Translations under genes and position numbers: made by a program
Shown here: one piece after another, positions 1-64,000 of the stretch
How positions within the stretch are numbered: position 1 is the first letter of the stretch
Layout: every line of letters begins with the position of its first letter
Source: Yoonia maricola
GTDB lineage: Bacteria > Pseudomonadota > Alphaproteobacteria > Rhodobacterales > Rhodobacteraceae
Assembly: GCF_002797915.1 (NCBI RefSeq)
Contig: NZ_PGTY01000002.1
Coordinates: forward strand, 310,001-374,000
Direction: 5' to 3'
DNA length: 64,000 nucleotides
The notes under the pieces: model-generated
Seen by the model: only the letters and a program-made list of their open reading frames with translations
Database searches by the model: none
What the model was told of the DNA's origin: nothing

Positions 1-20
1 CTGCGAGGTGTCAGAACAAA

Positions 21-162
21 CGCATTCTCAGGGCGGGGCGGAATTCCCCACCGGCGGTATGTGTTTAACGCACGAGCCCGCGAGCGCCTTTCATGCGAAA
101 GGGTCAGCAGATCAGGTGAGACGCCTGAGCCGACGGTCATAGTCCGGATGAAAGAGAATGCG
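21..162 (+). promoter_or_regulatory. FMN riboswitch (RFN element)
   Basis: The closing P1 stem is visible as CGCATTCTC at 21-29 pairing with GAGAATGCG at 154-162. Between them lie the signature blocks of the RFN aptamer: AGGGCGGGGCGGAATTCCCC, ACCGGCGGTA, AGCCCGCGAGCGCC, GGTCAGCAGAT, GAGCCGACGGTCATAGTCC and GGATGAAAGAG. It sits about 80 bases ahead of the lumazine synthase start, so FMN probably represses that gene. I see no terminator hairpin with a T-run between aptamer and start codon, which favours control of translation initiation (inference). Confidence 0.96.
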
Positions 163-242
163 GAGCGTTGTGTGCCTGTAGGGTGCGCTGCGTGCCGTGT
201 GATGCCTTGGGTGACGTGTCGAAACCAAAAGGAGATCACAGT

Positions 243-683
243 ATGACACTTCCCCAGTTTGCATTCATCAAAGCGGGTTGGCATGCCGATATTGTGGATC
301 GCGCGCTTGATGGATTTTTGAGTGAAATATCTGCCGACCAAGTGACTGTCTACGACGTCCCCGGCGCGTTCGAGATGCCAATGCTGGCGCAAAAGCTGGC
401 GTTGACGGGCAAGTTCGATGCAATTGCTTGTGCCGCCTTGGTCGTTGATGGCGGAATTTACCGGCATGATTTTGTGGCCAGTGCTGTCGTTGATGGATTG
501 ATGCGCGTCGGGCTGGATACCCAGGTACCGGTGCTGTCGGTCAGCCTGACGCCGCATCAGTTTCAGGAAACCGATCACCATATGACGATCTTCCGGAAAC
601 ATTTTGTGCAAAAGGGTGCAGAGGCGGCGCAGGCCGCCAAGGCCTTGGTTGATATCAACGGTGTCAAAGCGCGCGCAGCATAA
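243..683 (+). CDS. ribH2: 6,7-dimethyl-8-ribityllumazine synthase, type II
   Basis: Condenses 5-amino-6-ribitylaminouracil with 3,4-dihydroxy-2-butanone 4-phosphate to give the lumazine precursor of riboflavin. The 146-residue protein has the family features FIKAGWHADIVD near the N-terminus, VYDVPGAFEMP (about 39-49), ALVVDGGIYRHDFVA (about 68-82) and VLSVSLTPHQF (about 103-113). The YRHDFVA and TPHQF forms match the decameric type II enzymes of Brucella and Rhizobiales rather than the icosahedral type I. I chose ATG 243 because AAGGAG lies at 229-234; the frame stays open back to 168, inside the riboswitch leader. It stands alone, with no other rib gene beside it, under the FMN riboswitch. 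Confidence 0.93.
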   Translation: MTLPQFAFIKAGWHADIVDRALDGFLSEISADQVTVYDVPGAFEMPMLAQKLALTGKFDAIACAALVVDGGIYRHDFVASAVVDGLMRVGLDTQVPVLSVSLTPHQFQETDHHMTIFRKHFVQKGAEAAQAAKALVDINGVKARAA

Positions 684-690
684 CGGGCTA

Positions 691-708
691 CCCCCAATAT
701 AACGGGGG
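691..708. terminator. possible short bidirectional terminator
   Basis: CCCCC at 691-695 can pair with GGGGG at 704-708 around an 8-base AT-rich loop, in the 32-base gap between the convergent ribH2 and binding-protein genes. The stem is only five pairs and has no clear T-run, so this is weak. Confidence 0.3.
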
Positions 709-715
709 CATTCCC

Positions 716-2191
716 CTAGTTGCTCCAGCTGACGCCAGTCAGATCAACGGCGGCTGTCGGCTGATTGACCCAAAGCCCTGTAATCTCGGCCTTGGCCACT
801 GTCGCAATTGCCAGTTCAAAGAGGTATCCATTGACATAATCCTCAGAAATGATGGCTTGCGCCTGCGCGAGCAAGTTGCTGCGCATGGCAGGGTCTGTTG
901 TCGCATTTAGGGTCTCCATCAGATCCTGAAAGTCGGGGTTGTCGTATTGAAAGTAGTAGTCGGGGTTGGCGTAGATGCCGATATCCATCGGTTCTGTGTG
1001 GCTGACGATGGACAGCCCAAAGTCCTTGTTGGTGAAGACCTCTTCAATCCACTGCGCCCATTCGAGGTTGGTGATTTCAGTCTCAATCCCCACAGCGCGT
1101 AACTGGCTGGCGATAATCTCACCCCCGCGTCGGGCATAGGAAGGGGGTGGAAGTTTCAGCGTGGTTGTAAAGCCGTCTGAAAAGCCTGCCTCAGCCAGCA
1201 ATTCGCGGGCCAGATCGGGATCGTGCTGTGAATTGCCCAGCAAATCGACGTAGTCGGGGTTGTGGGGCGCGAAGTGCGTGCCAATCGGGGTGCCTAGCCC
1301 GAACATTGCCCCGTCGATGATCGCTTGGCGGTCAATGGCATGCGCCACAGCCTTGCGCACGCGTATATCGTCAAAAGGGGGCATCATGTTGTTGGTCGAC
1401 AGGATCGTTTCGCCCTCTGTGTTGCCCACAAGGACCTGAAAGCGGGGGTCTGCCTCAAACTGAGGCAGGTTTTCGGGGGCGGGGAAGCCGATAAAGGCGT
1501 CTACATCCTCGGCCATCACAGCAGCGAAGGCGGCGGTCGGGTCTGCGATAAAGCGGAAGGTGGCACTCTCTAATGCAGGCGCTGGCCCCCAGTAGTCAGG
1601 ATTGCGGGTCAGCTCCAACCGGTCGCCCTGCACCCAGTCGGTGAAGGTGAAAGGGCCGGTGCCGATGGGGTTGGAGGCGATGGTGTCGATACTTTCGGGT
1701 GCTACGATGACCGCATCGCCCCAGGCCATGTTGAACAGAAAGCTGCCGTTGGGTTGGTTCAGCGTGATCTGCACGGTCAGCGGGTCAACCACGGTGACGT
1801 CTGCGATCCCGTCAAACAGCGCCTTTTGTGCGTTGGTGCTATCTTCGGCCCGCGCCCGATCAAGGCTAAATTTGACGTCCTCGGCATCCATGGTGGTCCC
1901 GTCATGGAAGGTGACGCCAGAAGCGAGGTTGAAGGTGTAAACCAGCCCGTCGTCCGAAATATCCCAGCTTTGCGCCAGTCCACGGATAATCGCGCCATCG
2001 GCGTCGAAGCGGGTGAGGCCTTCGAAGACATTGGCATAAAGCACGCTATCAATCGCCTGTGCCGCACCGCCGGTGGGATCAAGGTTCGGGGGTTCCAATT
2101 GGATTGCCACGGTGATGCTGTCTTGGGCCAATGCGCCAGATGCGCAAAGAACGACAGCAGTGGATGCGGCGAGTTTCTTGATATGATGCAT
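716..2191 (-). CDS. ABC transporter substrate-binding protein, peptide/nickel family (SBP_bac_5)
   Basis: A 491-residue periplasmic solute-binding protein of the DppA/OppA type. It has a Sec signal peptide (KK, then a hydrophobic stretch ending ASGALA, cleavage near residue 22). Family features are LEPPNLDPTGG (about 33-43), NVFEGLTRFDADG, LAQSWDISDDGLVYTFNL, FHDGTTMDAEDVKFSLDRA (about 97-115), GTGPFTFTDWVQGDRL and VRKAVAHAIDRQAII. Length fits the family. The usual permease and ATPase genes are absent on both sides, so it is an orphan that must work with a transporter encoded elsewhere. The ligand cannot be read from sequence; short peptides are the default guess. Confidence 0.9.
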   Translation of the reverse strand: MHHIKKLAASTAVVLCASGALAQDSITVAIQLEPPNLDPTGGAAQAIDSVLYANVFEGLTRFDADGAIIRGLAQSWDISDDGLVYTFNLASGVTFHDGTTMDAEDVKFSLDRARAEDSTNAQKALFDGIADVTVVDPLTVQITLNQPNGSFLFNMAWGDAVIVAPESIDTIASNPIGTGPFTFTDWVQGDRLELTRNPDYWGPAPALESATFRFIADPTAAFAAVMAEDVDAFIGFPAPENLPQFEADPRFQVLVGNTEGETILSTNNMMPPFDDIRVRKAVAHAIDRQAIIDGAMFGLGTPIGTHFAPHNPDYVDLLGNSQHDPDLARELLAEAGFSDGFTTTLKLPPPSYARRGGEIIASQLRAVGIETEITNLEWAQWIEEVFTNKDFGLSIVSHTEPMDIGIYANPDYYFQYDNPDFQDLMETLNATTDPAMRSNLLAQAQAIISEDYVNGYLFELAIATVAKAEITGLWVNQPTAAVDLTGVSWSN

Positions 2192-2360
2192 GATGTCCCC
2201 CTACTGCTGGGGGAAGTGTTGACGGAATGCGGGCTCAAATCAATAGCTGGAGTGTCATAGATAAAATAGGTCTCTCGCGCAGCGATGCAATCTGAGGGGG
2301 ATTGCCGCTACGCCAGTTGCATGTCAGCGTGTAAAAAAGAGAGACCCAAGACAAGATGAA

Positions 2361-3287
2361 TTGAGAGGATATGTACTGTTGCTTTCGATAGTTCGGCTTC
2401 TGTTGATAGCTTGCGTCTGGATTATGACGATGGTCATGCCAGCCCTGTCACAGGGCCAATGGAATGATGTCTCAGACCGCCTAGACGGTGTTCAAAACTG
2501 GGAAGAACTTTGTACGATTGAAGACTGTAGCCAGTTCCCTGAAGGCTACGCGACGCAGGTCATTGGTCCGGAAATCTACTATTTTTCGCACTACTCCATA
2601 CTCACTGAGAAGCCGCCAGCAGTGTACAGTATTCGCCCCCAGCGGTTTGTTGACCGTGACGTAAGCGGCGAACTAATACGGTCATTTGATTACTCAGACA
2701 CGATGCGATTGCCATGGTGCTGCTACTATCTGATGTCTTTCTTTGATCTGGGTGAAGACTTCCCAGCTATTGGGAAGTTTGAGCCTAGAGATAAGATTGT
2801 ATCTGCAACCGTAAAACTTGTTAGTTGGGACGCTGGGGATGGTTCAATCACTTCAATTAGGCGCATGATGCGAATTGATGAACCGTATGGCTCCCCTCCA
2901 CCTACTTTTGATGAGATTTTTCTAGATGAGCTTGACTCTCTTAACGACGATTTTTGGTTGATTGATTTTCAACCCGCAAGCGCAGACAACATACCGCCTC
3001 GATATTTTTTTATTTCGAAACGCAGACTTTTTAATGACCGGTTCATTGCAGGCGGTTGCTATAGAAGATGTAGCTTTTCGACCGTAACCTTTGCGGAAGA
3101 CGGCGATAATCGCAAAGCACGTTTTAGCGTGAGTGGACTTTGGATAGCTGAGACTGCTGAATTTCACTGCACTGAAGATGGGTCTGGCCGTGTGTGTAAC
3201 GACGCACCGGAAGCCTTAAACCAGATAGACGAATTTCTTGAGCGGCTCGAATTACTCTTCCAAACGGCTCAGATGAAACCTGGATAA
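2361..3287 (+). CDS. hypothetical exported protein, AT-rich
   Basis: I do not recognise this protein (308 residues from TTG 2361). The N-terminus is a signal peptide or anchor with a long hydrophobic stretch, LLLIACVWIMTMVMPALSQG, and probable cleavage near residue 31. The rest is soluble and rich in acidic and aromatic residues. Cysteines occur in clusters (CTIEDCSQF, WCCYYL, GGCYRRC, HCTEDGSGRVC), suggesting disulphides in the periplasm. The start is uncertain: TTG 2361 opens the frame, while GAGAGGA at 2363-2369 would suit TTG 2379, and ATG 2424 also exists. Composition is clearly more AT-rich than its neighbours, which suggests horizontal acquisition. It has no operon partner. Confidence 0.6.
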   Translation: MRGYVLLLSIVRLLLIACVWIMTMVMPALSQGQWNDVSDRLDGVQNWEELCTIEDCSQFPEGYATQVIGPEIYYFSHYSILTEKPPAVYSIRPQRFVDRDVSGELIRSFDYSDTMRLPWCCYYLMSFFDLGEDFPAIGKFEPRDKIVSATVKLVSWDAGDGSITSIRRMMRIDEPYGSPPPTFDEIFLDELDSLNDDFWLIDFQPASADNIPPRYFFISKRRLFNDRFIAGGCYRRCSFSTVTFAEDGDNRKARFSVSGLWIAETAEFHCTEDGSGRVCNDAPEALNQIDEFLERLELLFQTAQMKPG

Positions 3288-3430
3288 GGAAGATGCGCGT
3301 AGGTCGGTCGATCCACTGAGTAATTGGAGAACGGGTGTCAGTGTTTTTGACGTTTCGTCCCTCGCCTCCTTTTCTCTAGAAACACCTCCTCCCTCCTGCT
3401 AGGCCCCTGCCACCAAGACTGGAGCCCGCC

Positions 3431-4258
3431 ATGAGTGCCACCGCCAAAAAACGTGCCCCGATGCCTGATGATATTCGCGCAGCCAAGGGCGGCACGCCGC
3501 TGGTCAGCCTGACCGCCTATACCACCCCCATGGCGCAGATGATGGATGCGCATTGCGACTTCGTGCTTGTGGGCGACAGCGTGGGGATGGTGCTGCATGG
3601 GCTGCCCTCGACCCTTGGGGTGACGATGGAGATGATGATCCTGCATGGGCAGGCCGTCGCGCGGGGGCTGTCGAGTGCAATGATGGTCATTGATATGCCC
3701 TTTGGGTCTTATGAGGAAAGCCGCGAGCAGGCGTTTCGTAATGCCGCCCGGTTGATGGCGGAAACGGGGGCCGGGGCTGTAAAGCTGGAAGGCGGTGCCC
3801 ATATGGCCGAGACGATTGCGTTCCTTGTCGCCCGTGGCATTCCGGTGATGGCGCATATCGGGCTGACGCCGCAGTCGATCAACACGCTGGGTGGTTATAA
3901 GGTGCAGGGCCGTGGCGATGCCCGCGATGCGGCATTGGCCGACGCTGACGCGGTGGCGCAGGCGGGGGCTTTTGCCGTGGTATTGGAAAAGGTGCCGCAG
4001 AGCTTGGCCGATGAGATCACCGCGCGTATCCCGATCCCCACAATTGGGATTGGTGCGAGTGCGGGATGTGACGGGCAGATTTTGGTCGTTGATGACATGC
4101 TGGGCCTTTTCACGGCGTTCAAAGCCAAGTTCGTGAAGCGCTACGCCCATCTGGGCGATGATGGTGCGGCAGCGATTGCAGCCTATGCAGCTGATGTGCG
4201 CGCCCGAACTTTCCCGGCGGCAGAACATGTCTTTGCGGATGAGGCTCCGTCGACATGA
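3431..4258 (+). CDS. panB: 3-methyl-2-oxobutanoate hydroxymethyltransferase
   Basis: Transfers a hydroxymethyl group from 5,10-methylenetetrahydrofolate to 2-oxoisovalerate, giving ketopantoate, the first committed step of pantothenate and CoA synthesis. The 275 residues fit the family. Visible motifs are [16 protein letters not shown] (about 25-40), [14 protein letters not shown] with the metal-binding Asp, [11 protein letters not shown] (about 89-99), [10 protein letters not shown] (about 114-123), [14 protein letters not shown], and [22 protein letters not shown] near the C-terminus. The start codon follows a long pyrimidine-rich leader. Its last bases overlap panC as ATGA, implying translational coupling. 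Confidence 0.97.
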
Positions 4259-5097
4259 TCGCACCCATTGAACGGCGCTTGGCGGGGCTGCGTCAGCAGA
4301 CAGCACTTTGGCGTAAAGCCGATGAGACGATAGGCGTGGTCCCCACGATGGGTGCGTTGCATCAGGGGCATCTGTCACTGGCCCGTGCGGCACGCGAGAA
4401 ATGTGACCGCGTGATCGTCACGATTTTTGTGAACCCCAAGCAGTTTAACGACCCTGATGACCTCAAGAACTATCCGCGGACAGAGGATGAGGACGCACGC
4501 AAACTGGAATCCATCGGCGTTGATCTGATCTATGTGCCAGAGCCGGATCAGATTTACCCTGACGGTTTTGCCACCACTGTTTCGGTGGCAGGCCTCACTG
4601 ATATGCTCTGCGGTGAAAGCCGTCCGGGGCATTTTGATGGGGTGGCAACGGTGGTGTCTAAGCTATTCACACAAACCTCTGCCGATTATGCGTTCTTTGG
4701 CGAAAAGGACTATCAACAATTACAGATCGTGCGCCGGATGGCCCGCGATCTGGATTTGCCCGTTGAGGTCGTTGGGTGTCCAACGATCCGCGAAGACGAC
4801 GGGTTGGCGATGTCTTCCCGCAACCTGCTGCTATCGGATCGGTCACGAGTTTATGCGACAATGTTGGCCGAGGTGATGGAAGATATGCGGCAGAAGTTGC
4901 AGGGCGGGGCATCGATGGCCGCTATCTTGCCGGACGCCAAGTCGCGGATCATGACCGCCGGGTTCAACAAGATCGACTATCTGGAACTACGCGACGGCGA
5001 TGACCTTTCCTTGCTGGAACACAGCAAACCAGACGCACGCCTTTTTGCAGCGGCGTGGCTCGCAGGTGTGCGGTTGATTGATAATATGGCGGTTTAA
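4255..5097 (+). CDS. panC: pantothenate synthetase (pantoate--beta-alanine ligase)
   Basis: Joins pantoate to beta-alanine with ATP through a pantoyl-adenylate. The protein has 280 residues. Nucleotidyltransferase motifs are present: [14 protein letters not shown] (about 30-43, with the HxGH-like signature), [20 protein letters not shown] (about 57-76), [20 protein letters not shown] (about 120-139), [10 protein letters not shown] and [17 protein letters not shown]. The ATG overlaps the panB stop by four bases, so panBC is one transcript. No panD or panE is adjacent. Confidence 0.97.
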
Positions 5098-5262
5098 CAA
5101 GCGTGGTTGGTTAAGATGTCCGCTTTGCGGGACAAACCGTGCCTTCGCTGCGGTTGCGCCAAAGACCGCTTCGCAAAGATACGCTGGCTCAAAGGACATA
5201 GTTTTGGCTGGTTTTCCTATATATAAAATATATAAAAAAGTAGGTTCAACAGGGTCCGTTAA

Positions 5263-6375
5263 ATGCTTTCAAAGGAAATCACCGAACTTCTGCAAATTGA
5301 ATACCTTGGCTTGTTCGAGGACAATCACCAGTGCATGCAAGTGTTGGCGCTCAAAAGGGACTCCGGCGATGCTGACACGCCGCGCGAGCTGACGCAGGGC
5401 CATATCTTCGACTTAAGTCCGGATTTGTTTATCTGGGTGACGCAGCAACACATCAACAACAACACCGCGTATCTGGTTGCAAAAGATGTGATGTCCAACA
5501 TTTCCACCGCCGGATTGTCGGGCAGTTACGGCGAAATCGTAGATATGTTGGCTGCGGCCGGACATGAACATCGGGCAGCGCAAATCTGGCGAGCCGATGT
5601 GGCAAGCCATATCGATGTGTTCCGAGAATTTCTGCGGGCGCGAAAGGCGGTCGACAGGTATAATGGCTTGTCGGAAGCCCAGCGAAAGAAGGCTACGCCA
5701 GACAGGTTCCAAAAAGAGATGGCTGAAGACTTTTCGTCGAAGAAGCAGATCGCCCTTGACGCGGTGCACGCATTCGAACGCTGGGCGTCTCGCTACGGCG
5801 TTGCCACACTGCACAGCGCACAAATCGAACTCTGGAAAGAAGAGATACAGAGCGAGAAAAAACCCAAGCTGCCCGCGCCTGATAAGTCGCCAATGTCTGA
5901 AGAATTATTTTGGGAAATCATCGCGCGCGCGCAACGCGAATCTGAGAGCGAGACGGCGCTGAAGATCGAAGACCATCTTGTCACTTACTCAGGCAAGGCA
6001 ATTCGAGATGCAGGCAAGATGCTGCAATCATGTCTCGCTGCGGCCCACCGTGAAGACATCTGGGCTCTCGCCTACTTAGTGTGTGACGGGTGCTCAGACG
6101 ATGCGTTTGAAGATTTCCGCTGTTGGATGGTCCTACGCGGCCAAGCCATGTTTGAAGATATCATCAAGGCCCCCGATCTGTTCGACCCCAAACGCGCAGA
6201 CGGTGCAAGTTTTGCCGCTGCGGGCAGTGTGATGTCCGCATTCGAGAATGCCTATCTGTCCAGAACCGGCAAGCCACTGATCCTTCCAAAAGGCAAGCGC
6301 CCACTCTTGAAGCCCGACCAGGAGAAGTTTGTTGACCTTCTTCCCACGCTCTCGGCCAAGTTGGGGCGCGTCTAG
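5263..6375 (+). CDS. DUF4240 domain-containing protein
   Basis: 370 residues, no signal peptide and no membrane segment, so probably cytoplasmic. The C-terminal part (about 211-310) matches the DUF4240 pattern: MSEELFWEIIARAQ at the start, then EDIWALAYLVCDGCSDDAF and FEDFRCWMVLRG (about 264-293), with the characteristic GCSDD and DFRxW blocks. The N-terminal 200 residues are alpha-helical in character and unfamiliar. The function of DUF4240 is unknown to me. The gene stands alone, preceded by a very AT-rich stretch (ATATATAAAATATATAAAA, about 5220-5238) that may hold its promoter, and flanked on both sides by repeat-like gene-free DNA. That setting suggests an accessory gene. Confidence 0.7.
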   Translation: MLSKEITELLQIEYLGLFEDNHQCMQVLALKRDSGDADTPRELTQGHIFDLSPDLFIWVTQQHINNNTAYLVAKDVMSNISTAGLSGSYGEIVDMLAAAGHEHRAAQIWRADVASHIDVFREFLRARKAVDRYNGLSEAQRKKATPDRFQKEMAEDFSSKKQIALDAVHAFERWASRYGVATLHSAQIELWKEEIQSEKKPKLPAPDKSPMSEELFWEIIARAQRESESETALKIEDHLVTYSGKAIRDAGKMLQSCLAAAHREDIWALAYLVCDGCSDDAFEDFRCWMVLRGQAMFEDIIKAPDLFDPKRADGASFAAAGSVMSAFENAYLSRTGKPLILPKGKRPLLKPDQEKFVDLLPTLSAKLGRV

Positions 6376-6790
6376 ATCGGACAACCGTCCAAAGACTGAA
6401 CTAGGCAACATTGGTGCAACCAGCAGCATCGGTGACTCTGGGCTCACTGCGAACCTCAGCCGCAAAGTGTTCCGAGGGTAGCAAGGCGGGACAAACAGGA
6501 CTTTGGATTTTCGACCTTCGCTGACGCAGCATGGGGTCGCAGCTGCAGCGCGCTTTCTGTTGCGATGCAGCGTATTTCACCGAGGCAGTCGTTCACCGGC
6601 GCCGATCAGTCCCGAACCCAAACTGCGCTTTCGCTGCTGGCGGCTTGAACCTTCGAGATGTGGGACGAAACTACCGTTCGTGAAAGTCAGATGAATGTCC
6701 GCTTCACTATTCTCTAGCTTCGGTAACGAAGCACCTGCAACCTTTCCCCATTTGGCTCGGCACCGAGTTCGCCGACCAAAGACTGCGCCG
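6376..6790. other. gene-free stretch with repeat-like remnants
   Basis: About 415 bases without a convincing coding frame; the one forward frame at 6503-6694 lacks any recognisable protein. Short blocks such as GGGAC(A/G)AA and ATGTCCGCTT recur in other intergenic spaces of this window (near 5115, 11754 and 24870), so this looks like decayed dispersed-repeat DNA. No tRNA or rRNA is seen. Confidence 0.5.
6659..6705 (+). repeat. dispersed intergenic repeat, copy D
   Basis: A 47-base block starting TGTGGGACGAAACTACC and ending TGTCCGCTTC aligns without gaps to 24870-24916, with about 30 of 47 bases identical by my count. Both lie in non-coding DNA. Confidence 0.45.
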
Positions 6791-7431
6791 TCACAGTGGA
6801 GCCGCCCTTTCTAGCGCCAGAACCGCATCCGTGACATGCGCTGTTTGGCCATCAGGACCTTTTGCGTCCCGGTGAAATGGTCCCGCGAAAACCTGCTGCC
6901 ACTCCGCCAAATCAAGGCCGATTTCTGCGAGGCGATCCTCGGCCGTGATCTCTGGTTCACTGGGGTCGCTCCATGACCACGGCGCATAGGTCTGATGCAT
7001 CGCGATTCCGCGCGCGCAACATAGCGTGCCGCCTCACCGCCACCAGTAGAATGGCCGATGTGGACTGCATTGGTCAGGTCCAGCGTGTTGACCAGTTCCG
7101 CAACATCGGCGGCATAGGTGTCCATGTCGTGGCCCAGATCGGTTTGGACAGAGCGTCCGTGTCCGCGGCGGTCATGGGCAATGACGCGATATCCTTTCGA
7201 GGCGAAGAACAGCATCTGTTTGTCCCAGTCATCGCTGCTTAACGGCCAGCCGTGGTGGAACACGATGGGTTGGGCGTCTCTCGGACCCCAGTCTTTGTAG
7301 AAGATTTCGGTGCCGTCGGTTGTTAGGAAGGTAGACATTTCTTGAGCTCCTTTCAGGTCGATTTGAGGTTGTGCGAACGCGAGGGTTGGCAGGAAGGGTA
7401 CTGCGGAAGCGGCAGCACTTGTCAGCCGCAA
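6791..7431 (-). pseudogene. truncated alpha/beta hydrolase (haloperoxidase/arylesterase type) joined to an unrelated tail
   Basis: From TTG 7431 the frame reads a signal-like segment ([19 protein letters not shown]). It is followed from ATG 7341 by a typical hydrolase N-terminus: [47 protein letters not shown] and the nucleophile elbow [15 protein letters not shown]. Directly after the elbow the homology stops and the frame turns into low-quality sequence (near 7010). A second frame of this strand (about 6791-7009) reads a plausible but different protein end, [15 protein letters not shown]. The catalytic Asp and His region of the hydrolase is missing. This fits a deletion or recombination that fused two gene remnants. 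The full hydrolase would be about 270-330 residues. Confidence 0.7.
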
Positions 7432-7500
7432 CTCCCGTAGGTTCGGTCCGGGTTGGTTTTGGGTGAGTTATGTCATGTATGTGCCTTTGATGGGGGTCCG

Positions 7501-7908
7501 TCAGGCGGCGACCTGCACGACCATCTCGACCTCAATCTGAAGGTCGGGGCCGGCCAGCGCATCGACACCGATGCCGGTCAGGCTCGGTTGTGCGCCATTG
7601 AGGAAGCGTAAGATGCCACCCATGGCGATCTCCTGCGTCTCGTCCCGCAGATCGGTAATGTAGATGCGCATCTGGACGATATCGTCGGTCGTTGCCTGAA
7701 GTGCATCCAAAGCCCCCTGCAGGTTCTCAACAACAATTGCAGTCTGCCCGGCCAGCGATGTCGGTACGGGGGCGCTGTCAGCGCGCCAAGCCACCTGACC
7801 AGACACGAAAGCCAACGGTCCGGGATGCACGATAGAGATTTGGGAATACCCGACCTTGCCTGCATCCGGCAGGGCGGGCGGATTCATACGATCAATTGAA
7901 GCGGACAT
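7501..7908 (-). CDS. RidA/YjgF/YER057c family protein
   Basis: 135 residues, the usual size for a trimeric RidA-like protein, a group that includes enamine/imine deaminases. Recognisable parts are PGPLAFVSGQVAW (about 29-41), LAGQTAIVVENLQGALDALQA (about 52-72), the strand MRIYITDLRDE (about 79-89) and the C-terminal LQIEVEMVVQVA. In RidA itself a conserved Arg follows KTTVFV; here the equivalent is QMRIYITD, so the Arg is near but context differs and deaminase activity is not assured. It is divergent from the LysR gene with a palindrome between them, so the LysR protein probably controls it. Confidence 0.85.
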   Translation of the reverse strand: MSASIDRMNPPALPDAGKVGYSQISIVHPGPLAFVSGQVAWRADSAPVPTSLAGQTAIVVENLQGALDALQATTDDIVQMRIYITDLRDETQEIAMGGILRFLNGAQPSLTGIGVDALAGPDLQIEVEMVVQVAA

Positions 7909-7968
7909 GTGTTTCTCCTTTCACGTGTTGTCACGTCCAAGAAGTTAGGCGCACCAGACGGCGAATAG

Positions 7969-7989
7969 GGTTCACTTCAGAAGCGAACC
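7969..7989. promoter_or_regulatory. palindromic operator of the LysR regulator
   Basis: GGTTCACTTC / GAAGCGAACC form a near-perfect 21-base dyad around one central base, in the ridA-like/lysR divergent space. An extended -10 (TG-C-TACAAT, 7992-8000) lies just downstream toward the LysR gene. The arrangement is that of an autoregulatory LysR site also serving the divergent target. Confidence 0.7.
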
Positions 7990-8010
7990 ATGTGCTACAA
8001 TAGAAGCGCC

Positions 8011-8916
8011 ATGATCGGATCAAAGGTGAATGATATTCTTGTGTTTCTGTCCGTCGTCGAAATCGGAAGTTTCGTCGCCGCTGGCAAAACGTTTGGGTTG
8101 TCACGCTCAACAGCGGGGAAAGCGGTTGCACGGCTTGAGGAGGGATATGGCGTCCGACTTTTGAACCGCACAACGCGTGCGCTTGATCTGACGGAGGAGG
8201 GCCGCAGCCTTTATGAGCATGGACAGGCCGTCCGAGCTGCAATCGAGGCTGCTGACGAAAGTGTCGCGGGCGATCCGAAAACACCGCGCGGAACATTGCG
8301 GATCACAGCACCCGACGGTCTTGGCCGCCGCCTTCTGCTTCCGACGGTCTATCGCTATCTTGAGCACTGGCCAGAAACGCAAATCGAGATGAGCCTGTCG
8401 GACCGGGTCGATAACGTTGTTGAAACAGGCTTTGATTTGTCGGTCCGAATTGCTGTGAACTCGCCCGAACAGGGTTTCGTTGTCCGGACGCTTTTGCGCA
8501 GTGAAACAGTGCTTTGTGCCGCCCCGTCCTATTTTGAGGCGCGCGATAGGCCCTTGAACGCGGAACAATTGAGCCGTCATGACCTTTTGATGTTTGCCAG
8601 CGGGCACGAGCGGCAAAGCTGGGTGCTGGAGGAGGACGGGACTTCGTTTCGTGCCCAAGGCCGCGTACGCCTGAGATGCGACAGTGGCGAGGCCCTGCGC
8701 GATGCGGCCTTGGCCGGGCGCGGCATCGCGTTGCTGACCCGGATCATGGTGGGCGACGACATTGCGGAAGGCCGACTGGAACATGTTCTGCCGCATGTGG
8801 CGTTTGGTACGGTTCCTATCGTTGCCCTATATCCGCATAGACGCCTTCTGGACGCGCGGGTCCGCCGCTTCATTGACATGCTGAGCGAAGACCTCGGACA
8901 ACGCCGCGCTGATTAG
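8011..8916 (+). CDS. LysR family transcriptional regulator
   Basis: The N-terminal winged helix-turn-helix is clear: FLSVVEIGSFVAAGKTFGLSRSTAGKAVARLEEGYGV-type sequence followed by RLLNRTTRALDLTEEG. It is followed by a LysR substrate-binding domain (TLRITAPDGLGRRLLLPTV onward), similar in plan to the CrgA/YafC subgroup. From ATG 8011 the protein has 301 residues. ATG 7990 is in frame, but it directly abuts the palindrome and precedes the likely -10 (7995-8000), so 8011 is preferred. It is divergent from the RidA-like gene. The 3' end overlaps the convergent TetR gene by four bases. Confidence 0.9.
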   Translation: MIGSKVNDILVFLSVVEIGSFVAAGKTFGLSRSTAGKAVARLEEGYGVRLLNRTTRALDLTEEGRSLYEHGQAVRAAIEAADESVAGDPKTPRGTLRITAPDGLGRRLLLPTVYRYLEHWPETQIEMSLSDRVDNVVETGFDLSVRIAVNSPEQGFVVRTLLRSETVLCAAPSYFEARDRPLNAEQLSRHDLLMFASGHERQSWVLEEDGTSFRAQGRVRLRCDSGEALRDAALAGRGIALLTRIMVGDDIAEGRLEHVLPHVAFGTVPIVALYPHRRLLDARVRRFIDMLSEDLGQRRAD

Positions 8917-9560
8917 GCGTTTTTGGGGGTCGCCATCCCGCGATCCGCATCGACTGCACCAAACCGCAATCCGTTTATCAGGAGATCCACCATGCGTCGA
9001 ATATGGGCTGCGCTATCCTCGCCAGATGCAACCGAAAGGTTTCCGATTGCCCGCAAAAGGTCGTAGGGGTCTGTGCTGTCGTTGATGTCTCCGGCTTTTG
9101 CGGCCCGATCCAGCAACGCGGCGAGGGCAGGTTCGAAGTTTTCCCGAAAGTAATCCGGCAGTGTCGCGAAGGCGGGATCGCCAGAATGCAGCGCTGATGC
9201 GAGTCCCTTTTTGGTCGCGATGAACTGCGTATAGCGATGCAGCCACAAAGACAAAGCTTCGCACGGGGGATGCGCGTCTGAAAGCTCTGCCGCTTCGGCC
9301 ACACAGGCGTCCACCTCTCGACGAAAGACCCCGGCGACCAGATCGGCGCGTGTTGGAAAGTTCCGGTATACGGTGCCGATTCCCACCCCGGCGGCCTCGG
9401 CGACCTCCCGCACTGGAGCATCCACACCGGATGTCGCAAATACTTTCTTGGCGGTTTCCAAAAGAGTATCCGTGCTGCGCTGTGCATCAGCCCGCACCTT
9501 TTTTCCCTTGGTGGCCAGCGGCTTGGCTGCTTCGGTTGTGGCTGTCTTTTCCTGGCTCAC
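8913..9560 (-). CDS. TetR/AcrR family transcriptional regulator
   Basis: About 215 residues. The N-terminal DNA-binding domain is plain: LLETAKKVFATSGVDAPVREVAEAAGVGIGTVYRNFPTRADLV in plan, with helix-turn-helix VREVAEAAGVGIGTVYRNF. The C-terminal ligand domain includes DLLRAIGNLSVASGED, typical of regulators of this group. GTG 9560 is preferred over TTG 9572 because GGAG lies just ahead of it. The gene is divergent from two hydrolase genes; two palindromes sharing ACGGAAC/GTTCCGT lie between them, so it very likely represses both itself and the hydrolases in response to an unknown ligand. Confidence 0.9.
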   Translation of the reverse strand: MSQEKTATTEAAKPLATKGKKVRADAQRSTDTLLETAKKVFATSGVDAPVREVAEAAGVGIGTVYRNFPTRADLVAGVFRREVDACVAEAAELSDAHPPCEALSLWLHRYTQFIATKKGLASALHSGDPAFATLPDYFRENFEPALAALLDRAAKAGDINDSTDPYDLLRAIGNLSVASGEDSAAHIRRMVDLLINGLRFGAVDADRGMATPKNA

Positions 9561-9578
9561 ACGACTCTCCAATCACAA

Positions 9579-9601
9579 GAAACGGAACGATCGTCCGTTT
9601 C
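9579..9601. promoter_or_regulatory. TetR operator 1
   Basis: Arms GAAACGGA and TCCGTTTC flank a 7-base centre containing CGATCG. It lies directly upstream of the TetR gene and shares the ACGGAAC core with the second palindrome. Confidence 0.75.
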
Positions 9602-9609
9602 ATATTGAC

Positions 9610-9630
9610 ATACGGAACGCTGTTCCGTAT
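9610..9630. promoter_or_regulatory. TetR operator 2 with adjacent half site
   Basis: ATACGGAAC and GTTCCGTAT are perfect 9-base arms around GCT. A further half site, AGCGTTCCGTTT, follows at 9644-9655 toward the hydrolase genes. Repetition of the same core in a divergent promoter identifies the regulator's binding sequence. Confidence 0.8.
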
Positions 9631-9710
9631 ATGAATTCGGATCAGCGTTCCGTTTAATAACTCAACGCTGCGCTTATGACCAGAATTTTCAATGGAAAGG
9701 ATAGAAGATC

Positions 9711-10667
9711 ATGTCTGTATCAGTTCAAACGACACCCGCCATCATCACGTTCGGTCCAATCGCCTTGCCCGCCCCTGACCGGGGACAGGACCTCCATCTT
9801 CGTGTTTCAGCTCCGGCAGTTGGCGACGATTTGCCCGTTATTCTGATGGCGCATGGATTTGCAAAATCCCTGCGCGACTATGCTCCGCTGGTGGATTTCT
9901 GGACGGCACACGGCTTTGCGGTGATCCAGCCGACATTTCTCGACTCTGCCACGCTCGACCTTGCCCCCACTGATCCAAGAACGCCTGACATATGGAAGCA
10001 TCGCGTCGCGGATATGAAACGTATTCTCGACGATCTGGATCAGATCGAAGACGTCGTTCCACAACTCAAGGGGCGGCTCGACCGGACCCGGATCGCCGCC
10101 GTTGGCCATTCCTACGGCGGGCAGACCGTCGGGATGCTGCTTGGCGCGCGTGTTATCGGTTCTGATGGCACTATCAGCGAGGACATGTCGGATCCACGGA
10201 TCAAGGCCGGAGTATTGCTTTCGACAACCGGTCTAGGCGGTGAGTTCCTGACACCGTTCGCAGCAGAACATTTCTCATTTATGACGCCCAGCTTCGCGGA
10301 ATTAACCACGCCAGCGCTGGTCGTCGCAGGGGATAAGGACGACTCGCCGCTCAGCACACGCGGGCCGGATTGGTTTACGGATGTCTACAAACTCAGCCCC
10401 GGTGCCACGGCTTTGGTCACATTGTTTGGTGGCGAACATCTGTTGGGCGGGATCACCGGTTACGGTGTGACCGACACGACCGACGAAAGCCCGGCGCGCG
10501 TCTCCGCCGTCCAGGAACTGAGCACAGCCTATCTGCGCACAGCGTTATATGATGACGACACTGCCTGGCTTGAGGCCACGAAAGCCGTCGCCGACAGCCC
10601 TGATCCGCAAGGCCGTATCGAGGAAAAGTCGGCAATCACGACGCCCGAGGTAGCGGAGGCGCTCTAG
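9711..10667 (+). CDS. alpha/beta hydrolase, chlorophyllase/dienelactone-hydrolase-like (copy 1)
   Basis: 318 residues without signal peptide. The hydrolase core shows DLPVILMAHGFAKS (oxyanion region, about 40-53), the nucleophile elbow IAAVGHSYGGQTVGML (about 127-142), an acid-bearing strand ALVVAGDKDDSP (about 203-214) and a likely catalytic His in FGGEHLLGG (about 245-253). The product of the next gene is a clear paralogue with the same motif spacing, so this is a tandem duplication. ATG 9711 follows AAAGGATAG. Both are probably under the upstream TetR regulator. The substrate is unknown; an ester or lactone is likely. The name chlorophyllase-like describes the fold only. Confidence 0.85.
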   Translation: MSVSVQTTPAIITFGPIALPAPDRGQDLHLRVSAPAVGDDLPVILMAHGFAKSLRDYAPLVDFWTAHGFAVIQPTFLDSATLDLAPTDPRTPDIWKHRVADMKRILDDLDQIEDVVPQLKGRLDRTRIAAVGHSYGGQTVGMLLGARVIGSDGTISEDMSDPRIKAGVLLSTTGLGGEFLTPFAAEHFSFMTPSFAELTTPALVVAGDKDDSPLSTRGPDWFTDVYKLSPGATALVTLFGGEHLLGGITGYGVTDTTDESPARVSAVQELSTAYLRTALYDDDTAWLEATKAVADSPDPQGRIEEKSAITTPEVAEAL

Positions 10668-10722
10668 TGCCGTCAAGCCTCGCCCAATGCAAACCCACAG
10701 TACACAAAAGGAAAATGGAGCC

Positions 10723-11691
10723 ATGAACAACCTCATCACCGATGCCCGCCACATCCCCATCAATGAAGCAACCCAGACCATTTCTATCAGCCCGGTAGTT
10801 TTGCAGGCCCCCGATCGTGGCGTGCCACTGGAAATACGCATCACGGCCCCTGTAGCGGGTCGCGATCTGCCGATCATCCTGCTGTCGCACGGGCATGGCC
10901 CGTCCCTCTATATCCCGTCAAAGGACGGTTATGGCCCGTTGGCGAACTTCTATGCCGCACATGGGTTTGTCGTGATCCAACCGACCCATGTGAATTCAAA
11001 GGTCGCCGGATTGGCCTCTAACGCGCCGGATGGCCCCTTGTTTTGGCGCTCGCGTGTTCAGGACATGTCGATGATACTGGATCACCTTGACGATATCGAG
11101 GCATCGGTGCCGAGCATCGCCGGGCGCCTTGATCACAGCAAAACCGCTGCGGTCGGGCATTCCCTTGGCGGGCAGACCGTCGGCATGTTGCTTGGCGCAC
11201 GTTTGACCGATCCAAAAGACCCCGCTGCGGTGGACGTCAACATGATCGACCCGCGTATCAAGGTGGGTGTCCTTCTCGCCGCGCCGGGAAACGGTGGCGA
11301 CAGCCTCAGCGAGAATGCAAAGGAAAACTATTCGGCGCTGAACCCGGATTTCTCTCATATGACCACAAAAACACTGGTGGTCGCAGGTGACGCCGACTTG
11401 GCCGCGCATCTCACTACGCGCGGCGCGGATTGGTACAAAGACCCTTTTCGCGAAGGTCCGGGTGCGGATGCAATGTTGACCCTGATTGGCGGCAAGCACG
11501 GGCTTGGGGGCGTCTCCGGCTATGACGCCAAAGAGACCAGTGACGAGGACCCGGATCGTCTGGCTGTGGTCCAGCGCATGACATGGGCTTATTTGCGTTC
11601 GGCGTTTGACGAAGAGGATCAAGCCTGGTCGGACGCCTGTCGCGCACTGAAGAGCCGCGCCAGCATCCACGGCTATGTCGATTTGAAGTAA
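10723..11691 (+). CDS. alpha/beta hydrolase, paralogue of the preceding gene (copy 2)
   Basis: From ATG 10723 (after AAAGGAAAATGGAGCC) the protein has 322 residues; the frame is open from 10687. Motifs parallel copy 1: DLPIILLSHGHGPS, AAVGHSLGGQTVGMLLGAR (nucleophile Ser), LVVAGDADLAAH and GGKHGLGGVSGY with the probable catalytic His. Shared strings such as the GGQTVGMLLGAR block and STAYLR/MTWAYLRSA near the C-terminus show common origin. It starts 55 bases after copy 1 and is probably cotranscribed. Confidence 0.85.
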   Translation: MNNLITDARHIPINEATQTISISPVVLQAPDRGVPLEIRITAPVAGRDLPIILLSHGHGPSLYIPSKDGYGPLANFYAAHGFVVIQPTHVNSKVAGLASNAPDGPLFWRSRVQDMSMILDHLDDIEASVPSIAGRLDHSKTAAVGHSLGGQTVGMLLGARLTDPKDPAAVDVNMIDPRIKVGVLLAAPGNGGDSLSENAKENYSALNPDFSHMTTKTLVVAGDADLAAHLTTRGADWYKDPFREGPGADAMLTLIGGKHGLGGVSGYDAKETSDEDPDRLAVVQRMTWAYLRSAFDEEDQAWSDACRALKSRASIHGYVDLK

Positions 11692-11753
11692 CGCAGACAT
11701 TCAGGTGAGCTTTGGGTCCGGTGCTGGAGCAGTGCAATCGTCTCAGCGTCGCT

Positions 11754-11858
11754 TGTGGGACGTGACGATTCTGAACGTAAGACCATTAAGCAAACCTCCG
11801 GCAACTCCGCGAAGCGGACATTGGCTGCGATGCAGCATTTTGGAGATATGGACTCAAA
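11754..11858 (+). repeat. dispersed intergenic repeat, copy C
   Basis: Within the 194-base space after the second hydrolase, 11814-11858 (starting GCGGACATTGGCTGCGATGC) aligns without gaps to 26026-26070 with 36 of 45 bases identical. The left part begins TGTGGGACG like the copies at 6659 and 24870. No coding frame is convincing here. Confidence 0.55.
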
Positions 11859-11885
11859 CCCGACATTTGCTGATGCAGAACCCGT

Positions 11886-13169
11886 CTATTCACTCAACAG
11901 TATCCGCCCCAACGCCCCTGCCATCACCTGTGCGCTGTCGATCATGTCATCGACCCCCACATATTCATCCGGCTTATGCGCCAGTTCCAATATACCCGGA
12001 CCGTAGGCGATGCAGTTCTTGAGTTTCCCGATCCGGTCGATGTGCTTTTGGTCATAGGTGCCGGGGGAGGCGACAAACTCTGCCGGTTTTCCCAATACCT
12101 TTTCGATTTCTGCCGCCACAGTTTGCACCACGGGGGCCTCGCGGTCAGTCATCGAAGGCAGCACCACATTGATTTCGCGTAGGTCGTAATCAAAGCGGTC
12201 CCGATTGGCTTTCAGCCCCTCAAGCAGCGCTTTCACTTCACCGCGCACATCGTCTACGTTTTCCTCAGCGAGGAACCTGCGATCAATCACGATCCGGCAG
12301 CTATCTGGTACGCAATGCGCAGGCAGGCCGGTATAATCGTCCGGCTGTTCAGGTTGTCCGCCATGGATCGAATTGATGTTCATGGTCGAGGATCGCGCGC
12401 CTTCCGGCACCACCGGCATATCGGTCGTGCGGGCGGCCATGGCGGGGTAGAGTTTGTCTTCAAATTCGGTCAGTACGGCCCCCATGTGCCGGACCGCGCA
12501 ATCGCCAAGGAATGGCATGGAGCCATGGGCGATTTCGCCGAAGGTTTCGATTTCCGCCCACCAGCCCCCGCGATGGCCAAGACAGACGCGGTCTTTGTTC
12601 AGCGGTTCAGGGATGATTACGTGCTGGACGCGTTTGGGGTCGAAGTACCCTTGCTCGGCAAGGTAGGCGACGCCACCGTAACCGCCGGATTCTTCGTCTG
12701 CGGTGCCAGAGATTTCGATAGCCCCGGCATAGTCAGGATGCGCCGCGATAAAAGCTTCACAGGCGACAATGGATGCCGCCAGCCCGCCCTTCATATCGCA
12801 GGCCCCCCGCCCATAGATTTTCCCGTCATTCAGCTCTCCGCCAAAAGGGTCTTTGGTCCATCCGCTGCCGACCTCAACCACATCGGTATGGCTGTTGAAA
12901 TGCACGCAATCACCATGCCGCGCCCCTTCGCGTCGCGCGACGATATTCCAACGGGGGTACTTTTCGCTGTCGCCCGGCGTGCCATGCGCGCGGATCAGTT
13001 CGGTCACAAACCCCGCCCCCTGCAAACGTCGATCCAGATACTCGCAAATTTCGCGATAGCAATCACCCGGCGGGTTCAGCGTAGGAATGCGGATCAGGTC
13101 TTGGGTCAGGGCGATTAAGTCATCGCGCCTGCTTGTGATCTGTTCCGTTAACAGTTGCTGGTCGTCCAT
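11886..13169 (-). CDS. M20 family metallopeptidase (ArgE/DapE-type deacylase)
   Basis: A zinc-dependent amidohydrolase of about 427 residues. Metal-site motifs are present: FNSHTDVVEVG (His ligand), GRGACDMKGGLAAS (bridging Asp), TADEESGGYGG (catalytic Glu pair) and a C-terminal ELAHKPDEYV (His ligand). The dimerisation domain with GEIAHGSMPFLG is also recognisable. This is the acetylornithine deacetylase/succinyl-diaminopimelate desuccinylase clan, but neighbouring genes do not belong to arginine or lysine synthesis, so the substrate is open. ATG 13169 is preferred to the in-frame TTG 13187. It lies downstream of, and on the same strand as, the glycosyltransferase. Confidence 0.9.
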   Translation of the reverse strand: MDDQQLLTEQITSRRDDLIALTQDLIRIPTLNPPGDCYREICEYLDRRLQGAGFVTELIRAHGTPGDSEKYPRWNIVARREGARHGDCVHFNSHTDVVEVGSGWTKDPFGGELNDGKIYGRGACDMKGGLAASIVACEAFIAAHPDYAGAIEISGTADEESGGYGGVAYLAEQGYFDPKRVQHVIIPEPLNKDRVCLGHRGGWWAEIETFGEIAHGSMPFLGDCAVRHMGAVLTEFEDKLYPAMAARTTDMPVVPEGARSSTMNINSIHGGQPEQPDDYTGLPAHCVPDSCRIVIDRRFLAEENVDDVRGEVKALLEGLKANRDRFDYDLREINVVLPSMTDREAPVVQTVAAEIEKVLGKPAEFVASPGTYDQKHIDRIGKLKNCIAYGPGILELAHKPDEYVGVDDMIDSAQVMAGALGRILLSE

Positions 13170-13193
13170 GGGTCGACTATCGACCAAGGGGCC

Positions 13194-14360
13194 TTAGTCT
13201 GCAATGGGCGCGTCGGGCCGGATCGGTTGTTGTAGCATGGAAGACAGGAAACCGGTGGTGATGACCTGCACCCCAAGCGAGGCACAGACCACCGACAGGG
13301 CTGCTGGGCGCACAATGTCGCTGGCCACCATATCGCCGAACCCTGTTGCGCCCCAGCTAAAGACACCTGCCAAAACTGCAATCAGCGCGGTCAACAACAA
13401 AAGCGCGCCGATAATGCAGGCATTATCAACCGAAATGCGGCTCTGGAACCGTTCATATCTGGGCGAGAGCGGCAGCAGATTGAACCTGACGGCGAATATG
13501 CGGGTGAGCAGGTGGAAACAGACCATCTGAAACCCTGTCAAAATCAACGCACTGGCCAGTATCATGGTCGCCAGATCAAAGCTGATGCCACCAATCGTGA
13601 CGGGTCCAAACATCAATGCGGTAAAGCTGATCAAACCGGCCCCGAAAAGTACCAGTCCGGGGTAATAGAATAACCAGTAGGGCGCGAAAGTCAGTAGCAG
13701 TTTCAGGTGCAACCAGCCATCGCGCCAGCTGCGCAGATGCGGCGCGCGCGTCCGCCCGTCCGGTTTCAGCGTTGTTGGCACCTCCCGGATGTCGAGGCCG
13801 AAGAGCGTGGCGCGGATGACCATTTCCGACGCGAATTCCATGCCAGGGGTGTTCAGATGCAGCCCAAGGATCGCCTCGCGGGAAAATCCGCGCAGGCCGC
13901 AATGAAAATCGCCGACAGGGGTGCGGTAAAACACGCGCCCCACGGTTGAGAGCACAGGGTTACCCAAATAGCGGTGCAGAGGGGGCATTGCGTTCTTTGC
14001 AATCCCACCTTTAAAGCGATTGCCCATTACAAGGTCTGCCCCGTCACGCAATTGTTCTATAAAGGGATCAAGGTTGGAAAAGTCGTAAGAATCGTCACTG
14101 TCACCCATGATCACAAAGCGGCCTTTGGCATTTGCGATGCCGGCACCCAGTGCAGCACCATAACCTTTGACAGGCACGTCAACGACGCGCGCTCCCAGAC
14201 CCTTTGCAATGTCCTGACTGCCATCGGTAGAGCCGTTATCCGCGATCAGTACCTCGCCTGCGACGCCCGATCGTTTGAGATAATCAAGGGCCTTGACGAT
14301 GCAGGTCTCAAGCGTTTCAGCCTCGTCCAGGCAAGGCATCAGGATTGTCAGTTCAGTCAT
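13194..14360 (-). CDS. glycosyltransferase family 2 with C-terminal membrane segments (polyisoprenyl-phosphate type)
   Basis: 388 residues. The N-terminal GT2 domain carries LTILMPCLDEAETLETC (about 4-20), LIADNGSTDGSQDIA (about 38-52), the metal-binding IMGDSDDSYDF (about 84-94), MGNRFKGGI and DFHCGLRGFSREA (about 152-164). After about residue 215 come several hydrophobic helices, including YWLFYYPGLVLFGAGLISF. This is the DPM1/GtrB-like plan, in which a sugar is put on undecaprenyl phosphate at the cytoplasmic face. It is divergent from a membrane GT-C-like gene and a GtrA gene, which would use and flip that lipid-linked sugar (inference). Confidence 0.88.
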   Translation of the reverse strand: MTELTILMPCLDEAETLETCIVKALDYLKRSGVAGEVLIADNGSTDGSQDIAKGLGARVVDVPVKGYGAALGAGIANAKGRFVIMGDSDDSYDFSNLDPFIEQLRDGADLVMGNRFKGGIAKNAMPPLHRYLGNPVLSTVGRVFYRTPVGDFHCGLRGFSREAILGLHLNTPGMEFASEMVIRATLFGLDIREVPTTLKPDGRTRAPHLRSWRDGWLHLKLLLTFAPYWLFYYPGLVLFGAGLISFTALMFGPVTIGGISFDLATMILASALILTGFQMVCFHLLTRIFAVRFNLLPLSPRYERFQSRISVDNACIIGALLLLTALIAVLAGVFSWGATGFGDMVASDIVRPAALSVVCASLGVQVITTGFLSSMLQQPIRPDAPIAD

Positions 14361-14570
14361 TTACATTCGCTTTGGTCGTTAGAGTGGTCTTGGGTACAGC
14401 TACTTGCCAAATAGGGCGCAATTCGGGCTGTGCTGCGATGCACCCTTGGCACAGCGCGACCTTTGTGCAACAGCCTTTTGTGTTAAAATGATGCCCTATT
14501 TCAAACATTGTTGCCGACTATGCACGGATGTTAAGCGCTTCACTGAACGATTTAGAGATTATCACACTTC

Positions 14571-16361
14571 ATGACCCAGACCCCCGGATTACGTCTTTCG
14601 CTTGCGCACGGCCTTCGGGGAGTGGTCTGGCTGTCCATGCTTATTATCATTGTGAAGGCTGGTGTTGACGGGATGAAGCTTGGCCAAGGTTTCGCCAGTT
14701 TTGGCAATGACGATGTCATGCGCATGCTGTCGGTGCGCGATTGGGTTGCAGGGCAAGGCTGGTATGACGTTGCGCAGTATCGCTTGTTGCCGCCAGAAGG
14801 TGTGCCGCTGCATTGGTCACGCTATATTGATGTTGGCATTGCGGCGCTGATTGTTCCGTTTTCGTTAATCTTCCCAATGGACGTGGCCGAGATGGTGGCC
14901 GCTACGCTTTGGCCGACTTTGATCATGATCATTCATGTGCTTGCAGTTGCTTTTGGGACGCAACGTGTTTTCGGGCGTGTTCCGGCCTGTTTTGCGGTGT
15001 TGTGCGTGACGCTCTGGCCTTTAACCGCTGATTTGCATTCCAGGGCAGGCCAGCTTGATCATCATAATGTTCAACTCTTGATGATGGTGTTTCTGGCCTT
15101 CGCTGCGATCTGGCCGAGTCGGCCGGTTGGGGCGGGCGTTGTCGGTGGCATCGCGGCGGCGTTTTCTTTGGCTGTAGGGTTGGAAGCCCTACCTTTCATT
15201 GTGGGCGGTGGGTTGGCAATCTTTATGCGTGCTATATTTTTGCCATCACTCCAGACACGTATCTTGCTGTTCACTTTTTGTACGACTCTGTGCTTTGGGA
15301 GTATCCTCCTGTGGACCGGTCAAACGTTGCCGGCAATGTGGATGCAACAGGCCTGCGACCGATTGGGTGTTCAGACACTGTCATTGGTTGCTATTGCGGT
15401 GGTCGCGACTGTTTTGCCCACCTTGGCCCATCGTCGGTTAAAAGATGCATGGATGCAGATGGGTGCAGCTGTTGTGCTGACCTGCATTGGCGTTGTGGTT
15501 GCATGGCCTGTACTTTCGGGATGCTTGGCTGGACCATATGGTGCCTTGCCGGAGATCATTCAGGAGGCAATCAGAAACGATATCACCGAGGCAAAACCGG
15601 TGTTTGTCTACGCACAATCGCACCTGACGTTGACGCTGGTCTTCATGCTGCCCGTTATCGTGTCTTTTTTGGCCGGTAGCATCCTTTGGCTCTCATCATG
15701 CATATCCCCGAGACCACAAGATGATCAAAATCACGCGCTTGGTATCCTTCTTATTTTTTGTACGGTCGGCATACTGATGGTGTTTGTGCAGATGCGTACC
15801 GTTATCATCCTGGCTTCTGTTGTCCCGGTGATTGGCGGTGTCGTTGTATGGCGTTTGCTGAATAGCTACTTTGAGAAGCGCGACTTGACGCAAGGATTGT
15901 TGGCGATTGCTGTGGCTGCAATGATTGTTACGCCTGTGCAGGCGCTGAGCCCGCTTGGCCCACTTCTTGTTCAAGATACATCAGAGACCAGGGTGTCGCG
16001 TATAAATTGCCTTGAGCAGGCGTCTTTGACCGCCTTGAATGACGTACCACCCGGTGTGATCCTGACCCATTTGAATTTTGGTCCCGGATTGATTTGGGCA
16101 ACCCATCACGACGGTCTATCGGCGCCCTATCACCGCAGTGCTGCCGCGATGTCCAACGGGATTTTACCGTTCCGTATGGAGAGTGCGGAAATGGCGGACT
16201 ATGTTCGCGCAACCCCAGCCACACATCTTTTGATCTGCCGCGGCTACAACTATGAGGGTGACTTTGCAGACACCCTTGCCAATGGCGGCAGCGCGGATTG
16301 GCTACGTCCTGTTCCCCTTGATGACGACATCCAGATTCTGTTTGAAGTTCTGCGTGAATGA
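14571..16361 (+). CDS. polytopic membrane glycosyltransferase, GT-C/STT3-like
   Basis: 596 residues with a dozen or so hydrophobic helices. The first extracytoplasmic loop has FGNDDVMRMLSVRDWVAGQG (about 44-63), the DD/DE-type acidic motif of GT-C enzymes, then HWSR. A second loop has RAGQLDHHNVQ (about 158-168), resembling the DHH-type motif of oligosaccharyltransferases. The C-terminal third is a soluble periplasmic part. It probably transfers a sugar from a polyprenyl phosphate donor to a surface acceptor. It overlaps the GtrA gene by four bases (ATGA). The acceptor is unknown; lipopolysaccharide, capsule or protein are possible. Confidence 0.75.
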   Translation: MTQTPGLRLSLAHGLRGVVWLSMLIIIVKAGVDGMKLGQGFASFGNDDVMRMLSVRDWVAGQGWYDVAQYRLLPPEGVPLHWSRYIDVGIAALIVPFSLIFPMDVAEMVAATLWPTLIMIIHVLAVAFGTQRVFGRVPACFAVLCVTLWPLTADLHSRAGQLDHHNVQLLMMVFLAFAAIWPSRPVGAGVVGGIAAAFSLAVGLEALPFIVGGGLAIFMRAIFLPSLQTRILLFTFCTTLCFGSILLWTGQTLPAMWMQQACDRLGVQTLSLVAIAVVATVLPTLAHRRLKDAWMQMGAAVVLTCIGVVVAWPVLSGCLAGPYGALPEIIQEAIRNDITEAKPVFVYAQSHLTLTLVFMLPVIVSFLAGSILWLSSCISPRPQDDQNHALGILLIFCTVGILMVFVQMRTVIILASVVPVIGGVVVWRLLNSYFEKRDLTQGLLAIAVAAMIVTPVQALSPLGPLLVQDTSETRVSRINCLEQASLTALNDVPPGVILTHLNFGPGLIWATHHDGLSAPYHRSAAAMSNGILPFRMESAEMADYVRATPATHLLICRGYNYEGDFADTLANGGSADWLRPVPLDDDIQILFEVLRE

Positions 16362-16753
16362 GCAAGCTGAACCAACTTTGGGCCTTCGTGCGTTTCCTTG
16401 CTGTCGGGGGTAGTTTCAGTCTTGGCTATGCCCTTGTCACGGCGGCGCTGATCAGTTTTGCGAATGCCCCGCCGCTGCCCACAAGCGTGATCGTCTATCT
16501 GCTGTGTATCCCTGCCGCCTTTCTGGCGCAAAGGAAGTTCGCCTTTCGGGGTCATCAATCAGGCAGGGCGGGTTTTTTGATCTATGGGGTGACGCAATTG
16601 GGCAGTTTGGTCATGGTCTCGACCATCACAAGTCGTTTGGTGACACGGAACTTTATGATCGATACGGGCCTGTTTTTGGTCATCGCAGGCACCGCCGCTG
16701 TTGTTAGCTATCTGATCTGTCGTTACGTGATTTTCAGGCCGCAGTCGGGGTAA
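16358..16753 (+). CDS. GtrA family membrane protein
   Basis: 131 residues with four hydrophobic helices. The opening FVRFLAVGGSFSLGYALV and the basic loop AQRKFAFRGH (about 48-57) between helices two and three are typical of GtrA-like proteins, and YVIFRPQ closes the protein. In phage serotype conversion GtrA is thought to flip bactoprenol-linked glucose. Its overlap with the GT-C-like gene and the divergent GtrB-like GT2 support a three-part surface glycosylation set. Confidence 0.85.
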   Translation: MSKLNQLWAFVRFLAVGGSFSLGYALVTAALISFANAPPLPTSVIVYLLCIPAAFLAQRKFAFRGHQSGRAGFLIYGVTQLGSLVMVSTITSRLVTRNFMIDTGLFLVIAGTAAVVSYLICRYVIFRPQSG

Positions 16754-17070
16754 GCCGTGCAACAAAGTGTATCTTGCGTCCGAACACTCAATTTAGTGGG
16801 GCAGGATAGAGTGGTACGTTCGCATTAAATGCATCTTCGCGAGGCTTGCCTTGTCAAACCACCGCTTTTAATTGTGGCGGTGTGGTGCTGTCACGCCCAC
16901 TGATGATCCCCAAATTCTAATCAGCGTTGCAGAGCGTGGGTGAACATGTGGTTAACGTCAACGTTGAGCGTGCAATAAGTACAGGTTTTGGCAGAACTGT
17001 GGTGGATTGACGTTGCATTTTGGACCATCGTCGCGCTTATCTGCGCGGCGGTAAAGAATGGGACGCTTCA
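16754..17070 (+). other. intergenic region upstream of hyuA-like gene
   Basis: 317 bases without a recognisable gene. CACCGC at 16860-16865 can pair with GCGGTG at 16877-16882, a weak hairpin that could end the GtrA transcript. No T-run follows. The 3' part must hold the promoter of the downstream gene, but I cannot name -35 or -10 boxes with confidence. Confidence 0.4.
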
Positions 17071-19077
17071 ATGACTTACCTCTTGGGTGTTGATACCGGC
17101 GGGACCTATACCGATGCGGTGATCATAGATGAGGCGCGGGACTGCGTTGTCGCATCAGCCAAAGCGCTGACCTCGCGTCCTGATCTTGCCATTGGTGTGG
17201 GGGCTGCGATTGATGCTGCCATTACCAAGGCAGGTGTCGCAGGTGCAGATGTGGCGATGGTGTCCCTTTCCACAACATTGGCGACCAATGCGTTGGTCGA
17301 AGGTCAGGGTGGGCGTATTGCGCTGATTGCCATTGGCTTTGATGACGCTGACCTGACCCGCGCCGGCCTCACCGAGGCCCTGCGTGGTGACACGGTGATC
17401 CGTGTGGTGGGCGGTCATAATCACGCAGGATCCGAGGTGGCGACCCTTGATCTGGATGCGTTGGCGCGTGCGCTGGCAGACCTCGACGATGGGATTACGG
17501 GTTTTGCCGTTGCGGCCAGCTTCGCGACGCGCAACCCTGCGCATGAAGCCGCGGCCCGTGATCTGATCCGCCGAATGACCGACAAACCTGTCAGTTGTTC
17601 GCATGACCTGAGCCAAGCGCTGGGCGGCCCGAAACGTGCGCTGACCGCTGTGCTGAACGCCCGGCTGATCGGGATGCTGGACCAGTTAATCTCGGCTTGC
17701 GAGGATCATCTGACGCAGATCGGTGTCACCGCCCGCCTGATGATCGTACGCGGTGATGGCGCTTTGGTCTCAGCCGATCTGGCCCGTGAAAAACCGATTG
17801 AAACGATCCTCAGTGGTCCTGCGGCCTCTATCGCCGGGGCCAGTTGGCTCACCGGAGAAAGCGATGCGCTGATCAGCGATATTGGCGGAACAACCACGGA
17901 TGTCTGCCTGCTGCGTGATGGGCGGCCCAAGATTGACCCGCAGGGTGCCCGCGTTGGTCCCTTTCGCACAATGGTTGAGGCCGTGGCGATGCGCACCACC
18001 GGTCTGGGCGGTGATAGCGAAGTGCATGTGGTGGATGGGTTGGAAGGCAGGTTGCGCCTTGGCCCGCGCCGGTTGATGCCTGTTTCGCTGGCGGCGTATC
18101 ACCATCCCAAACTGGTGCATGCGGCCCTTGATCGGGCCCTGGCGCAGGATATTCCTGCATCGGACGGTGGCCAGTTTGTGATCCCACTTTGGACAGAGAT
18201 GCCAGCCGGTTTGGACGCGCGTGAACAGGTCGTTGCGGGCAGGTTGGCAGATGGACCGCTGCGGCTGGGCCAAGCCGTGCACTCGCGCATGGAAAACCCG
18301 GCGCTTGGCCGTCTGCTGGGGCGTGGTCTTGTGCTTATGGCGGGTGTGACGCCCTCTGATGCGTCGCACGTGCTTGGGCTGGTGGATGCCTGGGATGGCG
18401 CTGCAGCCAGGAAAGCGTTGACCCTGTTCGCCCGACGTCGGACCGGGGCGGGGACGTCGGTAGCAAGCAACGCAGAGGCGCTGGCGAAACAGATCATTGA
18501 TCAACTGACCGCGCAGACAGTGGCATGTCTCTTGCAGGCCGGGTTTGCCGAGGATGATCGCGACTGGGCTGACCCCACAACGCTGGCCCAACATCCGCTG
18601 ACCATGGCGGGGTTGGATCGGCATCAGGGTGTCATGCGGATGCAGATGTCTTTGGGGGTGCCGGTGATTGGGCTGGGTGCATCTGCGGCGACCTATTACG
18701 GGGCGGTTGGTGCGCGGCTTGGGACTCGGATGGTTTTGCATGCAAATGGCGACGTAGCCAATGCGATTGGGGCTGTTGTCGGGCAGGTACGAATGCAGGC
18801 GACCGGCACTGTCACCAGTGCCGGCGAGGGGACATTTGCTGTACATCTGCCGGGTGGCCCCCAGACATTTGCGGACCGGGATGAGGCGCTGGGCAGGCTT
18901 GAAGCAGCGCTGCGAACCGAGGCGGAAAACCTTGTACGCGCGTCAGGTGTCACCGACATTCGGTTCACCGTAGACCGGGACATATCCGAGATTACGGTAG
19001 AAAACCGCAGGATGTTTATCGAGGCCACATTGCGGGTCGAGGCGAGCGGACGCCCGCGGATCGCGAGCGATGGGTAA
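17071..19077 (+). CDS. hydantoinase/oxoprolinase family protein, HyuA-like subunit
   Basis: 668 residues from ATG 17071; the frame is open from 17020 but the family start LLGVDTGGTYTDAVIIDE follows 17071. The N-terminal domain includes SLSTTLATNALVEGQGG (about 67-83). The ATP-grasp/actin-like core contains ILSGPAASIAGASWL (about 248-262) and SDIGGTTTDVCLL (about 269-281), the phosphate loops of the hydantoinase A fold. Such subunits hydrolyse cyclic amides with ATP, often together with HyuB. No hyuB is adjacent, and this single-subunit form could be a self-contained family. The substrate is unknown. Confidence 0.85.
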   Translation: MTYLLGVDTGGTYTDAVIIDEARDCVVASAKALTSRPDLAIGVGAAIDAAITKAGVAGADVAMVSLSTTLATNALVEGQGGRIALIAIGFDDADLTRAGLTEALRGDTVIRVVGGHNHAGSEVATLDLDALARALADLDDGITGFAVAASFATRNPAHEAAARDLIRRMTDKPVSCSHDLSQALGGPKRALTAVLNARLIGMLDQLISACEDHLTQIGVTARLMIVRGDGALVSADLAREKPIETILSGPAASIAGASWLTGESDALISDIGGTTTDVCLLRDGRPKIDPQGARVGPFRTMVEAVAMRTTGLGGDSEVHVVDGLEGRLRLGPRRLMPVSLAAYHHPKLVHAALDRALAQDIPASDGGQFVIPLWTEMPAGLDAREQVVAGRLADGPLRLGQAVHSRMENPALGRLLGRGLVLMAGVTPSDASHVLGLVDAWDGAAARKALTLFARRRTGAGTSVASNAEALAKQIIDQLTAQTVACLLQAGFAEDDRDWADPTTLAQHPLTMAGLDRHQGVMRMQMSLGVPVIGLGASAATYYGAVGARLGTRMVLHANGDVANAIGAVVGQVRMQATGTVTSAGEGTFAVHLPGGPQTFADRDEALGRLEAALRTEAENLVRASGVTDIRFTVDRDISEITVENRRMFIEATLRVEASGRPRIASDG

Positions 19078-19080
19078 ATT

Positions 19081-20466
19081 TCAACCGTTCCATAGCACCG
19101 TATCCTCGTGGAACTGTGACCATGCGAACCAAAAGGCTTCGTGGCTGCCAAGGTCAGACCCATCGGTGCCTAAGGCCCTGATTCCGCCAGCGTCCAATTG
19201 CAGACGGACATTTTCATAGGTCACGCTGGCCCCGGACTGCAGTGCAAGCATGGCGGCACTGCGTTGAAATGCAACAGGAACGCCCGACGCTGTCACCACG
19301 CCGATCACATCTTCATGGACGGGCAGGCGTGGGTCCACATCACCGACTGGAAAGATCGGTCCGTTTGCATCGCGCCCATTGCGAAAATCGAAATTGCGAC
19401 CGAGGGCGAGGTCTTCGATCAACACGGTGGTGTCGGGATGTGCGTTCTTCCATGTCCCCCAGTCCGTTGTGACAACAGTGGCTTGCTCAAGTTGCAAGCC
19501 ACGCTCGGCCAAAGGCCCGGTCACGGCTTTGCCAAGAAACGTGTCAAATACTGAATAGGTGTTGATGTCATACATGACCTTGTTCGACCGGATCAGCAGG
19601 CCCGATGTGCGCAAGACGGGCCGTGCGACACCTGCAGGAAGATCATCAGTGAAATAGGCCTGTGCTGCGCCACACAGGGTGCAATAGGGAATGCCCAGAT
19701 CACGGCCACCGAGCGTGTCATTGACCATTTCGCGCACTTCCATGATCTGACGTGGATAGGCACGGGATTGGCCATTGATCGTGATCCCAAAGACGATGGC
19801 GTCATCAGCTAGCCATGTGGCCTCTTGCGCGCCGATAACGTCGGGGTTGTCAGCTGCAGGGATGCAGTTGCAGGTTTCATCCGTCTGGTCGTAGGGGCGG
19901 TCATCAATCAGGACGCCACCCCAGGACACCAATCGCCAGTCAATGTCGCCGGGCACAAAGATACGTTCCCAACCCGGTACAAACTGGGCAAAGATCGCGC
20001 GCTTTGTATCAAGGTAGCCGGGATATGACGGGATGTCCCATGCGATCAGGTGATCGGTCACCTCGCCCCAGCGCTGCGGGGTTTTCAATTCAATATCCAA
20101 CAGGTCGGATGCGGCATCAGCTAGTGCGGTGTCGAATTCGCGCCGCCACGTGAACCGCATCATATCGCTGATGATCCATGCCAGCCTCGGATCGCCGGAC
20201 GTCGCAATTTCGGAAAGCGCGGTCTCTTGTTCCGGCCCCCAAAGCGATTGTTCCAGACTGTCGACAAAGACGATGCGCACCGCTTCTTGCAGGTTTTCCG
20301 AGATCGGACCATCGGGAACGAAGGGCGGTTGGCCAAACTCTGCAACGACATAGTCGGGCAGCGGGGTCGCACTCTGGGCTTGTGCCATATGGCTGGCCAG
20401 AAAGGACGTCACGATCAAGATAAGGGTGACACTCTGGCGGGCAAAAGAGGGAATGGAATATCTCAT
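19081..20466 (-). CDS. DUF3179 domain-containing exported protein
   Basis: 461 residues from ATG 20466, which has GAAAGG ahead of it; the frame is open to 20550. A Sec signal peptide ends MAQA (about residue 30). The DUF3179 part is identified by WGGVLIDDRPYDQ, IVFGITINGQSRAYP, DLGIPYCTLCGAAQAYF with two close Cys, SGLLIRSNKVMYD and DTFLGKAVTGPLAERG. The function of the family is not established; the CxxC-like pair suggests a metal or redox role. It is convergent with the hyuA-like gene, only three bases apart. Confidence 0.82.
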   Translation of the reverse strand: MRYSIPSFARQSVTLILIVTSFLASHMAQAQSATPLPDYVVAEFGQPPFVPDGPISENLQEAVRIVFVDSLEQSLWGPEQETALSEIATSGDPRLAWIISDMMRFTWRREFDTALADAASDLLDIELKTPQRWGEVTDHLIAWDIPSYPGYLDTKRAIFAQFVPGWERIFVPGDIDWRLVSWGGVLIDDRPYDQTDETCNCIPAADNPDVIGAQEATWLADDAIVFGITINGQSRAYPRQIMEVREMVNDTLGGRDLGIPYCTLCGAAQAYFTDDLPAGVARPVLRTSGLLIRSNKVMYDINTYSVFDTFLGKAVTGPLAERGLQLEQATVVTTDWGTWKNAHPDTTVLIEDLALGRNFDFRNGRDANGPIFPVGDVDPRLPVHEDVIGVVTASGVPVAFQRSAAMLALQSGASVTYENVRLQLDAGGIRALGTDGSDLGSHEAFWFAWSQFHEDTVLWNG

Positions 20467-20656
20467 GGAAAAAACCTTTCGCAAAACGGAATGTACCAAC
20501 GAACGCGCGTCGCACAAAGCTGCCGCAGAAGCCTGCCTTGAGCCAGTCACATCGGATCATCATTCGGTGAACGCTACAGACACTCACATTCCTGTCAGGT
20601 TGATTGCGTCAGAAGGGTGCTTCGTTCAAAAGGAGTAGACCTTGGGAGGAGGCCAG

Positions 20657-21265
20657 ATGCTCGACCGTCACGCACGTCAATTGATCGACCCACCGCTGAA
20701 CCAGATCGGTCGCGGTTTGGCGGCGCGTGGGTTTACGGCGGATGGGGTAACTTTGGTCGGGCTTGGCCTTGGTCTGATTGCAGCCTTGCTGATCGCGTTT
20801 GGCCAGTTTGCCCTTGCCCTTGTCCCACTGCTTGCCAGCCGTGTGGCTGATGGTCTGGATGGTGCTGTAGCCCGTGCAACGCAGAAGACAGACTTTGGCG
20901 GTTATTTGGATATTGCCGTGGATTTCCTGTTCTATGGCGCAATCCCAATGGCGTTCGTGATCTATGACCCAACGACGAATGGTGCCGCGGGGGCATTCCT
21001 GCTGGCGTCCTTCTACTTTAATGGCACCAGCTTTCTGGGCTATGCGATCTTGGCTGAAAAACACGGACATAAGACCGATGCGCAGGGTCAAAAGTCGCTC
21101 TATTATTCCAACGGCATTCTGGAAGGGACCGAGACGATCGTGTTCTTTGTGATCCTTTGTCTGCTCCCCTCTTATTTCTCCCCGCTGGCATGGGTTTTCG
21201 GGACCTTATGTTTTGCGACCGCCACACTGCGGATTTATGCCGCTAAACAAACCTACACGAACTGA
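20657..21265 (+). CDS. ynjF: CDP-alcohol phosphatidyltransferase family protein, YnjF-like
   Basis: 202 residues, polytopic. The diagnostic motif D-G-x2-A-R-x8-G-x3-D-x3-D is complete in DGAVARATQKTDFGGYLDIAVD-type sequence (about residues 67-88). The enzyme would move a phospho-alcohol head group onto or from a CDP-linked lipid at the membrane. ATG 20657 follows a strong GGGAGGAGG; TTG 20642 is an upstream in-frame alternative. It precedes the ynjB-like gene by 12 bases. E. coli has the same association (ynjABCDEF), so the symbol rests on family plus context. Confidence 0.8.
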   Translation: MLDRHARQLIDPPLNQIGRGLAARGFTADGVTLVGLGLGLIAALLIAFGQFALALVPLLASRVADGLDGAVARATQKTDFGGYLDIAVDFLFYGAIPMAFVIYDPTTNGAAGAFLLASFYFNGTSFLGYAILAEKHGHKTDAQGQKSLYYSNGILEGTETIVFFVILCLLPSYFSPLAWVFGTLCFATATLRIYAAKQTYTN

Positions 21266-21277
21266 AGGACCACCCCT

Positions 21278-22477
21278 ATGAAACATCTTGCCGTATTGGC
21301 CGCATTGTTGGCCCCTGTGCCTGCGCTTGCCGACATTGATCCTGCCAACTGGGACGCGGTCACCGCAGAGGCCGAAGGCCAGACTGTATTCTGGAATGCA
21401 TGGGGCGGGTCCACGACGACAAATGAGTTCCTTGCTTGGGTCGGAAGCCGTGTGATGGAAGATTACGGTGTCACGTTGGAACATGTGAAGCTGACCGACA
21501 CGGCTGATGCCGTTACGCGGGTGCTGTCGGAAAAACAGGCTGGCGAAGATGACGATGGTGCCATCGACATGATCTGGATTAACGGTGCGAACTTTGCCGC
21601 GATGAAAGAGGCGGATCTGCTGTTTGGCCCCTATGCCGAACAACTGCCCAACTGGGCATTCGTCGATGTGGATGGCAAAACGGTACAGACTGATTTCACC
21701 GTGCCCACCGAAGGGTTCGAAAGCCCATGGGCGATGGCGCAAGTTGTCTTTGTCCACAACACAGCCGACATGCCTGAGAGCCTCGGATCGATGCAGGCTT
21801 TGCTGGAATGGACACAAGCCAACCCCGGTCGTTTCAGCTATCCTCAGCCGCCGGATTTTCTGGGAACAACGTTTCTAAAACAGGTGCTGGTCGATATTTT
21901 GCCTGACCCGGCCGTTTTGTCCGACCCTGCGACCGACGAAAACTACGACGAGGTCACAGCCCCGCTTTGGGCCTATCTTGACCAACTGACACCAAACCTG
22001 TGGCGTGAAGGCAAAGCTTACCCGGCAACAGGCACGGCGATGTTCCCGTTAATCGCGGATGGTGAGCTTGATCTGTCGATTTCCTTCAGCCCCGGTGCTG
22101 CCTCGACGGCCATCGCCAATAATGAACTGCCGCCATCCGTGCGCACGTTCGTTTTGGACAAGGGCACAATCGGGAACGCGTCGTTTGTGGCGATCCCCTA
22201 CAACTCTGGCTCCAAGGCTGGTGCAATGGTCGTCGCCAATTTCCTGATGTCACCAGAAGCGCAAGCGCGTGCACAGGACCCGGCGATCCTAGGATATGGT
22301 ACAGTATTGGATATGGACGCCCTGTCTGATGATGATCGCGCGTTGTTTGATGCGCTTGAACTGGGCGTTGCAACATTGTCACCGGCTGAGCTGGGCACGG
22401 TACAGGCTGAACCGCATCCAAGCTGGGCGACAAGGATCGCAGATGATTGGATGGACCGATATGGTGTGTCAGAGTAA
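21278..22477 (+). CDS. ynjB: ABC transporter substrate-binding protein, YnjB family
   Basis: 399 residues with a signal peptide ending PALA (about residue 19). Family features are VFWNAWGGSTTTNEFLAWV (about 39-57), IDMIWINGANFAAMKEADLL (about 98-117), GFESPWAMAQVVFVHN and YPQPPDFLGTTFLKQVL (about 192-208). The plan is that of iron/thiamine/polyamine-class binding proteins. With the following permease and ATPase it forms an importer whose ligand is not known. A perfect hairpin directly after the gene should make it more abundant than the membrane components. Confidence 0.88.
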   Translation: MKHLAVLAALLAPVPALADIDPANWDAVTAEAEGQTVFWNAWGGSTTTNEFLAWVGSRVMEDYGVTLEHVKLTDTADAVTRVLSEKQAGEDDDGAIDMIWINGANFAAMKEADLLFGPYAEQLPNWAFVDVDGKTVQTDFTVPTEGFESPWAMAQVVFVHNTADMPESLGSMQALLEWTQANPGRFSYPQPPDFLGTTFLKQVLVDILPDPAVLSDPATDENYDEVTAPLWAYLDQLTPNLWREGKAYPATGTAMFPLIADGELDLSISFSPGAASTAIANNELPPSVRTFVLDKGTIGNASFVAIPYNSGSKAGAMVVANFLMSPEAQARAQDPAILGYGTVLDMDALSDDDRALFDALELGVATLSPAELGTVQAEPHPSWATRIADDWMDRYGVSE

Positions 22478-22498
22478 GCGTGGCTGAAATGGTGCTAT

Positions 22499-22530
22499 GC
22501 AGTCCCGGATCACGTCCGGGACTGCGTTTT
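22499..22530 (+). terminator. internal hairpin terminator between ynjB and ynjC
   Basis: GCAGTCCCGGA (22499-22509) and TCCGGGACTGC (22515-22525) form a perfect 11-base stem around TCACG, followed by GTTTT. The ynjC start codon is at 22533, two bases after the T-run, with no Shine-Dalgarno sequence visible. Partial termination here would raise binding protein over permease. Confidence 0.85.
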
Positions 22531-22532
22531 AA

Positions 22533-24227
22533 ATGAAACGTCGCCGCTTTCCTCCGATTTTGCCGATCCTGACATTGCTCGCGATGTTGGGCCCTGTTGC
22601 TGCTGGCCTATGGGGCACGGTGATGCCGGCCTTTGGGCATTTGCCAGCAGCGGGCATCACCGGACCATCGCTTGATCCGTTCCGTGATCTCTTCGATTGG
22701 GCTGGCTTGCCGCGGGCCATGTTCTTATCGATCTCAACAGGCTTGCTGGCTACGGGCATATCACTTGCCATCGTCATGTTGGTGACTGCGGGCTGGTCAG
22801 GAACCAAACCGTTCCGTGCGTTGGAGCGGCTGTTGTCGCCGTTGTTATCTGTGCCACATGCGGCAGCGGCCTTTGGCCTGGCTTTCCTGATCGCGCCGTC
22901 GGGCTGGGTCTCCCGCTTGCTGTCACCCGCCTTTACAGGGTGGGACCGCCCGCCTGATCTGTTGATTGTGCAAGACACATGGGGTCTGACAATGACCGCG
23001 GGTCTGATTGTCAAAGAGGTCCCCTTCTTGCTGTTGATCACCCTCGCAGCACTTGGGCAGGCTGACGCCCAGCGCAGCGTCGCGATTTCACAGGCATTGG
23101 GGTATGGACGCGTGACAGGGTGGCTGAAAACCGTGTTTCCGCGTGTCTATGCCCAGATCAGGCCCCCGATTTATGTGGTGCTGGCCTACTCCATGTCCGT
23201 TGTGGATGTTGCCGTGATCCTTGGGCCAAACACGCCCCCGCCTTTGTCTGTGCAGATCGTCAAATGGATGTCCGACCCTGATCTTGCAATGCGCTTGGAA
23301 GCGGCCGCCGGGGCGCTGTTACAATTGGGTCTGGTCATCGGGGCCTTGGCGTTCTGGCGGTTTGGTGAATATGTTGTGGGGCGCTTGGGCGCGCGCTGGA
23401 TCGCGTCGGGTGCGCGGGGCAAGTTCGATGGTGTTGCGGCCGTTGGCGCCCTCACGGCCGGTGCGATTTGCGCGTTGAGCGTTCTTTTCGGTCTGGTCGT
23501 TTTGGCGATCTGGTCCTTTGCGGGGTTCTGGGGTTTTCCTGACGCCTTGCCGGATGCCTTTACATGGCGTAACTGGCTGCGCTTTGGCCCCGGTACGCTG
23601 GACGCGCTGGGCGAAACAGCTCTGATCGCAATCACTGTGGCATTGGTGGCGCTGATCCTGACAATTGGGTGTCTGGAGGCTGAGTATCGCTTCGGTCTTT
23701 CGTTCAGCCAGCGGGCGGTTTGGTTGCTCTATTTACCACTACTGATCCCTCAAACGGCCTTTCTGCCGGGCTTGCAAACGCTGATGTTGAGCCTTGGCGC
23801 AGATGTGGGTCGTCTCCCTGTTATGCTGGCGCATTTGGTGTTCGTACTGCCCTATGTGTTTCTCTCTCTTGCTGATCCGTTCCGCGCATGGGACACGCGT
23901 ATGGGCACGATTGCGACCGCGCTGCGTGCCAGTCCCGATGGCGTGCTTTGGCGGGTCCGATTGCCGATGTTACTGCGTCCGATCCTGACCGCTTTGGCGG
24001 TTGGTTTGGCTGTGTCTGTTGGGCAATACCTTGCAACGCTTTTGATCGGTGGGGGCCGCGTGGCCACATTGACGACCGAGGCGGTCGCGCTTGCCTCTGG
24101 CGGGGACCGTCGTGCCATTGGGGTTTACGGGTTGATGCAGTCCGGTGCAGCGCTGGTGCCATTTGCGTTGGCATTGCTGATACCGGCCGTTGTCTGGCGA
24201 AACAGGAAAGGGTTGCGACATGGATAA
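22533..24227 (+). CDS. ynjC: ABC transporter permease, fused two-domain, YnjC family
   Basis: 564 residues with about twelve hydrophobic helices, i.e. two BinuplacedFBPD-type permease halves in one chain. The coupling (EAA) loops are seen in the first half as the region around ISQALGYGRVTGWLKTVFP (about 188-206) and in the second as IATALRASPDGVLWRVRLP (about 460-478). This matches the FbpB/YnjC plan. The start directly follows the internal terminator hairpin and lacks a Shine-Dalgarno sequence. The 3' end overlaps the ATPase gene by eight bases. Confidence 0.87.
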   Translation: MKRRRFPPILPILTLLAMLGPVAAGLWGTVMPAFGHLPAAGITGPSLDPFRDLFDWAGLPRAMFLSISTGLLATGISLAIVMLVTAGWSGTKPFRALERLLSPLLSVPHAAAAFGLAFLIAPSGWVSRLLSPAFTGWDRPPDLLIVQDTWGLTMTAGLIVKEVPFLLLITLAALGQADAQRSVAISQALGYGRVTGWLKTVFPRVYAQIRPPIYVVLAYSMSVVDVAVILGPNTPPPLSVQIVKWMSDPDLAMRLEAAAGALLQLGLVIGALAFWRFGEYVVGRLGARWIASGARGKFDGVAAVGALTAGAICALSVLFGLVVLAIWSFAGFWGFPDALPDAFTWRNWLRFGPGTLDALGETALIAITVALVALILTIGCLEAEYRFGLSFSQRAVWLLYLPLLIPQTAFLPGLQTLMLSLGADVGRLPVMLAHLVFVLPYVFLSLADPFRAWDTRMGTIATALRASPDGVLWRVRLPMLLRPILTALAVGLAVSVGQYLATLLIGGGRVATLTTEAVALASGGDRRAIGVYGLMQSGAALVPFALALLIPAVVWRNRKGLRHG

Positions 24228-24855
24228 GGGTTTGGCTCTGCGCAATGTGACGATCAGCAAGGGTGGCGTACCGCTCTTGTCGGTGAACCACGAGATTGCG
24301 CCGGGCGAAGTGCTGACGGTCATGGGGCCATCGGGCGTGGGGAAATCCACATTGCTTGCCTTCATTACCGGAACCCTTGCGCCTGAATTTGCGGCTTCCG
24401 GCGAAGTTTGGCTTGACGGACACAACATCACGCATGCCGCACCCCATCAGCGCCGTGTCGGTATCCTGTTTCAGGATGATCTATTGTTTCCGCATTTGTC
24501 TGTCGGGGCAAATCTGGCCTTCGGCTTGCAGCCAGGCGGGAACGCAGCCGCACGCACGACCAAGATCGAGAAAGCCTTGGATGAGGTGGGGCTGAATGGG
24601 TTCTCAGACCGCGACCCGGCAACGCTGTCTGGTGGGCAAAAGGCGCGGGTGGCGCTCATGCGGATGCTCTTGTCAGAGCCCTGCGGGTTGCTGTTGGACG
24701 AGCCTTTTTCGCGGCTGGATGCGGCGTTGCGTGCGCAGGTCCGCGAAATGGTATTTGACCGGGCCAAGGCGCGGCAATTACCTGTCTTGATGGTGACGCA
24801 TGACGCCGATGACGCGCAGGCAGCGGGTGGAGAGATTATTACATTGGGTGACTGA
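24220..24855 (+). CDS. ynjD: ABC transporter ATP-binding protein, YnjD family
   Basis: 211 residues from ATG 24220, preceded by AGGAAAGG and overlapping the permease stop. Walker A is GPSGVGKST (about 36-44), the Q-loop is LFQDDLLFP, the signature is LSGGQKARVALMRML and Walker B is GLLLDEPFSRLD; the switch His is in MVTHDADDAQ. The short length, without a regulatory C-terminal domain, fits YnjD. It energises the YnjBC importer. Confidence 0.9.
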   Translation: MDKGLALRNVTISKGGVPLLSVNHEIAPGEVLTVMGPSGVGKSTLLAFITGTLAPEFAASGEVWLDGHNITHAAPHQRRVGILFQDDLLFPHLSVGANLAFGLQPGGNAAARTTKIEKALDEVGLNGFSDRDPATLSGGQKARVALMRMLLSEPCGLLLDEPFSRLDAALRAQVREMVFDRAKARQLPVLMVTHDADDAQAAGGEIITLGD

Positions 24856-24869
24856 GCGAAGGTCGGTTG

Positions 24870-24916
24870 TGTGGGACAAAGCTGCCACTAGCGATAATGG
24901 CATCGAGGTCTGCTTT
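24870..24916 (+). repeat. dispersed intergenic repeat, copy A
   Basis: The block starting TGTGGGACAAAGCTGCC lies just after ynjD and aligns without gaps to 6659-6705 (about 64% identity). The rest of the 205-base space holds no gene. Confidence 0.45.
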
Positions 24917-25060
24917 CTAAATGCCGCATATTCCAACGGCCCATAAGCGGTGCAGGTCCACGCAGTGTCGCGGACCTGTCCCGGCTTGAGAAAACGCATG
25001 ATACCTTATTGGCCGATCATACAGCCATCGCCAGGTGCGATAGGCTTGTGGCCCTTTCGC

Positions 25061-25855
25061 TCATCCGTCGTTTTCAACAGGTGGTTCAGGACGATCACCA
25101 CCACCACCGCCCAATGCAGCCTCAGTCACGTTGCCGCGGAAGCAACGCGGGAAGAACGGGAAGGTGTCGGTGGCGTAGTACACATATTCACCGTCAACCA
25201 TTGTCCCGTTACATTCATCCAGCGTGCCAGATCCTTCGATGTATTCCCAATCTTGCACATAGGTGCCGTCATGCACTCCCTCTGGGGCACCTTCACCTTC
25301 ACGCTCACCCTCTTTAAGTTGGTAGGACGATTGCACGTCGCCGCCGACGTAACGAATTTCAAATCCATCTGCGGCATAGGCAAACAGCGTTCCTTCAAGA
25401 TTGCTCATCACCGCTTCGGGGATACCATGGTAGTGATACATGCCATCGCCATCAACGTGCGCGTTTTGTGCGTCCATGATCAGGCCGCCCACACCTTCGA
25501 CGTTCCACCCCGATGACCGGTCGCGCGTCCATGGGCGCTCCGCGTCGGCGTCGGCATCTGGATTATACCACTCGGCAGTCCCCGGACGCAGGGGGATCCC
25601 GGTCAGGGTCATGCCAGAAATAAAGACCCCTTGGTCCGTGATGGTGCCGGTATCCTCGGGCGTCGCATCAACGCAAAAAAGATGATCCTGCGGTTCGACA
25701 ACCGCACCTTCGCGCCACGTCCCAACTTCGTGGTCAGGGATACCGTTCGAGACGATGCAGCGCTGATCCAGTTGGATCGTGATATTCAATTCGTGTGCCT
25801 GCGCCGCACTGGCGGCCAAAAGTGTCAAAACGGTTGTCGCATAAAGGGCTTTCAT
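25061..25855 (-). CDS. YHYH domain-containing exported protein
   Basis: 264 residues with a signal peptide (AASAAQA, cleavage about residue 20). The name-giving motif is present as GMYHYHGIP (about 138-146), preceded by GGLIMDAQNAHVDGDG. Four cysteines (QRCIVS, FCVD, DECNG, PRCFRG) could form disulphides. The C-terminal tail is Gly/Pro/Glu-rich. Related proteins often sit beside metal or multicopper enzymes, but the function is not established. It is convergent with the ynj cluster and lies downstream of crtC on the same strand. Confidence 0.8.
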   Translation of the reverse strand: MKALYATTVLTLLAASAAQAHELNITIQLDQRCIVSNGIPDHEVGTWREGAVVEPQDHLFCVDATPEDTGTITDQGVFISGMTLTGIPLRPGTAEWYNPDADADAERPWTRDRSSGWNVEGVGGLIMDAQNAHVDGDGMYHYHGIPEAVMSNLEGTLFAYAADGFEIRYVGGDVQSSYQLKEGEREGEGAPEGVHDGTYVQDWEYIEGSGTLDECNGTMVDGEYVYYATDTFPFFPRCFRGNVTEAALGGGGGDRPEPPVENDG

Positions 25856-26025
25856 AATTCTCTCCTGTTGCTCGTTTCATCGTTTAACGGATGGCGGCGA
25901 AATTTCCGTTGCTTGAAAAACAAATAGTCTTGGAAAGAGTTCCATGAGTTGAGTTGCGGGTAACGAACGAGGACAGGCGGCTTCGGATTAGTATTCGCCA
26001 AGCCACAAGAACTTTGGCGGCTGGA

Positions 26026-26070
26026 GCGGACATTTGCTTCAACGCAGCATTTAGGCGAAGTGGGCTCAAA
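26026..26070 (+). repeat. dispersed intergenic repeat, copy B
   Basis: GCGGACATTTGCTTCAACGC and the following 25 bases match 11814-11858 at 36 of 45 positions. The copy lies directly beyond the 3' end of crtC in the 222-base space before the YHYH gene. Confidence 0.55.
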
Positions 26071-26077
26071 GCGGCCC

Positions 26078-27004
26078 TTAACCGTTCCACCCTTTCCGCC
26101 TTGGCACCCTCACAGCCAACATCGGTTTGATGAGCGGCGATCGGAAACGGTTCAGATCAAGCGCTTCGTGCACGCCTGTCACGACTTCCCCATCGATCTG
26201 AGTTTGGACCGCGGAGCGTGAGTAGAACGGCGCGTCCAGCATGTTCAGCACCTGTTTAGGCGTCACCCCCAGATCCGCTCGTGTTTCGCGCATCACCTGC
26301 CAAAGCGACCGTTTGAAACGCTTGCGCGGCGGGGCCTGAACGATCTTGGCGCCGCCCGCACCGTCAAATGCAATCGCCGTGTCGAGGGTTGTTCCGTCAC
26401 GCCGCACCGCATCGTAGATGCAAGTCGCGCCGGTCTTGGTTGGGTAGCGTCCCCATGTCCAGAAGCTGAAGTCTTCTTCGAGCGACCGCGTGCCGAAGTT
26501 GCTGTCGAAGTAACCATGCCCCGACCATTGCCACCCCTTCGCTTCCAGATCGACCTTGATGTCAGAGGACGGCGCGAAGGGCCGCCAGATATGCGCGCCA
26601 TCCGGTGTCAGAGGCAGTTCGACTGACGTCATTGCCTGAGGCGTGACGGTGATTTGGCCACGAACCCGGCTGATCAGGGGCGGGCTGCTGATTTCGTTGA
26701 TATCGATGATTAATTCGTTACCCGTCCAGTGCATTGCCGAGGGACCCACCTGAAAGACATCTGGCGTTGTGCGCAGCGCTGCCCGCCCCCGGTCCGTCAT
26801 GGTGAACCGCCCGCCCGGCCCGTAGGTCGCGACATTGATACAGCAGTGATTTGCCGGGTCCTTACGCCCGGACCACGCATACCATGGTGAAAAGACCGAT
26901 CCGATAAACCCTATGATGGAGACTGCTTTCGTCCCACAGTCGCTGATCCCGTCAACGTACCACCACGCATAGCCATTGGGCGGGACGTCAAGGTGGAAGC
27001 ATGG
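26078..27004 (-). CDS. crtC: carotenoid 1,2-hydratase (hydroxyneurosporene synthase)
   Basis: Adds water to the psi end group of neurosporene or lycopene in the spheroidene pathway. Recognisable from FHLDVPPNGYAWWYVDGISD onward, then IIGFIGSVFSPWYAWSGR, DPANHCCINVATYGPGGRF, WQWSGHGYFDSNFGTRSLEE and FSFWTWGRY. The core of about 305 residues fits the family. The start is uncertain: the frame is open up to ATG 27292, but the upstream 95 codons are out-of-frame crtD coding sequence, and no ATG, GTG or TTG exists between 27292 and the conserved N-terminus (CTG 27088 does). The end given at 27004 marks where homology begins. It overlaps the crtD 3' end by about 90 bases, so the two are translationally coupled. 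Confidence 0.88.
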   Translation of the reverse strand, partial: PCFHLDVPPNGYAWWYVDGISDCGTKAVSIIGFIGSVFSPWYAWSGRKDPANHCCINVATYGPGGRFTMTDRGRAALRTTPDVFQVGPSAMHWTGNELIIDINEISSPPLISRVRGQITVTPQAMTSVELPLTPDGAHIWRPFAPSSDIKVDLEAKGWQWSGHGYFDSNFGTRSLEEDFSFWTWGRYPTKTGATCIYDAVRRDGTTLDTAIAFDGAGGAKIVQAPPRKRFKRSLWQVMRETRADLGVTPKQVLNMLDAPFYSRSAVQTQIDGEVVTGVHEALDLNRFRSPLIKPMLAVRVPRRKGWNG

Positions 27005-28464
27005 TCCGTCATGATCGCCGCGGCCGCGTGCTGGCCTGAGAGCGTCGCCATCGGGACCCCCGCCCCCGGATGTGCCCCGCCCCCGCAGAGGTACAGCCCC
27101 GGTACTTTCGTCCGTGCTGTCGGGCGTTTGAAGGCCGCCATCAGCCCGTGCGGGCTCCGCCCGTAAAGGGAACCGAGGCTCGCCGGAAACAGCGCGTCGA
27201 ACCCCTGCGGCGTGGTCAGCGCGTCCGGCCCCGGTGTTGGACTGAACGTCAGGCCGAAGTCGCGGAACCGCTTGAAAATCTGTGTCTGACATGGGGGTTT
27301 TTCCTTTTCAGGGTCGCGTGGAATGGGCGGGCCGTTCATGATGATCTCAAACCGCTGCAATGCGTCGGGGGTAGCCTGTCCATGGTCTTGGGCGCAAAGA
27401 TAAAGGGTGGCGTCGGTTGGCATTTCGCCTTTGGCGATTGCATTGAATTCGGCCTTCGGATCGTGGCCGAAAAAAACCGTATGATGCGCCAAATCAACAC
27501 CGCTTGGAACCGCCGCAAAGGCATGAACAAAGGCCGAAAGGCTACGCGGTGTCACGTGGTTTTTGCTGACAGCTGCCTTCCCACCCTCTCCTAGCAACCC
27601 AGCTTCCAAAGCACGCGGATCGCCATTGAATAGGACCATATCGGCGGGGAAGTGGCCTGCGTCTGTCTGCACCCCGCTGATCCGCCCGTTTTGCCGGGTG
27701 ATGCGGGTAACGGGGGTGTTGTAGTGGAAGGTTGCACCCCGCGCCTTGGCCAAGCTTGCAATGGTTTGTGCCAGTTGGTGCATGCCGCCTTGGACAGACC
27801 AGACGCCCTGCGCCTCTGCTTGCCAGATCAGCGATAGGATCGCCGGGGCGGCATAGGGTGAGCCGCCGACATAGGTGGCGTAGCGTCCGAATAACTGGGC
27901 GAGGCGTGGATCGCTGAAAGACCGTTTCAGCAACCCCGCCATTGTTTGATGCGGTGCCATATCGGGGATCAGGCTGGGCTGCGCCAACACCGTTTTCGTG
28001 ACTGCCATCTTGTTCGGTTCAGCGGTCCGCATCATCGGTGCATCAAAAGCTTTGAACAGGCGTTGTGCGCGTGCTGAGAAGGCTTCGAATTCCTGGCCGG
28101 CCTTTGTGCCAAAAGTTGCAGTCACATTGGCGAGACTTGTCGCGGGGTCAGCATTCAGATCAAGCGTTGCCCCATCATCCCAGTAGTGCCGCGCCAGCGT
28201 GATGAGTGGTTGCAGGGTCAGGTGGTCGTCCAATGTTTCGTCCACATCGGCAAAGAGCGCCTCAAACACCGGCCGCATCGTCAGCACTGTTGGTCCTGCA
28301 TCCACTGGTCCCGCGTCTGACGCAACCGTGCGCATCTTGCCCCCCGGTGCGCTGTGCATATCCAGCACCGTGACGTCGCACCCTTGATGGCTGAGGCGCA
28401 ATGCCGCTGCCAGCCCACCGATCCCGGCGCCAATCACAGTGATTTTGGGTGAATCCGCTTTCAT
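26911..28464 (-). CDS. crtD: 1-hydroxycarotenoid 3,4-desaturase (methoxyneurosporene dehydrogenase)
   Basis: Introduces the 3,4 double bond into 1-hydroxy- or methoxy-carotenoids. It belongs to the CrtI-type flavoprotein desaturases. The 517-residue protein begins with the dinucleotide-binding motif ITVIGAGIGGLAAALRLSHQ (about 8-27) and PGGKMRTV. It ends in the FAD-binding block GLYLCGGGAHPGAGVPMATL, about residues 455-475. The last 30 or so residues look unconserved and coincide with the crtC overlap. It is divergent from crtE across a PpsR-type operator. Confidence 0.92.
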   Translation of the reverse strand: MKADSPKITVIGAGIGGLAAALRLSHQGCDVTVLDMHSAPGGKMRTVASDAGPVDAGPTVLTMRPVFEALFADVDETLDDHLTLQPLITLARHYWDDGATLDLNADPATSLANVTATFGTKAGQEFEAFSARAQRLFKAFDAPMMRTAEPNKMAVTKTVLAQPSLIPDMAPHQTMAGLLKRSFSDPRLAQLFGRYATYVGGSPYAAPAILSLIWQAEAQGVWSVQGGMHQLAQTIASLAKARGATFHYNTPVTRITRQNGRISGVQTDAGHFPADMVLFNGDPRALEAGLLGEGGKAAVSKNHVTPRSLSAFVHAFAAVPSGVDLAHHTVFFGHDPKAEFNAIAKGEMPTDATLYLCAQDHGQATPDALQRFEIIMNGPPIPRDPEKEKPPCQTQIFKRFRDFGLTFSPTPGPDALTTPQGFDALFPASLGSLYGRSPHGLMAAFKRPTARTKVPGLYLCGGGAHPGAGVPMATLSGQHAAAAIMTDHASTLTSRPMAMRGGTLTGSATVGRKQSPS

Positions 28465-28480
28465 ACGCTTGTGAGTCGCC

Positions 28481-28524
28481 AGTTACCTTTGATTTACATT
28501 GACATATGTAAACTAAAATAGACA
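28481..28524. promoter_or_regulatory. PpsR/CrtJ-type operator pair, crtD/crtE divergent promoter
   Basis: TGT at 28507-28509 and ACA at 28522-28524 are separated by exactly 12 bases, the known CrtJ/PpsR recognition pattern TGT-N12-ACA. A near match (AGT-N12-ACA, 28481-28498) lies eight bases upstream, the tandem spacing used by these repressors. A -35-like TTGACA is at 28499-28504, between the two. Aerobic or high-light repression of crtD and crtE is inferred. Confidence 0.75.
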
Positions 28525-28548
28525 CTATAGATTGCAAAGGAGACGCGG

Positions 28549-29430
28549 ATGAGAATCTCAGAGCGTATTGACGCGACCATGGCTCAGGCGATTGCCAGCG
28601 GTCAGGGCGGCGTGGCCCCGGTCAAGCTTGCGGCTGCGTTGGAATATGCCGTTACCCCCGGCGGCGCGCGGATTAGACCTACAATCCTGACGTCTGTCGC
28701 GATGGCGTGCGGTGATGATCGCCCTGCGCTGACGAATGCCGCCGCCGTTGCATTGGAAGTGATCCACTGCGCCAGCCTTGTGCATGATGACCTGCCTTGC
28801 TTTGATGATGCTGATTTGCGGCGCGGCAAGCCCGCGTTGCATCATGCCTATTCCGAGCCTTTGGCGGTGCTGACAGGCGACAGCCTGATCATCATGGGTT
28901 TTCAGATACTGGCGCGCGCTGCGGCTGACACGCCGGACCGGGCGCTGCGCCTGATTGATATCCTTGGCACGCGGACGGGCATGCCCTTTGGGATTTGCGC
29001 GGGTCAAGGTTGGGAGAGCGAAGATGAGATTGATCTCTCTGCCTACCATCAGGCCAAGACCGGGGCGCTCTTTATTGCGGCCACCCAGATGGGTGCGGTT
29101 GCCGCTGGTCAGGAAGCAGAGCCATGGGAAGAGCTGGGCGCGCGTATTGGTGAGGCCTTTCAGGTCGCTGACGATCTGCGCGATGCACTGTGTGATGAGG
29201 AAACCTTGGGCAAACCCGCCGGTCAGGATGATCTGCATGGCCGCCCTAATGCGGTCGCCGCATATGGGGTGAAGGGAGCGATCCAGCGCTTTGACGACAT
29301 TCTGGGAGGGGCGATTTCGTCGATCCCGGCGTGTCCGGGTGAGGCCGCTTTGGCGCAGATGGTGCGTGCTTACGCCGATAAACTGGTGCCAGCAGGCGTG
29401 CGCGACAGGCCCACTGTTCCGGGCGAATAA
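28549..29430 (+). CDS. crtE: geranylgeranyl diphosphate synthase
   Basis: Elongates farnesyl diphosphate to geranylgeranyl diphosphate for carotenoids and the bacteriochlorophyll tail. 293 residues. The first aspartate-rich motif is DDLPCFDDADLRRG (residues 80-93), with PGGARIRP ahead of it (about 38-45), and the second is QVADDLRD. ATG 28549 follows AAAGGAG. The stop overlaps the crtF start (TAATG). Confidence 0.95.
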   Translation: MRISERIDATMAQAIASGQGGVAPVKLAAALEYAVTPGGARIRPTILTSVAMACGDDRPALTNAAAVALEVIHCASLVHDDLPCFDDADLRRGKPALHHAYSEPLAVLTGDSLIIMGFQILARAAADTPDRALRLIDILGTRTGMPFGICAGQGWESEDEIDLSAYHQAKTGALFIAATQMGAVAAGQEAEPWEELGARIGEAFQVADDLRDALCDEETLGKPAGQDDLHGRPNAVAAYGVKGAIQRFDDILGGAISSIPACPGEAALAQMVRAYADKLVPAGVRDRPTVPGE

Positions 29431-30578
29431 TGAAAGACATTGACATCCCCTTGCCCAAACCCGCGCTGCCGCGTGGGGCTGCGAAGCGATCTGGTTATCT
29501 GACCCGCCTTGTGGCCTCGCAGGGGTTTCAGGCCTGGGCGGCGCGTTTCCCGCTGACGCGGCGCTTGGTTCGGTCCGAAGGCGAGGCGATGTTCGATCTT
29601 GTCGCCGGGTTTTGCCACAGTCAGATCTTGCAGGCTGTTGTACGGCTGCAGATACCGCAACTGTTGTTGGAGCGTGAGTTGAGCGCTGATGCGCTGGCCC
29701 TTGAGGTCGATATTCCGCAAGAGCGCTTGCAGGTCTTGCTGGCCGCTGCGACCTCTTTGCAACTGATCAAGCAGCGCCGGTCGGGGCGTTTTGCGCTGAC
29801 CACCAGAGGCGCCGCATTGGCGGGCGTGCCGGGGCTGCCGGGGATGATCGCGCACCACTATGTGCTTTACCGCGACCTTGCTGATCCTGTTGCCTTCTTT
29901 CGGGGGGATGTTGATACCGAACTGGCCGCATTTTGGCCCTATGTCTTTGGCGCAGGTGGCGCAACTGATCCAACGACAACGGCCACCTATTCGCAACTTA
30001 TGGCCGACAGTCAGGTGCTTGTGGCGGAAGACACACTGGCGGCGGTCAAGCTGTCAGACAGCCGTCATATCCTGGATATTGGTGGTGGGACCGGGGCATT
30101 TTTGGCGGCTGTTGGTGCGGCACACCCGCATTTGCAGATGACGCTGTTTGACCTGCCCGCGGTGGCCCCCGCTGCTGCCACGCGTTTTAAGAATGCCAAC
30201 CTGACTGAACGCACCCGGATTGTACCGGGATCATTTCGTGACGATCCGCTTCCGCAAGGGGCTGATATCGTCAGTTTAGTCCGGGTTCTTTATGACCACG
30301 CCGATGAGACGGTGATCGCCTTGCTCAGATCCGTCCATGACGCCCTGCCTATTGGGGGGCGGGTCCTGATTTCGGAGCCAATGACTGGCGGCGATGCCCC
30401 GCAAAGGGCCGGCGACGCCTATTTCGCGCTTTACTGCATGGCGATGCGCACGGGGTGCGCGCGGTCACAGGTCCAGATTGCTGCACTGTTGGCGCAGGCT
30501 GGTTTTGGGCACATCCAAACACCAAAATCCCGTCGCTCATTCATCACCGCCGTTGTTGAAGGTGTAAGACAAAGTTGA
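29430..30578 (+). CDS. crtF: demethylspheroidene (hydroxyneurosporene) O-methyltransferase
   Basis: Methylates the 1-hydroxyl group of carotenoids with S-adenosylmethionine. 382 residues: an N-terminal dimerisation/winged-helix region (LQIPQLLLERELSADALALE, about 73-92) and a methyltransferase domain with ILDIGGGTGAFLAAVGAAHP (about 214-233) and GADIVSLVRVLYDHAD. It is coupled to crtE by TAATG. The first PpsR-type site of bchC overlaps its stop codon. Confidence 0.94.
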   Translation: MKDIDIPLPKPALPRGAAKRSGYLTRLVASQGFQAWAARFPLTRRLVRSEGEAMFDLVAGFCHSQILQAVVRLQIPQLLLERELSADALALEVDIPQERLQVLLAAATSLQLIKQRRSGRFALTTRGAALAGVPGLPGMIAHHYVLYRDLADPVAFFRGDVDTELAAFWPYVFGAGGATDPTTTATYSQLMADSQVLVAEDTLAAVKLSDSRHILDIGGGTGAFLAAVGAAHPHLQMTLFDLPAVAPAAATRFKNANLTERTRIVPGSFRDDPLPQGADIVSLVRVLYDHADETVIALLRSVHDALPIGGRVLISEPMTGGDAPQRAGDAYFALYCMAMRTGCARSQVQIAALLAQAGFGHIQTPKSRRSFITAVVEGVRQS

Positions 30579-30580
30579 CA
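30563..30580. promoter_or_regulatory. PpsR/CrtJ-type operator 1 of bchC
   Basis: TGT (30563-30565), 12 bases, ACA (30578-30580). It overlaps the last codons of crtF and is seven bases from operator 2. Confidence 0.85.
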
Positions 30581-30587
30581 CATTAGA

Positions 30588-30605
30588 TGTCTAAAATAAT
30601 TGACA
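30588..30605. promoter_or_regulatory. PpsR/CrtJ-type operator 2 of bchC
   Basis: TGT (30588-30590), 12 bases, ACA (30603-30605). The right half lies inside the -35 element of the bchC promoter, so a bound repressor would block RNA polymerase. The tandem design is the one known at bchC of Rhodobacter. Confidence 0.88.
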
Positions 30606-30627
30606 CTACGGCAAGTGAGGCTAAACT
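30600..30627 (+). promoter_or_regulatory. bchC promoter, sigma-70 type
   Basis: TTGACA at 30600-30605 is followed after 16 bases by TAAACT at 30622-30627. It overlaps PpsR-type operator 2 and leaves a leader of about 55 bases before the bchC start. Confidence 0.6.
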
Positions 30628-30687
30628 AAGGCGAGACAGAGTGTCGCAGTTAATGCGCTGATGATCTGTCTGGCAGAGGAGGAAACG

Positions 30688-31626
30688 TTGGAAACAAAGG
30701 CCGTTATCCTATCAGCCCCAGGAAAGCTGGCGCTTGATAAGGTGGGAATCGTTCCGCCTGCGGCTGACGATATCGTCGTCGCTATCAGGCATTCCGGCAT
30801 TTCTACTGGCACCGAAAAGCTGTTTTGGACGGGCGAGATGCCCCCGTTTCCCGGCATGGGCTATCCTCTGATCCCCGGATATGAGGCCGCCGGCGAAGTG
30901 ATCGAAGCTGGCGCTGACAGTGGTTACCGCGTGGGCGAGCATGTCTTTGTGCCGGGTGCCAGCTGCTACGAAGGGGCCTATGGTCTGTTTGGGGCTGCGG
31001 CCCAAACGATTGTGACTAACGCCGCGCGCGTCACGCGCATCGATCGTGGGTTGGGTGCCGCTGGTGCCTTGCTCGCACTTGCCGCCACAGCCCGTCATGC
31101 GATGGCTGGGCCGAACAAGGCCGTGCCTGATCTGATCATTGGCCACGGTGTTCTAGGCCGCCTTCTGGCGCGGTTGACTGTCGCCTCGGGCGCGCCTGCG
31201 CCCACCGTTTGGGAGGTCGATCCGCTGCGCATGGATGGCGCTGATGGCTATCAGGTGACAACGCCTGAGTTGGACGCGCGTCGCGACTACAAATCAGTTT
31301 ACGACGCATCTGGTCGCGGTGATCTGCTGAACGACTGGATCGGCCGCATTGCCAAGGGTGGCGAGATTGTTTTGGCCGGTTTCTATTCTGCGCCGCTGCA
31401 ATTCGCCTTTCCGCCCGCTTTCATGAAAGAGGCCCGGTTCCGCATCAGCGCCGAATGGGCGGCTGATGACATGACCGCAACCAAAGCCTTGGTTGAGGCG
31501 GGCACATTGGAACTGGCCGATTTGATCACTCACCAACAACCCGCCGAGCTCGCCAGCGGCGCTTATAAGACCGCGTTCACCGATCCTGCGTGTCTGAAGA
31601 TGATTTTGAATTGGGGAACAGCATGA
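30688..31626 (+). CDS. bchC: 3-hydroxyethyl bacteriochlorophyllide a dehydrogenase
   Basis: Oxidises the C3 hydroxyethyl side chain to the acetyl group of bacteriochlorophyll a, with NAD. It belongs to the medium-chain dehydrogenase family. From TTG 30688 the protein has 312 residues (ETKAVILSAPGKL opening), preceded by AGAGGAGG; ATG 30661 is in frame but has no ribosome-binding site. Motifs are HSGISTGTEKLFWTGEMPPF, the YPLIPGYEAAGEVIEAG block, and the nucleotide-binding stretch DLIIGHGVLGRLLARL. It overlaps bchX by four bases. Confidence 0.94.
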   Translation: METKAVILSAPGKLALDKVGIVPPAADDIVVAIRHSGISTGTEKLFWTGEMPPFPGMGYPLIPGYEAAGEVIEAGADSGYRVGEHVFVPGASCYEGAYGLFGAAAQTIVTNAARVTRIDRGLGAAGALLALAATARHAMAGPNKAVPDLIIGHGVLGRLLARLTVASGAPAPTVWEVDPLRMDGADGYQVTTPELDARRDYKSVYDASGRGDLLNDWIGRIAKGGEIVLAGFYSAPLQFAFPPAFMKEARFRISAEWAADDMTATKALVEAGTLELADLITHQQPAELASGAYKTAFTDPACLKMILNWGTA

Positions 31627-32627
31627 AAGACGAAATACCAAACCTGAAGGATTTCGATCAGCGTTTGCGGGATGAGGCGCATGAAGAGCCGACCCTCGAA
31701 GTGCCGCAGGGTGAGCCGACCTCAAAAACCCAGATCATCGCGATCTATGGCAAGGGCGGTATTGGTAAATCATTCACGCTGGCCAACCTCAGCCATATGA
31801 TGGCCGAGATGGGCAAGCGCGTGCTGCTGATTGGTTGCGACCCCAAGTCTGACACAACCAGCCTGCTGTTTGGCGGCAAGGCCTGCCCGACGATTATCGA
31901 GACATCAGCCAAGAAGAAACTGTCCGGTGAAGAGGTTGCCATCGGCGATGTCTGCTTCAAGCGCGGCGGTGTTTTTGCAATGGAACTTGGCGGCCCCGAA
32001 GTGGGCCGTGGCTGCGGTGGCCGTGGGATCATCCACGGGTTTGAACTGCTTGAAAAACTGGGGTTCCACGATTGGGACTTTGACTATGTGTTGCTCGACT
32101 TTTTGGGTGACGTGGTTTGCGGCGGCTTCGGCCTGCCGATCGCGCGCGATATGGCGCAGAAAGTGATTTTGGTGGGATCCAATGACCTGCAGTCCTTATA
32201 TGTTGCTAACAATGTCTGTTCAGCAGTCGAATACTTCCGCAAGCTTGGAGGTAATGTTGGGGTGGCCGGGCTTGTTATCAACAAGGACGACGGGACCGGA
32301 GAAGCCCAAGCTTTCGCCGAGGCAGTTAACATTCCAGTCCTTGCTGCAATTCCACAAGACGACGACCTGAGAAAGAAATCCGCGAACTATCAGATCGTCG
32401 GCACCAACGAAAGCCAATGGGGCCCGATGTTTGAAGGTCTGGCCGAGGCAGTGGGCGTGGCCCCGCCTGTGCGTCCGACGCCGCTGGATCAAGACGGATT
32501 GCTGGGCCTGTTCGATGCCAAGGATACCGGTGGCGACTATCAGTTGGTCCCGGCCACTGACGTCGACATGCGCGGCAAAAATGCTAAGCCCAAAGAAAGC
32601 CTAGAGGTCATCTATGATGACGCATGA
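31623..32627 (+). CDS. bchX: chlorophyllide a reductase iron protein, subunit X
   Basis: ATP-dependent electron donor of chlorophyllide a oxidoreductase (BchXYZ), which reduces ring B. It is NifH/BchL-like. 334 residues from ATG 31623, in ATGA overlap with bchC. The P-loop is IYGKGGIGKSFT (about 41-52), switch region GCDPKSDTTSLLFGG follows, and the cysteines of GRGCGGRG and DVVCGGFG are the expected [4Fe-4S] ligands shared between two subunits. The 14-base overlap with bchY supports stoichiometric translation. Confidence 0.97.
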   Translation: MKDEIPNLKDFDQRLRDEAHEEPTLEVPQGEPTSKTQIIAIYGKGGIGKSFTLANLSHMMAEMGKRVLLIGCDPKSDTTSLLFGGKACPTIIETSAKKKLSGEEVAIGDVCFKRGGVFAMELGGPEVGRGCGGRGIIHGFELLEKLGFHDWDFDYVLLDFLGDVVCGGFGLPIARDMAQKVILVGSNDLQSLYVANNVCSAVEYFRKLGGNVGVAGLVINKDDGTGEAQAFAEAVNIPVLAAIPQDDDLRKKSANYQIVGTNESQWGPMFEGLAEAVGVAPPVRPTPLDQDGLLGLFDAKDTGGDYQLVPATDVDMRGKNAKPKESLEVIYDDA

Positions 32628-34221
32628 GGCAGGCACCCAAGGCTATGAAGTTGGCTATGATGATGCTGGACAAGTCCAGATCATCGAAGGTGTTGCGCGT
32701 GAAGAGACTTCTGAAACACTGGATTCTAGTACGCAAGCCACTGCCCTAGAGGGCGGGTGCACGGCAAGCGCTGGGTCAATGGAAGCGGCAGCCCGTGCGG
32801 CGGGTAAATCCGACATCCTGGACCAATATGCGAAGGACTATCCGCAAGGCCCCCATGATCAACCGCAGAGCATGTGCCCTGCGTTCGGGTCTTTGCGTGT
32901 AGGCCTTCGGATGAAGCGCGTGGCCACGGTTCTGTCCGGTTCGGCTTGTTGTGTATACGGCCTCACGTTTGTTTCGCATTTCTACGGTGCGCGCCGGTCA
33001 GTTGGCTATGTGCCGTTCAATTCCGAAACACTGGTGACGGGTAAGCTGTTCGAGGACATTCGCGAGAGTGTGCACGATATGGCGGACCCTGATCGCTATG
33101 ACGCAATTGTCGTGACGAACCTCTGTGTGCCGACGGCATCTGGTGTGCCGCTGCGGTTACTGCCGACAGAGATTAACGGCGTGCGGATCGTGGGCATTGA
33201 TGTGCCCGGTTTTGGTATCCCGACCCATGCTGAGGCAAAAGATGTGCTTGCTGGTGCGATGCTGGCCTACGCCCGTGAAGAGATTGCGGCTGGTCCTGTG
33301 CAGGCGCCCGTTGGCGGCAAATCTGATCGCCCCGCTGTTGCGCTGATGGGCGAGATGTTCCCGGCTGATCCTATGATGATCGGCGCGATGCTGGCTCCCA
33401 TGGGTCTGGCCGCCGGTCCGGTTGTTCCGACACGAGAGTGGCGTGAACTTTATGCGGCATTGGACTGCGGCGTCGCGGCGGCGATCCACCCCTTCTACAC
33501 CTCTGCAATCCGTGAGTTCCAAGGCGCTGGCCGCAAGATTGTTGGCTCTGCTCCGGTCGGCCATGACGGTACAGCCGATTGGCTGGCGGCAATTGGTGAG
33601 GCGTACAACGTCAAGCCTGATCAGGTCGCAGCAGCTCAGAATGCCTTCTTGCCGGCGATCAAAGGTGCTTTGGCTGGCGCGCAGATTAGCGGGACTGTGA
33701 CGCTATCGGGCTATGAAGGCTCTGAGCTTTTGGTTGCGCGTCTGCTGATCGAAAGCGGCGCGGATGTGCCTTATGTCGGCACGGCGTGCCCCAAGACCGA
33801 ATGGTCGCGGCCCGATGCCGAATGGCTGGCCGCGAAGGGCGTGAAAGTGGTCTATCGTGCCTCGCTTGAGGATGACCTGGCCGCAGTTGACGCGATCAAG
33901 CCTGATCTGGCGATTGGCACGACGCCTGTCGTCCAGCACGCCAAGGAGCACGGCATTCCGTCGCTCTATTTCACCAACCTTATTTCTGCACGGCCACTCA
34001 TGGGGCCAGCGGGTGCAGGCTCGCTGGCTCAGGTCGTGAATGCCGCGATTGCTGGTAAGGAAAAGATGGACACGATGCGCGCGTTCTTTGAAGGCGTGGG
34101 CAATGAGGACACTGCGGGTGTCTGGGAAGGTGCGCCGAATTTGCGCCCTGACTTCCGTGCCGCACATCAGAAAAAGCTAGATAAAATGGCCCGCGCCGCC
34201 AAAGCGCAGGAGATGATCTGA
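32614..34221 (+). CDS. bchY: chlorophyllide a reductase subunit Y
   Basis: NifD-like half of the catalytic YZ component. 535 residues. Identified by order between bchX and bchZ and by the [21 protein letters not shown]-type region with its Cys (about 87-107), [12 protein letters not shown] (about 109-120) and [12 protein letters not shown] (about 168-179), which supply [4Fe-4S] ligands. Two consecutive ATG codons (32614 and 32617) open the frame. Its stop overlaps the bchZ start (TGATG). Confidence 0.96.
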
Positions 34222-35681
34222 TGCTTGTCACTGATCATGATCGCGCGGGCGGATATTGGGGGGCAGTCTATGCCTTCTGTGCCGTGAAGGGCTTACAGGT
34301 TGTTATTGATGGTCCGGTTGGCTGCGAAAATCTGCCGGTGACCTCTGTACTTCACTACACCGATGGTTTGCCGCCGCATGAGTTGCCAATTGTGGTGACT
34401 GGTCTTGCTGAGAGCGAGATGGGTGAAGGCACAGAGGAAGCGATGAAGCGGGCTTGGGAAACGCTTGATCCTGCTTTGCCTGCTGTTGTTGTCACCGGCT
34501 CAATTGCCGAGATGATTGGCGGCGGTGTCACACCGCAAGGCACCAATATTCAGCGTTTCCTGCCGCGCACCATCGATGAGGATCAGTGGGAATGTGCGGA
34601 CCGCGCGATGACGTGGATTTTCACGGAATTTGGCATGACCAAAGGCCGTATGCCGCCTGAGAAGAAGCGCGAAGAGGGGGCCAAGCCCCGCGTTAACATT
34701 CTGGGGCCAATGTATGGCGCGTTCAACATGCCATCTGATCTGGCTGAGATACGGCGTCTGGTCGAAGGCATTGGGGCTGAGATCAACATGGTCATGCCCT
34801 TGGGCGCACATGTAGCCGAGATGCGCAATCTGGTGAATGCCGATGTGAACGTCACGATGTACCGCGAGTTTGGCCGGGGCCTTTGTGAGGTGCTGGGTAA
34901 GCCATATTTGCAAGCGCCATTTGGTATTGATTCAACGACAAAATTCCTGCGCAAGCTGGGTGAGTTGACGGGCCTCGACCCTGAACCATTCATTGAGCAA
35001 GAGAAGCATTCCACCATCAAACCCGTTTGGGATTTGTGGCGGTCGGTCACGCAAGACTTCTTTGCCACCGCTGAGTTCGCGATTGTTGCGAACGAGACCT
35101 ACGCCCGTGGTGTCCGGCACTACCTTGAGGGTGATCTGGGCTTTCCTTGTGCTTTTGCAGTGGCCCGTTGCCGCGGCAAGAAGACCAATAATGACGAAGT
35201 GCGCAGCATGTTGCATAGCAAGCGGCCTTTGATCGTCTTGGGCTCCATCAACGAGAAAATGTATATGGCCGAGATGAAGGCGGGGCATGGCCCATCGCCG
35301 GTATTCATCCCTGCCAGTTTCCCCGGTGCTGCGATCCGCCGTGCGACCGGCACGCCGTTTATGGGCTACGCCGGTGCGACCTATCTGCTGCAAGAGGTCT
35401 GTAATGGCCTGTTTGATGCGCTGTTCCATATCTTGCCGCTGGGCACCGATATGGATGCGACCGACGCCACCCTGACACCACTGCGCCGCGATTTCCCTTG
35501 GGATGCCGATGCGCAGGCCAAGCTTGATCAGATCGTAGCGACCCACCCAATCCTGACACGGATTTCTGCCGCTAAGACGCTGCGTGATGCAGCCGAGCGT
35601 GCGGCCCTCGACGCCGGCAACGACCGGGTTGTTCTAGAAACTGTCGAAACACTCGAAACATCTAATGGAGGACGCAAATGA
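34221..35681 (+). CDS. bchZ: chlorophyllide a reductase subunit Z
   Basis: NifK-like half of the catalytic component. 486 residues starting [20 protein letters not shown]. Cluster-ligand regions are [20 protein letters not shown] (about 28-47) and [12 protein letters not shown]. The C-terminal NifK-like fold includes [20 protein letters not shown]-type sequence. Its last four bases overlap pufQ, linking bchCXYZ directly to the puf genes, as in the classic superoperon. Confidence 0.96.
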
Positions 35682-35902
35682 CTGATTTTACCACAGATGC
35701 ACCGATGACAAGGGCGCGCACTGCCCCTCCGAAACGCGAGTATTACGCCTATTTTGGGCTGATCTTTCTGGCCACGCTGCCGCTGTGCATCCTGACGTGG
35801 GTGCTGTCTGCGGCGCGCCGGATGGAACTGCCGGAAAAGGGTCCATTCGCAAAGGCCTGGACACAGGCGCGCATTATTACGCCGCAGATCTTCAGCGCTT
35901 GA
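35678..35902 (+). CDS. pufQ: PufQ, bacteriochlorophyll/photosystem assembly factor
   Basis: 74 residues. One membrane helix, [21 protein letters not shown] (about 28-48), follows the conserved KREYYAY. Size, single helix and position between bchZ and pufB are those of PufQ, which promotes bacteriochlorophyll synthesis or delivery. It overlaps bchZ by ATGA. The 144-base gap to pufB holds no gene; by analogy it may contain a processing site. Confidence 0.9.
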
Positions 35903-36046
35903 TCTGTTGGCATGACATTTGCCCGAAGGGGCATCCGATGTTCATCATTCCCCCCCGGGATGGTGGATTGGGGCAGAGGAAGAGCTTCTGTCGTAACCCG
36001 GCCGCGGGGGGTGCGCGGCGTCAGTACTTTATTTTGGAGACAAAAC

Positions 36047-36202
36047 ATGGCTGACAAATCTGACCTGTCTTTCACAGGTCTCACTGACGAGCAGGCCCAG
36101 GAGCTGCACGCAGTCTATATGAGCGGGTTCACACTCTTCGCGGTTGTGGCCGTGGTTGCTCATATTCTGACGTACATCAAGCTTCCTTGGTTCAGCTGGT
36201 AG
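36047..36202 (+). CDS. pufB: light-harvesting complex 1 beta subunit
   Basis: 51 residues beginning [20 protein letters not shown], followed by one membrane helix with the bacteriochlorophyll-ligating His in [14 protein letters not shown] (His about 39) and the C-terminal PWFSW. This is the canonical LH1 beta plan. ATG 36047 follows TTTTGGAGACAAAAC. It is in front of pufA by 12 bases. Confidence 0.97.
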
Positions 36203-36214
36203 GAGGAATAGCAC

Positions 36215-36370
36215 ATGGCACAGTTCTACAAGATCTGGCTGGTATTCGACCCACGCCGCGTATTCGTGGCACAGGGCGTATTCCTGTTCCTTCTCGCAGC
36301 GATGATTCACCTCGTCCTGCTGAGCAATGAAAGCACAAACTGGTTCCAGCTCGCCTTTGGCGGAATGTAA
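36215..36370 (+). CDS. pufA: light-harvesting complex 1 alpha subunit
   Basis: 51 residues, [20 protein letters not shown] at the cytoplasmic side, then a membrane helix with [10 protein letters not shown] carrying the bacteriochlorophyll ligand His (residue 32), and NWFQLA near the end. AGGAGGAATAGCAC precedes ATG 36215. It pairs with PufB to form the LH1 ring. Confidence 0.97.
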
Positions 36371-36393
36371 TCGGCTTTTGCCGCAATGATATC

Positions 36394-36422
36394 GCTGCGG
36401 GCGGGCGCGTTCCGCCCGTAGC
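36394..36422 (+). promoter_or_regulatory. pufA-pufL intercistronic mRNA hairpin
   Basis: GCTGCGGGCGG (36394-36404) pairs with CCGCCCGTAGC (36412-36422), eleven pairs with one G-U, around a 7-base loop. No T-run follows. Hairpins at this place in Rhodobacter protect the pufBA segment from 3' decay, giving more antenna than reaction-centre mRNA. Confidence 0.8.
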
Positions 36423-36496
36423 AAACACCGACATTGACGATGACAGGGCGCACCGAGACGCGGATGCAGGGCCTGTCGATGAATGGAGATTGGAAG

Positions 36497-37327
36497 ATGG
36501 CACAGCTCAGCTTCGAGAGAAAATACCGGGTCCGTGGCGGGACATTGGTAGGCGGTGATCTGTTCGACTTTTGGGTGGGGCCATTTTACGTTGGCTTCTT
36601 CGGGGTTACGACGTTCTTTTTCGCCGTCCTTGGGACGATATTGATTTTTTACGGGGCCAGCCAAGGCCCCACGTGGAACCCGTGGTTAATATCCATTGAC
36701 CCGCCGCCGCTTGAGTATGGCTTGGGTGCTGCACCGCTCATGGAAGGCGGCCTTTGGCAGATCATCACGATCTGTGCGATCGGCGCATTCGTCAGCTGGA
36801 TGATGCGCGAGGTTGAGATTTGCCGCAAACTGGGCATTGGCTATCACGTGCCCTTTGCCTTTGGCGTCGCGATCTTTGCCTATGTAACGCTGGTGGTCAT
36901 CCGACCCGTTTTGCTAGGCGCTTGGGGCCATGCGTTCCCATATGGCATCTTCAGCCACCTCGATTGGGTCAACAACGTGGGCTATGCTTATGGTAACTTC
37001 CATTACAACCCCGCGCATATGATCGCGATCACGTTCTTTTTCACGACCACGCTTGCACTTGCGCTGCACGGTTCCTTGGTGTTGTCAGCCGTGAACCCGC
37101 CAAAGGGCCAAGAGATCAAGTCACCTGATCATGAAGATACGTACTTTCGTGATTTGATCGGCTATTCGATCGGGCCACTGGGGATTCACCGCCTCGGCCT
37201 GTTTCTGGCGCTGAACGCTGGCTTCTGGTCTGCGATTTGTATCGTGATTTCTGGCACCATCTGGTTCGATGAATGGATCGTCTGGTGGGATTGGTACTAT
37301 GAACTCCCTTGGTGGGTTGATCTGTAG
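36497..37327 (+). CDS. pufL: photosynthetic reaction centre L subunit
   Basis: 276 residues from ATG 36497 ([20 protein letters not shown]), with GGAG at 36485-36488. Five membrane helices are evident. Key segments include [35 protein letters not shown] (bacteriochlorophyll His) and [19 protein letters not shown] with an iron-ligand His region. Length equals other L subunits with short C-termini. The frame extends upstream to 36434 without homology. Confidence 0.97.
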
Positions 37328-37340
37328 GAGGATATGAAAA

Positions 37341-38267
37341 ATGGCTGAATATCAAAACATCTTCACACAGGTTCAAGTACAGGGGCCGGCCGAAATGGGC
37401 CTGCCCGGACCTGATGGGACTGCGATTGATCGCGGCACCACCACTGGGTTCTCAAAACTTGCGGGCCTATTCGGGAACGCACAGTTGGGGCCGATCTATC
37501 TGGGTTCCTTCGGGGTCATCTCGCTGGCGACAGGTCTGATCTGGTTTGTCATGGTCGGTTTGTCCTTCTGGGCGCAGGCTGACTATAATCCGGCGATTTT
37601 CCTGCGCGATCTGTTCTGGCTCTCGCTTGATCCGCCTTCACCGGGCTATGGGTTAGGTATGCCACCCATGAATGACGGCGGGTACTTTATGATCGCGTCA
37701 TTCTTCTTGCTGATCTCTGTGATCACGTGGTGGGTGCGGACATATCTGCGGGCCGAAGCACTCGGCATGGGCAAGCATGTGGCATGGGCGTTCGCCTCTG
37801 CGATCTGGTTGTTCCTTGTCTTGGGTCTGTTCCGTCCGATCCTGATGGGCGACTGGTCTGAAATGGTGCCTTATGGTGTCTTCTCGCACCTTGATTGGAC
37901 GAACCTGTTTTCGATTACATATGGCAATCTGTTCTACAATCCGTTCCACGCCTTGAGCATTGTGTTCCTTTATGGTTCTGCCCTGCTGTTTGCGATGCAC
38001 GGTGCGACGATCCTTGCGGTCAGCCGTTTCGGCGGTGAACGCGAGATCGAACAGATCGTTGACCGCGGTACTGCGACCGAACGTGCCGCACTCTTCTGGC
38101 GCTGGACCATGGGCTTTAACGCCACGATGGAAGGTATCCACCGCTGGGCGTGGTGGTTTGCAGTTCTGACAACGCTGACAGGCGGTATCGGGATCCTGTT
38201 GACCGGTACGGTTGTTGATAACTGGTTTGTCTGGGCGCAGCAGCACGGCTATGCGCCGCTGAACTAA
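37341..38267 (+). CDS. pufM: photosynthetic reaction centre M subunit
   Basis: 308 residues, [20 protein letters not shown] opening, five membrane helices, [20 protein letters not shown] (special-pair His region), and [20 protein letters not shown] with an iron-ligand His. TAGGAGGATATGAAAA precedes the ATG. It forms the reaction-centre core with PufL. Confidence 0.97.
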
Positions 38268-38275
38268 GGAGAGAG

Positions 38276-38512
38276 ATGATGAAAAACGATAACATCCTCG
38301 ACATGAGCGAAAAGAGCAGGCTGACCGCCGATATCACTCTCTTAATGCTTAAAGGGGCCGGTTATGCTGCGGTTTTTGTTTTGGCAGTTTGGTTTGTGAT
38401 TGCCGCCATGGCATTCATTGGCCGTATCCTTCCGGAACAAAGCCGTGAAACGCCGGATCCGATCAACCGGTCATCGCTGGTGATTGAGGTCGAAGAAGTC
38501 GTTCACGTGTAG
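38276..38512 (+). CDS. pufX: PufX-like reaction centre/LH1 ring protein
   Basis: 78 residues directly after pufM. A single helix follows [20 protein letters not shown] and ends FIGRILPEQ. Rhodobacter PufX has the matching pattern of MMKGAGWAGG, a hydrophobic helix and VGRMLP. The Gly-containing helix start and the GRILP exit are conserved; overall similarity is low, as usual for PufX. Two ATG codons (38276, 38279) follow GGAGAG. PufX leaves a gap in the LH1 ring for quinone exchange. No pufC cytochrome gene is present after pufM. Confidence 0.85.
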
Positions 38513-38521
38513 TGAGATTGG

Positions 38522-38674
38522 AACAGGCGGCGCGCGACGCACCGCCTGTTTCATACGCCATCGGGCTACCCTCCCTGGCTGGCCCGATATGGGGTGAGAA
38601 CCCCAGTTCCCTTCCTGTTGGCTACAGGAGAACTAGCGTCGCAATCGGGTTACACCCTTTTGCGGCGCTTTTTT
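38522..38674 (+). ncRNA. structured puf operon 3' UTR, candidate PcrX-like small RNA
   Basis: Between pufX and dxs five hairpins follow one another: AACAGGCGG/CCGCCTGTT (38522-38550), ATCGGGC/GCCCGAT (38560-38588), GGGGT-GAGA-ACCCC with a GNRA tetraloop (38591-38604), TCCTGT/ACAGGA (38613-38629), and a terminator (38636-38674). In R. sphaeroides a small RNA, PcrX, is processed from the puf operon 3' UTR and tunes puf expression. Position and structure fit an equivalent here. A dxs leader regulator is the alternative. Confidence 0.5.
38636..38674 (+). terminator. intrinsic terminator of the puf operon
   Basis: GCGTCGCAA (38636-38644) pairs with TTGCGGCGC (38660-38668), one G-U pair, followed by six T. 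The dxs start is 20 bases beyond. Confidence 0.88.
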
Positions 38675-38694
38675 CATATCACAAAGGTGCTGAG

Positions 38695-40617
38695 ATGACC
38701 AATCGCCCACATACGCCATTCCTCGACAGCATTGCTGGCCCTGCCGATATTCGCCGGATGAACGACATGGCCATTGCCAATCTGGCCGATGATGTGCGGG
38801 CCGAGGTGATCTCGGCGGTGTCCCAAACGGGGGGGCATTTGGGGTCGTCGCTGGGTGTGGTTGAACTGACGACAGCGATCCATGCGGTCTTTGATACGCC
38901 GCGCGATAAGCTTGTTTTCGACGTTGGGCACCAGTGTTATCCGCATAAGGTGCTGACCGGACGGCGCGACCGTATTCGGACCTTGCGCCAAGAAGGCGGG
39001 TTGTCCGGCTTCACGAAGCGCGCAGAGAGCGACTATGATCCTTTTGGTGCCGCGCATTCAAGCACCTCTATTTCTGCGGCTCTTGGGTTTACTGTGGGGC
39101 GCGACATGGGCATGCCAACGGGCGATGCGATTGCCGTGATTGGTGACGGGTCCATCAGCGCGGGCATGGCCTATGAGGCGCTGAACAATGCAGGCGCAGA
39201 GGGCCGTCGCTTGTTTGTGATTCTCAACGACAATGAGATGTCGATCGCCCCACCTGTGGGGGCAATGTCGAAGTATCTGTCGGGCCTTTACGCCTCGCCC
39301 ATGGGTGAGTTGCACAAGATGGCCGAAGGGTTTGAGGCCGCTTTGCCCGGCCCGCTACGGGACCACGCGCGCCGGGCGCGCAATCTGGTGACGGGGATGC
39401 AGACCGGTGGTTCAGGGACGTTGTTTGAAGAGCTTGGTTTTTCTTATATCGGCCCGATTGATGGCCATGACATGAGCCAGCTTTTGCCAGTCTTGCGCGC
39501 AGCGCGGACCCGCGCAACAGGCCCTGTCTTGATCCACGTTTGCACGACCAAGGGTAAGGGCTATGCCCCAGCCGAGGATAGCGCTGATTGCGGGCATGGT
39601 GTGTCCAAATTCGATGTCGCGACTGGGGCGCAGGCGAAATCGAAACCCAACGCGCCCAGCTATACCAAGGTCTTTGGTTCTGCTCTGACGACCGAGGCGC
39701 AGATGGACCCCAGCATTGTGGCGGTCACCGCCGCGATGCCTTCGGGTACTGGCGTTGATATCATGGGCGCGCGGTTCAAGGACCGCGTGTTTGATGTGGG
39801 CATCGCCGAACAGCATGGTGTCACCTTTGCCGCCGGGATGGCGGCGAGTGGGCTGAAGCCGTTTTGCGCGATCTATTCGACCTTCCTGCAACGCGGTTAC
39901 GATCAGGTGGTTCATGATGTGGCCTTGCAAAACCTGCCCGTGCGTTTCGCAATTGACCGCGCCGGGCTGGTCGGTGCCGATGGGCCGACCCATGCGGGGG
40001 CCTTTGATATCGGCTATATGAGCGCCTTGCCGAATATGGTCGTGATGGCGGCCGGGGATGAGTTGGAACTGATGCATATGGTGCGCACCGCTGCGGCCTA
40101 TGACGAAGGGCCGATTGCCTTCCGTTATCCACGCGGCGAAGGGGTGCGGATTGAGCTGCCCGAACGGGGTAACCTGATCGAGATCGGCAAAGGCCGGATT
40201 GTGCAGGAAGGGTCTGACGTGGCGATCCTGTCTTTTGGGGCGCATCTGGCGGAATGTCGGAAGGCGTCAGAGAAACTGGCGGTCCAAGGTGTCTCTACGA
40301 CGATTGCAGATGCGCGATTTGCCAAACCACTGGATCGCGCGCTGATCCGGCAATTGCTGCGCAACCACAAAGCGCTGATCACGGTTGAGCAGGGTGCGCA
40401 GGGCGGCTTTGGTGCGATGGTTTTGCATGATCTGGCCAACGATGGCCTGCTGGATGGACGCTGCCAAGTACGGACGATGACGCTGCCCGACCGCTATATT
40501 GATCACGCGTCGCCGGATGCGATGTACGCGGATGCAGGGCTGACGGCGGTGGATATTGCGGCGACTGCGATGCAGGCGGCGGGGATTGAAGTGAAGCGGG
40601 TTGAGGTGGGGGTTTGA
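38695..40617 (+). CDS. dxs: 1-deoxy-D-xylulose-5-phosphate synthase
   Basis: Thiamine-diphosphate enzyme that condenses pyruvate with glyceraldehyde 3-phosphate, the first step of the MEP isoprenoid pathway. 640 residues from ATG 38695. Motifs: [14 protein letters not shown] (catalytic His region, about 47-60), [15 protein letters not shown], the cofactor motif [19 protein letters not shown] (about 149-167), and the transketolase region MPSGTGVD and [18 protein letters not shown]. Placement after puf, separated by a terminator, is typical of Rhodobacter-like clusters and links precursor supply to photosystem synthesis. The frame is open from 38512, but that part is the structured UTR. Confidence 0.97.
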
Positions 40618-41141
40618 AGAACCTTTTTATACGCGCAGCAACCGCACGCCAGATTGCCCCGCTTATCGCGACACTTGCCCTGAACCCATTTGTCGCGCAT
40701 GCGCATGAGGTAAATGTCGATATCCCCTTCACTCCGCAGGAAGAGGTCGCCGGTGTGAATGCGCGTCCCTTCCCGTTAGAGATGTTCTATACGGGGGAGG
40801 CTGGGGAGTTATTTGGCCGTTCGAGCTGCTATGTCCCGCAAGACAAGCTGCGTGACTATGCGATTGGGCAATGGCTTGAAGAACCGATTGAGCAGCGCAT
40901 CCGCCTTGTCTGCGCGATTGTGATGTTATCGCGGGGACCGCAAAACTTGGTCGCCTCTGGCGGCCGCGAGCCGAACGCAGAGTTTCTGGAAAGCACAGTC
41001 ATTTCGGTTTCGATCTTGGCCGATACATTTTTGGCGCCCGATAACCTGAGCGCCGTGCAAGCGATCAGCGCATCACTTGTGGTTCTGGGTGGTTTGACGC
41101 CGGGCGATCAACGCGCATTGGTCAGATCAATTTTGGAATAG
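40614..41141 (+). CDS. hypothetical exported protein coupled to dxs
   Basis: 175 residues, not recognised. The signal peptide runs through [14 protein letters not shown] (cleavage about residue 30), then [20 protein letters not shown]. The rest is mostly helical in character with two Cys (SSCYVP, RLVCAI). The start is TTG 40614, whose last two bases form part of the dxs stop (TTGA), with a purine-rich GAGGTGGGGG ahead. Coupling to dxs suggests co-expression, but no functional link can be shown. The 3' end is ten bases from the convergent methyltransferase gene. Confidence 0.65.
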
Positions 41142-41150
41142 GGTGTGCAT

Positions 41151-42260
41151 CTACAGTAGGCCTGTCTGAAACAGCCACACCTTTAGTCCGCCATGCGGGA
41201 TGGCGGCACCTTTGGGTCTGAACGGTAGCCCCGTAGCCTTTGCCAACCCGGCCTCGCTGGTCACGATCCCGACCCGCCAGCCTGGGCATTCACGTTTGAT
41301 CGCATCGCCTAGCCCGGCATAGACGCCGTAGAGCATATTTTGATTGCCGATCCGCGCACCATAAGGTGGGTTGCAGATGATCAGGCCCGGTGGGCCTGCG
41401 GGCCGTTTGATGTCAGTGGCAGAGAGGTTTTGGAAGGTGATATGCTCCGCAACCCCCGCCCGTTCGGCGTTGGCGGTGGCCATGCGGATGGCACCGGCGT
41501 CGCGGTCGCTGCCGTGGAAATGGTTTTGCGGCGCGTGGGTTTCACCCACCCTACGCATGTCTGACCATGCATCCGGGTCAAACGTCGCGAGGTGTTCGAA
41601 TGCGAAACCCCGCGTCCGGCCGGGGTGGAGCCCCATCGCAACTTCCGCCGCCTCAATCAAAAACGTGCCTGATCCACACATCGGATCCAGCACCGGTTCG
41701 CGCCCGTCGTAGCCGCATTCACGTAGCATCAGCGCGGCCAGCGTTTCGCGCATGGGTGCTTTGCCGACAGCCTCTTTATGCCCGCGCTTATGCAGGCTTT
41801 CGCCCGAGGTATCGATGCTGATCGTTACCCGATTGTCGTCGATCCGTACCTTGATAGCAATGGGTGCATCCGCGCTGATCGTCATGCTGTGACTGTCCTT
41901 GAGCGCGGTTTCAATCCGTTGGACCGCTGCCCCCGCGTGGTAGATCTTGGACTTCTTCGAAGTGCTGACCTCGACCCGTACAGGCACATCGGCGCGCAGA
42001 ATGTCACCCCACGGAAACTTGCGCGCCCGCTTGTCCAGCTGTGCGAGGTGAAACGCCATGAAGCTGCCCACCCGCGCCAAAACACGCGTGGCTCCGCGCA
42101 TAACAAGATTGGCGCGCCAGACGTCTTCCCATGTCCCGCTGATTGTGACCCCGCCGGGGGTGCGTTGCGCATTGCTGAACCCATTGGCCTGAGCCTCGGC
42201 CAACAGCGCCTGTTCAAGTCCCGGCGTGGCGACCATAAAGATGTCAAACGGTGCGGTCAT
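41151..42260 (-). CDS. THUMP-domain class I rRNA methyltransferase, RlmL-like
   Basis: 369 residues from ATG 42260 (MTAPFDIFMVATPGLEQALL); the frame is open to 42296. The N-terminal THUMP-like region is followed by HKRGHKEAVGKAPMRETLAA, the SAM site LDPMCGSGTFLIEAAEVAMG and the catalytic IICNPPYGARIG (NPPY motif for N2-guanine methylation). This is the N-terminal half of E. coli RlmKL, acting on 23S rRNA, without the RlmK part. Confidence 0.9.
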   Translation of the reverse strand: MTAPFDIFMVATPGLEQALLAEAQANGFSNAQRTPGGVTISGTWEDVWRANLVMRGATRVLARVGSFMAFHLAQLDKRARKFPWGDILRADVPVRVEVSTSKKSKIYHAGAAVQRIETALKDSHSMTISADAPIAIKVRIDDNRVTISIDTSGESLHKRGHKEAVGKAPMRETLAALMLRECGYDGREPVLDPMCGSGTFLIEAAEVAMGLHPGRTRGFAFEHLATFDPDAWSDMRRVGETHAPQNHFHGSDRDAGAIRMATANAERAGVAEHITFQNLSATDIKRPAGPPGLIICNPPYGARIGNQNMLYGVYAGLGDAIKRECPGWRVGIVTSEAGLAKATGLPFRPKGAAIPHGGLKVWLFQTGLL

Positions 42261-42311
42261 GACAGGTGCATACTGGGCTTTGCTGCAAGGATGCAAACGG
42301 CAATCGCTGGG

Positions 42312-43682
42312 TCAGAATCGTGATGTGATCCCGAAAAGCAATTGTACGGCGGATGTCGTGTTCTCTTCCGCTGTTGAAACGGTCCGTGATGAAGACAATG
42401 TAATGCTAGGAGAGAAGCCAAAGTAATTGATGTCCTGAAAGGTTGCGGTGGCGTCAGCGGATATGAAATTGTCCTCGCGCCCATCAAGGGTTGTTGTGAA
42501 CTCATCATAGGTGCGCATGCCGACGGCCAGCGATGTAAAAAGTCTCACCCCAAGGATGGGTTGGGCCAGCCCGTAGCCGACCCCCGCTTCGTATTCATCA
42601 AATGATGTCTCGCTCCCGGCTGCGACCTGCCGCGCCCGCAGGCTGAGTTGTAACAGATCGCCGCTTGCTAGTGTCCGGTCAAAGGTGCCCAATACATCAT
42701 AAAGCGTAGAATCGCGCAGGCTTGGCGTCAGCACCTCTTGCTTTCGCACCAACCCTCTGATCCGGGCCGTGCTGCGGCGTCCGATCGGGACGATTTGTGC
42801 AACGCTCAGATCGCGATAGTTGATCAGCCGCGTGCCACCCTGCCAATAGCTGCCGAGAGTGACGCCGAAACGCACAGGCCCCAGAGGGCTGATATTGTTT
42901 TGCTGCCGGTCTATCCCGACAGAGGCTGTTACTCTTGCAAAATCTTTACCATCAACCGCCCGCACCTCCTCATCTGGCGAACTGGCGAGCAGGTCCTGCG
43001 CGTCAGATGACAGCGTATAGGTTTCGCCTGAAACCAAACCCACCAATGCCGTTGACTGCTGGGGGCTTTGCGAGATGCGGTAACTTAGTTCAGTGCTTGC
43101 TGCGAATGCCACGCCTGACAGGGAACGGCGATCTTCCGGTAACACGAAGGTAAGGCCGATGCTCTCTAGCGTCAGAATTCCATCCTCCGATCCGTTGTTG
43201 ATGTTGTCGGATGGGGCGATCCAGCCGGTCACTTGCACCGACAACGGGTTTGCATCGGAGGTAGCGTTGAAAGCCGCCGCAACAGATTGCCGGTCGGCCT
43301 GCGTCTGCGCGTCATTTGCCGCCCGGCGCAACCAGATTTGTGATCGCGTGTATTGGCCGGCCTGAAAATGCACACCAGCCACAAAGCGTGCCGCGAGGAA
43401 GCGTTCATCGTTGGTCAGGGCAGCCTTATAAGCCTGCGCACCGGTTTCTGCGGCGCTTTGCGGCGTATCCAGATCCGCTTGTGCCAACGCCAGAAGGTAG
43501 AGCGCTGCAAAACTTTCAGGCTGCGCTCCCAGCATTTCGGTTGCAATGCTGGCGGCCTGACCCGGCCTATCGCCGACCAAGGCTGCCTCAGCCTGTTGTT
43601 GCAGGCGCTCAAATGCAGATTGGGCCTTTAAGGGTGTTGCTATTGCCATGAATAAGAACGGCCAAAGTACAGTCAATCGCAT
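42312..43682 (-). CDS. TPR plus outer-membrane beta-barrel protein, surface-lipoprotein-assembly-modifier-like
   Basis: 456 residues with a signal peptide ending LKA (about 20). Residues about 25-150 form TPR-like helices (AALYLLALAQADLDTPQSAAE, RFLAARFVAGVHFQAGQYTR). From about 150 on the sequence alternates in beta-strand fashion and ends in phenylalanine (LLFGITSRF), the outer-membrane barrel signature. This N-TPR/C-barrel plan resembles Slam proteins, which move lipoproteins to the cell surface. No lipoprotein cargo gene of the Slam type is adjacent, although a CAP lipoprotein gene lies 270 bases away on the other strand. Confidence 0.65.
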   Translation of the reverse strand: MRLTVLWPFLFMAIATPLKAQSAFERLQQQAEAALVGDRPGQAASIATEMLGAQPESFAALYLLALAQADLDTPQSAAETGAQAYKAALTNDERFLAARFVAGVHFQAGQYTRSQIWLRRAANDAQTQADRQSVAAAFNATSDANPLSVQVTGWIAPSDNINNGSEDGILTLESIGLTFVLPEDRRSLSGVAFAASTELSYRISQSPQQSTALVGLVSGETYTLSSDAQDLLASSPDEEVRAVDGKDFARVTASVGIDRQQNNISPLGPVRFGVTLGSYWQGGTRLINYRDLSVAQIVPIGRRSTARIRGLVRKQEVLTPSLRDSTLYDVLGTFDRTLASGDLLQLSLRARQVAAGSETSFDEYEAGVGYGLAQPILGVRLFTSLAVGMRTYDEFTTTLDGREDNFISADATATFQDINYFGFSPSITLSSSRTVSTAEENTTSAVQLLFGITSRF

Positions 43683-43952
43683 GTGGGGTGTGCACCTCGC
43701 GCTATGTTTCAGGCCGTCGTGGGTGTTTACGCAAATGTTGCGTTGTGGAGAATAGCTTCAGTGCTGCTTGTTTCGATTTATGGTGCTGTGGTCCCTTTTT
43801 GCTATAATTGTTTCAGGATTTTGGCGTCTTTCCCCCTTACGCATGACCAGACAAGCAATATTTTGCTTATCTTACAAAGGTTTGCGGTCTTTGATTGAGC
43901 GCATCAAGCGGAACACCCTAGCTATGTTCCGATAAATATTCGGAGCAATCTC

Positions 43953-44462
43953 ATGAAGCGCGTTCTTTCTATTGCGGCACTTGGTCTTGCCGCTGCGTGT
44001 GGCGGTGCCGGTGGCAGTACATCAAATGCAAGCGACACAATCGCGATTGAGGATTTGCCGCAGATTGCTGTTTCTGAAGCTCCCAGCACAACATTTACAA
44101 GCATGTTAAATGGTGTGCGTAGCGACGCCGGTGTTGGGTCCGTGTCATACAATGCGCAATTGGGTACAGCGGCCCGTCGGCATGCCAATGACATGCATGC
44201 TAACGAGTTCTTTAGCCATACTGGCAGCGATGGGTCGACCATTGGCGAAAGGGTCAATGACGCGGGTTACGCGTTCAGCTGGGTGGGCGAAAACATTGCC
44301 AAAGGTCAGGCGAATGAGGCAGCAGCACTCGCGAGTTGGCAGTCATCCACAACAGGTCATAAGGAAAATAACGAAATGGCCCGTGCAGAGCATTTTGCAT
44401 TGGCCAAGGCGGGCACAGGCGAAAATCAGTACTGGGTTCTTGTTCTTGCCGATCCGCTTTAG
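43953..44462 (+). CDS. CAP (SCP/PR1) domain lipoprotein
   Basis: 169 residues. Lipoprotein signal peptide with lipobox LAAAC (Cys about 16), then a Gly/Ser linker and the CAP domain: [41 protein letters not shown] (conserved His and Glu), [14 protein letters not shown] and [12 protein letters not shown]. The function of bacterial CAP proteins is mostly unknown. GGAGCAATCTC precedes the ATG. It is convergent with the next gene, overlapping by four bases. Confidence 0.88.
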
Positions 44463-45241
44463 CGGTCACATCCTGCGCTAACGCGTGACGGCGCTGCTTC
44501 TGGTTTGGGTTGCGGCTTGGCGATACCTTCAAGCGCTTTGAGCGGTTTTTTAACCGCCTCGGTCAATCCCGGGCGCGTGGGCGCCGCCATTTGCTTGCTC
44601 ACTTCGACAATTAGAACACCGCCTGCGGCCACAACAGGCAGGTTGTGCCCGACCTTTTCCAGAAATCCTGCCGACTTGCGCCAGATCTTGCGCGCGGATG
44701 GTGGTTGATACAGGGCCGACATAGCCCGTTCGGTCACGAACTGGTGTCGCCGCAGTTGTGCTTCTAATTGGCTCAGCGAATAGGGCCGCCCGTAGCCGAA
44801 TGGCGTGGCGTCAGAGCGTGACCATAGCCCGGCCCGGTTCGGCACGATGAACACCGCACGCCCACCGGGACCAAGCACCCGCCATGCTTCGTCCAACAGC
44901 AATGAGGGCTGTTCGGTCGTCTCGAGCCCATGTAGCATGACCAGTTTATCGACATGCCCCGTCTCAATTGGCCAAAGCGTATCTTCGCATAAAACACTGA
45001 CGTTTTTACCATCCGCTGGCCAAGGCATCACCCCTTGTGGCCCCGGCATCAGCCCGATCACACGGCGTGCGTCTTTCAAAAAGGGCCGCAAGAGCGGCAG
45101 GGCGAACCCGAAACCCACGACCACCTGCCCTTTTGCCTCTGGCCATACCATGCAAAGCTCGTCGCGGATCACCTTTTGCGCCGCACGCCCCAATGCGCTG
45201 CGGTAATAGAAGTTTCGCAAATCAAGGACGTCGAGGTGCAT
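44459..45241 (-). CDS. class I SAM-dependent methyltransferase
   Basis: 260 residues from ATG 45241; the frame opens at 45265. The Methyltransf_11-like core shows [16 protein letters not shown] as motif [29 protein letters not shown]-type sequence as motifs II-III (about 106-133) and [13 protein letters not shown] Lys/Pro-rich tail follows. The substrate is unknown. It is divergent from gloB, a neighbourhood I would expect in other Rhodobacterales, which may only reflect conserved order. Confidence 0.85.
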
Positions 45242-45304
45242 TGCGGTTTGCGGCTCCTTGGGCAAAGCTGTGATTGCAGCATATCAACTGGAAAGGGCAT
45301 TGCC

Positions 45305-46078
45305 ATGACAAAGACATCAGCGGTGGAATTGGTTGTGGTGCCATGTCTGGCAGATAATTACGCGTTTTTGGTCCATAATGGCGACACCGGTGAGACTGCG
45401 TTGGTGGATGCACCCGAAGCCGCCCCCATTCAGACAGCACTGGATGCCCGTGGTTGGACGCTGAGCGATATTCTGATCACCCACCATCATGATGATCATA
45501 TTGGTGCCGTCGATACCTTGCGCGGTCGGGCGCGTGTGATTGGGGCCAGGGCCGACGCCCATCGTTTGCCCGATCTGGATTTGGCGGTTGCAGACGGCGA
45601 TCAGATCACTGTTTGCGGGCTGCAAACTGATATTTTCGACGTATCCGGCCATACGATTGGCCATATCGCCTTTCATATGCCTGATGCGCAGCTGGTCTTT
45701 ACCGCAGATAGCCTGATGGCACTGGGCTGTGGACGCCTGTTTGAAGGGACGCCCGCACAGATGTGGGACAGCATGCAAAAGCTGCGCGCGCTGCCTGATG
45801 ACACGCTTGTGTGCTCGGGTCATGAGTACACGACAACCAACGCGCGTTTCGCCGCATCCCTTGACCCGGATAATCCAGACCTTATCTCTCGTATTAAGCG
45901 GATCGAGGCTGCACGTGCAGCCGGCCAACCCACGGTCCCTTCAACGCTGACCGAAGAGAAGCGCACAAACCCGTTTTTGCGCGCCGATGTTCCCGAATTT
46001 CAAGCCGCCCTTGGTATGGCCGACGCATCCGCGGTGGACGTGTTTACCTATGCACGGGCGCAAAAAGACAAGTTTTAA
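45305..46078 (+). CDS. gloB: hydroxyacylglutathione hydrolase (glyoxalase II)
   Basis: Hydrolyses S-lactoylglutathione, ending the methylglyoxal detoxification path. 257 residues from ATG 45305. The metallo-beta-lactamase site THHHDDHIGA is at residues 59-68, with SGHTIGHIAFH, FTADSLMALGCGRLFEGT and SGHEYTTTNARF supplying further ligands; the C-terminal glutathione-binding region ends EKRTNPFLR. It is one of the clearer housekeeping calls in the window. Confidence 0.95.
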   Translation: MTKTSAVELVVVPCLADNYAFLVHNGDTGETALVDAPEAAPIQTALDARGWTLSDILITHHHDDHIGAVDTLRGRARVIGARADAHRLPDLDLAVADGDQITVCGLQTDIFDVSGHTIGHIAFHMPDAQLVFTADSLMALGCGRLFEGTPAQMWDSMQKLRALPDDTLVCSGHEYTTTNARFAASLDPDNPDLISRIKRIEAARAAGQPTVPSTLTEEKRTNPFLRADVPEFQAALGMADASAVDVFTYARAQKDKF

Positions 46079-46247
46079 CCACAAAGATGTGAGAGCATGG
46101 TGAAAAGCCGGTCAAAAACTCAGCATCACACGATTTGTGATGCCAAATACGAAAAAAGTCCTTGAAGGTTGGGAAATAAAACCAAACCTTAAGGGTAAGA
46201 GGCCACGGTTGGGTCACGCCAGCCCCCGATATGAAGGAGCACAAGAC

Positions 46248-48572
46248 GTGCCATCATTTTCGACAACACTCGAACAGTCCATTCATGGCGCCCTGGCGCT
46301 GGCCAATGAACGTAAACATGAACTTGCTACGCTGGAACATTTGCTTTTGGCGTTGATTGATGAACCTGACGCAGCACGCGTGATGCGGGCATGTTCTGTG
46401 AACCTTGACGATCTGCGCAAGGATCTGGAAGGGTTTATTGAGGATGATCTTTCGACACTGATCACGGATGTTGAAGGGTCCGAGGCTGTGCCGACGGCCG
46501 CCTTCCAACGCGTTATCCAGCGTGCGGCGATCCACGTCCAATCCTCTGGCCGCAGCGAAGTGACCGGGGCCAACGTACTGGTCGCTATCTTTGCCGAACG
46601 CGAAAGCAATGCTGCCTATTTCCTGCAAGAACAGGATATGACGCGTTATGATGCCGTGAACTTCATCGCCCATGGCGTGGCGAAGGATCCCGCTTTCGGT
46701 GAGGCGCGCCCCGTGACTGGCTCGCCAGAAGAGGGCGAGACGATCGCCGCCGGCGAAGGTGATGAAAAAGAAAGCGCACTGGCGAAATACTGCGTTGATT
46801 TGAATGCCAAAGCGACCAAAGGCGATGTTGATCCATTGATCGGCCGCGCGCACGAGGTGGAACGCTGTATTCAGGTGCTATGCCGACGCCGCAAGAACAA
46901 CCCGCTTTTGGTGGGTGATCCGGGCGTTGGTAAAACCGCAATTGCCGAAGGTCTGGCCTTTAAGATTGTGAACGGTGAAACGCCGGAGGTGCTGTCGAAG
47001 GCGACGATCTATTCGCTTGATATGGGCGCATTGCTTGCAGGTACGCGTTATCGCGGTGATTTCGAGGAACGCCTGAAGGCCGTGATGACCGAGATGGAAG
47101 ATCACGCTGATGCCGTGCTGTTCATCGACGAAATTCATACCGTGATCGGTGCGGGTGCGACCTCTGGTGGTGCCATGGATGCCTCAAACCTGCTGAAACC
47201 GGCGTTGCAGGGTGGTAAGCTGCGCTGCATGGGGTCCACGACCTATAAGGAATTCCGTCAACACTTTGAAAAGGACCGCGCGTTGTCACGGCGGTTCCAG
47301 AAGATTGATGTGACAGAGCCTTCGGTCCCTGACGCGATCAAGATTTTGCAGGGTCTGAAGCCCTATTTCGAAGAACATCACAGCATCAAATACACGGCTG
47401 ATGCGATCAAGACCGCTGTAGAATTGTCTGCCCGCTACATCAATGACCGCAAATTGCCCGACAAGGCAATCGACGTGATTGATGAGGCCGGTGCTGCACA
47501 GCATCTGGTTGCTGAAAGCAAGCGTCGTAAGACGATTGGTGCCAAGGAAATCGAGAATGTTGTGGCGAAGATTGCGCGCATTCCGCCCAAGAACGTATCG
47601 AAAGACGATGCTGAGGTTCTGAAAGACCTTGAGAAATCGTTGAAACGCGTTGTCTTTGGTCAGGATGCAGCGATTGAAGCGCTGTCCTCTGCCATCAAGC
47701 TGGCGCGCGCCGGTCTGCGTGAACCTGAAAAGCCGATTGGGAACTACCTGTTCGCAGGTCCAACGGGTGTGGGTAAAACCGAAGTGGCAAAACAGCTGGC
47801 AGATACGCTGGGTGTGGAATTGATGCGCTTTGACATGTCCGAGTACATGGAAAAGCACGCTGTCAGCCGCTTGATTGGTGCACCCCCCGGCTATGTTGGG
47901 TTCGATCAGGGTGGTATGCTGACCGACGGTGTCGATCAGAACCCGCACTGTGTGCTGCTGCTCGATGAGATGGAGAAAGCGCACCCTGACGTCTACAACA
48001 TTCTGTTGCAGGTCATGGACCACGGTAAGCTGACCGATCACAATGGGCGGACCACTGATTTCCGCAATGTGATCATCATCATGACGTCGAACGCGGGTGC
48101 GGCCGAAATGTCGAAAAACGCGCTGGGCTTTGGCCGTGAAAGCCGTGAAGGCGAAGACACCGCTGCGATTGAGCGGACTTTCACGCCGGAATTCCGTAAC
48201 CGTCTGGATGCGGTGATCAGCTTTGGCGCGTTGCCGAAACCTGTGATCATGCAGGTGGTCGAAAAGTTCGTCCTGCAACTTGAAGCGCAGCTGATCGACC
48301 GTAACGTGCATATTGAGCTAACACCTGCCGCAGCTGAATGGCTTGCCGACAAAGGCTATGATGCGAAAATGGGTGCACGTCCGCTGGGCCGTGTCATTCA
48401 GGAACACATCAAAAAGCCGCTGGCGGAAGAGCTGCTCTTTGGCAAGCTTGTTAAAGGCGGGATCGTCAAAGTGGGGGTCAAGAAAGGTGAGCTGGACTTA
48501 CGCTATGAAGCACCGGCGCAGGGTCGTATTACCGGCGGCGGAGATAAGCCACCGCTTTTGACCGCTGACTAA
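46248..48572 (+). CDS. clpA: ATP-dependent Clp protease ATP-binding subunit ClpA
   Basis: 774 residues from GTG 46248, preceded by AAGGAG; an ATG 46137 upstream is in frame but gives no homology. The N-domain begins [23 protein letters not shown] module 1 has [15 protein letters not shown], module 2 [15 protein letters not shown]. The ClpP-docking loop is the [14 protein letters not shown] region. ClpA unfolds substrates for ClpP. The clpS adaptor gene, often just upstream, is not here. Confidence 0.96.
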
Positions 48573-48590
48573 ACGTTGCCGAGAGAAAAG

Positions 48591-48626
48591 AAAGCCCACC
48601 GCTCAACAAAGAGCGGCGGGCTTTTT
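48591..48626. terminator. bidirectional intrinsic terminator after clpA
   Basis: AAGCCCACCGCTC (48592-48604) pairs with GAGCGGCGGGCTT (48611-48623) with one mismatch around AACAAA, followed by TTTTT; an A-rich run on the left gives a T-run on the other strand. It serves clpA and the convergent small membrane gene. Confidence 0.9.
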
Positions 48627-48645
48627 CGTGCTGTGACTGCTGTGG

Positions 48646-48891
48646 TTACATGCCCCAGGTCAACAACACCAAACTTAACACGATGCCGGGAACGATGAGT
48701 GTCATGGGCCATACCAATGCAGCCACGCCGAATGTGAAAATGGCCAGCCCCCACAGCGCGACAACGGCTAGGATTGCCAAAACGATCTTAGCTTCCATGC
48801 TGAGTGGAAAAAAGTAGCCACGCCACTCCGTCAGTGTTTCCTTGACGGTGGAGGTAAACGGACGAAGTGGTCTTTGATCAATCAGTGACAT
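48646..48891 (-). CDS. small hypothetical membrane protein
   Basis: 81 residues, two hydrophobic helices: AKIVLAILAVVALWGLAIFT (about 34-53) and a second up to the C-terminal LVLLTWGM. The N-terminal 30 residues are soluble and basic (PLRPFTSTVKETLTEWRGYF). AAAAGGAAATGC lies ahead of the ATG. No family recognised. Confidence 0.6.
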   Translation of the reverse strand: MSLIDQRPLRPFTSTVKETLTEWRGYFFPLSMEAKIVLAILAVVALWGLAIFTFGVAALVWPMTLIVPGIVLSLVLLTWGM

Positions 48892-48976
48892 TGCATTTCC
48901 TTTTATTTCGCAGGAGGTATGTCACAAAGTGAAGCTGCGCAGAGGACCGATTGCCGCAGTTGCAGCGTAATCCCTG

Positions 48977-49798
48977 CTATCGGTCGGTTTTTGACCGACG
49001 ATGCAGGTTTGGCACAGCGTAAGGCACTGCCTTTTGATAGGTCGCAAAGCGCATGCCATACCGTTTGGCGAACCTGCGTTCCTTCAGGCGCGGGGCTAAC
49101 AGGCAATAAGCCGTGAGAGTGATGGCAAGCGCCAATTGATCCGGTGTCCAGACCGGGACGGTCCAGAGTGTCAGTGCAAAGGCAACATAGATCGGCTGTC
49201 GGATCAGCCGGAACAGCCCCCCGATGGGCATGTCAGGAAAGACTGGTTTGATGTTCTGGGCAAGAGACATCCAACCCAGCGCGCCTGACTGGACTTCGGC
49301 CCCAGCGTCATAGCTGGCCTTGATCAACAGCCCCCAAGCGGCGGCATATAGCATGCTGATAATTACAAATGCCACGCCCTCCGCCCGCCACCAAATGATC
49401 CCGCTGGGTGTCCAAAGCGCAAACAAGAGCAAAAGCTGAAGTGACGCGATGATCGCATAGGTGGTTGTCGATAGCGTCGCGCCATAGGTGGCAGGGGCAA
49501 GACGGCCCAGTATCTTGGAACCTCTGCTTGTTAACAGCACAGAATGCACGCATGGAAATTGCATGATAAGCAGGGCATTGGCCACATAGCCCCATGGTGC
49601 AGGAACCCGCCCCAAACTTTCGCTCATCCCAAAAAACATTGCTATGATCATTGCCAACACGGCAGCCGCAAAGATCAAATGGCAGCTGACGCCGTAAAGA
49701 AACGCGACAGCAATGCGCCTGCGTCCCGGTGGGGGGCGCAAAACGCCAATTGCCAGCACGAACAGGCGCGTAAAGGGTGAAGGCTCTTTGTGATCCAT
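48977..49798 (-). CDS. polytopic membrane protein, isoprenylcysteine-methyltransferase/NnrU-like
   Basis: 273 residues with six or seven hydrophobic helices. The C-terminal region GGLFRLIRQPIYVAFALTLW (about 197-216), with LRERRF-like LKERRFAKRYGMRFATYQKAVP (about 241-262), has the RHPxY/ExxxxxxxG-Y-x-Y-x-x-x-V-P plan of the ICMT/PEMT family of integral methyltransferases. The expected HP is replaced by RQP, as in NnrU-like relatives. The substrate is unknown. Confidence 0.7.
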   Translation of the reverse strand: MDHKEPSPFTRLFVLAIGVLRPPPGRRRIAVAFLYGVSCHLIFAAAVLAMIIAMFFGMSESLGRVPAPWGYVANALLIMQFPCVHSVLLTSRGSKILGRLAPATYGATLSTTTYAIIASLQLLLLFALWTPSGIIWWRAEGVAFVIISMLYAAAWGLLIKASYDAGAEVQSGALGWMSLAQNIKPVFPDMPIGGLFRLIRQPIYVAFALTLWTVPVWTPDQLALAITLTAYCLLAPRLKERRFAKRYGMRFATYQKAVPYAVPNLHRRSKTDR

Positions 49799-49892
49799 TG
49801 CCGAAAGTTAGCCCCGCTTTCCCAAAAGGCGATATATGCGGCACCTTTGGTCGCAGGTTGCCTTCGCCCATTCTGCTACTACTTCCTTCTGC

Positions 49893-50108
49893 ATGCCCCA
49901 AACGCCCGCCCTTCCTCCTGCGCATGTCAGCGATATCATCCAGATGGCGCTATCGGATCATGTCAGCTTTCAAGATATTCGTCGCGAATACGGGATCGGC
50001 GAAAAGGACGTCAAAGCACTGATGCGGGACAATTTGAAACCGGGTAGCTATCGCGCGTGGCGCAAGCGGGTGCGCGACTTTGGTGATCGGCGGGAAACCT
50101 ACAAATGA
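49893..50108 (+). CDS. DUF2805 / TIGR03643 family small protein
   Basis: 71 residues from ATG 49893; the frame opens earlier at 49836 without homology. The body, HVSDIIQMALSDHVSFQDIR then EYGIGEKDVKALMRDNLKPG, followed by SYRAWRKRVRDFGDRRETYK, is typical of this short helical family, which has a helix-turn-helix look. It overlaps the ABC1 kinase gene by ATGA. Function unknown. Confidence 0.8.
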   Translation: MPQTPALPPAHVSDIIQMALSDHVSFQDIRREYGIGEKDVKALMRDNLKPGSYRAWRKRVRDFGDRRETYK

Positions 50109-51430
50109 CCGATAAGCGCGATACGGCGCGTGCGTTGCCTGTGCCATCGGGGCGGGTGTCCCGGTTCACGCGGCTGGGTGCCATGACAGCAGGGGTGGCT
50201 GGCAATATGGCGATGAATGGCCTGAGCCAGTTGGCCCAAGGTCAGCGCCCCGCAATGCGCGATTTGCTGATGACCCCGCAGAACATCACCCGCGTGACCG
50301 AAAAGCTCGCCCAGATGCGCGGTGCCGCAATGAAAATCGGGCAGTTGATGTCGATGGATACGGGCGAATTTCTGCCTCCGGAACTGGCGCAGATCATGGC
50401 ACGGTTGCGCGATGACGCGCATATCATGCCGCCTGCGCAGTTGAAGAAGGTGTTGAATGCGAACTGGCCCGCGGGCTGGCTGGGTCAGTTTGCGAAATTC
50501 GACGTGCGCCCTATTGCCGCCGCCTCTATCGGTCAGGTACATCGCGCGCGCCTGAAAGACGGTATGGAGCTTGCGATCAAGGTGCAATATCCCGGCGTCG
50601 CGCAAAGCATCGATAGTGATGTGGCAAATGTGGGTGCCTTGCTGCGGATGTCAGGGCTGCTGCCGAAAGGATTTGAGCTGGCGCCCTATTTGGAAGAGGC
50701 CCGCAAGCAACTGCACTTAGAAACGGATTACGAACACGAGAGTGAAAACCTTGCCCGTTTTGCAGCGCTTTTAACGGATGCGCCAGCTTTCACCGTGCCC
50801 ATGCATGTCCCCGAATGGAGCACGCGTGAAGTGCTGGCCATGTCCTATGTCGCAGGTGAACCGATTGAAGCAGCGTTCGCGCAGGACAAGGCAGAGCGCA
50901 ACCGGATCGCCGACGCTTTGATTGGCCTGACCTTACGCGAATTGTTTGATGACGGGTTGATGCAGACTGATCCGAATTTCGCTAACTATCGTTATGATCC
51001 GGCGACGGGGCAGATCATCTTGTTGGATTTTGGTGCAACACGCGTACTTGATCCAAAGGTGGTTGATCAATACAGGCGGTTGTTGGCTGCGGGGCTGGCA
51101 GATGAGCAATCCACGATGGATGCAATTGCCGAAGAGATTGGTTTCGTAGCCATCGATACGCCGCCGCGTTATCGCGCCGCCATTATGGATATGATGGGCA
51201 TGGCGTTTGATGCCTTGCGCAGCGATGCCCCGTTTGATTTCACCGAGAAGGCCCTGCCGCGCGCGATGCAAGATGCCGGTATGGCATTGGCTGAAGACGG
51301 GTTTATCCCGCCGCCCTTGCCGATTGATGTGCTGCTCTTGCAGCGTAAATTCGGGGGTATGTTTTTGCTAGCCAGCCAACTGGGCGCGCAGGTTGATCTG
51401 CGCGGTTATCTGCGGCGCTACGTCGGTTAG
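50105..51430 (+). CDS. ABC1/AarF (UbiB-like) atypical kinase family protein
   Basis: 441 residues. The diagnostic N-terminal AMKIGQLMSMDTGEFLPPEL (KxGQ motif, about 76-95) precedes the kinase-like core: AAASIGQVHRARLKDGMELA with the Ala-rich loop in place of a P-loop, IKVQYPGV (catalytic Lys), ETDYEHESENL, and LLDFGATRVLD as the metal-binding DFG. Such proteins support ubiquinone or other isoprenoid-lipid metabolism. It is not obviously the ubiB in a ubiE-ubiB pair. Coupled to the DUF2805 gene. Confidence 0.9.
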   Translation: MTDKRDTARALPVPSGRVSRFTRLGAMTAGVAGNMAMNGLSQLAQGQRPAMRDLLMTPQNITRVTEKLAQMRGAAMKIGQLMSMDTGEFLPPELAQIMARLRDDAHIMPPAQLKKVLNANWPAGWLGQFAKFDVRPIAAASIGQVHRARLKDGMELAIKVQYPGVAQSIDSDVANVGALLRMSGLLPKGFELAPYLEEARKQLHLETDYEHESENLARFAALLTDAPAFTVPMHVPEWSTREVLAMSYVAGEPIEAAFAQDKAERNRIADALIGLTLRELFDDGLMQTDPNFANYRYDPATGQIILLDFGATRVLDPKVVDQYRRLLAAGLADEQSTMDAIAEEIGFVAIDTPPRYRAAIMDMMGMAFDALRSDAPFDFTEKALPRAMQDAGMALAEDGFIPPPLPIDVLLLQRKFGGMFLLASQLGAQVDLRGYLRRYVG

Positions 51431-53037
51431 CGTTCGGTCAGTTTCAATTCGATCCGGCGGTTTTGGGCCCGTGCCTCTGGCGTATCCAGCGGGTTGAGGG
51501 GTTGAAATTCACCAAAGCCGTTGGCAGCCAGCCTGCGTGGGTCAATCCCAAGGTCTTCCGACATGAAGCGCACCACAGACAAGGCGCGCGCCTGGCTCAG
51601 TTCCCAGTTGTCTGCAAACCGGCTGTTTGCGCTGAGAGGGGTGTTGTCGGTGTGCCCGTCAACGCGGATCACCCAGTCGATCCCCTCTGGGATGTCGGCG
51701 GCGATGCTGCGCAGGATGTCAGCAATATTCGCAATCTCGCTTTCACCGGCAGGGGACAGATCGGCGCTGCCGGGGGCGAAGAGGACTTCGGAGTTAAAGA
51801 TAAAACGGTCGCCTTCAATGCGAATACGGTCCTGCCCTTCGAGGATCTGCCGCAATTCACCAAAGAAGTCGGATTTGAAACGCGCAAGGTTCTCGGCCTC
51901 TTCTTCTAGCCGCGCGGCTTCGGCCTCTAGCCTGATCCGCTCGGCCTCTTCCAGTGAACGCCGTTGACGTTCTTCTGACACTGCCCGCGCGAGGGCCGTG
52001 TTCAACTGTGCGCCCAGCGTTTCGATCTGTACCTGCGCTTCGCGGTCAGCGTTCTCTGCCAGATTGAGCAAGGATTGCAGACTACCCACTTGCGCGCGCA
52101 GCTCCGCGATTTGTTCGTTGAGCAAGGCTACCTGTCGCTGACTTTCAGCGGACACTGTCTTTTGCGCGGCGAGTTCTTCGTTCGCGAGTGCGAGCAGTGC
52201 TGCCTGCTGTTCGGCTTCTTGGCTTTCTTCTTGTGCCGTGTCGCGCAGGGCTTCCAATTCGGATTGTGCTGCGCGCGCGGCGGCAAGAAGGGTCAGTGTA
52301 TTCTCTGCCTCTTGCCGTTGTCGTTCTAGGTTCAGGGTCATCGCCGTCAGTTCCGTATCAGCATTCGCAAGCCGTTCGCGCAGCGCCTCTGCGGCCGCGG
52401 CACTGGTAATCTGATCGGCCTCAAGCGCCGTGATGCGGTCGGTTTGTGCATCAGTCTTGGTTTCCAGATCGGCGACCAGCGCTTCGAGCGCTTCGCGTCT
52501 GGCGGCGGCAAGGCGCGCGGCCTCGGTGCCCTCATCAATCTCGGTTCGTGCCTGCGCCAATGCCAAGTTCAGCGCTTCTTGTTCGGTCAGCAGACGCTCT
52601 GTTTCGGCCTCCAAACCAGCGATATTGGCCAGGGCTTCGCTGCGTTCGCTCAACAGCCCCGCGACCTGTGCTTCAAACTGCGTGATCTCGCTTTGCGCAG
52701 CGGCCAGTGCCTGATCCTGCGTTTGTCGTTCGGCAATCAGCGCGGCAATCCGGCCTGCTTGCGCGGTGGCTTCGGCTTCGGCGGTTTCCAGATCAGACGT
52801 GAGGGCAGCATTCGTATCCCGTTCCAGCCCGAGCGTCGCCGTCAAGGCGGCCACTTCATCGCTAAGCGCGTCGAGTTCCGTTTCCTGCCCGGTGATCTGT
52901 TGGCGTAGCACAAATTGGATGACCATAAAGATGGTCAGCACGAACATCAGCACCAGCAACAGCCCAGTCATCGCATCCACGAAACCCGGCCAAATGGCGT
53001 TTTGGAAACGGTTTGATGATCTGCGGCTCAGCGCCAT
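51427..53037 (-). CDS. MotB/OmpA-like protein with long periplasmic coiled coil
   Basis: 536 residues. One N-terminal membrane helix, PGFVDAMTGLLLVLMFVLTI (about 17-36), contains an Asp (residue 21) placed like the proton-channel Asp of MotB. Residues about 50-390 are a long Ala/Glu/Gln-rich coiled coil. The C-terminal OmpA-like peptidoglycan-binding domain has NSEVLFAPGSADLSPAGESE, VIRVDGHTDNTPLS, NWELSQARALSVVRFM and LAANGFGEFQPL with RAQNRRIELKL. It sits three bases downstream of a MotA/ExbB-like gene. The pair is not part of the flagellar cluster, which has its own motB. Confidence 0.85.
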   Translation of the reverse strand: MALSRRSSNRFQNAIWPGFVDAMTGLLLVLMFVLTIFMVIQFVLRQQITGQETELDALSDEVAALTATLGLERDTNAALTSDLETAEAEATAQAGRIAALIAERQTQDQALAAAQSEITQFEAQVAGLLSERSEALANIAGLEAETERLLTEQEALNLALAQARTEIDEGTEAARLAAARREALEALVADLETKTDAQTDRITALEADQITSAAAAEALRERLANADTELTAMTLNLERQRQEAENTLTLLAAARAAQSELEALRDTAQEESQEAEQQAALLALANEELAAQKTVSAESQRQVALLNEQIAELRAQVGSLQSLLNLAENADREAQVQIETLGAQLNTALARAVSEERQRRSLEEAERIRLEAEAARLEEEAENLARFKSDFFGELRQILEGQDRIRIEGDRFIFNSEVLFAPGSADLSPAGESEIANIADILRSIAADIPEGIDWVIRVDGHTDNTPLSANSRFADNWELSQARALSVVRFMSEDLGIDPRRLAANGFGEFQPLNPLDTPEARAQNRRIELKLTER

Positions 53038-53040
53038 GGA

Positions 53041-54192
53041 TCAACCTCTGCCTTTAATCGCGTTTGTTAGATTGGCAATCTCTCCGCGCAGATCGCCAAT
53101 GCTTTCCTGCCGCCCGGCGGACATTTCTTCCAGTATACGAAGCAATTGCACGTCGATTGACCGCAAGCGCATCCGGCTTTCGGCATCAATACCGTCCATG
53201 CCGTTGTCATCCATCTTCTGGATCAATGCCTCTTGGCCAAGGGCAACACGCTCCAAAAGAGCCGTATTGGAGTTGGTCGTCGACGCTTGCGCCAGTTTTT
53301 CGATGGCCATGGCAAGCGATGCGAAGCGCTGGTCGTTTTCTTCGCGGTCGGCGTCGGTTTGTCCCATCATCATCTGGATCGTGTCCATCAATTCGCCCAG
53401 TTGTTCCACGAATGGGCCCATCGCACTCAGGTCTGCGCCGCCGACGCCCTCTTCCCCGTCGATGCCGACGCGGGTGATGGTGGACAGCCACTCTTCCAAT
53501 TCGCGGTAGAACCGGTTTTGGCCGTGGCCAGCAAAAAGCTCTAGAAGCCCAACGATGAGAGAACCGGCCAAGCCGAGGAGCGAGCTTGAGAAGGCCGTGC
53601 CCATACCGCCAAGCTGTGCTTCCAACCCTGATTGTAGGCGTGCAAAAATGTCTGCCCCGCTTTCACCTTCGCCGGGGTTGAGCGAGCGTATGGTTTCCAC
53701 CAATGCCGGTACGGTTGTTGCCAGGCCATAGAACGTTCCCAAAAGCCCAAGGAAAATCAGAACATTGCCGATATAGCGCGTGATTTCGCGGTCTTCATCG
53801 ATACGCTGCGCAACAGAATCAAGGATCGACCGCCCGGATGAGGACGACACCTGCGTGCGCGCCCCGCGTGAGCGCAACAATGTGGCGAGGGGGGCCAGCA
53901 GGGATGGTGCCGCGCTGAAAGAATGCCCGCCTGCGTCCCGCGCGAACCTTTCGATCCAGCGTACGGACTTCATCAAGACAAACACCTGATTGAAGCAGGA
54001 CAATACGCCCAGCACAAAGACCCCGAGGATCACACCATTAAGGTATGGATTTGACTGGTAGATCGCGGTGATCTGTTCCAGCCCAAGGTAAAAACCAGCC
54101 CCCACAAGGCCAAGCACTGTCAGCATAAAGAGAAGCTGGCGAATGGGCTGAGAAAACTGTGGTTGTGCTTTGGGTGCCCGTTTATCCGACAA
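53041..54192 (-). CDS. MotA/TolQ/ExbB-type proton channel protein
   Basis: 383 residues. Helices at about 20-40 and 50-72 are followed by a cytoplasmic loop, then the conserved channel helices: YIGNVLIFLGLLGTFYGLAT (about 140-159) and GMGTAFSSSLLGLAGSLIVG (about 196-215). The cytoplasmic C-terminal tail of about 150 residues is helical. With the downstream MotB/OmpA-like protein it should form an ion-driven motor complex anchored to peptidoglycan. Role unknown; envelope stability or transport are possible. Confidence 0.85.
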   Translation of the reverse strand: MSDKRAPKAQPQFSQPIRQLLFMLTVLGLVGAGFYLGLEQITAIYQSNPYLNGVILGVFVLGVLSCFNQVFVLMKSVRWIERFARDAGGHSFSAAPSLLAPLATLLRSRGARTQVSSSSGRSILDSVAQRIDEDREITRYIGNVLIFLGLLGTFYGLATTVPALVETIRSLNPGEGESGADIFARLQSGLEAQLGGMGTAFSSSLLGLAGSLIVGLLELFAGHGQNRFYRELEEWLSTITRVGIDGEEGVGGADLSAMGPFVEQLGELMDTIQMMMGQTDADREENDQRFASLAMAIEKLAQASTTNSNTALLERVALGQEALIQKMDDNGMDGIDAESRMRLRSIDVQLLRILEEMSAGRQESIGDLRGEIANLTNAIKGRG

Positions 54193-54281
54193 GGGAGAGC
54201 GTCCTCATATTGTGTGATTACTTCGCTCGCATAACACCATATGGGCGAAGTCGCGCAAACCCAAACAAAATCAGGTGTCGC

Positions 54282-54812
54282 TTATGTTGCCGTCAAAGCA
54301 CGCACACGGGTAACAAGCCATGACATATCAGCGTCTTTGATCCCAAGTTCGGTCAGATGCGCCGCCGTATTGAACAGATATTCCGTGTTCGGCCCGCGCC
54401 CCCCAACCGCTTGTGCAATGATCTGCGCCTGTTTTTCGAGGTCGAACTGGCAGTACTGCACGTGATCACGGTTGATAATATAGGCGAGCGCCGGGATTTT
54501 ATCCCCGTCGTCGCAGACCAGTTCAACCGTGTCTTCATAATAGGCCGATGAAACCAACTCGCGTTCGCGCAGCTGCGCATGAACCCTGTCTATCTCTTCA
54601 TCGGCCACCTGAAAGGCAACACCAGTGCATTGCGCACCTGCTTGGGTATCGAGAGCGAGGACGAGGCCGGGGTCCTCTTCCGATCCGCGATGATGAATAG
54701 ACAGCATGCAAAAGCTGCGGTGATAGTCACGCAGCCGTGCTTTCACCTGCCTTACGGGTGTGAAACCGGGGTTCCACAAGAGTGATCCATATCCAAAGAC
54801 CCAAAACGCCAT
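54282..54812 (-). CDS. chaC: glutathione-specific gamma-glutamylcyclotransferase, ChaC-like
   Basis: 176 residues from ATG 54812 (AFWVFGYGSLLWNPGF); the frame opens at 54836. The YGSLLWNP substrate loop, YHRSFCMLSIHHRGSEEDPG, and the catalytic Glu in QLRERELVSSAYYEDTVEL agree with the ChaC family, which cleaves glutathione to 5-oxoproline and Cys-Gly. It stands alone downstream of the idi gene on the same strand. Confidence 0.9.
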   Translation of the reverse strand: MAFWVFGYGSLLWNPGFTPVRQVKARLRDYHRSFCMLSIHHRGSEEDPGLVLALDTQAGAQCTGVAFQVADEEIDRVHAQLRERELVSSAYYEDTVELVCDDGDKIPALAYIINRDHVQYCQFDLEKQAQIIAQAVGGRGPNTEYLFNTAAHLTELGIKDADMSWLVTRVRALTAT

Positions 54813-54867
54813 GCTGCACTTTCTTTTGTGCTGCACATAAACACCGGATTGTCGGAAACGAAAAGGC

Positions 54868-55401
54868 CTAGCCCACCCGCATCAGGTCGCCAAAGATCGC
54901 AGTTGTGTGATCTTGCAGGTAAATCCGCAGCCAAGGCGTGTATTGCGTGGGATGGCGGGCCACATCAGCGGACAGATCGTAGAAATCGACCCAGCGGGTG
55001 TTCATGACTTCCTCTGGATTTGGTACGATCTTCAGATCGTTGGGGGCATCGGCGACATAGACCTGCACGACCTCATGTTCGATCAGCCCGCCGCCGACGT
55101 CGGCGCGATACTCAATCTCATCCCGGTGTGACGGGTAGAGGCCCTTGATCCCAAGTTCCTCATCCAGCCGCCGTACGGCGCAATCGGTGGGGTCTTCGTC
55201 CCATTCAGGATGCGTACAACAGGTGTTCGCCCACATCCCCGGCGTATGATATTTGCCCATCGCCCGCTGTTGGATCAACACCCGCCCGCGGTTCATCACA
55301 AAGACGCTGACCGCCTTGTGTTTTAGCCCGCGCAGGTGCGCGTCCAGTTTCTCAACCGGTTTCAGAACGCCGTTTTCCCAGGCCGGGATCATGATCGTCA
55401 T
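54868..55401 (-). CDS. idi: isopentenyl-diphosphate delta-isomerase, type I
   Basis: Interconverts isopentenyl and dimethylallyl diphosphate. 177 residues with KAVSVFVMNRGRVLIQQRA (about 29-47), YHTPGMWANTCCTHPEWDED with the catalytic Cys and metal His (about 51-70), RLDEELGIKG (Nudix-like metal Glu) and a C-terminal W-rich region (FTPWLRIY-like). It overlaps bchP by ATGA and ends the bchG-bch2-bchP-idi block, supplying precursor for the phytyl or geranylgeranyl tail. Confidence 0.95.
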   Translation of the reverse strand: MTIMIPAWENGVLKPVEKLDAHLRGLKHKAVSVFVMNRGRVLIQQRAMGKYHTPGMWANTCCTHPEWDEDPTDCAVRRLDEELGIKGLYPSHRDEIEYRADVGGGLIEHEVVQVYVADAPNDLKIVPNPEEVMNTRWVDFYDLSADVARHPTQYTPWLRIYLQDHTTAIFGDLMRVG

Positions 55402-56579
55402 GTGCGCAACGGCGAGACCAGTCGCGTCAGATGCGCAAGGTTCTTGATGCCGATTTTCAGGTGTGCCATGGGCCGTGCCTTTACAAGTTTCTTGTTCATA
55501 TATGCCTCAAACGTCAGCTTTTGCACGTCGACATCATGACACAGGGAGACAAACCGCTCGCGCCGTTCATCGCTGCGGTAATAGGCGTTTTGCATCGCAC
55601 CCAAAACCCGGAACACCTGTTTATGCTCGCGCATGAAAAGTTTACGGGCCAGCTGCAAATCTTTTACGCGCCCTGATGCCAAACTAGCCGCTGCCGCAGT
55701 CGCCGCAACACGTCCGCCGACCATGGCGTAGTAGATGCCTTCGCCCGATGAAGGGGCAACAACGCCAGCTGCGTCACCGGCCAGCACCACATCTTCGCCG
55801 TTGTCCCACCGGTCCAGTGGTTTAAGCGGAATGGGCGCGCCTTCTTTGCGGATCGTCTTGCACTCGGTCAGGCCAGAGGCCGCGCGCAGATCTGCCGTCG
55901 CTTGTTTCACATCGACCGATTTGATCATTGATCCCATCCCGACGCTCGCTTGGCCCCCATGCGGGAAGACCCAGCCGTAGAAATCGGGTGAGATCTTGCC
56001 GTCATAGACCACATCGCAACGCGCGGGATCATAGCTTGTTGTTGGCTCCGGTGCTTCGATGATTTCATGATAGGCGATCACATATGGGATCTTGTCCCCG
56101 TCTTTCACCTCGGCCCGCGCCACGTTGGACCGTGCGCCGTCTGCCCCGATGACCAGCTTGGTATCGAGCTTCATCTCATTCCCGCTGATCTTGTCGCGGT
56201 AGACAACGTGGGTGCCGTCGGCATCGCGTTCGATTTTGGTGAAGGTGCCCGTATAGCGATGCGCGCCTGCCTCTTTCGCCCGTTTGCGCAGGAATTCGTC
56301 GAAATGTTCGCGGTCGACCATGCCAACAAAACCGTTCTCGATGGGAATATCGACTTGCCGCCCCGTGGGAGAGATCATGCGTGCGGTGTTCACTTTGGCC
56401 ACGATCTGTTCGTCGGGGATGAAGAAGTCTTCGATCAGGCGTGGGGGCACCGCGCCGCCGCAGGGTTTGATCCGCCCGTCGCGGTCGATGAAGGCCACCT
56501 TGTGACCCGACCGCGCGAGGTCTTCTGCGGCAGTGGCACCGGATGGGCCTCCGCCCACGACAACAACATCATATTGCAT
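55398..56579 (-). CDS. bchP: geranylgeranyl diphosphate reductase
   Basis: Reduces the geranylgeranyl tail of bacteriochlorophyll to phytyl. 393 residues with N-terminal FAD motif VVVGGGPSGATAAEDLARSG (about 5-24), FIDRDGRIKPCGGAVPPRLI (about 30-49), VIGADGARSNVARAEV and the second flavin motif VVLAGDAAGVVAPSSGEGIYYAM. It lies between bch2 and idi, transcribed toward idi. Confidence 0.96.
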   Translation of the reverse strand: MQYDVVVVGGGPSGATAAEDLARSGHKVAFIDRDGRIKPCGGAVPPRLIEDFFIPDEQIVAKVNTARMISPTGRQVDIPIENGFVGMVDREHFDEFLRKRAKEAGAHRYTGTFTKIERDADGTHVVYRDKISGNEMKLDTKLVIGADGARSNVARAEVKDGDKIPYVIAYHEIIEAPEPTTSYDPARCDVVYDGKISPDFYGWVFPHGGQASVGMGSMIKSVDVKQATADLRAASGLTECKTIRKEGAPIPLKPLDRWDNGEDVVLAGDAAGVVAPSSGEGIYYAMVGGRVAATAAAASLASGRVKDLQLARKLFMREHKQVFRVLGAMQNAYYRSDERRERFVSLCHDVDVQKLTFEAYMNKKLVKARPMAHLKIGIKNLAHLTRLVSPLRT

Positions 56580-56582
56580 TGA

Positions 56583-57863
56583 TCATTCTCCCGGAACGAG
56601 TGTGGCGGACGGCATTTTGCGATCCATGATTTTGGCGGCCATGGCGGTGGCAGCGATAAAAAGAGCGGCTTCGGCGATGAAGACGGACCCGAAGGCTTGC
56701 GTGTCGGTCATGCTGACCCGCAGCAGATCAACCATGCCTGCGCCGATCAGCCCACCGAACCCGGCAGCGATAGCTTGTGCAGCACCCCAAAGGCCCATGC
56801 GGGTGCCTTCGCGGCGCTCCGCCCCTTCGGCTGCCAATGCCATCATTGATCCGATGGCAGCGACAGCGAACATGCCGTTGAAAAAGCCCAGCAGAACGAC
56901 GGCTGGCACCAAAGGTGCGCTTGGGCCGATGGGGCCGAGGAAAGCGATTAGCATCAATGCACCGGCGGAACCGACGCAGCCTGCCATGACCCAGTTGCGC
57001 AAGAGGCCAATCTTGAGTCCGGTGGCGACGATACCGACGGTTAGCATGCCGATGAAGACGCCACCGTTCTGCGCGCCGGAAAGCGAGGTCGATTGCCCTG
57101 GCGTGAAGTCAAAGACAAGGCCTGCGTAAGGCTCTAGGATCAACTCTTGCATGAAATACGCTGTCATTGACAGGAACACGAAGATCGTGAAGTTGCGCGC
57201 TTTGCGTTCTGCCCAAACGTCGCGCAGCCCGTCCATAAAGGGTGTGGGGTCGGGTTCACGTACTGCAATCAGGTTCCGTTCGATGCGCCAGACGGCAAGG
57301 CAGGTCACAAGCGTGGCAGTCGTGACGACGATACCAACGATCTTAATAAGCAAGGCGGGGGTATATGGGTCAATCAATTGCCCGACGATCCCAGCAGTCA
57401 TTGCGATGCCAAAGATCATCATCAGCCAAGTAATTGTTGCAGCCGCCGCACGGCGGTGCGGTGCAGTTGTTGTGGCAAGAAGCGCCAACAATGACGTGCC
57501 GGAAGCGCCGACGCCCAACCCAATCAGTGCATAGGCGATGATCGAGACCGTAAGGCCCAACGCGAAAGACTGCTCAAACGCCAGCACGCCCCACGCGGCG
57601 CTGAATGCACCCAAGGCGAGCGCGACCATCCCGCCAATAATCCACTTGGTGCGGTGTCCGCCGGTGTCTGAATAAAACCCCCAATGCGGCCGAGTCAGTT
57701 GGATGCCGTAGTGTAGTCCAACCAAAAGGCCGGGCAGAATGGCGGGCAGCGATAATTCGACCACCATCAGGCGGTTCAGCGTCGACGTCGTCAGCACCAC
57801 AATCGCGCCCAATGCCATCTGCACAAGACCAAGCCGGACAATTTGGAACCATGAAAGTGTCAT
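56583..57863 (-). CDS. BCH-family MFS transporter (PucC/Bch2-like)
   Basis: 426 residues, twelve membrane helices. The family opening FQIVRLGLVQMALGAIVVLT and NRLMVVELSLPAILPGLLVG, then QLTRPHWGFYSDTGGHRTKW, identify the PucC/LhaA/Bch2 group. Its place between bchG and bchP and its length match Rhodobacter orf428 (Bch2), thought to shuttle bacteriochlorophyll or assist antenna assembly. It begins one base after bchG ends. Confidence 0.92.
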   Translation of the reverse strand: MTLSWFQIVRLGLVQMALGAIVVLTTSTLNRLMVVELSLPAILPGLLVGLHYGIQLTRPHWGFYSDTGGHRTKWIIGGMVALALGAFSAAWGVLAFEQSFALGLTVSIIAYALIGLGVGASGTSLLALLATTTAPHRRAAAATITWLMMIFGIAMTAGIVGQLIDPYTPALLIKIVGIVVTTATLVTCLAVWRIERNLIAVREPDPTPFMDGLRDVWAERKARNFTIFVFLSMTAYFMQELILEPYAGLVFDFTPGQSTSLSGAQNGGVFIGMLTVGIVATGLKIGLLRNWVMAGCVGSAGALMLIAFLGPIGPSAPLVPAVVLLGFFNGMFAVAAIGSMMALAAEGAERREGTRMGLWGAAQAIAAGFGGLIGAGMVDLLRVSMTDTQAFGSVFIAEAALFIAATAMAAKIMDRKMPSATLVPGE

Positions 57864-57864
57864 C

Positions 57865-58779
57865 TCATCCTCCGATCCCGCGCAAGGCGACGGCGGCGAT
57901 CATCATGCCGCTGATGTAAAACAGAATGCCCATGCCCTGATACCAAGGCGTCTTACCCTCTGGGTCGTGCAGCAGAACGCGCATCGCACCAAATTGGACG
58001 GCAAGCATCGCCATGACGCCCAGCGCAAAGCCGGGTTTGTCCCAGTAGGTCAGCAAGCCAATCACGATGACCTGCGGCACGGCCATGATCCAGCAGGCAA
58101 CGCGCGCCGCACGATCAGGCCCCAGCGTGACAGGAAGGGAACGCAGGCCTGTGGCCCGGTCGCCTTCAATCGCTTTGAAGTCATTCAGTGTCATGATCCC
58201 ATGCGCGCCAAGCCCGTAAAGGACAGCAATCAGGATCACTTGTGGGCTGGGTGCTCCGGCGGCAACAACAGCGGCGCCCGTCACCCAAGGCAGCGTTTCA
58301 TATGCAAGGCCGCACAGTCCTGGTCCCCACCAGCCAGATTTTTTGGCGCGGATGGGTTCGGCGGAATAGGCCCAGGCAGCTGCAACCGCAAGAATTGTCG
58401 CACCGAACCCCCAAGGGCCCAGTTGATAGCCGACGATCAGACCAAGGACAGTCATGGTAAGCGCAATGTAGAGCCCCCAACGTCCCGGAATCCGCCCGGA
58501 TGGAATCGGGCGGTCAGGTTCGTTGATGGCGTCAACATGCCGGTCGCACCAGTCATTCGCAGCCTGTGACATGCCGCAGACAATAGGCCCCGCCAAGATG
58601 ACGCCAAGTGCCACTAAAAACAAATGATCATAAGGGCTTGCACCCGATGAAACCACCCCGCAAAGATATGCCCACATGGGTGGAAACCATGTCACTGGTT
58701 TGATCAGACGCAGCATCGCGCGCGGCTCTGGCCAACGGCGCGTCTCTCGGCTGACATGTAAATCTGACGTGACACTCAT
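57865..58779 (-). CDS. bchG: bacteriochlorophyll synthase (geranylgeranyltransferase)
   Basis: Attaches the geranylgeranyl tail to bacteriochlorophyllide a. A UbiA-family membrane protein of 304 residues: LRLIKPVTWFPPMWAYLCGV (about 23-42), the first aspartate motif QAANDWCDRHVDAINEPDRP (about 71-90) with IPSGRIPG, and the second HGIMTLNDFKAIEGDRATGL. Both motifs are intact. ATG 58779 lies between two PpsR-type operators; ATG 58716 is an internal alternative. Confidence 0.96.
   Translation of the reverse strand: MSVTSDLHVSRETRRWPEPRAMLRLIKPVTWFPPMWAYLCGVVSSGASPYDHLFLVALGVILAGPIVCGMSQAANDWCDRHVDAINEPDRPIPSGRIPGRWGLYIALTMTVLGLIVGYQLGPWGFGATILAVAAAWAYSAEPIRAKKSGWWGPGLCGLAYETLPWVTGAAVVAAGAPSPQVILIAVLYGLGAHGIMTLNDFKAIEGDRATGLRSLPVTLGPDRAARVACWIMAVPQVIVIGLLTYWDKPGFALGVMAMLAVQFGAMRVLLHDPEGKTPWYQGMGILFYISGMMIAAVALRGIGG
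58757..58774. promoter_or_regulatory. PpsR/CrtJ-type operator of bchG, start-proximal
   Basis: TGT (58757-58759), 12 bases, ACA (58772-58774). It falls inside the first codons of bchG, seven bases from the second operator. Confidence 0.78.
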
Positions 58780-58781
58780 TA

Positions 58782-58799
58782 TGTCAGTTTAAAATGACA
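58782..58799. promoter_or_regulatory. PpsR/CrtJ-type operator of bchG, upstream
   Basis: TGT (58782-58784), 12 bases, ACA (58797-58799). The 7-base spacing to its partner is the same as at bchC, and the bchG start codon sits in the spacer. Confidence 0.82.
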
Positions 58800-58994
58800 T
58801 ATAGCTATGGGGCAAGTGTAAAGGTGCGTTGACACTGTGCCATCTTGTCACCCTGAAAAAAAGGGGCGCCGCGCGTGGCCGCGCTCTGATGATACCGACA
58901 TCTAAACCTGTATTTTCGTCGAATTGTCTTGTTAAGCCTGCTTTCACTTCCACCGCCGTATGCCCTGTCTTGGGTGATGAAAAGAGGTAGTGGG

Positions 58995-59822
58995 ATGAGT
59001 GCAGGATCAAACGCACCAACGATCATTAAACGCAAGAAAGTCATTGCTGGCGGTGGCCACCATGGCGGTGCATGGAAGGTGGCTTATGCGGATTTTGTCA
59101 CGGCTATGATGGCGTTCTTTATGTTGATGTGGTTGCTGAATGCGACAACGGAACAGCAGCGCAAAGGGATCGCCGATTATTTTTCGCCCACCATCCCGAT
59201 TAATCGGGTTTCTGGTGGTGGATCAGGTGCATTTGGTGGGGACAATATCTTTACCGAAGAAACTTTGGCGCAAAGCGGTACGGGTGTCAGCCAGCCCACG
59301 CTCGGCATGAATCCGGTCCAAAGCGAAGAAGAGGCAGCGGCAGAGGCCGCACAGGTCGCCGCCTTGCGTGATATTGAGGCGATGTTGATGGGGCAAGGTG
59401 GCGAAAGCATGCTCTCTGATCAAGCGTTGCGCCACATCATCACCCGGTTGACCGACGAAGGCCTTGTCATCGAAATTTACGATCTGCCCGATGTCACCCT
59501 TTTTGTTGACGATACAGTGGTGCCCAACCCGGTGACTGCAGAAATTGCAGCGATCATGGCGCGCTTGTTTGCTGCAGTTCGCAATGACGTGGCTATCGAA
59601 GGACACCTGCGCGCAAAGTCTTTGCTAGAGGTCGATAACCCGGTTTGGGAACTTTCAACAGGCCGTGCCGCGCAAATGCGGTTGATGTTGCAAAGCGGTG
59701 GCCTTGATCCGATGCGGATCGTGCGCCAATCCGGCGCGGGCGATCGTGAACCTGTCGTGCGTGATGCAACCGCGCCGCGCAACAACCGGATTGAGGTGAT
59801 CTTGCTCAGATCTGACATCTGA
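58995..59822 (+). CDS. motB: flagellar motor protein MotB
   Basis: 275 residues from ATG 58995, preceded by AGAGGTAGTGGG. The N-terminus HHGGAWKVAYADFVTAMMAF (about 22-41) carries the proton-channel Asp, followed by FFMLMWLLNATT. A flexible Gly/Glu/Ala region precedes the OmpA-like domain (AIEGHLRAKSLLEVDNPVWE, STGRAAQMRLML, RNNRIEVILLRS). It is the stator anchor of the flagellum. No motA is adjacent. It is divergent from bchG. Confidence 0.94.
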   Translation: MSAGSNAPTIIKRKKVIAGGGHHGGAWKVAYADFVTAMMAFFMLMWLLNATTEQQRKGIADYFSPTIPINRVSGGGSGAFGGDNIFTEETLAQSGTGVSQPTLGMNPVQSEEEAAAEAAQVAALRDIEAMLMGQGGESMLSDQALRHIITRLTDEGLVIEIYDLPDVTLFVDDTVVPNPVTAEIAAIMARLFAAVRNDVAIEGHLRAKSLLEVDNPVWELSTGRAAQMRLMLQSGGLDPMRIVRQSGAGDREPVVRDATAPRNNRIEVILLRSDI

Positions 59823-59922
59823 AACGATAGGTTGGATTTTAGACGTTAGGGGGGCGTTAAGGCACGGGGTTTAGGGGTGTTGGGAAGGCATAGTTATCCC
59901 TGATGCAGAAAGGCTCAATTAT

Positions 59923-61257
59923 ATGACGATTTCCTCTTCCCTGAATGCAAGTGTTGCCGGACTTGCGGCGAACGCTTCGCGACTGGCGACGATTTCCGAT
60001 AATATCTCGAACTCTTCGACCTACGGCTACAAGAGGGCGATCACTGATTTTCAGTCGATGGTGATTGAAAGCGGACAGGGTACCTATTCGGCGGGTGGCG
60101 TGCGTACCACAACGGCACGGTTGATTGATGAACGGGGCGCGCTGGTCTCAACCTCGAACCCGACCGATCTGGCTGTGCGCGGGCGCGGTATGCTGCCGGT
60201 GACGTCTGAAACGTCGGTCGCTGTCGATAATGGTGACAACCCGTTGTTCTTGACGACGACAGGGTCTTTCCGTCCCGATGCGCAGGGGTATTTACGATCG
60301 CCGGGTGGCTTGGTGCTTTTGGGTGTGCCAGCGGCAGCTGATGGGACGATCCCGAACTATCCACGCGATTCCATTGATGGTTTGGTGCCTGTGCAGATTA
60401 ACGCGAACCAATTCGCCGGTGAAGCGACAACGCGCGTGGACCTTTCGGTGAATTTGCCAGCGACATCTACACGGGAAGGGGCATCAGGTGATTCTGAGTC
60501 GTTGTCGGTTGAGTATTTTGATAACCTTGGCGCCTCATCCAACCTAAGCTTTACGTTCTCGCCTACTGTTCCGGCAAATGGGGCATCGAACGAATGGACA
60601 ATGGAAATCCGCGACAGTGAATCCGATGTCAACGCAGATGGTATTCCGGATGTTGTTGGTGAATACACTCTGACATTCGATGCGACGCGCGGCGGCGGTG
60701 GGACGCTGGCAGCGGTTGATTTTGCAGACCCGCTTGCGCCAATTGGCGGTGCCTATGACCCAATCACTGGCGCGCTCAGCATCAATGTCGATGGCGGACC
60801 GATGGAGATCAACATTGGCGAATTGGGTAGCTCTATCGGGCTGACGCAGCTGTCTGATGCCTTTGCGCCAGTTTCAATTTCAAAGAATGGCACACCCGTT
60901 GGCAGTCTGACCTCAATTGAAGTTGATCAGAATGGATTTGTCCGCGCGTCTTTTGACATCGGGATTAACCGGGTGCTGTATCAAATCCCACTGGTTGATG
61001 TGCCAAATGTCAACGGGCTCGAAACACTTGATCAACAAAGTTATCGGGTAACCCCTGACAGCGGATCGTTCTTTTTGTGGGACGCGGGTGATGGGCCTAC
61101 GGGCGACATTGTTGGCTTTGCACGTGAAGAGTCCGCCACCGATGTTGCAGGTGAATTGACCGAATTGATCCAGACGCAACGGGCTTATTCATCGAATGCG
61201 AAAGTGATCCAGACGGTTGATGAAATGCTGCAAGAGACAACGAACATCAAACGCTGA
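59923..61257 (+). CDS. flgE: flagellar hook protein FlgE
   Basis: 444 residues. The start SSSLNASVAGLAANASRLAT with ISDNISNSSTYGYKRA (about 26-41) is the rod/hook N-terminal signature. The central hook domains follow, and the C-terminus LTELIQTQRAYSSNAKVIQT with DEMLQETTNIKR is the matching coiled segment. AGAAAGGCTC precedes the ATG. First of the contiguous flgE-flgK-flgL-flgI genes. Confidence 0.94.
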   Translation: MTISSSLNASVAGLAANASRLATISDNISNSSTYGYKRAITDFQSMVIESGQGTYSAGGVRTTTARLIDERGALVSTSNPTDLAVRGRGMLPVTSETSVAVDNGDNPLFLTTTGSFRPDAQGYLRSPGGLVLLGVPAAADGTIPNYPRDSIDGLVPVQINANQFAGEATTRVDLSVNLPATSTREGASGDSESLSVEYFDNLGASSNLSFTFSPTVPANGASNEWTMEIRDSESDVNADGIPDVVGEYTLTFDATRGGGGTLAAVDFADPLAPIGGAYDPITGALSINVDGGPMEINIGELGSSIGLTQLSDAFAPVSISKNGTPVGSLTSIEVDQNGFVRASFDIGINRVLYQIPLVDVPNVNGLETLDQQSYRVTPDSGSFFLWDAGDGPTGDIVGFAREESATDVAGELTELIQTQRAYSSNAKVIQTVDEMLQETTNIKR

Positions 61258-61278
61258 TCCTGAGGGGAGTATCCTGAT

Positions 61279-62727
61279 ATGAGCATGTCCAGCGCACTCA
61301 ACAATGCTGTCACCGGCCTGACCGCGAACGCGCGCATGACGGAGGTGGTGTCGTCCAATCTGTCGAACGCGCTGACAGATGGATATGGTCGTAGAGGGGT
61401 CGAACTTTCATCCGTCCAGGTGGGTGATCGTGGGGGTGGCGTGCGTGTTGACAGTATTACCCGTTTTGTAGATGCGGGCCTCCTGGCAGACCGACGGCTG
61501 GCCGATGCGGCACTCAGCGGGCAAGACCGCAGCGCAGAATTCGTGTCCCGGCTGGAACAAGTGATCGGCGGGCCGGACGACGCTGCTGGCCTCGGCGCGC
61601 GGCTGGCGGAGTTTGAACGCGCTCTGATTGCGGCCGGCAGCGACCCCGCGTCAGAGTTGCGGCTTGCAGCAGTCGTTTCACGGCTTGAGGGGGTGACAGG
61701 CACGTTGCAATCCAACAGCAGCAGTATCCAGTCGTTGCGTCAGGATGCGGATGCAACCATTGCACGCGATATTGATACCTTAAACAGCGCGCTGCGTCAG
61801 GTTGATGCCCTCAACACTGATATCCTGCGGCTCAGTGGTTCGGGCGATGATCCATCCGCTTTGTTGGACGCACGCCAGCGTGCGGTTGATCAGATCGCGG
61901 GCATCGTGCCGATTCGCGAAATACCACGCGACAATGGCAGTATCGGCCTGATGACGACAAGTGGCACGCCGTTGCTGGATTCTGCGCCGCGGGAATTTGG
62001 TTTCCAACGCACGCCAACGATCACGGCAGACATGACGCTGGCCAGCGGGGCGCTTGGCGCGATTACACTGGATGGTGAGGTGCTGGACCCGGCCAATGGT
62101 ATCGGGCGTCTTGACGGCGGTTCGCTTGGCGCTGCCTTTGCATTACGTGATCAAACCCTTGTCGAAGCACAAGGCGCACTTGATGAAATTGCCGCTGACC
62201 TTATCGCCCGTTTTCAGGATGTGGCGAATGATCCATCTTTAGCGCCGGGCGATCTGGGGCTTTTGACTGATCAGGGTAACCCAATGGATGTTTCTGATCT
62301 GCCCGGTCTTGCTGGTCGTATTGCGGTAAACTCGGCTGTGATCGCTGCCGAAGGTGGCGATTCCGCCTTGCTGCGCGATGGGCTGAACGCTGTTGTTGCC
62401 GGTCCGGCAGGCGATGCCACGCAGATCAACCGCTGGATCGCCGCGCTTGATACGCCACGCACAGATGTGCCTGGCGCGACGACGGCATCAGCCTCCGGGC
62501 GTATCGCCGCCTATGTTTCAGAGATAGGCACGACACGACTGTTGGCCGAAGAGCAGCTCAGCTTTACCACTGCCCGATGGGAGACGCTGCGCGAGGCCGA
62601 ATTGGCGGACGGTGTCGATACGGATGTCGAACTGCAAAAACTGTTGCAGATCGAACAGGCCTACGCCGCAAATGCCAAGGTCGTTCAAACCATTGATGCC
62701 ATGATGCAACGACTGATGGAGCTGTAG
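61279..62727 (+). CDS. flgK: flagellar hook-associated protein 1
   Basis: 482 residues, joining hook to filament. SMSSALNNAVTGLTANARMT with VVSSNLSNALTDGYGRRGVE at the N-terminus and the C-terminal LQKLLQIEQAYAANAKVVQT with DAMMQRLMEL identify it. TGAGGGGAGTATCCTGAT precedes the ATG. It ends directly at the flgL start. Confidence 0.94.
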   Translation: MSMSSALNNAVTGLTANARMTEVVSSNLSNALTDGYGRRGVELSSVQVGDRGGGVRVDSITRFVDAGLLADRRLADAALSGQDRSAEFVSRLEQVIGGPDDAAGLGARLAEFERALIAAGSDPASELRLAAVVSRLEGVTGTLQSNSSSIQSLRQDADATIARDIDTLNSALRQVDALNTDILRLSGSGDDPSALLDARQRAVDQIAGIVPIREIPRDNGSIGLMTTSGTPLLDSAPREFGFQRTPTITADMTLASGALGAITLDGEVLDPANGIGRLDGGSLGAAFALRDQTLVEAQGALDEIAADLIARFQDVANDPSLAPGDLGLLTDQGNPMDVSDLPGLAGRIAVNSAVIAAEGGDSALLRDGLNAVVAGPAGDATQINRWIAALDTPRTDVPGATTASASGRIAAYVSEIGTTRLLAEEQLSFTTARWETLREAELADGVDTDVELQKLLQIEQAYAANAKVVQTIDAMMQRLMEL

Positions 62728-63732
62728 ATGACCGGGATTTCAATAGGTGACATGGCGCGCCAGTTCACCTCGCTTCGCGATGGCAATGCGATTAAGTCAG
62801 AGCTGTTTGAACTGGCAGAAAGCCTCAGTTCAGGCAAGGTCGCCGACCTGACCAAAAGCCTGAATGGAGAGACTGTACGATTCTCTGGCGTGCAATATAG
62901 CTTGACCCAGTTGGACGGCTATCAACAGGTCGCATCCGAGACCGAGCAAACCCTCGGCAACATCCAAATTATACTTGGCAAAGTTGACGATACGCGCGCT
63001 ACGACCGCGGAACGGCTTCTACTGGTCAATGACAGCAGCACCGCTGCGCAGGTCGATGAAGCCGCACGCGCATCACAAAGTAGCTTTGAAGAAATGGTCA
63101 CGGCGTTGAATACAAAAATCGCCGACCGCGCCTTGATGAGTGGCAATAGCGTGAATGTCACGCCGCTTGCCACGGCTGAAACGATGCTATCAGATCTGCA
63201 AACGGCCGTTGGTGGCGCACTTGACCCTGCAACGATCATCGCCACGGTCGATGCCTGGTTCAATGACCCGGCCGGTGGATTTGCTGTCACCGGATACCAA
63301 GGTGATACGGGTCCTGCGTTGGAACGGCAGGTGACCGAAGATCAATCTGTCCAAATCGACGCCCGCGCTGATGATCCGGCCGTCAGGCAAGTGCTGCAAG
63401 GTGCCGCATTGGCCGCACTTGCAAACACGCTGCCCGGTCTGAACCAAGAAACGAAGATTGCGCTTTTGACCACCTCGGGGTCGCAGTTGTACGGCGCGGC
63501 AAGCGGTTTGGTCGCGGTTCAGGCAAGGATTGGTTTCGCTGAAGACAATGTTGCCCGCGCCTTAACCGAGACCACCGCCCAGCAGTCGTCGTTGAGCCAG
63601 ATCGTAAATGATCTGTCCTTGGCGGACCCGTTTGAAACAGCCACCCGCCTTCAGGCGCAACAAACGCAGTTGGAAACATTCTTTAGTATCACAGCCCGGC
63701 TGTCTCAGCTTAGCTTGCTCCGGTATATCTAG
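62728..63732 (+). CDS. flgL: flagellar hook-associated protein 3 (FlgL)
   Basis: 334 residues beginning MTGISIGDMARQFTSLRDGN. The helical flagellin-like N-terminus (FELAESLSSGKVADLTKSLN, about 27-46) and C-terminus (ETATRLQAQQTQLETFFSIT) fit hook-filament junction proteins, and the position after flgK supports the name. No intergenic base separates it from flgK (stop then ATG). Confidence 0.88.
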   Translation: MTGISIGDMARQFTSLRDGNAIKSELFELAESLSSGKVADLTKSLNGETVRFSGVQYSLTQLDGYQQVASETEQTLGNIQIILGKVDDTRATTAERLLLVNDSSTAAQVDEAARASQSSFEEMVTALNTKIADRALMSGNSVNVTPLATAETMLSDLQTAVGGALDPATIIATVDAWFNDPAGGFAVTGYQGDTGPALERQVTEDQSVQIDARADDPAVRQVLQGAALAALANTLPGLNQETKIALLTTSGSQLYGAASGLVAVQARIGFAEDNVARALTETTAQQSSLSQIVNDLSLADPFETATRLQAQQTQLETFFSITARLSQLSLLRYI

Positions 63733-64000
63733 ATGAAGCTTATCCATGCCATATGTCTTTTCGTGATACTAGTGATGCCAACCGCCGCCGCAGCGAACCC
63801 TGTGCGGATCAAAGATTTGGTAGAGTTTGATGGCGTGAGGTCAAACGATCTGGTGGGGTACGGGCTGGTGGTGGGGCTGAATGGCACCGGAGATGGCTTG
63901 CGGAATTCACCGTTTACCGAGGATATTCTGGGAAATGTGCTTGAACGTCTGGGTGTGAACGTCACCGGCGAACAGTTTCGCCCCAATAATGTTGCCGCGG
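63733..64000 (+). CDS. flgI: flagellar P-ring protein FlgI (5' part)
   Basis: 89 codons are visible before the window ends. A signal peptide ([13 protein letters not shown], cleavage about 21) is followed by [39 protein letters not shown] and [16 protein letters not shown], the conserved P-ring start. ATG 63733 directly follows the flgL stop. The protein is built in the periplasm around the flagellar rod. Confidence 0.95.

Follow-up and report, generated by a model that had tools for sequence, protein, structure and literature searches.

The window analysed here, a 64,000-nucleotide stretch of the Yoonia maricola genome, carries the end of a puf operon, where pufX is separated from the start of dxs by a spacer of 182 bases (Table 1). 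Folded as RNA, this spacer reaches −92.1 kcal/mol, as compared with −59.3 kcal/mol (SD 4.25) for 200 dinucleotide shuffles, none of which is equally stable (z = −7.72). This confirms the five consecutive hairpins (HP1 to HP5) that the initial annotation had placed downstream of pufX. The last of them, together with a run of six T that ends 20 bases before the dxs ATG, makes up the terminator, which had been called perfect; position and T run were as described, but the stem (GCGTCGCAA/TTGCGGCGC) contains one G·U pair. HP5 was absent from the output of a simple terminator scan, which permits only loop sizes of 3 to 8. A four-pair closure is also predicted, between CGCC at 38556-38559 and the Shine-Dalgarno GGTG of dxs at 38686-38689, and is common in the folds of the genus. 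A coding role for the spacer was rejected, since the dxs frame is open in just 10 of 30 genus untranslated regions (UTRs).

Table 1. Features at the end of the puf operon in the window, with the basis of each assignment
Feature	Position	Strand	Basis or remark
PufM gene	37341-38267		Pfam-based gene check
pufX, last gene of the puf operon	38276-38512	+	PF11511, E = 4.3e-36; PDB PufX chains
puf 3' UTR RNA, supported as a homologue of the PcrX source; entire spacer up to dxs	38513-38694	+	Fold z −7.7; 21/48 pairs covarying; R1 match of 163.7 bits (the window sequence is itself part of R1)
Hairpin 1 (HP1)	38519-38553	+	Fold; covarying stem
HP1 apex, GCGCGACGC	38532-38540		Contains GCGACGC, complementary to the HP5 5' arm
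Hairpin 2 (HP2)	38560-38588	+	Fold; covarying stem
C-rich apex of HP2, CCCTCCCTGG	38569-38578		
Hairpin 3 (HP3), GAGA tetraloop, GGGGU-GAGA-ACCCC	38591-38604	+	Fold; covarying stem
HP4 region	within 38605-38634		Fold
Near-invariant core, TTCCCTTCCTGTTGGCTACAGG	38607-38628	+	Pyrimidine linker 38607-38613 and hairpin 4 (HP4) 38614-38628
Hairpin 5 (HP5) and T run, intrinsic terminator	38635-38674	+	Fold; hairpin 38635-38669, T run 38669-38674
dxs, next gene	38695-40617	+	Pfam; ATG at 38695

Within the genus, a search for PufX was positive in 32 of 56 genomes, and the best 30 of these 32 were aligned as 30 UTR rows. The spacer keeps a length of 177-187 nt across these rows, though PufX identity drops to 50%; the 22-base core (UUCCCUUCCUGUUGGCUACAGG) is exact in 29 of them, and all 30 have a run of at least five T. 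RNAalifold applied to 25 rows gave 48 consensus pairs, 21 of which show changes on both sides. In the same 25 sequences, 97.1% of paired cells are retained as pairs, against 91.7% after shuffling, and the covariation score is 0.250 against 0.151, a value reached by none of 500 shuffles. Four of five covariation measures exceed all 500 shuffles, while the fifth, the number of further pair types, is matched by one. Hairpins 1 to 3 drift in sequence with their pairing retained, and the linker and hairpin 4 hardly vary. The GAGA tetraloop singled out by the initial annotation is indeed present in HP3 but is not conserved, the loops of the genus being UUCG in 10 cases, GAGA in two, GAAA in two and others in the rest. 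Loss of the first four hairpins in close relatives, which had been named as evidence against a conserved RNA, was not seen, as the covarying pairs testify.

The core also tracks PufX from genome to genome. At least 25 genus genomes among the matches listed, all of them PufX-positive, contain a 17-base segment of it without a mismatch. Of the remaining seven PufX-positive genomes, four are exact by UTR comparison, and G028, G029 and G030 have one or two mismatches. The exact 17 bases occur in none of 23 PufX-negative genomes (a set without G052) among the matches listed, and the genome of the window itself holds one full copy of the core. Separately, PufM in one genus forms a group with about 91-100% and a group with about 74-77% identity to the window, with L029 at 85% (the loci of these PufM groups being L013, L014, L016, L017, L022, L025-L028, L030 and L110). 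The UTR is alike throughout, and from these sequences two PufM groups with similar UTRs are a possible sign of pufLM exchange.

PcrX, a small RNA of the Rhodobacter sphaeroides puf 3' UTR, was reportedly described by Eisenhardt et al. in 2018. The portions of the literature covered here report that RNase E cuts this UTR to yield PcrX, which targets pufX and destabilises pufLMX with Hfq (PMC9438474, PMC8307010, PMC8625941, PMC10253847) in an Hfq-dependent manner (PMC9438474). Within this coverage, outside which the original PcrX paper lies, PcrX is described from R. sphaeroides only, and we found no report of the conservation presented here. The PufX of genome G106 is 100% identical to R. sphaeroides PufX over 72 residues taken from a PDB chain. 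We took G106 for the reference strain because a published RNase E site at coordinate 1,982,393, in the 5' region of pufL (PMC6238624, in the part covered), falls in the AU-rich pufL start on its PufX contig.

A covariance model built from the genus UTRs (R1), which rewards the core, matches the R. sphaeroides puf 3' UTR (L111) with 65.6 bits (E = 1.8e-15), so that the comparison proposed by the initial annotation came out positive. As in the PcrX source, positions 38513-38694 occupy the 3' UTR of the puf operon (from PufX, PF11511, to Dxs) and form a series of hairpins that ends in a Rho-independent terminator (HP5 plus six T), and the two cores are identical at 21 of 22 bases. By place, hairpin series and core, the Yoonia spacer is thus supported as the counterpart and homologue of the R. 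sphaeroides UTR, with the difference that processing into PcrX is reported in R. sphaeroides and the Yoonia UTR is known here from its sequence. As to whether such a counterpart would be conserved or independently evolved, the homology with R. sphaeroides and the retention of hairpins 1 to 4 in relatives argue for conservation.

We then considered the family. Among 80 loci chosen by PufM similarity, 35 have the exact core and 58 have it within five substitutions; in 10 of the remaining 22, a portion of it is still recognisable where expected. One of the 80, L081, stops 344 bases after pufM. When R1 was run on 100 chosen loci, 92 matched at E = 1e-4 or better and at the same place (11 of these being sequences of the model), three matched more weakly and five not at all. 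Because the locus sets overlap (L110 has the UTR of L013, and L029 is the site of L036), these locus counts do not equal genome counts. With strict filters, R1 matched 118 of 394 family genomes, one copy each (117 genera). PufM is present in 166 of the 394, including 116 of the 118 R1-positive genomes; the other two, which are the sole R1 matches among 228 pufM-negative genomes, score 22 bits only. Of the 50 pufM-positive genomes left over, a broader model (R2) matched 15 with E no higher than 0.05; 11 of these matches lie 289-1239 bases downstream of pufM, three are on other contigs, and for G264 no pufM position was listed. The RNA is therefore found by R1 or R2 in 127 of 166 pufM-positive genomes and measured next to pufM in 117 (106 by R1, 11 by R2), while in 39, G264 included, neither model gave a match shown to be puf-linked.

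The distance between pufM and the RNA falls into two classes among the 106 R1 cases measured: 229-405 bases in 70 genomes, and 1147-1312 bases, the distance expected with pufC instead of pufX, in 36. From the first class, 40 of 46 additional R1 genomes with pufX spacing were taken in. For the second, 40 loci were examined (35 of the 36 with pufC spacing and five of 10 unmeasured R1 genomes), and in 39 of them the frame ending at the RNA carries three or four CXXCH motifs, which we take to be the mark of the PufC cytochrome. The last gene of the long-spaced loci is thus pufC, not pufX, and dxs was found in 39 of the 40. In these 40 R1-found loci, the core is exact in 23, has one substitution in six and was not found in three. 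Together, the two spacing classes and the CXXCH frames at the RNA show that it goes with the end of the puf operon regardless of the final gene. The proposal of a PcrX-like RNA therefore holds as regards homology but was too narrow in scope, the wider RNA family following pufC as well, unlike the pufX-linked PcrX.

In 60 diverse family sequences, 17 of the 23 pairs of HP3 to HP5 change on both sides, and all five covariation measures lie above all 500 shuffles. All 13 terminator pairs covary and four of the five HP4 pairs never vary, an invariance of core and HP4 that is partly built in because this alignment (A3) required a core within three substitutions. A fairer measure of the core comes from the loci selected by PufM similarity and, R1's bias towards the core aside, from the 40 found with R1. 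Run on 337 genomes of the class, R2 gave 11 matches, two in the genus, one in the family (G110, 24.4 bits) and eight elsewhere, at 22-27 bits; a core within five substitutions was found in none of eight loci examined from the nine non-genus matches. Sulfitobacter, Planktotalea and relatives (L038-L042, L045, L046, L048) have rearranged puf 3' ends: CCTGTTGGC, or something close to it, can pair with a downstream GCCAACAGG or similar stretch to enclose a long hairpin. A T run is not visible there.

Rfam 15 contains no family that reaches its gathering score at the UTR. Its sole such match in the window is an FMN riboswitch (RF00050) at the start, positions 20-163, with 116.8 bits, and it gave nothing at gathering score in the loci L149, L001, L153 and L070. 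The plasmid antisense RNA ctRNA_pGA1 (RF00236, Rfam type antisense) resembles the element in that a small hairpin precedes the terminator hairpin with its U run, but its 29.5 bits at 38606-38679 are below the gathering score of 45, and it was rejected. In R. capsulatus, according to the portions of the literature covered, an intercistronic hairpin stabilises the pufBA mRNA. The likeness lies in hairpin-based control of puf mRNA segments; the difference is that this hairpin sits between pufA and pufL, a place where the window has a strong 12-pair hairpin of its own (36394-36422). We know of no invariant unpaired core in the R. capsulatus hairpin.

Which partner the core might have was approached by pairing prediction. 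Against the puf mRNA, no 30-nt bin ranked with the best sites in more than 10 of the 44 loci. Against the puf gene starts, with a shuffled-core control and 45-47 loci per gene, no consistent complementarity beyond composition was found: the mean z is +0.94 for pufB, −0.57 for pufA, −0.04 for pufL, −0.30 for pufM and −0.24 for pufX, pufA being the sole faint lean. The prediction suggested by the initial annotation, against pufB, pufA and pufL, thus gave no consistent site. A perfect hairpin in pufL (GGGGCC-AGCCAA-GGCCCC, window 36653-36670) has a loop exactly complementary to the UUGGCU loop of HP4. AGCCAA is kept in 16 of 20 genus relatives, and the AGCCAG or AGTCAA of the other four would, by our reading, still pair with the HP4 loop through G·U. 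Kissing between the two loops was nevertheless rejected, several genera with the same HP4 loop having different codons there, and it is kept as a lead only. Since this core is retained in pufC-type operons as well, a general role of pufX as its partner is unlikely.

What lies downstream of the puf genes is a conserved structured RNA, with one match per genome, tied to puf and ending in an intrinsic terminator. We put at about two in three the probability that the spacer is the puf 3'-end RNA that is the source of PcrX, conserved as a family and a candidate regulatory RNA. RNase E would cut the puf mRNA in a linker upstream of HP3 or HP4, and the terminator hairpin with its U tail would shield the 3' piece and offer a site for Hfq. 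Recognition would fall to the pyrimidine linker (UUCCCUUCC), which is exposed, and to the HP4 loop UUGGC; together these may damp puf or other photosynthesis transcripts at times of strong puf transcription. That the stems drift while the unpaired linker and loop stay fixed suggests recognition of a partner, beyond a mere barrier to decay, and in general this partner is probably not pufX.

The main rival is a purely cis-acting stabiliser, in which the hairpins serve as a barrier to 3' exonucleases and as a terminator, stabilising the end of the pufLM(X/C) mRNA with no free regulatory RNA. This would fit stems that covary amid sequence drift and an HP3 whose loop alternates between UUCG and GNRA types, as expected of a device for stability, and hairpin-based segmental stability is established for puf mRNA in the portions covered of PMC10253847 and PMC6238624. 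However, it leaves unexplained why an unpaired linker and HP4 loop should be near-invariant next to a terminator whose 13 pairs all vary (a contrast drawn from a sequence set chosen with a limit on the core), and a PcrX RNA does exist in R. sphaeroides (PMC9438474, in the part covered). We consider a role in cis alone unlikely.

A clade-limited switch is less probable still. In Yoonia and near relatives, the HP1 apex GCGACGC could pair with the terminator 5' arm GCGUCGC and delay the terminator, tuning read-through from puf to dxs. GCGACGC is found in the first 60 nt (HP1 apex) of 27 of the 30 genus rows, and GCGTCGC in all 30. Among 163 distinct loci, there are 48 (29%) in which the HP1 region and the HP5 arm of the locus itself share an exact complementarity of at least seven bases, as compared with 10.5% when the arms are those of other species. 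A 7/7 partner, counted with G·U allowed and not always at the apex, is present in 38 of 45 loci that were hand-picked after the pattern had already been seen, against 4.7 for shuffled heptamers (maximum 13), and in L105 and L034 both sides have changed together. Seven of the 45, however, have no partner (L029, L049, L092, L119, L125, L193, L194), and in four of these the arm is altered and ends in CAC or CAT; the sequences, being related, do not count as independent, and the longer helix is HP5 itself. Outside the hand-picked set, the pairing occurs in 24 of 118 loci against a shuffled rate of 15%, and as a family-wide feature it is not supported. The complementarity belongs to the Yoonia clade only, which sets it apart from the PcrX source.

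That the element is chiefly a leader or attenuator of dxs, with HP5 controlling read-through into that gene, is already disfavoured and very improbable. The short distance from T run to dxs, the predicted GGTG-CGCC pairing and the regular presence of dxs in pufC-type or unmeasured loci speak for it. Nevertheless, the core and HP5 persist without an adjacent dxs in L029/L036 (one sequence) and in L120, which indicates that the RNA belongs to puf and not to dxs. Consistent with this, the genus and family searches found no RNA with dxs in genomes without puf, the two 22-bit matches aside; the PufX-negative genus genomes had no exact core among the matches listed, and pufM-negative family genomes gave just those two matches. 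Finally, HP4 is also an inverted repeat in DNA (CCTGT-N5-ACAGG), but its binding by a transcription factor is scarcely credible given that the asymmetric linker and loop show about the same conservation as the repeat, that the helices on either side covary at the RNA level and that the element persists without dxs.

Returning to the regulatory RNA at the puf 3' end, a broader picture is possible, and we offer it tentatively, at somewhat less than even odds. The element may be an old and widespread riboregulator of phototrophic Rhodobacteraceae whose 22-base core is held by one invariant partner, either a protein or some RNA that is not pufX; the pufX account of PcrX would then be a special case. 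Yoonia may have added a second layer, in which the HP1 loop captures the terminator arm and couples puf output to dxs. The match of this one-copy RNA, with its nearly unvarying core, in 118 genomes, after pufX or pufC, makes PcrX recognition testable by comparative genetics, and covariance models are now available with which the RNA can be found. Our findings suggest an early origin in the family for control of reaction-centre amount through the end of the mRNA that encodes it.
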